The position numbers and the translations under genes are program-made. 20,993 bases of DNA from a virus. Of the stretch, positions 1 through 20,993 are shown one piece after another. Every line of letters starts with the position of its first letter. The stretch's first letter is position 1. The stretch covers positions 1-20,993 of the IMG/VR virus record IMGVR_UViG_3300037061_000016; one strand, 5' to 3'. The notes beneath the pieces were generated by a model. It saw only the letters and a program-made list of their open reading frames with translations, did not search any database and was not told the DNA's origin.

Positions 1-1
1 C

Positions 2-124
2 CTCGCCACGCTCACCACCTCGCCGGCGACGTACACCGATACGGGCGCCTGGGCGTATTACCGGGCGTATCTGTCGAGCCAATCGGCCGGCGGAGCGCTC
101 ACGGTGATAGCGCGGGCCAAGTAG
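2..124 (+). CDS. C-terminal end of a structural (fibre-like) protein, cut by the window edge
   Basis: An open frame runs from the first bases to a TAG at 122-124 and gives about 40 residues ending in LTVIARAK. The peptide is rich in Thr, Ser, Ala and Tyr (for example YTDTGAWAYYRAYL), which is the composition of phage tail or fibre beta domains. Its stop lies three bases before the small terminase ATG, as expected for the last gene of an upstream structural block. The start and most of the protein are outside the window. The function is inferred from composition and position only, and a short chance open frame cannot be excluded. Confidence 0.5.
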   Translation, partial: LATLTTSPATYTDTGAWAYYRAYLSSQSAGGALTVIARAK

Positions 125-127
125 CTC

Positions 128-712
128 ATGGCGCGCCCGAAACACTACGTGCTTCCTCCGCTCAGTATGCGGCAGGAGGCTTTCTGCCAAGCAATTTGCG
201 CGGGCCTCACCAATAATGTGGCATACATCCAGGCTGGTTACTCCGCCGCCAAATCGTTCCAGGGATATGCCCCAGCGAATCGCTTGCTGAAGTCGCCACG
301 CATCGTAGCGCGAATCGCAGAATTGCGTGCGCCGGCCATCGCCAAGGCCCAGGTGAGCGCGGAGCGGATCATCGGCGAGTTGGCTAAGGTGGCGTTCTTC
401 GACCTGGGAAAGTTGTTCGATTCGCACGGCAAGCTGTTGCCTCCAGATCGGATACCGGAGGATGTTCGCGCGGCGATGCACATCGAGTGCACGCCTGGTG
501 CGCGGAGGCGGTACAAGATCTCGGCGCACGATAAGCTGCGTGCACTCGACCAACTCACGCGCATGATCGGGGCGTACCAGCAGCCGGATGGCGGCGGCGG
601 CGATCCAGCAGAGCAGCGCGTCAACAACACGCTGGTGATCATGGATCTACGTAGCACGCGCCTGGTGGATGGGCAGCTTGTGCCTCTCAAGGCGATTGAG
701 GCGCCGCAGTAG
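128..712 (+). CDS. terS: Terminase small subunit
   Basis: 194 aa. Small terminases bind the packaging site on phage DNA and bring the large subunit to it. Residues about 12-70 have the Terminase_2 pattern: a short Leu/Pro lead, then RQEAFCQAICAG, an AxxxAGYS-like stretch (VAYIQAGYSAAKS), and LLKSPRIVARIAEL, matching the helix-turn-helix domain that usually ends in LLKNPxVxxRIxEL. A helical middle (residues 75-110) would serve oligomerisation, and the C-terminal 45 residues with a GGGG run look flexible. The start has only a weak Shine-Dalgarno and may depend on translation of the upstream gene, which stops 3 bases before it. The stop TAG overlaps the GTG of the large subunit by one base, the usual coupled terS-terL arrangement. 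Confidence 0.85.
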   Translation: MARPKHYVLPPLSMRQEAFCQAICAGLTNNVAYIQAGYSAAKSFQGYAPANRLLKSPRIVARIAELRAPAIAKAQVSAERIIGELAKVAFFDLGKLFDSHGKLLPPDRIPEDVRAAMHIECTPGARRRYKISAHDKLRALDQLTRMIGAYQQPDGGGGDPAEQRVNNTLVIMDLRSTRLVDGQLVPLKAIEAPQ

Positions 713-2340
713 TGGCCGGCCGGCTGCCCGCCAACCTCCCGCCGCTCCCGCCGATCATCCTCCAGCCCAAGCAAGCGCAGATGGTGCGCATGTGCGAGGC
801 CACTGGTTTGGATGTTCCGACCGTGCTTGGGTACGGCGGCGCGCGCGGCGGCGCGAAATCCGGCTTCATTCGCCGGGCGGCGATCTGGTTGCTATGGCAG
901 CACCCACAAACCACGGCGTACATCATCCAGCGCACGAGCAAAGACTTGTACGACGGGCACATCTGCAAACTCCAGATCGAGTTTCCATCGCTGGCGCAGT
1001 ACTGGAGCGCGCAGCACAACGAGTACAAGTTTCAGGATGGGCGGCGATTGGCATTCCGGTACGCGGATACCGAGGCAGATGTAATTCAGCTATCGCGCGG
1101 GCCGGAGCCGACGTGGGAGTTCATCGACCAGGCGGAGCAGTTCACCGAGCGCGAGATTCGGGCGATGCGTACCGGCGTGCGCAACCCGGCGGCGGCGCCC
1201 GGCCTGGCAAAGCAGGTGCTCACGTTCAACCCTGGCGGCGTGGGTACGGCGTATCTGCGGCGGATCTTCCACACGCGAGAGTACCAGGATAATGAGCGGG
1301 CCGGGGATTACGAGTTTCTGAAGGCGGTTGGCTGGGACAATTACGAGTGGTTCAAGCCGCTGGGAGTGCAACCGGAAGCATTCTGCTCGATGTCAGATGA
1401 TGATCGATTCCAGTTATTCATCACCTCGACTTCGTATGGTCAGAACTTGTGGGCATTGCCGGAGTCTGAGCGGCTGGGGCAGTTGTATGGTTCGTTTGAC
1501 CGATTCGAGGGGCAGTACTACGCGGACGTGTGGGAAGAGAAATCGCTGGTGATCTCGCCGGAGAAGGTCCGGGCGATGATGCGGCCGTGGTGGAAGCGAT
1601 GGCTCTCGACGGATTGGGGGTTCTCGCACTACGCCTGCACGCTGTGGTGGACGTCGGGGTTGTTGTCGCCGTCGGAAGCGCGGGAGTACCTCGGGGTGGA
1701 GATTCGCGGAACGCTGCGGGTGGTGCTGATCTACCGGCAGTTGGTGTGCAACGACACTACGGAGCCGGATCTGGCGCGGGCGGTGGTTGCGATGACGCCG
1801 GAGGATGAGCGGCGGGAGATGCGATACCACTGGATCGGGCACGATGCGTTCGATAAGCGCGGCTCGTCGAACACGATTGCCGAGCAGATGGACCCGGTGT
1901 TCCTGGCCGGCGGACTGCCGAGGTTGAATCGCGCGGACATTGACCGGATGGGCGGCTGGAGGCTGCTGTACAATGCGTTCCGGTCTACGCGGAAGCTGCG
2001 GGCGGCGGAGGGCTGGTACACGGATGTGACGGAGGAACCGCCGTGCCTGCTGATCTCTGCGGAGTGCCCGGAGGTGGTCTCGGCATTTCCGATGCTGATC
2101 TGCAATCCGAAGAACCCGCAGGATGTGAAAAAGATGGACGGACAGGTTAGCGACGATGTCGCCGACTGTGCCCGCTACGGCCTGAAGACGTACCTTGGCG
2201 TGGCGGATAAGCCGCTGGAAGTGGAGCGGCAAGAGGTATTCGAGCGGCATCAGGACCCGCAGGAACGGGCGATGACGATGTTGGCCTGGGATGCGGAGAA
2301 TGAGCGGGGGAATTACATCTCCAGGACACCACGCGGATGA
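712..2340 (+). CDS. terL: Terminase large subunit (packaging ATPase and nuclease)
   Basis: 542 aa, a normal length. It is the motor that pumps DNA into the prohead and cuts it. The N-terminal ATPase has a terminase-type Walker A at residues 42-50 (GGARGGAKS) and a Walker B region at about 134-143 (TWEFIDQAEQ). In that region the residue after Asp139 is Gln140 rather than the usual Glu, and Glu142 follows. The C-terminal RNase H-like nuclease shows Asp301 in STDWGFSH, Asp378/Asp381 in HDAFDKR, and Asp481/Asp482/Asp485 in SDDVADCARYG, in the expected order. The start is GTG, overlapping the small subunit stop (TAGTG). The stop overlaps the next ATG as ATGA. Function is confident; the Walker B variant is odd but may be a subfamily trait. 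Confidence 0.95.
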   Translation: MAGRLPANLPPLPPIILQPKQAQMVRMCEATGLDVPTVLGYGGARGGAKSGFIRRAAIWLLWQHPQTTAYIIQRTSKDLYDGHICKLQIEFPSLAQYWSAQHNEYKFQDGRRLAFRYADTEADVIQLSRGPEPTWEFIDQAEQFTEREIRAMRTGVRNPAAAPGLAKQVLTFNPGGVGTAYLRRIFHTREYQDNERAGDYEFLKAVGWDNYEWFKPLGVQPEAFCSMSDDDRFQLFITSTSYGQNLWALPESERLGQLYGSFDRFEGQYYADVWEEKSLVISPEKVRAMMRPWWKRWLSTDWGFSHYACTLWWTSGLLSPSEAREYLGVEIRGTLRVVLIYRQLVCNDTTEPDLARAVVAMTPEDERREMRYHWIGHDAFDKRGSSNTIAEQMDPVFLAGGLPRLNRADIDRMGGWRLLYNAFRSTRKLRAAEGWYTDVTEEPPCLLISAECPEVVSAFPMLICNPKNPQDVKKMDGQVSDDVADCARYGLKTYLGVADKPLEVERQEVFERHQDPQERAMTMLAWDAENERGNYISRTPRG

Positions 2341-2711
2341 AGTCCTTGCAAATGCAGAAATTGAGGGGTAGTATCTGGTTGATGACGCGGTTTGGCAAGA
2401 TGCTGCGGGGCTGGTTGCTGATTGGGGCGGTTGAACGGCGAATTGACGCGCTGGTGGAACTGAATCGGGCGCTGGTAGCGCGAGTTGCGGCCCTGGAAGG
2501 GTACAATTCGAACGCATCCAACAGGATCGCATCTCTCATCAGACAGTTCGACGTCGCGACCGACGATGTGGTGAAGTTGTCACGCGAGATCGAGGAACTG
2601 CGGCAGCGCGTTTCGGTGAATATCCACTCTCGGGAGTCGCCGGTGCGCACGGCGCGGAATTGGTCGGAATTCGAGAATGCGGCGGTGGCCGCCCAACAGG
2701 AGAAATCATGA
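2337..2711 (+). CDS. Small coiled-coil protein of unknown function
   Basis: 124 aa, not recognised as a named family. The ATG overlaps the terL stop as ATGA, and its own stop overlaps the next ATG in the same way, so it is translationally coupled on both sides. Residues about 22-36 (MLRGWLLIGAVERRI) are hydrophobic but too short and charged for a sure membrane helix. From about residue 34 to 105 the sequence carries heptad-like Leu/Val/Ile spacing (IDALVELNRALVARVAALEG, then DDVVKLSREIEELRQRV), consistent with two coiled-coil segments split by an Asn/Ser-rich break. The C-terminus is charged and polar. A virion-assembly or membrane-associated role is possible, but nothing in the sequence decides it. 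Confidence 0.7.
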   Translation: MKSLQMQKLRGSIWLMTRFGKMLRGWLLIGAVERRIDALVELNRALVARVAALEGYNSNASNRIASLIRQFDVATDDVVKLSREIEELRQRVSVNIHSRESPVRTARNWSEFENAAVAAQQEKS

Positions 2712-3133
2712 GCATTGCACAGAAACTTACCGATGGGCTGACCGGTCGCAAGGGCGCCCCGACACCGGAACCGAAGATGGGCGGCGAGCACGAAGAGGCC
2801 GAACCGCATTTCCAGATTCACGACCACGGCGACGGGACGTTCCACTCGATCACGAAGGAAGGTGATCGCATGGAGCATCCGCACGTCGGCCACTTGGCGA
2901 TTCACGTCGCGGCGCACCACGAGCAGTCCGGGAAGCACTTCCACGTCCACCAGAACGAAATGGGCGAGCATACCAGCCACCAGGCGACTGACGGCGGCGA
3001 GCCGGAGGGTCCGCACGACCATGAGAACATCGAGGCCCTGAAGGAGCACATGGGTCAGTTCCTCGACGAAGAGGAGCACGAGGGAGAAGGCGGTGCTCGA
3101 AGGCCGCCGCACAAGGGGATTTTCGAGGAATAG
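2708..3133 (+). CDS. Histidine-rich small protein
   Basis: 141 aa with 21 histidines (15%), plus many Glu and Gly. I place the start at 2708 because an AGGAG (2697-2701) lies upstream and the ATG overlaps the previous stop (ATGA). The frame is open further upstream to 2660, but that part reads as a shadow of the coiled-coil gene. The His residues are in spaced pairs and clusters from about residue 28 to 92, for example HFQIHDHGDGTFH, HPHVGHLAIHVAAHH and KHFHVHQNE, a pattern that could bind metal ions on a beta scaffold. The C-terminus has an acidic helix (FLDEEEHEGEG). I recall similar His-rich small proteins in other tailed phages, but I know no tested role. Confidence 0.75.
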   Translation: MSIAQKLTDGLTGRKGAPTPEPKMGGEHEEAEPHFQIHDHGDGTFHSITKEGDRMEHPHVGHLAIHVAAHHEQSGKHFHVHQNEMGEHTSHQATDGGEPEGPHDHENIEALKEHMGQFLDEEEHEGEGGARRPPHKGIFEE

Positions 3134-3159
3134 GGCCAAGGCCCGAAGGAGCTAAACGC

Positions 3160-4755
3160 ATGAAACGCATTGCATTTGCAGGCTTGGCTGTACTGGCCCT
3201 CGCCTCGACTCTGTTTGGCCAGAACCGGAGCAACTTCGCCGGCCGGTACGAGGCCATCGACTTTGGATATGGGGCGCCGGGGGTGCTGCCCGGCCCGCTG
3301 CGCATCGTCACCGGCTCGACGCTGACGAGTTCGACGTACACCATCACGCTGACCACGTCGAGGGTGACGACGGCGGATGGAACGGTGCTATTTCCGATCA
3401 CGACCACGACTCCGCTGCTGGTCGGTAGCAGCGGAAATTCGGAGACGGTGACGCCCACTGCGGTGAGTGGGTGTAACTACGATTCCGGCTACGGCGGATG
3501 TTCGGTCACTGCGGCGTTCACTTACGCGCATGGGAACGGCGATGCCGTGATGTCCGGCACGTTCGGATTGCAGGAGGCCATCAACTACGCGGCAGGCACG
3601 GGCGGATACGGAGCGCTGGTGAACGTTGATTCCAAATGGGCTGCGGCGGGCGGAACTTCCGCCATGATTTCGGTGGCGAATCCGACTTCTCTGGTCGCCA
3701 TCGAAGACACGCGCGCCACGCCGTTCCAGTTCTGGGCGATGGAACCAAACACGCTGTCGTCGTTGGCGGTGCCGACGACCTTGACGAGTGCGACGGTCTA
3801 CTCGGCAACGACCGGAACGGGAACCTGGACGGCGAGCGCCGTCTACGCCTGCGTGACCTACGTGGATGCGCTCGGCGGGGAAGGGCCTTGCAGCGCGACG
3901 TACAACTTCACGGCGACGGTAAGCATGCCAGTGACCTTCGTAAGTCCGGCGGCATCTACTGGGGCGGTCGGCTGGCGCGCTTACGCGGGAGCCACCTACG
4001 CCGGTGCTTATCTGCTGCCCATCACTTCCACGGCCTGCACGCTGAGCAATAAGCTCGTCACGGTGGCGGCTTGTGCCATCGGGTCGAATGCCACCTTCAC
4101 GGCCATCTACGCGACCACCACGGCGCTGTTGCCGCAGCCGACCTCTTCACCTGTCGTCAATGTGAATAGGCCGATGCCGCAGGGGCATACCACATTCGCC
4201 TATCAGCCGGTCATGGTGCCGTTCCCGTTCCAGGCGAACTACGGCCCCTTCCCGGCCTATGGAGCGCTGACGGCTGGACAGATCGCGGTGCTGGGCACGG
4301 CACAACTTCCGCCCGGCTTCCTGAACTCCGTCGGGCGCGCGTTACGTGTCACCGGAAAAGTGGCGCTGACCACGCTCAATACGGCCACGCTGCCCTACAT
4401 CACCTTGTCGCTCGGGTGGGCGGGCGGCGATACGGCGGGGCTGCCCGTGAGCGTCTGCGCGCTGGTGCCAGCGGCGGCTGGTGCCACCGGCACGGCAAAC
4501 GAGAGCTTCAGTTGCACGTTGACGATCAACGCCGTTGGAACGACTGCCGTCGGTTCGATCATGACGAATGGCTGGGAGAATACGGTGGCGTCAACAGGCG
4601 GTGCCTTGCTCGGTTCGACCATCGACACCGGGACGGCGGCCATCGGCTCGCTGGGTCTGTTCTCGCAGGACGCGCTGTACGTGATCTACACGAGCACGAC
4701 CAACGTGACCGCTGGTGAGCAACTGCTGGCGCTCAGCATCGAGACGTTGCAGTAG
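3160..4755 (+). CDS. Beta-rich structural-type protein with an N-terminal signal peptide
   Basis: 531 aa. AAGGAG at 3146-3151, eight bases before the ATG, supports the start. Residues 1-20 have the three parts of a Sec signal: MKR, then a hydrophobic core (IAFAGLAVLALA), then a polar end before QNRSN. No lipobox Cys is present, and the cleavage point (after A15 or G20) is unclear. The rest is Thr/Ser/Ala/Gly-rich with short alternating strands. A segment around residues 220-285 (AVYACVTYVDALGGEGPC, then VGWRAYAGATYAGAY) resembles immunoglobulin- or fibronectin-like repeats of phage tail proteins. The region after about residue 350 looks like a separate beta-sandwich. It sits between terminase and portal, which suggests a virion or surface protein; the export signal is unusual there. 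Exact function unknown. Confidence 0.8.
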   Translation: MKRIAFAGLAVLALASTLFGQNRSNFAGRYEAIDFGYGAPGVLPGPLRIVTGSTLTSSTYTITLTTSRVTTADGTVLFPITTTTPLLVGSSGNSETVTPTAVSGCNYDSGYGGCSVTAAFTYAHGNGDAVMSGTFGLQEAINYAAGTGGYGALVNVDSKWAAAGGTSAMISVANPTSLVAIEDTRATPFQFWAMEPNTLSSLAVPTTLTSATVYSATTGTGTWTASAVYACVTYVDALGGEGPCSATYNFTATVSMPVTFVSPAASTGAVGWRAYAGATYAGAYLLPITSTACTLSNKLVTVAACAIGSNATFTAIYATTTALLPQPTSSPVVNVNRPMPQGHTTFAYQPVMVPFPFQANYGPFPAYGALTAGQIAVLGTAQLPPGFLNSVGRALRVTGKVALTTLNTATLPYITLSLGWAGGDTAGLPVSVCALVPAAAGATGTANESFSCTLTINAVGTTAVGSIMTNGWENTVASTGGALLGSTIDTGTAAIGSLGLFSQDALYVIYTSTTNVTAGEQLLALSIETLQ

Positions 4756-4764
4756 GAGGGTTCC

Positions 4765-5055
4765 ATGGCACGAACGATTCTTCAGGTGGTGGATTTCGAC
4801 AGCGGCGGAACTCGCGTTCGTCTGAGCGACGGGAGTTTCGTCACACTGCCGCACGGCGCACAGGTACCGAGCATCGGGGCGGAGTACGTTTCCGAGCCGA
4901 TTTCTCGCAATGACTTGGGTGGGGGGGATTACTATCCTGGGATGCTTTCCGAGGCCCAGGCAGGGAGCGAGCCGGAACCGACCCCGTTACCCGATCCTCC
5001 GCCCACCGAGGCGACCGAGACCAAACTGGAGGCCCAAAATTCCAGCGGTCAGTAA
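4765..5055 (+). CDS. Small protein with beta N-terminus and Pro/Glu-rich tail
   Basis: 96 aa, not recognised. A strong AGGAGG (4754-4759) stands five bases before the ATG, so the gene should be well translated. Residues 1-50 look like a small beta domain (ILQVVDFDSGGTRVRLSDGS, then FVTLPHGAQVP). Residues 60-96 are a low-complexity Pro/Glu/Thr tail (EPEPTPLPDPPPTEATE) that is likely disordered. A run of seven G at 4921-4927 falls in the middle (DLGGGDYY). Its end overlaps the ribosome-binding site and the proposed ATT start of the next gene. A minor virion protein or cofactor is possible. Confidence 0.75.
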   Translation: MARTILQVVDFDSGGTRVRLSDGSFVTLPHGAQVPSIGAEYVSEPISRNDLGGGDYYPGMLSEAQAGSEPEPTPLPDPPPTEATETKLEAQNSSGQ

Positions 5056-5239
5056 AAAACAGGCCGTCGCGATGGCAATCGCGGAACACGAACCCGGCAA
5101 GTTGCTGAAGCGGAACCGGGGACTCCTCTCCTTGTCTCATGGGCAACTCCACGACTTTGCCGCGACGCCGCGCGCCGGGCTTCCATCTTCCTCCGGTGGG
5201 AGCCTGAGCCGCGCAGCGGAAAGGAAGCGCCATGGCTGA
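5039..5239 (+). CDS. Small basic phage protein, probably started at ATT
   Basis: 66 aa if started at ATT 5039. The product reads (M)PAVSKKQAVAMAIAEHEP and then KLLKRNRGLLSLSHGQLHDF followed by AATPRAGLP. As I recall, small phage proteins of this type begin MPAVSKxQ and carry the same AIAEHEP, NRGLL and QLHDFA blocks. Here the codon in the Met position is ATT, with TGGAGG (5027-5032) six bases upstream. The first in-frame ATG (5072) would lose 11 conserved-looking residues and has no comparable ribosome-binding site. The gene overlaps the previous one by 17 bases and the next by 8. Function unknown; the basic, Gly-poor N-terminal part may be helical. The start is an inference; a sequencing error at the first base (ATG read as ATT) is the main alternative. 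Confidence 0.7.
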   Translation: MPAVSKKQAVAMAIAEHEPGKLLKRNRGLLSLSHGQLHDFAATPRAGLPSSSGGSLSRAAERKRHG

Positions 5240-5411
5240 GAAAAAGAACTGGATCGCGGGCGCGGTGAAGCACCCCGGAGCGCTCGCCGAGGCGGCGCGG
5301 CGCGCGGGACGGTCGAAGCTCCAGGAGGCGGAAGCCGAGTCGCATTCGAGCGATCCGAGCATCCGGGCGCGCGGGAACCTGGGACGCCGGTTTCTCAAGA
5401 AAACCATATGA
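5232..5411 (+). CDS. Small basic protein (WIAGAVKHPGAL type)
   Basis: 59 aa. AAGGAA at 5221-5226 precedes the ATG by five bases. The N-terminus reads MAEKKNWIAGAVKHPGAL, which matches a family of short phage proteins I remember as WIxxAxKxPGAL followed by Arg/Lys-rich helices. Here the helices carry AARRAGRS and end in LGRRFLKKT. Such proteins are common near head genes, but their role is not known to me. It overlaps the preceding small gene by 8 bases and the next ATG by four (ATGA), so it belongs to a chain of coupled small genes. DNA- or scaffold-binding is possible from its charge only. Confidence 0.75.
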   Translation: MAEKKNWIAGAVKHPGALAEAARRAGRSKLQEAEAESHSSDPSIRARGNLGRRFLKKTI

Positions 5412-5629
5412 CCTCTCGCCAAAGTGTCCTGGAGGCAGAACGCAAGTTGCGAGCGATTCTGGATGGGACGATGGACGGAACGATGTGTCCATTTTGCCAC
5501 AAGTGGTTTCAGATCGGAGACGGGCAGATGTGCTGCTTGGAACTGGCTGGCATGGTTGATGCCATCGTGAACCACCGGGAGTTCCTGGCGCTGCAAGAGG
5601 TTGCCGAGGAACTGGGATCGAGGAACTGA
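5408..5629 (+). CDS. Small Cys-containing (possible zinc-binding) protein
   Basis: 73 aa, not recognised. The N-terminal 20 residues form a charged helix (SVLEAERKLRAIL). Cys27 and Cys30 lie in MCPFCHKWF and a second pair, Cys42-Cys43, in GQMCCLEL, so a small zinc-binding knuckle is possible, though adjacent Cys is not the classic spacing. The C-terminus is again helical (FLALQEVAEEL). The ATG overlaps the preceding stop as ATGA, and its own stop overlaps the portal start as TGATG, so it is likely made together with portal. Shine-Dalgarno is weak, consistent with coupling. Confidence 0.7.
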   Translation: MTSRQSVLEAERKLRAILDGTMDGTMCPFCHKWFQIGDGQMCCLELAGMVDAIVNHREFLALQEVAEELGSRN

Positions 5630-7962
5630 TGGCGAGCGCACTCCAACTCTTCGGTGGCGCGGACGATGCGGCGGAGAACGACGGCTCGGTGTCCCAGTTG
5701 GAGAACCCCGAGGATCAGGCCCAGCAGGCGCAGCCGTATGGCCCGCAGAATCGGGACCTGCCCGAAGAGTTGATCGTCGCCCTGAAGGCGCTGCTGCGCG
5801 AGGCCAGCCGGCAGGAGATGTACCAGCGGCTCCTGGAGGTCATGCGTGACCGGCGCAATCGGTTCTTCGAGCGCGGGCTTCAGCACATCTACGAGAACCT
5901 ACGCACCGGCATGTTCGTGATTGGGATTCCCGGTGCCGTCGTCAAGAGCGGTGACGAAAAGATCCAGTGTGGCCACTACATCGCGGACTACAACATCTTC
6001 CACCGCGCGCTGCAAATCGTCATTGCGAAGTTGACCGAGAACCCGAGTGGCATCGATTTCCAGCCGGACTCCGGCGATAGCGACATCGACGAACAGGCCG
6101 CGCACGCCGCCGAGGGAAACCGGATTCTCTACGACCGGCGAAACGATCTGAAGGACCTCCAGACCGCCATCGTTCGAATGTTCGGGCTTTCCGGGCGCAC
6201 GGTGGGCTGGACGCGGAACATGGCCGATGAGCAGCGCTGGGGAACCGACGCCACCGGCGGCTCGCTGACGGTACAGACTACCTCGGTCAAGGGAACGCTC
6301 GAATGGAAGCTTCCGATCATCGCCGCCAGCTTCGCCGAGTGCCCCTACGCCATCTACACCGAGGACCCGCATATCGCCGTCTGCAAGCAGGAGCACCCAT
6401 ACTTCGCGGACAAGATCCACGAGCAGGGCAACACCGGAGAGTCGGACACCCAGTTTGAGCGCATCGCGCGCCTGGGCATCCTGCAAGGCAGCATGTCGGC
6501 TTTCCAGTTCGCCGACACCTACGATTGCTACCTGGAGCGGAAGCACGGGTTCTTCCGGCCGGCTTGGTTCACTTCGAAGGAACTGGATTCGGCGTTCTAC
6601 GATCCGGCGCACGCGGAGGATGTGGACGAAAATGGCGCGCTGAAGGATTGGACGCTGCGCGACGCGCTGCTGGAACTGTTCCCGCACGGATGCCACGTCA
6701 CGTTCGTTGGCGACGTATACGTTGGCTCGCGCGACATGTGCTTGGACGACGAGATCACCGTCGATTTTCCATATGCCGGCGACGGCATGAGCCGAATGGC
6801 CGTGATGGACCCGGCGGTCATCATTCAGCGCCGGTTCAATGACTGGATGAACGCTTTCGACGAAGCGGGTGCCTTCGGTTGGCCGTCCACTTGGATTCGC
6901 GGCGACAAAGCCGATATCTCGGCCATCAACGATCAGACGGCGGCTCCGTACTGCTATCGCGCGCTGAAGATGTCCGGCCCGGCGGACATGAAGATGCCGG
7001 ACAACTTCTGGCGCGAGCCGGACCCGGACATCCCAGCCAGCTTTTCCGCCCACGTGCAGTACTTGGCGACGACGCTGCTGCAATTCATCCTGGCGATTCC
7101 CAGCGCAGTGCAGGGCGCGGGCATGGTCGATCAGAAAACCGCCAGCGGGTACCACGCCGCCATCGAGCAGGCGCTCGGGCAACTAGGGGTGATTCGCGGC
7201 GCGATGGATCGCTTTATGGCGAGCGTCTACCGGCAAGCGGCACTGTTGGCGGTGAAAGTTCCCGACGGTCAGAAGAAATTCGTCATCCCCGGCCCTAAGG
7301 GTTCGGTCACGGTGGATATCGAGGCGCTGGGCAAGGGGCACTTCCTGGCGCATCCCGACACCGACAGCGGATACCCCGAGAGCACCATGCAGAAGCGCGC
7401 CACCTTGGGCACGATCATGGACATGGCGACCAGAAATCCGGCGATGGCGGAGGCTATCTTCAGCAGCCCGGACAACTGGGATCTGTTCTCGAAAACGATG
7501 GGAGTGCCGGAGTTGGTGATCCCCGAGGCGCGCTCGCGGCGCAAGCAAGCGGCTGAGATCGAGACCTTGGTTCAGCAGAGTCCGGTTGCGGCGGTGCCTC
7601 CTCCCGTCCAGCCGGGTGCGGAGGGCGTCGGCATAGGTGTGGACGGCGTGCCACAGCCAGCGGCGCCCCTACCCCCCGTTCAGCACAGCAGCATTCCGCC
7701 TTCGCCCGAAGACTACCACGAGTGGGAAGCCGAGGAGTGCAAGGAAAAGCTCTCCGATTGGCCGTGGGTGCAAGGGCAGATCGCCTCCGGGAATACCGAG
7801 GGCATCGCGAATATCAGGCTGCACTACCAGGAGCATATGCAGTACGTTCAACAGGCCGCCATGGCCGCGCAGCAGGCGGAGGATGCGCGGATCGCGGCGA
7901 CGAAGCCCAAGAGCACGGAAAGCTGGAAACCGGCCACAGTGCCACCGCCAGCGTCGGCATAG
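5629..7962 (+). CDS. Portal protein
   Basis: 777 aa, in the size range of P22-like portals (about 725 aa). The portal forms the ring at one capsid vertex through which terminase pumps DNA. The identification rests on size, place before scaffold and coat, and the general layout. An acidic N-terminus is followed by a helix-rich region with an YQRLLEVMRDRRNRFFERG segment (about 64-85). The central wing/stem region includes the helical VIIQRRFNDWMNAFDEAG and later FILAIPSAVQGAG with QKTASGYHAAIEQALGQLG. Residues about 650-695 are a Pro-rich linker, followed by a Trp-containing helical tail (HEWEAEECKEKLSDW) and an Ala/Gln coil. GAGGAA (5620-5625) precedes the ATG. No active-site motif applies. 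Confidence 0.85.
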   Translation: MASALQLFGGADDAAENDGSVSQLENPEDQAQQAQPYGPQNRDLPEELIVALKALLREASRQEMYQRLLEVMRDRRNRFFERGLQHIYENLRTGMFVIGIPGAVVKSGDEKIQCGHYIADYNIFHRALQIVIAKLTENPSGIDFQPDSGDSDIDEQAAHAAEGNRILYDRRNDLKDLQTAIVRMFGLSGRTVGWTRNMADEQRWGTDATGGSLTVQTTSVKGTLEWKLPIIAASFAECPYAIYTEDPHIAVCKQEHPYFADKIHEQGNTGESDTQFERIARLGILQGSMSAFQFADTYDCYLERKHGFFRPAWFTSKELDSAFYDPAHAEDVDENGALKDWTLRDALLELFPHGCHVTFVGDVYVGSRDMCLDDEITVDFPYAGDGMSRMAVMDPAVIIQRRFNDWMNAFDEAGAFGWPSTWIRGDKADISAINDQTAAPYCYRALKMSGPADMKMPDNFWREPDPDIPASFSAHVQYLATTLLQFILAIPSAVQGAGMVDQKTASGYHAAIEQALGQLGVIRGAMDRFMASVYRQAALLAVKVPDGQKKFVIPGPKGSVTVDIEALGKGHFLAHPDTDSGYPESTMQKRATLGTIMDMATRNPAMAEAIFSSPDNWDLFSKTMGVPELVIPEARSRRKQAAEIETLVQQSPVAAVPPPVQPGAEGVGIGVDGVPQPAAPLPPVQHSSIPPSPEDYHEWEAEECKEKLSDWPWVQGQIASGNTEGIANIRLHYQEHMQYVQQAAMAAQQAEDARIAATKPKSTESWKPATVPPPASA

Positions 7963-7970
7963 GAGAGAGC

Positions 7971-9197
7971 ATGGAAGACGTTCTGGAACAGCCCGTAGAG
8001 GAACTTGAAGTACCGGCAGCGGAGCCGGTCGAAGGCGAACAACCAGAAACGGAAGTCGTCGAAGCTGAGCCGAAGGAAGGCGAGCCTGGTTTCGACAAGA
8101 CGCCGGTCACGTCCCTGTTCACCGCCGACGGCAAGAGCTTGGACCCGACGATTCGCAATATCATCGACAGGATCAAGGCTGAGAATTCCAGCGCGGCCAA
8201 GGTGATCGGGAAGTCCCTCTTCCGGCTGGCCGAACTGGACCGGGAGTTCCCGCGCGGGTTGACCGAAGTGCGCGAACTGCGCGAGCAGGTCGAGAAGCTT
8301 GGCGGCGTCGATGGGCTGAAGCAAAAGGCCGAGGATGCACAGCTTTTCGACACGCTGTCCGGCCAGTATCTCAATGCCGATCCGGCGTTCGTCGCCGATA
8401 TGGTGAAAGCCAGCCAGGAGAGTTTCGTCACGCTCGCTCCGCTCATCATGGAGGAGTTCGCCAAGGCCAGCCCGGAGACTTTTGCCGCGCACGTCGGGCG
8501 TGTGATCTACGCCGATCTACAGCGAAACGAGATCCCGCTCCTGATGGCACGATTCGCCGACGTGCTGGGCGACAATCCGAAGGCGCTGGAGTATTTCCAG
8601 CAGATCAACTCGTACCTGGGCGGGTTCCGCACGCTCGCCAGTACGGAGATCAAACCGCCGAAGCCGAAGGCCGCCGAGGATAAACCATCTGGCGCGGAAA
8701 CGACGAATGTCGCGCAGCAGTGGGAATCGGAAGCGGCGACTGGGCGCGCCACCATCGCCGTCGGCGAGTTCAAGCGATTGACGGCGGGGAAAACGCTGTC
8801 GGGTGACAACCGGGCCGAGATCGAGGAGTTCTTTCGGGCGCGTTCGAAAGTTCTGGCTACCAAGTATTTCCCCAACTGGACTCAGACCGCCCAGGATTAC
8901 CTGAAAGCGGGTCAGAAATCGTCCTATCTGCGGCTCATGGCATCGATTGACCGGCGCGTCGTGCCTGAGGCTGTACAATACGCGGTCGGAAAGGTTGTCC
9001 GGCCCGGAACGTCGGGTGCGAAGCCGACGGCGACGGTGGTAAAGCCGGTGGCGAAGGGCGCCACGCCAGTGAACGGGTACAAGTTCGTCGGCAAGATGCC
9101 CGCGACCGATCAGATTGACTGGTTCCATACTGGCCCGGCCAGCATCAAGAAAAATCAGGCCGTGCTGAAGGACGGCAGCCGGGTTCAGTGGCGGTAA
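7971..9197 (+). CDS. Scaffold-like protein
   Basis: 408 aa. The frame is open from 7722, but the upstream part is a shadow of portal; AGGAG at 7961-7965 marks ATG 7971. Residues 1-45 are strongly acidic with Pro (EELEVPAAEPVEGEQPE). Residues about 85-125 are charged and coiled-coil-like (LTEVREL, then REQVEKLGGVDGLKQKAEDA). The middle is helical, and the last 80 residues are basic and end KKNQAVLKDGSRVQWR. An acidic, coiled protein with a basic C-terminus directly before the coat gene is the usual picture of a scaffold, whose C-terminus binds coat. I see no clear protease motif, so a fused maturation protease is unlikely. The call depends mainly on context. Confidence 0.75.
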   Translation: MEDVLEQPVEELEVPAAEPVEGEQPETEVVEAEPKEGEPGFDKTPVTSLFTADGKSLDPTIRNIIDRIKAENSSAAKVIGKSLFRLAELDREFPRGLTEVRELREQVEKLGGVDGLKQKAEDAQLFDTLSGQYLNADPAFVADMVKASQESFVTLAPLIMEEFAKASPETFAAHVGRVIYADLQRNEIPLLMARFADVLGDNPKALEYFQQINSYLGGFRTLASTEIKPPKPKAAEDKPSGAETTNVAQQWESEAATGRATIAVGEFKRLTAGKTLSGDNRAEIEEFFRARSKVLATKYFPNWTQTAQDYLKAGQKSSYLRLMASIDRRVVPEAVQYAVGKVVRPGTSGAKPTATVVKPVAKGATPVNGYKFVGKMPATDQIDWFHTGPASIKKNQAVLKDGSRVQWR

Positions 9198-9214
9198 GTC
9201 ATTGACGTGTGGAG

Positions 9215-9220
9215 TATAAT
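9215..9220 (+). promoter_or_regulatory. TATAAT box: possible promoter for the capsid gene
   Basis: A perfect -10 hexamer stands in a GC-rich intergenic region about 160 bases before the coat ATG. The position 17 bases upstream (about 9192-9197) has no good -35 match, and there is no TGn extension, so this may be a weak or activator-dependent promoter or a chance match. It would start a transcript near 9227 with a leader of about 150 bases. Confidence 0.35.
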
Positions 9221-9357
9221 CGAATTGTAGGTAACTCACTGGGCATTCAGGGAGCTAGCCCCCTTCAAAGCGGCACGTCTGGCGAGTGTTGAGCAGGTGA
9301 CCATGCAACGGTAGGGCGCCGTCCGGCCCACCCCACGGGGCGAAGGACCATCGGGCA

Positions 9358-9376
9358 CACTTCAAATTCTGAGGTG
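9358..9376 (+). promoter_or_regulatory. Hairpin holding the coat gene ribosome-binding site
   Basis: CACTTCA (9358-9364) pairs with TGAGGTG (9370-9376) across the loop AATTC: seven pairs, one of them G-T. The Shine-Dalgarno GAGGTG (9371-9376) lies inside the 3' arm, four bases before the coat ATG at 9381. If it folds, the site would be partly hidden until ribosomes or another factor open it. Confidence 0.45.
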
Positions 9377-9380
9377 ATTT

Positions 9381-10646
9381 ATGCCCGTAGGCAACGTGGC
9401 CGCTGCGGTCGGTATGCAGAAGGAGTATATCGATCCCAAGGTCCAGCAACTAATCGCGTCTTACTCCCGCCTTTACAAGCACATAAAGGTCAATACCAAA
9501 ATCAAGCCGGTCTCGAATCGTCCGGCCAAGATCCCCTTGCAGGTCCAGATGGGCGGCAAGGTGAGCGTCGGTAACTTCGACGGCGCAGCGCTCGGGCGCG
9601 GCTCCGGCCCCCAGTTGTCCAACATGAGTGTCTCGTGCGTCTCCTACGTTCAGGCGTCCGAATGGACTTCCCAGGCGGAGTGGACCACCGACAGCAACGA
9701 AAAGTCGGTCGAGGACTACGCCGCCCTGCTGCAATCCCAGCAGATGCAGACGATGGCGGGCTTCCTCGATGCGCTCACGCAGACGAATGGGTCCAATACC
9801 CTGGACACCGTGGTTTCCGTCAGCGGCAGCACGCTGACGGTGAGCAACCCGAACATGTTCATGTCGAATCAGGACGTGGACTTCTGGACGAACTACCTCG
9901 ATCAGGGCGGCTCGTACCTCGGCACTGGGACGATTCTCTCGCTGGACCCGATCAACATGGCCGTCGTGCTGACGGCTGCCCCGCCGGTCGGCGTCGGCGC
10001 TGGCACGCTCGTGCTGGTGCGCAACTCCAGCGGCGTAAGCAACTCAGGCTTCCTCGGACTGCGCGCCTGGAACATGGCGGGAAACACCGGACTTTACGGC
10101 AACATCCAGAAATCGGCCTACCCCGGCCTGTTCAACATCGCCAACATCAACGCGCCCGGCGCGCTGACTCCCGCCGTCGTGCGTGGCGTGCGCAACCTCA
10201 TCGCGCAGCACATGGGCCTGGAAAACGAAGAGAGCGCCAACCTGGTGCTTCATGGCAACCTGGACGCCATCACCGCTTGGGAGAACAACGCCATTCAGGT
10301 TCAGACCAACGAGTACAACATGATCCGGGGCGACCAGAACCCGGACTTCCTGAAGAAACGGCGCCCGGACACCATCGGCGGAATGCCGACGATCATCAAC
10401 GAACGCGCGAAGCCCGGCTACCTGGACTTCCTGCCCCTGGAGCACTACTTCCAGATCACCAGCAAGCCCCTGAGCCTGTACGACGTGAAGGGGCAAGTGG
10501 TTTTCCCGGCCTACGGGTCGGATGGCAGCGTGGCGACCGCCTACCTGATGTACATGGTCATCATGTGGCAGATGGTATCGGTCCAACCAGGTCTTAACGG
10601 CTACGTGAGTGGCTTCAACGCGCCTCGCTACCTCCTCGGGCATTAG
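9381..10646 (+). CDS. Major capsid protein (HK97-like fold, P22-type)
   Basis: 421 aa, close to the P22 coat length of 430. It builds the icosahedral shell. The start is supported by GAGGTG and by MPVGNVAAAV as a natural N-terminus. Residues about 10-60 form the long N-arm and helix (YIDPKVQQLIASYSRLYKHI). Residues about 135-215 are a Thr/Val/Ser-rich beta insertion (TVVSVSGSTLTVSNPN, later GTILSLDPINMAVVLTAAPP) that could be the counterpart of the P22 inserted domain. The later part has PAVVRGVRNLIAQHMGLENE and a LLHGNLDAI-like spine helix region, then RRPDTIGGMPTIIN and a hydrophobic C-terminus (YLMYMVIMW). Position after a scaffold supports the call. The family is inferred from pattern, not from a search. 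Confidence 0.85.
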   Translation: MPVGNVAAAVGMQKEYIDPKVQQLIASYSRLYKHIKVNTKIKPVSNRPAKIPLQVQMGGKVSVGNFDGAALGRGSGPQLSNMSVSCVSYVQASEWTSQAEWTTDSNEKSVEDYAALLQSQQMQTMAGFLDALTQTNGSNTLDTVVSVSGSTLTVSNPNMFMSNQDVDFWTNYLDQGGSYLGTGTILSLDPINMAVVLTAAPPVGVGAGTLVLVRNSSGVSNSGFLGLRAWNMAGNTGLYGNIQKSAYPGLFNIANINAPGALTPAVVRGVRNLIAQHMGLENEESANLVLHGNLDAITAWENNAIQVQTNEYNMIRGDQNPDFLKKRRPDTIGGMPTIINERAKPGYLDFLPLEHYFQITSKPLSLYDVKGQVVFPAYGSDGSVATAYLMYMVIMWQMVSVQPGLNGYVSGFNAPRYLLGH

Positions 10647-10659
10647 GATATTAAATCCT
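10645..10659 (+). repeat. Small inverted repeat after the coat stop
   Basis: AGGAT (10645-10649) and ATCCT (10655-10659) pair across ATTAA. The hairpin starts inside the TAG stop of the coat gene and is followed by CTTAT, not a T-tract, so it is a poor intrinsic terminator. It lies six bases before the larger hairpin in front of the homing endonuclease and could alternatively pair with the TCCT or AGGA there. Confidence 0.4.
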
Positions 10660-10664
10660 CTTAT

Positions 10665-10696
10665 CTGTGCTATCCTCCATAATCAGGACAGCACAG
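10665..10696 (+). promoter_or_regulatory. 12-bp hairpin hiding the homing endonuclease ribosome-binding site
   Basis: CTGTGCTATCCT (10665-10676) pairs with AGGACAGCACAG (10685-10696), with one A-C mismatch and the loop CCATAATC. The 3' arm contains the only Shine-Dalgarno candidate (AGGA, 10685-10688) and ends exactly one base before the ATG at 10697. Such a stem would hold back translation of the nuclease in long transcripts. Confidence 0.65.
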
Positions 10697-11392
10697 ATGG
10701 GATGGCCGAAAGGTAGACCGCAGCCGCCGATGACTGCGGAGACGAGAGAGAAGCTGGCAGCGGCACAAAAGGTCGCATGGACGCCAGAACGAAGAGAAAA
10801 GGCGAAGGCTCTACGTGGAGAGAAGCACCCAAATTTCGGCCGCAAGAATTCTTCAGCGGAAATCGAGCGGAAACGTCAGTGGATGCTGGCGAATAATCCG
10901 ATGCGCGACGGGCATACGGATGAGTCCAGGACGAAAATGTCACTGGCTCATCGCAATATGCTTGCCGAGATGGACCCGAGACTTGTTAAGTACGGAATTT
11001 CTCCCGAAACCTACAGAGCCGAACTGGCTGTTGGAAACCGTTGGTGCTGCAAGGGCAAGCACTTCGTGCCTATCGGTGGCAGCGGTCGGCCGCATGGTGC
11101 GTGCGCTCAGTGTCGCCGCGAATCAGGCGAGGCGCGGCCGTTACATCTTCGATCAAAATATGGCGTGGATCAGGCGTGGTATGATGCCAAGTTCGCCGAG
11201 CAGGGAGGCGTTTGCGCCATTTGTGGCAGCGCTGATCTGCATGGTCGAAAGTATCTGGCAATCGATCACAACCACGGCACGGGCGCGAGTCGCGGACTGC
11301 TTTGCATCCGCTGCAACGCAGCGCTCGCCAGGATCGAGAGTATTCCCGACTGGGGAATCCGCGCCACTGTCTACCTGGACTGCTATCGCTAA
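10697..11392 (+). CDS. Homing endonuclease: NUMOD3 repeats fused to a T4 endonuclease VII-type HNH domain
   Basis: 231 aa from ATG 10697. GTG 10667 would also be in frame, but it lies inside the 5' arm of a hairpin. Residues about 10-85 hold NUMOD3-like DNA-binding repeats (KHPNFGRKNSSAEIERKRQW, then DESRTKMSLAHR). A middle patch with Cys117/Cys118 and CAQC looks like a degenerate zinc finger. The C-terminal domain matches recombination endonuclease VII: YGVDQAWYDAKFAEQGGVC with Cys173 and Cys176, Asp190-His191-Asn192-His193, GLLCIRCN with Cys203 and Cys206. All expected metal and catalytic residues are present, so it looks active. It sits between the coat gene and a head gene without belonging to the assembly set, as free-standing homing genes do. 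Its codon use is somewhat more AT-rich than its neighbours. Confidence 0.85.
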   Translation: MGWPKGRPQPPMTAETREKLAAAQKVAWTPERREKAKALRGEKHPNFGRKNSSAEIERKRQWMLANNPMRDGHTDESRTKMSLAHRNMLAEMDPRLVKYGISPETYRAELAVGNRWCCKGKHFVPIGGSGRPHGACAQCRRESGEARPLHLRSKYGVDQAWYDAKFAEQGGVCAICGSADLHGRKYLAIDHNHGTGASRGLLCIRCNAALARIESIPDWGIRATVYLDCYR

Positions 11393-11399
11393 CCTTCAG

Positions 11400-11425
11400 G
11401 GGGTCGCATGTTAGAATACGACCCC
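11400..11425 (+). promoter_or_regulatory. Hairpin around the start of the gene after the endonuclease
   Basis: GGGGTCG (11400-11406) is perfectly complementary to CGACCCC (11419-11425), with a 12-base loop that contains the ATG at 11408. The G-run of the Shine-Dalgarno (AGGGGG, 11398-11403) is within the 5' arm. Seven GC-rich pairs, so it could limit translation of this gene. Confidence 0.5.
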
Positions 11426-12091
11426 AAAGTCAACCTTCGCCATTATCCGCATCCGATGGCGAAGTATGGGCTGAACCCGTTCGGGGAACCGCTCTACCGG
11501 ATCGTGCTCGCATCCTCGCGGCGAAACATCTGCGGCGGCCCATGGGCGGACGGCGCGGAGTACCACTGGGTGAAGACCTACCCGGAAATCTCATTCCCGT
11601 GGATTCTGGAGCGCTGGCATAGCGCTCTGGAATTCTCGGGCATGCCGCGCGAAGTGTGGGACCGGACCATGCTCGCCAACAGTGGTCCGTACCCAACGCG
11701 CGGAGAGTACAACCTCGCGTGGGTGTTTGACATCGGGGTTGGCGAAGAGAACTTGGACAATATCATCGCGGCGTGTGAGCGTGGACGGAGCCATTCGGCG
11801 GCGGATCTTCACCGGCAGCACGAAACGGCGTATCGAAAGGAAGAGAAGGCGACCCAAGACGCCTGTTATCGGGAGATTCGGGATTCCTACAGCGCCTTCG
11901 GAACGCGCCCGATGGCGGGGTATGGCGGCGGCCGGGGAACCAAGACGCTGCCCGCGATGTTGAGCGCGAACGAACTTGGGCTGCCGATCCCGAACCGGCA
12001 GCGCCCGGCGGCGGCGCCAATCCGCAACCGGCGGACGGCGGACGTGCGGGACATTAAGACCAGAAACACGATTCTTTCAGGAGCGATCTAA
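11408..12091 (+). CDS. Uncharacterised protein of the head region
   Basis: 227 aa, not recognised. The N-terminal part is rich in Pro, Tyr and Trp (YPHPMAKYGLNPFGEPLYR, later EYHWVKTYPEISFPWIL). A helical middle follows (about 115-160; GEENLDNIIAACERG, then DLHRQHETAYRKEEK), and the C-terminal 60 residues are basic and Gly/Arg/Pro-rich (AGYGGGRGTKTLP, RQRPAAAPIRNRR), probably flexible. The frame is intact after the homing endonuclease and its SD is AGGGGG. Its stop overlaps the next ATG as TAATG. Placement between coat and connectors suggests a head-completion or minor capsid role, but nothing in the sequence proves it. Confidence 0.75.
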   Translation: MLEYDPKVNLRHYPHPMAKYGLNPFGEPLYRIVLASSRRNICGGPWADGAEYHWVKTYPEISFPWILERWHSALEFSGMPREVWDRTMLANSGPYPTRGEYNLAWVFDIGVGEENLDNIIAACERGRSHSAADLHRQHETAYRKEEKATQDACYREIRDSYSAFGTRPMAGYGGGRGTKTLPAMLSANELGLPIPNRQRPAAAPIRNRRTADVRDIKTRNTILSGAI

Positions 12092-12870
12092 TGGCGATTT
12101 TGGGTGGAACGGAAGTCGCGGCGGCAGTGGCCGAAGCGAATCTCACGAATTGGAAACGGCAGAACGATCCTGGCCGGAAACTGCCGCCGACACTGGCGCG
12201 GCTGCGCGTGCTGATGGAGACGGAGACGTTTTCGATTTGCAACGTCGGCCCATGGGCGCATCAACTGGAGCGCGGCGCGTTGACCTGCTTCGTCCCGCCA
12301 TACGATGCGAAGGACGACCGCGAGAAGCTGGGCTACGCCAAGAGCGCGCCCATGCCGGTCATCCGGCGCGAAGCCAAGATTCTGGACGAGAGCGAGTTCA
12401 CCTTCTACGAAGACGATGGCCGAATGGTCGCCAACGATCTCATCGGTGTCGGGCCGAATATGGCGAAGGCGAATTCCTTCCTGAAGTTCGGCGTATTCGT
12501 GCCGGCCGGAGCGGAACCCACTGCGGAAGAGATCGCCGCCGCCCGCAAGGCGCTCGCGGATTACACCGACGAACTGATTGCGGAGGCCCGTAACGCCTTC
12601 GACTCGGGCAACCCAGTGCTTCGCCAGCAGACCATTGGCCCGCGCCACCTGTGGGCAGCCCAGCGGCGCGGAATCGATGAACGGTGGGTCCACCACGACC
12701 ATGCCGAGGAATCGATCCGCTGCGAGATGTGCGGCAAGTTCAATCCCGCCGGAATCGCCAAGTGCGCCTGCGGGACGATCATCAACGTCGAGCTTTACAA
12801 GAAACTCCAGTCGCAGCAAGAACGGATTCTTGAGGACTTGACGGCACCGCATCCCAAATCCGGAAAGTAG
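12091..12870 (+). CDS. Uncharacterised protein with a C-terminal zinc ribbon
   Basis: 259 aa. AGGAG (12079-12083) precedes the ATG, and the start overlaps the previous stop. The N-terminal region is helical and charged. The middle (about 45-150) has a compact look (NVGPWAHQLERGALTCFVPP, then a Glu/Asp-rich segment with FTFYEDDGRMVANDL). A helix at about 150-170 is AEEIAAARKALADY. The last 60 residues carry a zinc-ribbon-like set: Cys211-x2-Cys214, Cys225-x-Cys227, followed by a helix (ELYKKLQSQQERILEDL). The metal site is inferred from spacing. It is probably a minor head or neck protein by position, but the family is unknown to me. Confidence 0.75.
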   Translation: MAILGGTEVAAAVAEANLTNWKRQNDPGRKLPPTLARLRVLMETETFSICNVGPWAHQLERGALTCFVPPYDAKDDREKLGYAKSAPMPVIRREAKILDESEFTFYEDDGRMVANDLIGVGPNMAKANSFLKFGVFVPAGAEPTAEEIAAARKALADYTDELIAEARNAFDSGNPVLRQQTIGPRHLWAAQRRGIDERWVHHDHAEESIRCEMCGKFNPAGIAKCACGTIINVELYKKLQSQQERILEDLTAPHPKSGK

Positions 12871-12873
12871 CCC

Positions 12874-13680
12874 ATGCCAGTCACCGCGCCCTATGACGTG
12901 CTCGAAACCGCCGTGAACTTCGCGAGGACGCGGGCGAACGATGCCATCCAAGTCGTCGGCGGCGACACGCTGACGGATACGGCTGTCTTCACGCTCACCA
13001 TCATCAACGCGGCATGGCGCCGGATTCAAGCCATTCTCGGCAACTATGGCATTCCCAGCTTGGACCGGAGGGTTACAATCCCCTCGGTCCCGCTGGTAAC
13101 CTCCGCCGACTACGGCAGCCAGACCTATCTGTCCTGGACCGGGTTCTTTGATGGGACGACGCTGCAAAGCTCCCCCGTGCTGCCCCAGGATTTTATCTGT
13201 CCGCTGGGGCTTGCGGAGCGCGCCTCCGCTGGCGGCACGACGTTCTACCCGATGGACAAGTGCCTCAAGGGAATGCCCACCGTGGTCAAGGGCGCGCTGA
13301 ATCGGATGTGGGAGTGGAGGCAGGACGCCATCTACATGCCGGGTGCCACGGTGGCAACGGATATCCTCCTCCGGTACGCCGGGTTCCTGGCGGATTTCGT
13401 GGCGCCGGGGACGACGGCGTTCAGCGCGCAGAACATCCCGATCATGCGCGCGGCCTCTCCGCTGGCGTGGATGGTCGCCGCCGAATTCTGCAAAGCGCGC
13501 GGCGATGTGGACGCGGCCTATCTTGAGCAGAAGGCCGTGGACGAGTGTGACTTCGTCTTCAACCGAGACATCCGCGATGAGCGATCGATCTCGAAACCGG
13601 CGGAGCGCGGGAAACTGGTTGACCCGACAACGCCCACTCTTGGCCCGGCTGGCCCGCGCGGCCCGCAGAAAGCAGGATAG
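12874..13680 (+). CDS. Connector-like protein, paralogue 1 of 3
   Basis: 268 aa. First of three neighbouring genes whose products share one plan: an Arg/Asn N-terminal helix (FARTRANDAIQ), NAAWRRIQ, a SxPxxxSAD segment (SVPLVTSADYGSQ), LPQDF-x2-PL, WEWR-xDAIYMPGA (WEWR at 146-149), DILLRY, and NRDIRDERSISKPAERG at the end. Copy 1 alone finishes in a Pro/Gly tail (PTTPTLGPAGPRGPQKAG). Only three bases separate it from the preceding gene, with a weak GGAAAG ribosome-binding site. Place between head and tail genes suggests a neck, head-completion or tail-adaptor protein; I cannot name a family. The paralogy is directly visible; the role is inferred. Confidence 0.75.
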   Translation: MPVTAPYDVLETAVNFARTRANDAIQVVGGDTLTDTAVFTLTIINAAWRRIQAILGNYGIPSLDRRVTIPSVPLVTSADYGSQTYLSWTGFFDGTTLQSSPVLPQDFICPLGLAERASAGGTTFYPMDKCLKGMPTVVKGALNRMWEWRQDAIYMPGATVATDILLRYAGFLADFVAPGTTAFSAQNIPIMRAASPLAWMVAAEFCKARGDVDAAYLEQKAVDECDFVFNRDIRDERSISKPAERGKLVDPTTPTLGPAGPRGPQKAG

Positions 13681-13683
13681 AAA

Positions 13684-14529
13684 ATGCCCGTCACTCTACC
13701 GCCTTATGATCTGGTAAAAGACGTTCTGAACGCTGCAAAGGTCAGGCTGAACGATAGAATCGATACCACGGCTGCGGTTAGCGGTCAACTGCTAGACAAT
13801 ACGAATCCATTTTCACTGACGGCTCTCAATGCTGCGTGGCGAAAACTCCAGGAAGTGCTAGCGGATTTCGGTTATACCGGATCGAAACAGGAGCTTTCCT
13901 TCACATCCGTGCCGGCGGCCACGTCAGCCGATCCGATGATCCAGTCCTACTTCGACTTCAATGGATACAACAACTCAGGGACGTACAACACCGGCTTTGC
14001 GCTACCGCAAGGATTCATCCGCCCACTGAAACTCTGGGAGAGGATCACGAGTAGCACGGTGCTGATGACCGAGATGGATAATCCACTGAACGGACTTCCG
14101 AAAGTGCCGAAGCAGCTCTGGAATCGGCAATGGGAGTGGCGCGCCGATCAACTGTGGGTGCCCGGAGCGACGAGCATCACGGACATCAACATTCGCTACA
14201 TTCAGATGATCGTCGATTTCTCGGATGTTGGCGCTGTCCCCGGTCCGAATCAGATCGCCAGCACGCCGTGGTTCGGGCAGCCGGTACCAATCATGCGCTG
14301 CCTGGACGCGCTGGCGGATTTCCTCTGCCGTGAAATCGCCATCGCCGTCAAGAATCAGGAGGCCGCGATGGCCTTCGAGTCGAGCGCGAAAGGGAACGCG
14401 CAGCTTATCGTCAATCGGGACACGCAGCAGGGCAAGAGCATCGGAAAGTCGGCGGAGCTTGGCCGGATGCGCGATCCATTCACCCCGGTGCAGGGCGGAC
14501 CTTCGACTCAGGAGGTCAGGAGATCGTAA
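13684..14529 (+). CDS. Connector-like protein, paralogue 2 of 3
   Basis: 281 aa, sharing blocks with its neighbours: AKVRLNDRI, NAAWRKLQ, SVPAATSADPMIQS, LPQGF-x2-PL, GLPKVPKQLWNRQWEWR (WEWR at 150-153) followed by ADQLWVPGA, DINIRY, IVDF, and NRDTQQGKSIGKSAELG. AGGA precedes its start. The copies are clearly homologous but diverged through most of their length, so the duplication is old and each is probably specialised. It is intact, with no frameshift. Candidate neck ring or head-tail adaptor from its position. Confidence 0.75.
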   Translation: MPVTLPPYDLVKDVLNAAKVRLNDRIDTTAAVSGQLLDNTNPFSLTALNAAWRKLQEVLADFGYTGSKQELSFTSVPAATSADPMIQSYFDFNGYNNSGTYNTGFALPQGFIRPLKLWERITSSTVLMTEMDNPLNGLPKVPKQLWNRQWEWRADQLWVPGATSITDINIRYIQMIVDFSDVGAVPGPNQIASTPWFGQPVPIMRCLDALADFLCREIAIAVKNQEAAMAFESSAKGNAQLIVNRDTQQGKSIGKSAELGRMRDPFTPVQGGPSTQEVRRS

Positions 14530-15324
14530 GTGCCTGTCATTCCTCCGCCCACCACGAATTTCGATAGCCTGACTTCGATTCTGAACGCGACCAAGGTGCG
14601 TTTAAACGAAGAGGTTCCGTCGCTGATGGCGGTGAGCGGGAAAATCCTAGAGAACGGCCAGTATTTCACTCTTCAGAGCGTCAATACCGCGTGGCGGAAG
14701 CTGGTGGAGCACCTTGTGACTGTGGGCTACTCGGCACTGACGAGCGAGTGTATCATCCCATCGTTTCCGATAGTCGCTTCGACCGACCCGGCGTCGCAAT
14801 GCTGGTTATCGCTAGCCGGATGTTCGGACAGCCTTTCGTATTACCAGACGCCGGCACTGCCGTCCGATTTCACGCACCCGCTTGCCATCTGGGAGCGCTG
14901 GTCGAACCAGAATGCGAGTTTCCCGGGGCAGCCAATGGAAAAGATCCTGGACGGTCTGCCAACGCCGCAGAAAACCGGCTGGATGGGCTACTGGGAGTGG
15001 CGAAACGAAGCGATCTACCTGCCCGGCTCACTTGTGGTCGAGGATCTTCGAATCCGGTATGCTCGGAACATCCAGGACTTCGCCGACTCGGGCGCGACCC
15101 AGTGGTTCGCTTCCACAGTACCGCTGATTCGATGCTCCGATCCGTTCTCGCTATTCCTGTGCGCGGAATTCGCATCCTCCCGAGGGCAGGAAGCTTTGGC
15201 GCAGCGATTCGAAGATCGGGCGATCACGGCAGCGTGCAAATTGACCAACCGCGATGTGCGCGCTGACGAACGGGTGGATATCCGGCGCCGAAGCGCATGG
15301 AGCCAAGGGTCCGAGTACCTCTAA
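14530..15324 (+). CDS. Connector-like protein, paralogue 3 of 3
   Basis: 264 aa with a GTG start directly after the TAA of copy 2; an AGGAG (14518-14522) lies seven bases upstream. Shared blocks: ATKVRLNEE, NTAWRKL, SFPIVASTDPASQ, LPSDFTHPLAIWERW, GYWEWRNEAIYLPGS (WEWR at 155-158), DLRIRY, QDFADSGATQW, NRDVRADERVDIRRRS. Copies 2 and 3 share details that copy 1 lacks (an A-x-VSG segment near residue 30, a KVRLN motif and a SGATQW/GAV insertion), so they may be closer to each other. Intact; the C-terminus is short and lacks the tail of copy 1. Role inferred as for the other two. Confidence 0.75.
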   Translation: MPVIPPPTTNFDSLTSILNATKVRLNEEVPSLMAVSGKILENGQYFTLQSVNTAWRKLVEHLVTVGYSALTSECIIPSFPIVASTDPASQCWLSLAGCSDSLSYYQTPALPSDFTHPLAIWERWSNQNASFPGQPMEKILDGLPTPQKTGWMGYWEWRNEAIYLPGSLVVEDLRIRYARNIQDFADSGATQWFASTVPLIRCSDPFSLFLCAEFASSRGQEALAQRFEDRAITAACKLTNRDVRADERVDIRRRSAWSQGSEYL

Positions 15325-15335
15325 AGGAGCATGAC

Positions 15336-15695
15336 ATGTCAGTAACGCTTTCTATCACAAATATCGACCGGAGCATGAATCGGATTGTCGCCACCGCCAC
15401 GATTACGCTGAGCGGAAACTACGGCGGTGCCGCCACTCACGGAGACATCATCGATTTCTCGGGACTGGGAGTCGCCAGCAGTTCGGTTCCCGACGTGGTT
15501 GACATCTTCGAAGCTCCGCCCGCCGGAACCGCGCCGAATGGCTACATTTTCACCTTCTGCCCAGGCACGACACAGAAGAATGGCGTGCTGACCATCGTCA
15601 ACAACCTGACGGAGTACACACAGGGCAGCGCCTACAGCGCGGGCCTATTGGCGGCCGTCATCAAGATTTGGGCGGAATTCCCGGCATTCATCTAA
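15336..15695 (+). CDS. Small beta-rich virion-type protein
   Basis: 119 aa. The frame opens at 15297, but AAAGGAG (15323-15329) and the natural MSVTLSITNIDRS N-terminus place the start at ATG 15336. An ATG at 15331 in another frame closes at once. The sequence is strand-rich: VATATITLSGN, HGDIIDFSGLGVASSS, VVDIFEAPPAGTAPNGYIFTF, then an AAVIKIWAEFPAFI C-terminus. Alternating hydrophobic and polar residues with no helix-forming stretch suggest a beta-sandwich, such as a capsid decoration or tail-attached protein. I recall small phage proteins with similar GDIIDFSGLGV and FEAPPAGTAP blocks but no known function. Confidence 0.75.
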   Translation: MSVTLSITNIDRSMNRIVATATITLSGNYGGAATHGDIIDFSGLGVASSSVPDVVDIFEAPPAGTAPNGYIFTFCPGTTQKNGVLTIVNNLTEYTQGSAYSAGLLAAVIKIWAEFPAFI

Positions 15696-15701
15696 GGAGC
15701 G

Positions 15702-18700
15702 GTGGTGGCCTTCAACCTCCAGGGAGCGCAGCCGGTCCACCTGACGGTCTTCGGCGGGCTGGTCACGGGCAAGGACCCGATCACCTTGCCAGAGGGCGTG
15801 TCGCCCGCGTGTGCGGACGTGTGTTTCGACCATGGCAGCAGCGTGTCGAGCCGTCCGGCGCTCCAGAAGGTCTTCGCCACGGCCTTTCCCAAGGGATCGG
15901 CCGCTCTCGCTGCCAGCGTCACCTACGGCAAGTCGTTCTGCACGCCCGGCGGCGGGATTGAGAACCTATACCTGGATTCGAACGGCAATCTCTGGTGGGA
16001 AGACGTCATCAACACGCCGGGGACTTACACCTCCATCGGCACCACCACGCCGGGGACATACGCCAAGTCCGCGACGGCGTTTGGGCGCGAGTACATCGCG
16101 ATTTCTGACGGTCTGCATGGGCAGGAAGTGCCGCTCCAGTGGAATCCTGGAACGTACTCGGGAGGCTCATGGTCCGGCTCCTGGCTGGATCGGGTGACAC
16201 AGGACGGGCCGGGCGCCCCGCCAACGGTGAGCATGTTCTCACTGCCGACCGTGACTCTCGGCGGGAGTGGGACGATCAACCTCACCGTGATCGAGATCGA
16301 TCCCATTCCCGTGGGGTTGTCGAGCGGAAACTACAACTCGCTCAACCTGTACATCACCGGATCTCTGGGCGGGCTTTCAATTGGCTCGGCGGTCACGATC
16401 CCATCCACCACTTTTGCGGGGACTTGGACGGTGACTGCCATTTACCCAGGGTCATCCAGCAGTCTGGTTGTCTGCTCCTGCAACCTGTCCGCGCCGCGCA
16501 CATACTGGACCGGCAGTGGTCTCACGGCCACGGCGCCCATCGGCGGACTCAACCGCTCGGGCAACATCGTGACGGCGAACACCACGACGGCACATGGGTT
16601 GAAGGTAGGGAATCAGGTCGTCATCGCGGGAGTTCCTGCCGCTACGGTTGGCGGCTCTACCGGGTTCGGCGATCCAGGCGGCGTAACCTCCATCGTCATC
16701 AACAACGAAAATCAACCTGGAATCGCCACGGTTACCACCAGCAATGCACATGGTCTCGCGCCCGGCTGTCAGGTTTCGATCACCGGCGTCTACGGAGTGG
16801 CTGTAGGGGGTCTCATCGTTTCAGCCTATTGGTCGGGCGGAATCGCGAGAATCACCACTACCGCGAACCACAATCTTGCGCCTGGCGCGGTCGTCACGAT
16901 AGGAGGCATAGCGGGTGCCGGCGGTACGCCATTCAACGGAGTCTGGGTAGTAGCGCAAGTGACGGGGCCGACGAGCTTCACTTTCTCCATGCCAGTGGTG
17001 ACCGCGCCCTCTGGAGCGCAGACGTTTACCGGATCTTCCACCACGCTGGCTTGGCCTATACCGGACTCCGCTAGTGCCACCGTTTTCGAAGTTCTGACAT
17101 GTCCGACGCCAACTTCGTTCACTGTTCAGGTCACCTACGTGGACGGGACTTGGGTGACGGGCCGTGTCCAACAGGGATGGAACGGTACCTACTACGTGCA
17201 GTCGGTTCCGAACTCGACCACCTTCACCTATCAACAGGCTGGGCCGAACAATCCAAGCAGCACGGGATGGGGTATTGGGGGAACGGCGACGCCTTTCGGG
17301 CAGCTCTCCCCCGGCGTTCATCAGTGCCAGATACACTTTCTGACGCGCAACGGATATGTGACTCGGCCCAGTCCGCCCGTTCAGTTCACCTCTCCCGGCG
17401 GCCAGTTCCTTCAGGTATCGAACATGGCGATTGGACCGCCAAATGTGGTGGCGCGTATCCTCGCATTCACCGGGGCGGCTGGAGCGTTTTTTTTCTACAT
17501 CCCGGCGCCTCCGCAAGCCGCCGGGCAGATAGTCGGCACTGCCACGCAGATCAACGACAACACGACAACCAGCGCGAATCTGGACTTCGCCGACAACACG
17601 CTCTACGCAGCGCTCGGGGTGAGCACGGCGGGGAACGATCTCGCCAACCAAGTGCTGCTGGACAGTTGCCTGGGATTCGCGTTCTTCGGGTCCCGGCTCA
17701 TCGCTTATGGCCAGCGAAACCGAATCCAGGGCTTCCTGAACATGGGTTTCGAGGGCGGCTACGTTCCCGGCCCCGGCGGAGCCACCAATCAGCCGGCGGG
17801 GTGGACTGGGGCGATGACATCGTTGTCCGCTGGTCATTACGGCGTGGTGTGTACCGGAACTTCCTCGCAAAGCATTTCGCAGCCCGCTTACGAGACGGCC
17901 AGTGGCGCCCCGATCCTGAGTCCGAACACCCTGTACCGATTCCGCTGCTGGGCGACTTGTGCGGTAGGAGCTTCGCTTGTCAGTGTATCCGGGTCCTGGA
18001 CTCTTTCCTGCTCCGGCACGCCACCCTCAGGTGGTGGATGGGTTGACGTCGTGTTCTCCGGACCCACTCCGAATACAATCAATTCGGACGCGATGTTGGC
18101 CGTTACATTGCTGGGTAATGGTAGCGTCGATGACATCAGCATCGTATACGCGGCCAACCCCTATTTGACGGACGTGGCTTGGGCCAGCTACGTGGACAAC
18201 CCGGAGGCGTTCGATGGAGTGACCGGAGTATTCGGTCCCGCCGATGACACTCACCAGATCCTCGAAGCGCTGGGGATGAGTGGTTCGCTCTACATGCTGA
18301 CGCAGGACCCCGGCGGGCGAGTTCACCGGATAGCGAACAACGGGCAGGAGCCGGCCTATTGGGTCGTGCAGCAAGTCGGATCGAACTGCGGAGTCCTCTC
18401 GGCGTTCGGCACGGCAAAATCGCAGGGAGATGACGAAACGGGTTCCGGCGGCGAAGAGTGGTTCGCTTGGGCTTCGGCGACCGGCGCGCGTATCTTCGAT
18501 GGCTCGGTACCGTGGAAGATATCGCAGGAGATCGAGCCGAACTGGGAGTCGGTTCTGCCGGCGGCGACCAGCACGGTATGGGCGCTGAACGACCCGGTTG
18601 GACGGCAACTCTACTTTGGGCTGCCGACGGGACGCATTTCCAATTGCAGCGCCCCGGATACGGTGTATATCTGCAATTACCGGGAACTCGACACGGCATA

Positions 18701-19484
18701 CCAGATTGCGCAATCGGCTCCAATTCACACGTCATACACGGGACGTCTCATTGCTACCGATCACACGCGAAAGTGGGCACCGTGGCTACGGACCATCAAT
18801 GGAGCGTCGCTGATGTATCGCGCGGCGTCTCAGCAGAAAGTGGTCTTCCTCGGAGGAGTCGGTATATTCCCTGGTCTCTCAATTGGCCCGGCGAATGTCT
18901 ACACCCTGAATCCCGCGAAGTACACCGATGACGACTACGGAGGATTCAACGGGACTTACACGACGTTCTTTTTCCTTCCGCACGATCTCGCGCAAGCGAT
19001 GCACTTGGACACGCGAATCATGCTCGCCTATTTCTCTATTTTCGCGTCCGGCTTGGGAGCGTTGGTGGTGACTCCACTGATCGACACGCTGGCGAACCCA
19101 TGGGCGCAAACGATGGTCCGCCACCTGGTTGCGGCCCCATCCCACGACCTCGAATGGGGCGGTGGCAACGCTGCCGGATATAGGATCGCATTCACCATCA
19201 GCATCCGTTTGGCGAGTGGGTTTGTGACAACCAATGGAACTGCCGTCACTTGGCTGTCCGGCGATTATTTCACGGGGCTATCGGCTGGTGGATCGATCAC
19301 AATCAGTTCCGTCGTCTACACCATTCTAACCGTCAATTCCCCAACGTCAGTGACTCTCACCGCATCGGCTGGAATCGGAACCTACCCTTGGAACACGGGA
19401 ACCACCGATAAGTGGTTCAACCTCCAAGCCCTGATGGCTGCGTTCAAGTCGGCGGTACACATGCCAGTTCGCGGGAGCGTGTGA
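15702..19484 (+). CDS. Large tail protein with repeated beta domains
   Basis: 1260 aa, the largest gene. The start is GTG 15702 or, with a better spacing of five bases after AAGGAG (15694-15699), GTG 15705, giving (M)AFNLQGAQPVHLTVFGG. Residues about 283-433 hold three tandem repeats of a VTTxxAHGL-x-PG-xVxIxG type (see repeat entry). Later comes an FN3-like segment (GVHQCQIHFLTRNGYVTRPS, residues about 540-570), and near residue 1170 a SGxVTTNGTAVTW motif with TISSVVYTILTVNSPTSVTL. A T8 run at 17487-17494 encodes GAFFFYIP. It overlaps the next ATG as TGATG. No coiled coil or long helical region is seen, so it is not a tape measure. A tail-tip or adsorption-apparatus protein is likely. Confidence 0.8.
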   Translation: MVAFNLQGAQPVHLTVFGGLVTGKDPITLPEGVSPACADVCFDHGSSVSSRPALQKVFATAFPKGSAALAASVTYGKSFCTPGGGIENLYLDSNGNLWWEDVINTPGTYTSIGTTTPGTYAKSATAFGREYIAISDGLHGQEVPLQWNPGTYSGGSWSGSWLDRVTQDGPGAPPTVSMFSLPTVTLGGSGTINLTVIEIDPIPVGLSSGNYNSLNLYITGSLGGLSIGSAVTIPSTTFAGTWTVTAIYPGSSSSLVVCSCNLSAPRTYWTGSGLTATAPIGGLNRSGNIVTANTTTAHGLKVGNQVVIAGVPAATVGGSTGFGDPGGVTSIVINNENQPGIATVTTSNAHGLAPGCQVSITGVYGVAVGGLIVSAYWSGGIARITTTANHNLAPGAVVTIGGIAGAGGTPFNGVWVVAQVTGPTSFTFSMPVVTAPSGAQTFTGSSTTLAWPIPDSASATVFEVLTCPTPTSFTVQVTYVDGTWVTGRVQQGWNGTYYVQSVPNSTTFTYQQAGPNNPSSTGWGIGGTATPFGQLSPGVHQCQIHFLTRNGYVTRPSPPVQFTSPGGQFLQVSNMAIGPPNVVARILAFTGAAGAFFFYIPAPPQAAGQIVGTATQINDNTTTSANLDFADNTLYAALGVSTAGNDLANQVLLDSCLGFAFFGSRLIAYGQRNRIQGFLNMGFEGGYVPGPGGATNQPAGWTGAMTSLSAGHYGVVCTGTSSQSISQPAYETASGAPILSPNTLYRFRCWATCAVGASLVSVSGSWTLSCSGTPPSGGGWVDVVFSGPTPNTINSDAMLAVTLLGNGSVDDISIVYAANPYLTDVAWASYVDNPEAFDGVTGVFGPADDTHQILEALGMSGSLYMLTQDPGGRVHRIANNGQEPAYWVVQQVGSNCGVLSAFGTAKSQGDDETGSGGEEWFAWASATGARIFDGSVPWKISQEIEPNWESVLPAATSTVWALNDPVGRQLYFGLPTGRISNCSAPDTVYICNYRELDTAYQIAQSAPIHTSYTGRLIATDHTRKWAPWLRTINGASLMYRAASQQKVVFLGGVGIFPGLSIGPANVYTLNPAKYTDDDYGGFNGTYTTFFFLPHDLAQAMHLDTRIMLAYFSIFASGLGALVVTPLIDTLANPWAQTMVRHLVAAPSHDLEWGGGNAAGYRIAFTISIRLASGFVTTNGTAVTWLSGDYFTGLSAGGSITISSVVYTILTVNSPTSVTLTASAGIGTYPWNTGTTDKWFNLQALMAAFKSAVHMPVRGSV
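16550..17000 (+). repeat. Three tandem HGL-type beta repeats inside the large tail gene
   Basis: The protein reads NIVTANTTTAHGLKVGNQVV, then GIATVTTSNAHGLAPGCQVS, then GIARITTTANHNLAPGAVVT, each followed by a Gly-rich IxG turn. The repeats are diverged in DNA, so this is a protein-level array, typical of extended beta-solenoid or bead-like tail segments. The third copy has NHNL for HGL. Confidence 0.65.
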
Positions 19485-20233
19485 TGCTCACTCTCGAACA
19501 GTTGAGCACGGTCGTAGAGCGGATGAGTCAGCAAGTTTGGGAGCACGATCAGGTCTTGCAACCGGCGAAGCAAGCTCCCCTCCTGAATCGCAAGGATGCA
19601 GACTCTCTCTATTCCGCCCCGGTGATGGCACGCAAGTTGAGCGCGACTGGCGAAGCTCCTCTCTCGCTGAATGGACTGCACGGCAAAGCGGCGCTCACGC
19701 AGCCGGCGAATATTCCGGAGATCGCAAACTTGCCGCAGCTTGGCGACCAGACGGTGACAGTCGGAACCGTTGTTCACAGCAATGGGGTTTCCTACCGGCT
19801 CGGGTCGCAAGGATGGACGCCTATCGGAGGAGCGAGCACGACTCAGGTCTCGACGACTGCGGTCGGTGGCGGCGGTGGTGTAAACCCCAGCCCGAGTTCC
19901 ACGGTGGCGCCCTATTCGATGACGATCAACGGGATACTCGCCATCGGGAGCGATTTGGCGCCGCGCGAATTCATCCTTACGACGACCACGCCAACGGTAT
20001 TGCGAGCGGACGTGAAGCAGGCGCCAGTTGGTGCATCTCTGGTAGTGAACTTGTACAACACGCCAGCGGGCGGCTCACCAGTGCTCTATGCAACCTTCAC
20101 GATTACCACTGGAACGACCTCGGCGACAGCGGTGCCGAGCGGACCCTATACTGGCGGCCAGTTCTGGCGAGTCGATATCACCGCTGTGGGGAGCACTTAT
20201 TCGGGAAGCGATTTGACGGTTACCGTGCAGTGA
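19484..20233 (+). CDS. Tail or fibre-type protein with helical N-terminus and beta C-terminal domain
   Basis: 249 aa from ATG 19484, which overlaps the previous stop (TGATG). The frame is open from 19412, but that part shadows the large tail gene. Residues 1-25 are a helix (LTLEQLSTVVERMSQQVWEH). Residues 85-120 contain a short domain with VGTVVHSNGVSYRLGSQGW, a pattern found in several phage tail proteins as I recall. A GGGGG and Ser/Pro linker (about 128-140) leads to a beta domain from about 145 (REFILTTTTPTVLRADVKQA, later SLVVNLYNTP), which could bind a partner or surface. The next gene begins inside its stop. A fibre-linker or receptor-contact role is an inference. Confidence 0.75.
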   Translation: MLTLEQLSTVVERMSQQVWEHDQVLQPAKQAPLLNRKDADSLYSAPVMARKLSATGEAPLSLNGLHGKAALTQPANIPEIANLPQLGDQTVTVGTVVHSNGVSYRLGSQGWTPIGGASTTQVSTTAVGGGGGVNPSPSSTVAPYSMTINGILAIGSDLAPREFILTTTTPTVLRADVKQAPVGASLVVNLYNTPAGGSPVLYATFTITTGTTSATAVPSGPYTGGQFWRVDITAVGSTYSGSDLTVTVQ

Positions 20234-20993
20234 CAATTGCCAAACTACAGCCGCATCGCTCGATGTACCTCAGGGGCTTCGATAGGCGCGGGAGTGTGGC
20301 GACGATCAACAACGCGAGCGCGAGCGGCTTCACGGTCTCCGGCGCATGGTCGGACCAAGCGGACTTCGCCGTCCTGATGTTGTTCGATGCCGATGACCTG
20401 TTCGGGCATCTGCAAACCAGCCGCTATCTGCCGGATTTCTCACTTGCCAATGTGACTCTCGATTTCGACTTGGCGTTGACGGGTTGCATGAACCCCACCA
20501 GCACGAAATATCAGAGCGTGCCATGGGGAGCATTGAGCTATGTCACTGCCAGCGAGGTCGCTTCGACCGTGGCGCTTCCGACTCCAACCTCAACCACGGG
20601 CGGTGCGAAGGCAAGCGCTGGCTTCACAGTGGCAGGGTCGCCGAGCACCTATGACCGCGTGCAGTTGGTCTATTCCGGGAACTCATTGGTTGACATCTCC
20701 ACCATCACCACACCATCAACGGTCACCTTCGCTTTCTACAACTCCTACGGGACCGGCTACCATCACTTCATCACCATCGCAAGCAACACTTACACGTACA
20801 TCCAACTGGCTGGTGACAGTTCGGGCGCCATCGCGACAGCCCTTGCCGCCCTCATCACGGCAGGAGCGGACCCGAATGCGACGGCGGTTGCCAGCACCAA
20901 CAACGTCACCTTGACCTCGGTGGGGAACCTTGGATCGAATGCCTCCTGTTCGGCGTCCGATGGAAATGGCAGCGGGACGCTGACGGAAACCGG
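20230..20993 (+). CDS. Tail/fibre-type protein, C-terminus beyond the window
   Basis: 254 codons are open from GTG 20230 (overlapping the previous stop as GTGA) to the edge. The N-terminus reads (M)TIAKLQPHRSMYLRGFDRRG, then a beta region (GSVATINNASASGFTVSGAW, SDQADFAVLMLFDADDL). The YLRGFDRRG block is one I recall from other GC-rich phage proteins. After a Thr/Ser-rich link comes a strand-rich segment ending IATALAALITAGADPNATAV and then VASTNNVTLTSVGN, which follows the pattern of a repeated bead domain in phage tail proteins (strands, an AA-LI-helix, then an Asn/Ser-rich strand pair). The start is supported by coupling; no good AGGAG is present. Function inferred. Confidence 0.75.
   Translation, partial: MTIAKLQPHRSMYLRGFDRRGSVATINNASASGFTVSGAWSDQADFAVLMLFDADDLFGHLQTSRYLPDFSLANVTLDFDLALTGCMNPTSTKYQSVPWGALSYVTASEVASTVALPTPTSTTGGAKASAGFTVAGSPSTYDRVQLVYSGNSLVDISTITTPSTVTFAFYNSYGTGYHHFITIASNTYTYIQLAGDSSGAIATALAALITAGADPNATAVASTNNVTLTSVGNLGSNASCSASDGNGSGTLTET

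Follow-up and report, generated by a model that had tools for sequence, protein, structure and literature searches.

A probable translational lock over the start codon of a free-standing Endonuclease VII-type homing endonuclease gene inserted behind a phage capsid gene

The window, as the whole stretch of 20,993 nucleotides analysed here is called (IMG/VR virus record IMGVR_UViG_3300037061_000016), harbors a free-standing homing endonuclease gene directly behind the gene for a major capsid protein, and both the ribosome-binding site and the start codon of this endonuclease gene lie in a stable predicted hairpin. Judging from RNA folding and from analogy with characterized phage systems, the hairpin is probably a cis-acting translational lock carried by a free-standing homing cassette of the Endonuclease VII (EndoVII) type. 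Comparison with near-isogenic phages that do not carry the gene indicates that the hairpin arrived with the insert, and a diverged phage with a homologous nuclease at the same junction possesses a start-codon hairpin of a different sequence.

The endonuclease gene and its start-codon hairpin

The endonuclease gene (10697–11392, + strand, 231 aa) encodes a protein of the NUMOD3 plus Endonuclease VII (DHHRN) type, with Pfam matches to the C-terminal Endonuclease VII domain (PF02945, E 3.4e-15) and to NUMOD3 (PF07460, E 4.6e-8) and a PHROG match to phrog_2633 (E 4e-23). The residues C173, C176, D190, H191, H193, R199, C203, C206 and N207 are invariant across 9 phage EndoVII proteins, and the endonuclease shows the D-H...R...N motif of EndoVII together with its zinc Cys pairs; an HNH label was rejected because Pfam matches only Endonuclease_7 and NUMOD3. 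The ATG at 10697 is the likely start of the gene; a GTG at 10667, inside the 5′ arm of the hairpin, would give a slightly longer reading frame without a Shine–Dalgarno (SD) sequence. NUMOD3-like stretches resembling the N-terminal part of the protein were also found in reading frames at other loci (L016–L022), which by eye look like GIY-YIG and HNH-type homing nucleases.

The hairpin comprises a 5′ arm (ATCTGTGCTATCCT, 10663–10676, + strand), a loop of 8 nt (10677–10684, + strand; recovered by repeat search and by folding) and a 3′ arm (AGGACAGCACAGAT, 10685–10698, + strand). In the repeat search the two arms are 14 nt each, lie 8 nt apart and are 93% complementary (13 of 14 positions paired, the sole mismatch being A10672/C10689), and pairing extends outward to 10657 on the left and to 10705 on the right. 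The SD-like AGGA (10685–10688) lies in the 3′ arm, 8 nt upstream of the ATG. The predicted stem includes Watson–Crick pairs at the first two bases (A and U) of the start codon and runs on into codon 2. The earlier note had placed here a 12-bp hairpin that contains the ribosome-binding site and ends at the ATG: the hairpin is present with the site in its 3′ arm and proved slightly larger than described, and it does reach the ATG but, rather than ending there, takes in the first two bases of the start codon and enters the second.

Folding of the 50 nt from 10656 to 10705 gives a single stem with ΔG −25.7 and z −5.67, a value equalled by 0 of 200 shuffles, and the longer fold proposed as a check (10640–10720, 81 nt) again yields a stable stem (ΔG −30, z −3.64). 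Additionally, the hairpin is the sole repeat with 14-bp arms (at most 1 mismatch, loop 3–10) among the 20,993 bases of the window, and dinucleotide shuffling of this sequence, carried out 30 times over its full length, produced 1 such repeat in total; together with the fold z-score, this bears out the earlier statement that the fit to the start codon is unlikely by chance. On read-through RNA, the modelled cost of opening positions −12 to +3 of the endonuclease start is 14.8 kcal/mol, which exceeds that of all 12 other window genes tested (2.5–13.2) and lies above 95% of 167 control genes, about 5% of the controls being equal or larger. The SD sequence and the AUG are thus both predicted to be inside a stable hairpin on read-through RNA. 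The exact hairpin pattern was matched across IMG/VR in one other contig (3300037387_000022), which carries the same allele, and no Rfam covariance model matched the window or 8 loci up to E 1.

Insertion into the capsid junction

The upstream neighbor (9381–10646, + strand, 421 aa) was identified as the major capsid protein gene by homology. The window protein has no direct PHROG or Pfam match; it is 59–60% identical to the capsid proteins of three related loci (L026, L028 and L030), and that of L026 matches the major head protein phrog_14242 (E 2.6e-5). Two IMG/VR contigs (L004 and L005) are 99.9% identical to the window on both flanks and lack 10647–11407 (+ strand), so that blastn joins them around this inserted homing cassette; at their junction only 5 nt separate the capsid stop from the next ATG. 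Over its final 43 bp (10604–10646, + strand) the capsid gene diverges abruptly, with 23 of 43 positions differing from L004/L005, whereas in the 5,223 bp preceding this tract there are 4 differences from L004 and 6 from L005. The tract matches distant phages (L030–L032) at 32 of 43 positions and the near-isogenic relatives at 20 of 43, although the capsid proteins of those distant phages are only about 60% identical overall to that of the window. By this pattern, the divergent tract beside the endonuclease gene is a co-conversion footprint.

Because near-isogenic empty alleles exist and the 43-bp divergent tract is so abrupt, the cassette is, by comparison of these alleles, a recent homing insertion that separates the capsid gene from its downstream neighbor. 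Empty alleles together with co-converted flanks mark the endonuclease gene as mobile at the level of sequence comparison, in line with the earlier claim that it had just entered the coat region. The occupied allele is also carried by the second contig, 3300037387_000022, which argues against a chimeric assembly. Of the related capsid loci found in IMG/VR, all but two are empty, the exceptions being one with the allele of the window and one with a diverged cassette (L026). In the empty alleles the capsid stop is followed after 4–8 nt by the next ATG, and none of them has a hairpin at the junction; since they hold nothing but those few nucleotides there, the hairpin belongs to the insert and came with it, as far as allele comparison goes. 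With an occupied and an empty allele that are near-isogenic, and with the 43-bp co-conversion tract, homing and the lock are both open to direct testing.

A homologous cassette in a diverged phage

A diverged phage (L026, 3300044824_000031) carries a homologous nuclease at the same junction (33% amino acid identity, E 6e-27). Its nuclease gene is likewise preceded by a stem, here of about 20 bp, which ends at the A of the ATG and has GGAGG/AGGA in its 3′ arm (ΔG −33, z −5.38, 0 of 200 shuffles as good). The sequence of this hairpin cannot be aligned with that of the window, and the stability of the two is equal; no hairpin was found in two near relatives of L026 without the nuclease gene (L027 and L033). 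Between these two alleles the structure and not the sequence has been kept, which is, on sequence comparison, what selection on pairing leaves. Compensatory changes in related phages had been proposed as a test of the hairpin, and the finding comes close to it in that L026 keeps a start-codon hairpin of different sequence; column-by-column covariation for the exact window hairpin cannot be counted because the collections searched contain two independent occupied alleles of this lineage only (the window and L026).

The same comparison bears on a reading of the repeat at the DNA level, in which the palindrome would be an operator or recognition site of the endonuclease, serving autorepression, or part of the homing site. 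There is a precedent in I-TevI, a transcriptional autorepressor that acts through an operator upstream of its own gene (cited in PMC3014915, PMC2988022). However, the repeat of the homologue in L026 differs from that of the window in sequence, length and loop, and the empty target alleles have no such palindrome, which makes this reading very improbable.

Start-codon hairpins among EndoVII genes

A survey was made of 80 IMG/VR EndoVII loci, all of them metagenomic contigs, in which the region −55 to +5 was folded at the best-scoring start codon (a heuristic choice) and other genes of the same loci served as controls. Prokaryote genome scans gave no relative, or mostly actinobacterial EndoVII genes, which were left out of the survey. 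EndoVII genes showed a mean z of −2.01 with 25% below −3, compared with −0.12 and 4% in the controls; in clusters at 50% identity, z was below −3 in 9 of 38 EndoVII clusters and in 7 of 114 controls (Fisher p 0.005, Mann–Whitney p 0.0009). With the window and L026 left out, the enrichment persists at 50% clustering (p 0.025) and is gone at a looser 35% clustering (1/10), which leaves too few groups; single-linkage clustering at 40% was not retained, as it lumped every EndoVII protein together. The same fold method recovered two positive controls, T4 gene 49 (z −3.4) and I-TevII (z −5.9). The idea that all EndoVII genes carry such a hairpin was rejected, as most are without one, including isolate-phage genes that overlap the upstream gene.

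The hairpins found in the survey are unrelated in sequence, and in several of them the SD sequence lies in the 3′ arm (L050, L053, L055 and L096). One family (L055/L096/L087) shows two-sided changes at several pairs of the stem and retains the pairing (U-A/C-G, U-A/A-U). For the X/Y hairpin families, MAFFT slips by one base and RNAalifold consequently reports only 2 two-sided pairs, and the arms were compared directly. L050 and L055/L096 have related capsid loci which at the same site hold different EndoVII genes with different start-codon hairpins. The L055-type family (L055, L060, L070, L071, L074, L087, L096, L099, L102–L106 and L109) follows a Mu gpT-like capsid gene with relatives in Caulobacter phage RW, and directly before its EndoVII start has a strong stem with GGAGGAG or TGGGGG, then a T-run and then the ATG; from its sequence, this stem looks like a terminator and a ribosome-binding-site lock at once. 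In Gordonia phage SteveFrench (L196:1358–1440) a long strong stem stands directly after the major capsid stop and before the EndoVII gene. No stem was found at the annotated start codon of this gene, and the start may be mis-annotated.

The upstream gene encodes a capsid protein in 6 of the 9 hairpin clusters compared with 2 of the 29 others (p 0.0007; neighbors called by PHROGs and, for the window, by homology). This association may be adaptive; it was held back as proof of adaptation since the capsid genes of relatives without EndoVII often precede terminator-like hairpins. It could partly reflect 3′ elements of capsid genes, and by the same token the window stem might be such an element, a terminator or mRNA stabilizer of the capsid gene whose overlap with the ribosome-binding site is incidental. 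Capsid genes of EndoVII-less relatives from other families (L190–L193) do precede hairpins, some with U-runs, and U-runs also follow the stem in several hairpin-bearing EndoVII genes (L055, L096). In L190, L191 and L193, however, the capsid hairpin lies away from the SD sequence of the next gene, whereas the window stem covers the start codon itself. The confounder does not apply to the window because its empty alleles have no stem behind the capsid gene. An intrinsic terminator was rejected for the window stem, given that it has no U-run on either strand and a terminator scan returned 0 terminator-like sites on either strand. A capsid 3′ element is thus an improbable account of this stem.

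Proposed translational control

In the preferred reading, the cassette, whose homing to the capsid junction replaced the 3′-terminal 43 bp of the capsid gene by co-conversion, carries a translational lock. On transcripts reading through from the capsid gene, the SD sequence and the AUG would be buried in a stem of about 14–18 bp and 30S subunits would rarely load, and the structure and the T4 precedents suggest that little nuclease would be made despite abundant mRNA. The stem starts about 10–16 nt past the capsid stop, so ribosomes finishing the capsid gene would not be expected to open it. Here the RNA that covers the gene is presumably none other than the late capsid mRNA. The modelled fold and the T4 analogy suggest that repression on capsid transcripts would be constitutive, which may, as the earlier note proposed, protect the phage from the nuclease. 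The earlier proposal that the hairpin blocks translation is supported in that a stable stem does sit on the SD sequence and the start codon, and the block itself stays a prediction. One point counts against a strict version: the lock cannot be complete without idling the gene, since behind a complete lock the nuclease could not act. The lock might be released when the stem now and then breathes, or through a weak internal promoter giving transcripts without the 5′ arm.

A long near-perfect stem between two cistrons could also be an RNase III-type processing site at which the nuclease mRNA would be cut away from the capsid mRNA. Cleavage of the stem would, however, remove the 5′ arm and unlock the ribosome-binding site rather than silence it. 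About 14–18 bp is short for RNase III, and processing appears most unlikely here.

The internal promoter deserves separate consideration, as it would turn the lock into a temporal switch like that of I-TevI: a promoter with its −10 element in the 5′ arm would give rise to short, translated RNAs that lack this arm, while the capsid read-through RNA stays locked. A putative extended −10-like element (TGCTATCCT, 10668–10676, + strand) does lie in the 5′ arm, and a transcript starting at about 10683 would omit that arm and keep the AGGA, with the modelled opening cost falling from 14.8 to 1.3 kcal/mol. L026 carries TACAAT, and at another locus (L044), where an EndoVII gene follows a probable capsid gene, a consensus TGTTATAAT occupies the same relative position (p 0.004). 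On the other hand, TGCTATCCT reaches only p 0.057 by shuffling in the window, and a sigma-70 consensus scan finds no promoter in 10400–11600. An internal promoter was rejected as a general rule, the combined p over 12 hairpin clusters being 0.18. As a promoter the element in the 5′ arm is therefore only suggestive, and a temporal switch in the window can be entertained as a possibility with the balance against it. At L044 (1220–1280) the EndoVII ATG is covered by a hairpin whose 5′ arm overlaps the extended −10, and by its sequence this locus is the best candidate for a T4-style switch.

The downstream gene and a second hairpin

The gene downstream of the insert (11408–12091, + strand, 227 aa) has no Pfam or PHROG match; in empty alleles it follows the capsid stop by 4–8 nt, and its translation is probably coupled to that of the capsid gene. 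In the window a second, weaker hairpin (GGGGUCG...CGACCCC, 11400–11425, + strand; ΔG −14.7) is predicted from pairing of the insert's right end with codons 5–7 of this gene, covering the gene's SD sequence and ATG. It is also found in L026 (about 4034–4062), with the stem sequence kept, and is absent from empty alleles; for the two occupied alleles the modelled opening cost at the start of this gene comes to 13.2 and 16.1 kcal/mol, against 4.3–8.2 for the empty ones. Given its modest fold z-score (−1.3), this second hairpin is a lead only. The cassette might have a lock at each end, the neighbor then being translated mainly by ribosomes that finish the endonuclease and so becoming a translational hostage, which on these modelled folds seems unlikely. 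If true, any silencing or truncation of the nuclease would cost the phage a gene of its own, and the selfish element would be stabilized. Further along, between the small post-capsid genes and a reading frame of 1260 aa, lie three tandem paralogous genes of about 264–281 aa (12874–13680, 13684–14529 and 14530–15324), neighbors among them being 37–38% identical.

Comparison with known systems

The founding, proven EndoVII-type homing endonuclease is F-CphI of cyanophage S-PM2 (PMC6083498). It is likewise a free-standing DHHRN enzyme, and its D101, H102, R110 and N118 have the same spacing as D190, H191, R199 and N207 of the window protein (PMC6083498). Unlike the window protein it has no N-terminal NUMOD3 region; its gene adjoins psbA, and at the annotated start (L009) there is no hairpin on the ribosome-binding site (z −1.75), its stem lying over 30 nt ahead of the start codon. 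T4 gene 49, which encodes Endonuclease VII, combines the same nuclease fold family with a hairpin on the ribosome-binding site (listed in PMC3014915), but it is the phage's own Holliday-junction resolvase and not a mobile insertion, and its hairpin is unrelated in sequence.

Further close parallels are I-TevI, I-TevII, I-TevIII and segB of T4 and mobE of Aeh1, homing endonuclease genes whose SD sequence lies, as here, in a stable hairpin on read-through RNA (PMC2988022, PMC3014915). In the window the AUG is buried as well, and mobE and segB are free-standing like the window gene (PMC2988022, PMC3014915). In T4 the hairpin keeps early and middle read-through RNA silent, and the ribosome-binding site is freed by a late promoter that lies within or next to the hairpin (PMC2988022, PMC3014915). 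Stems of this kind reduce the synthesis of lysozyme in T4 about 100-fold and restrain I-TevI, and the same control is shown or implied for free-standing homing genes by mobE and segB (PMC3014915, PMC2988022). Deletion of the I-TevI hairpin left viability unharmed and harmed splicing of the td intron (PMC2988022, PMC3014915).

The T4 and Aeh1 systems differ from the window in that they involve GIY-YIG or HNH nucleases and, in T4, hairpins with a late promoter, whereas the window has an EndoVII/NUMOD3 nuclease inserted after the capsid gene of a non-T4 phage and a hairpin in which a −10-like element is the only candidate promoter. Hairpin control of homing endonucleases was established in T4-like phages, in which it postpones expression until late in infection. 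The present comparison points to structurally equivalent, sequence-unrelated locks on EndoVII-type homing genes that follow capsid genes in phages unrelated to T4, and suggests that silencing on a highly expressed late mRNA is a general condition for tolerating such genes in that position.
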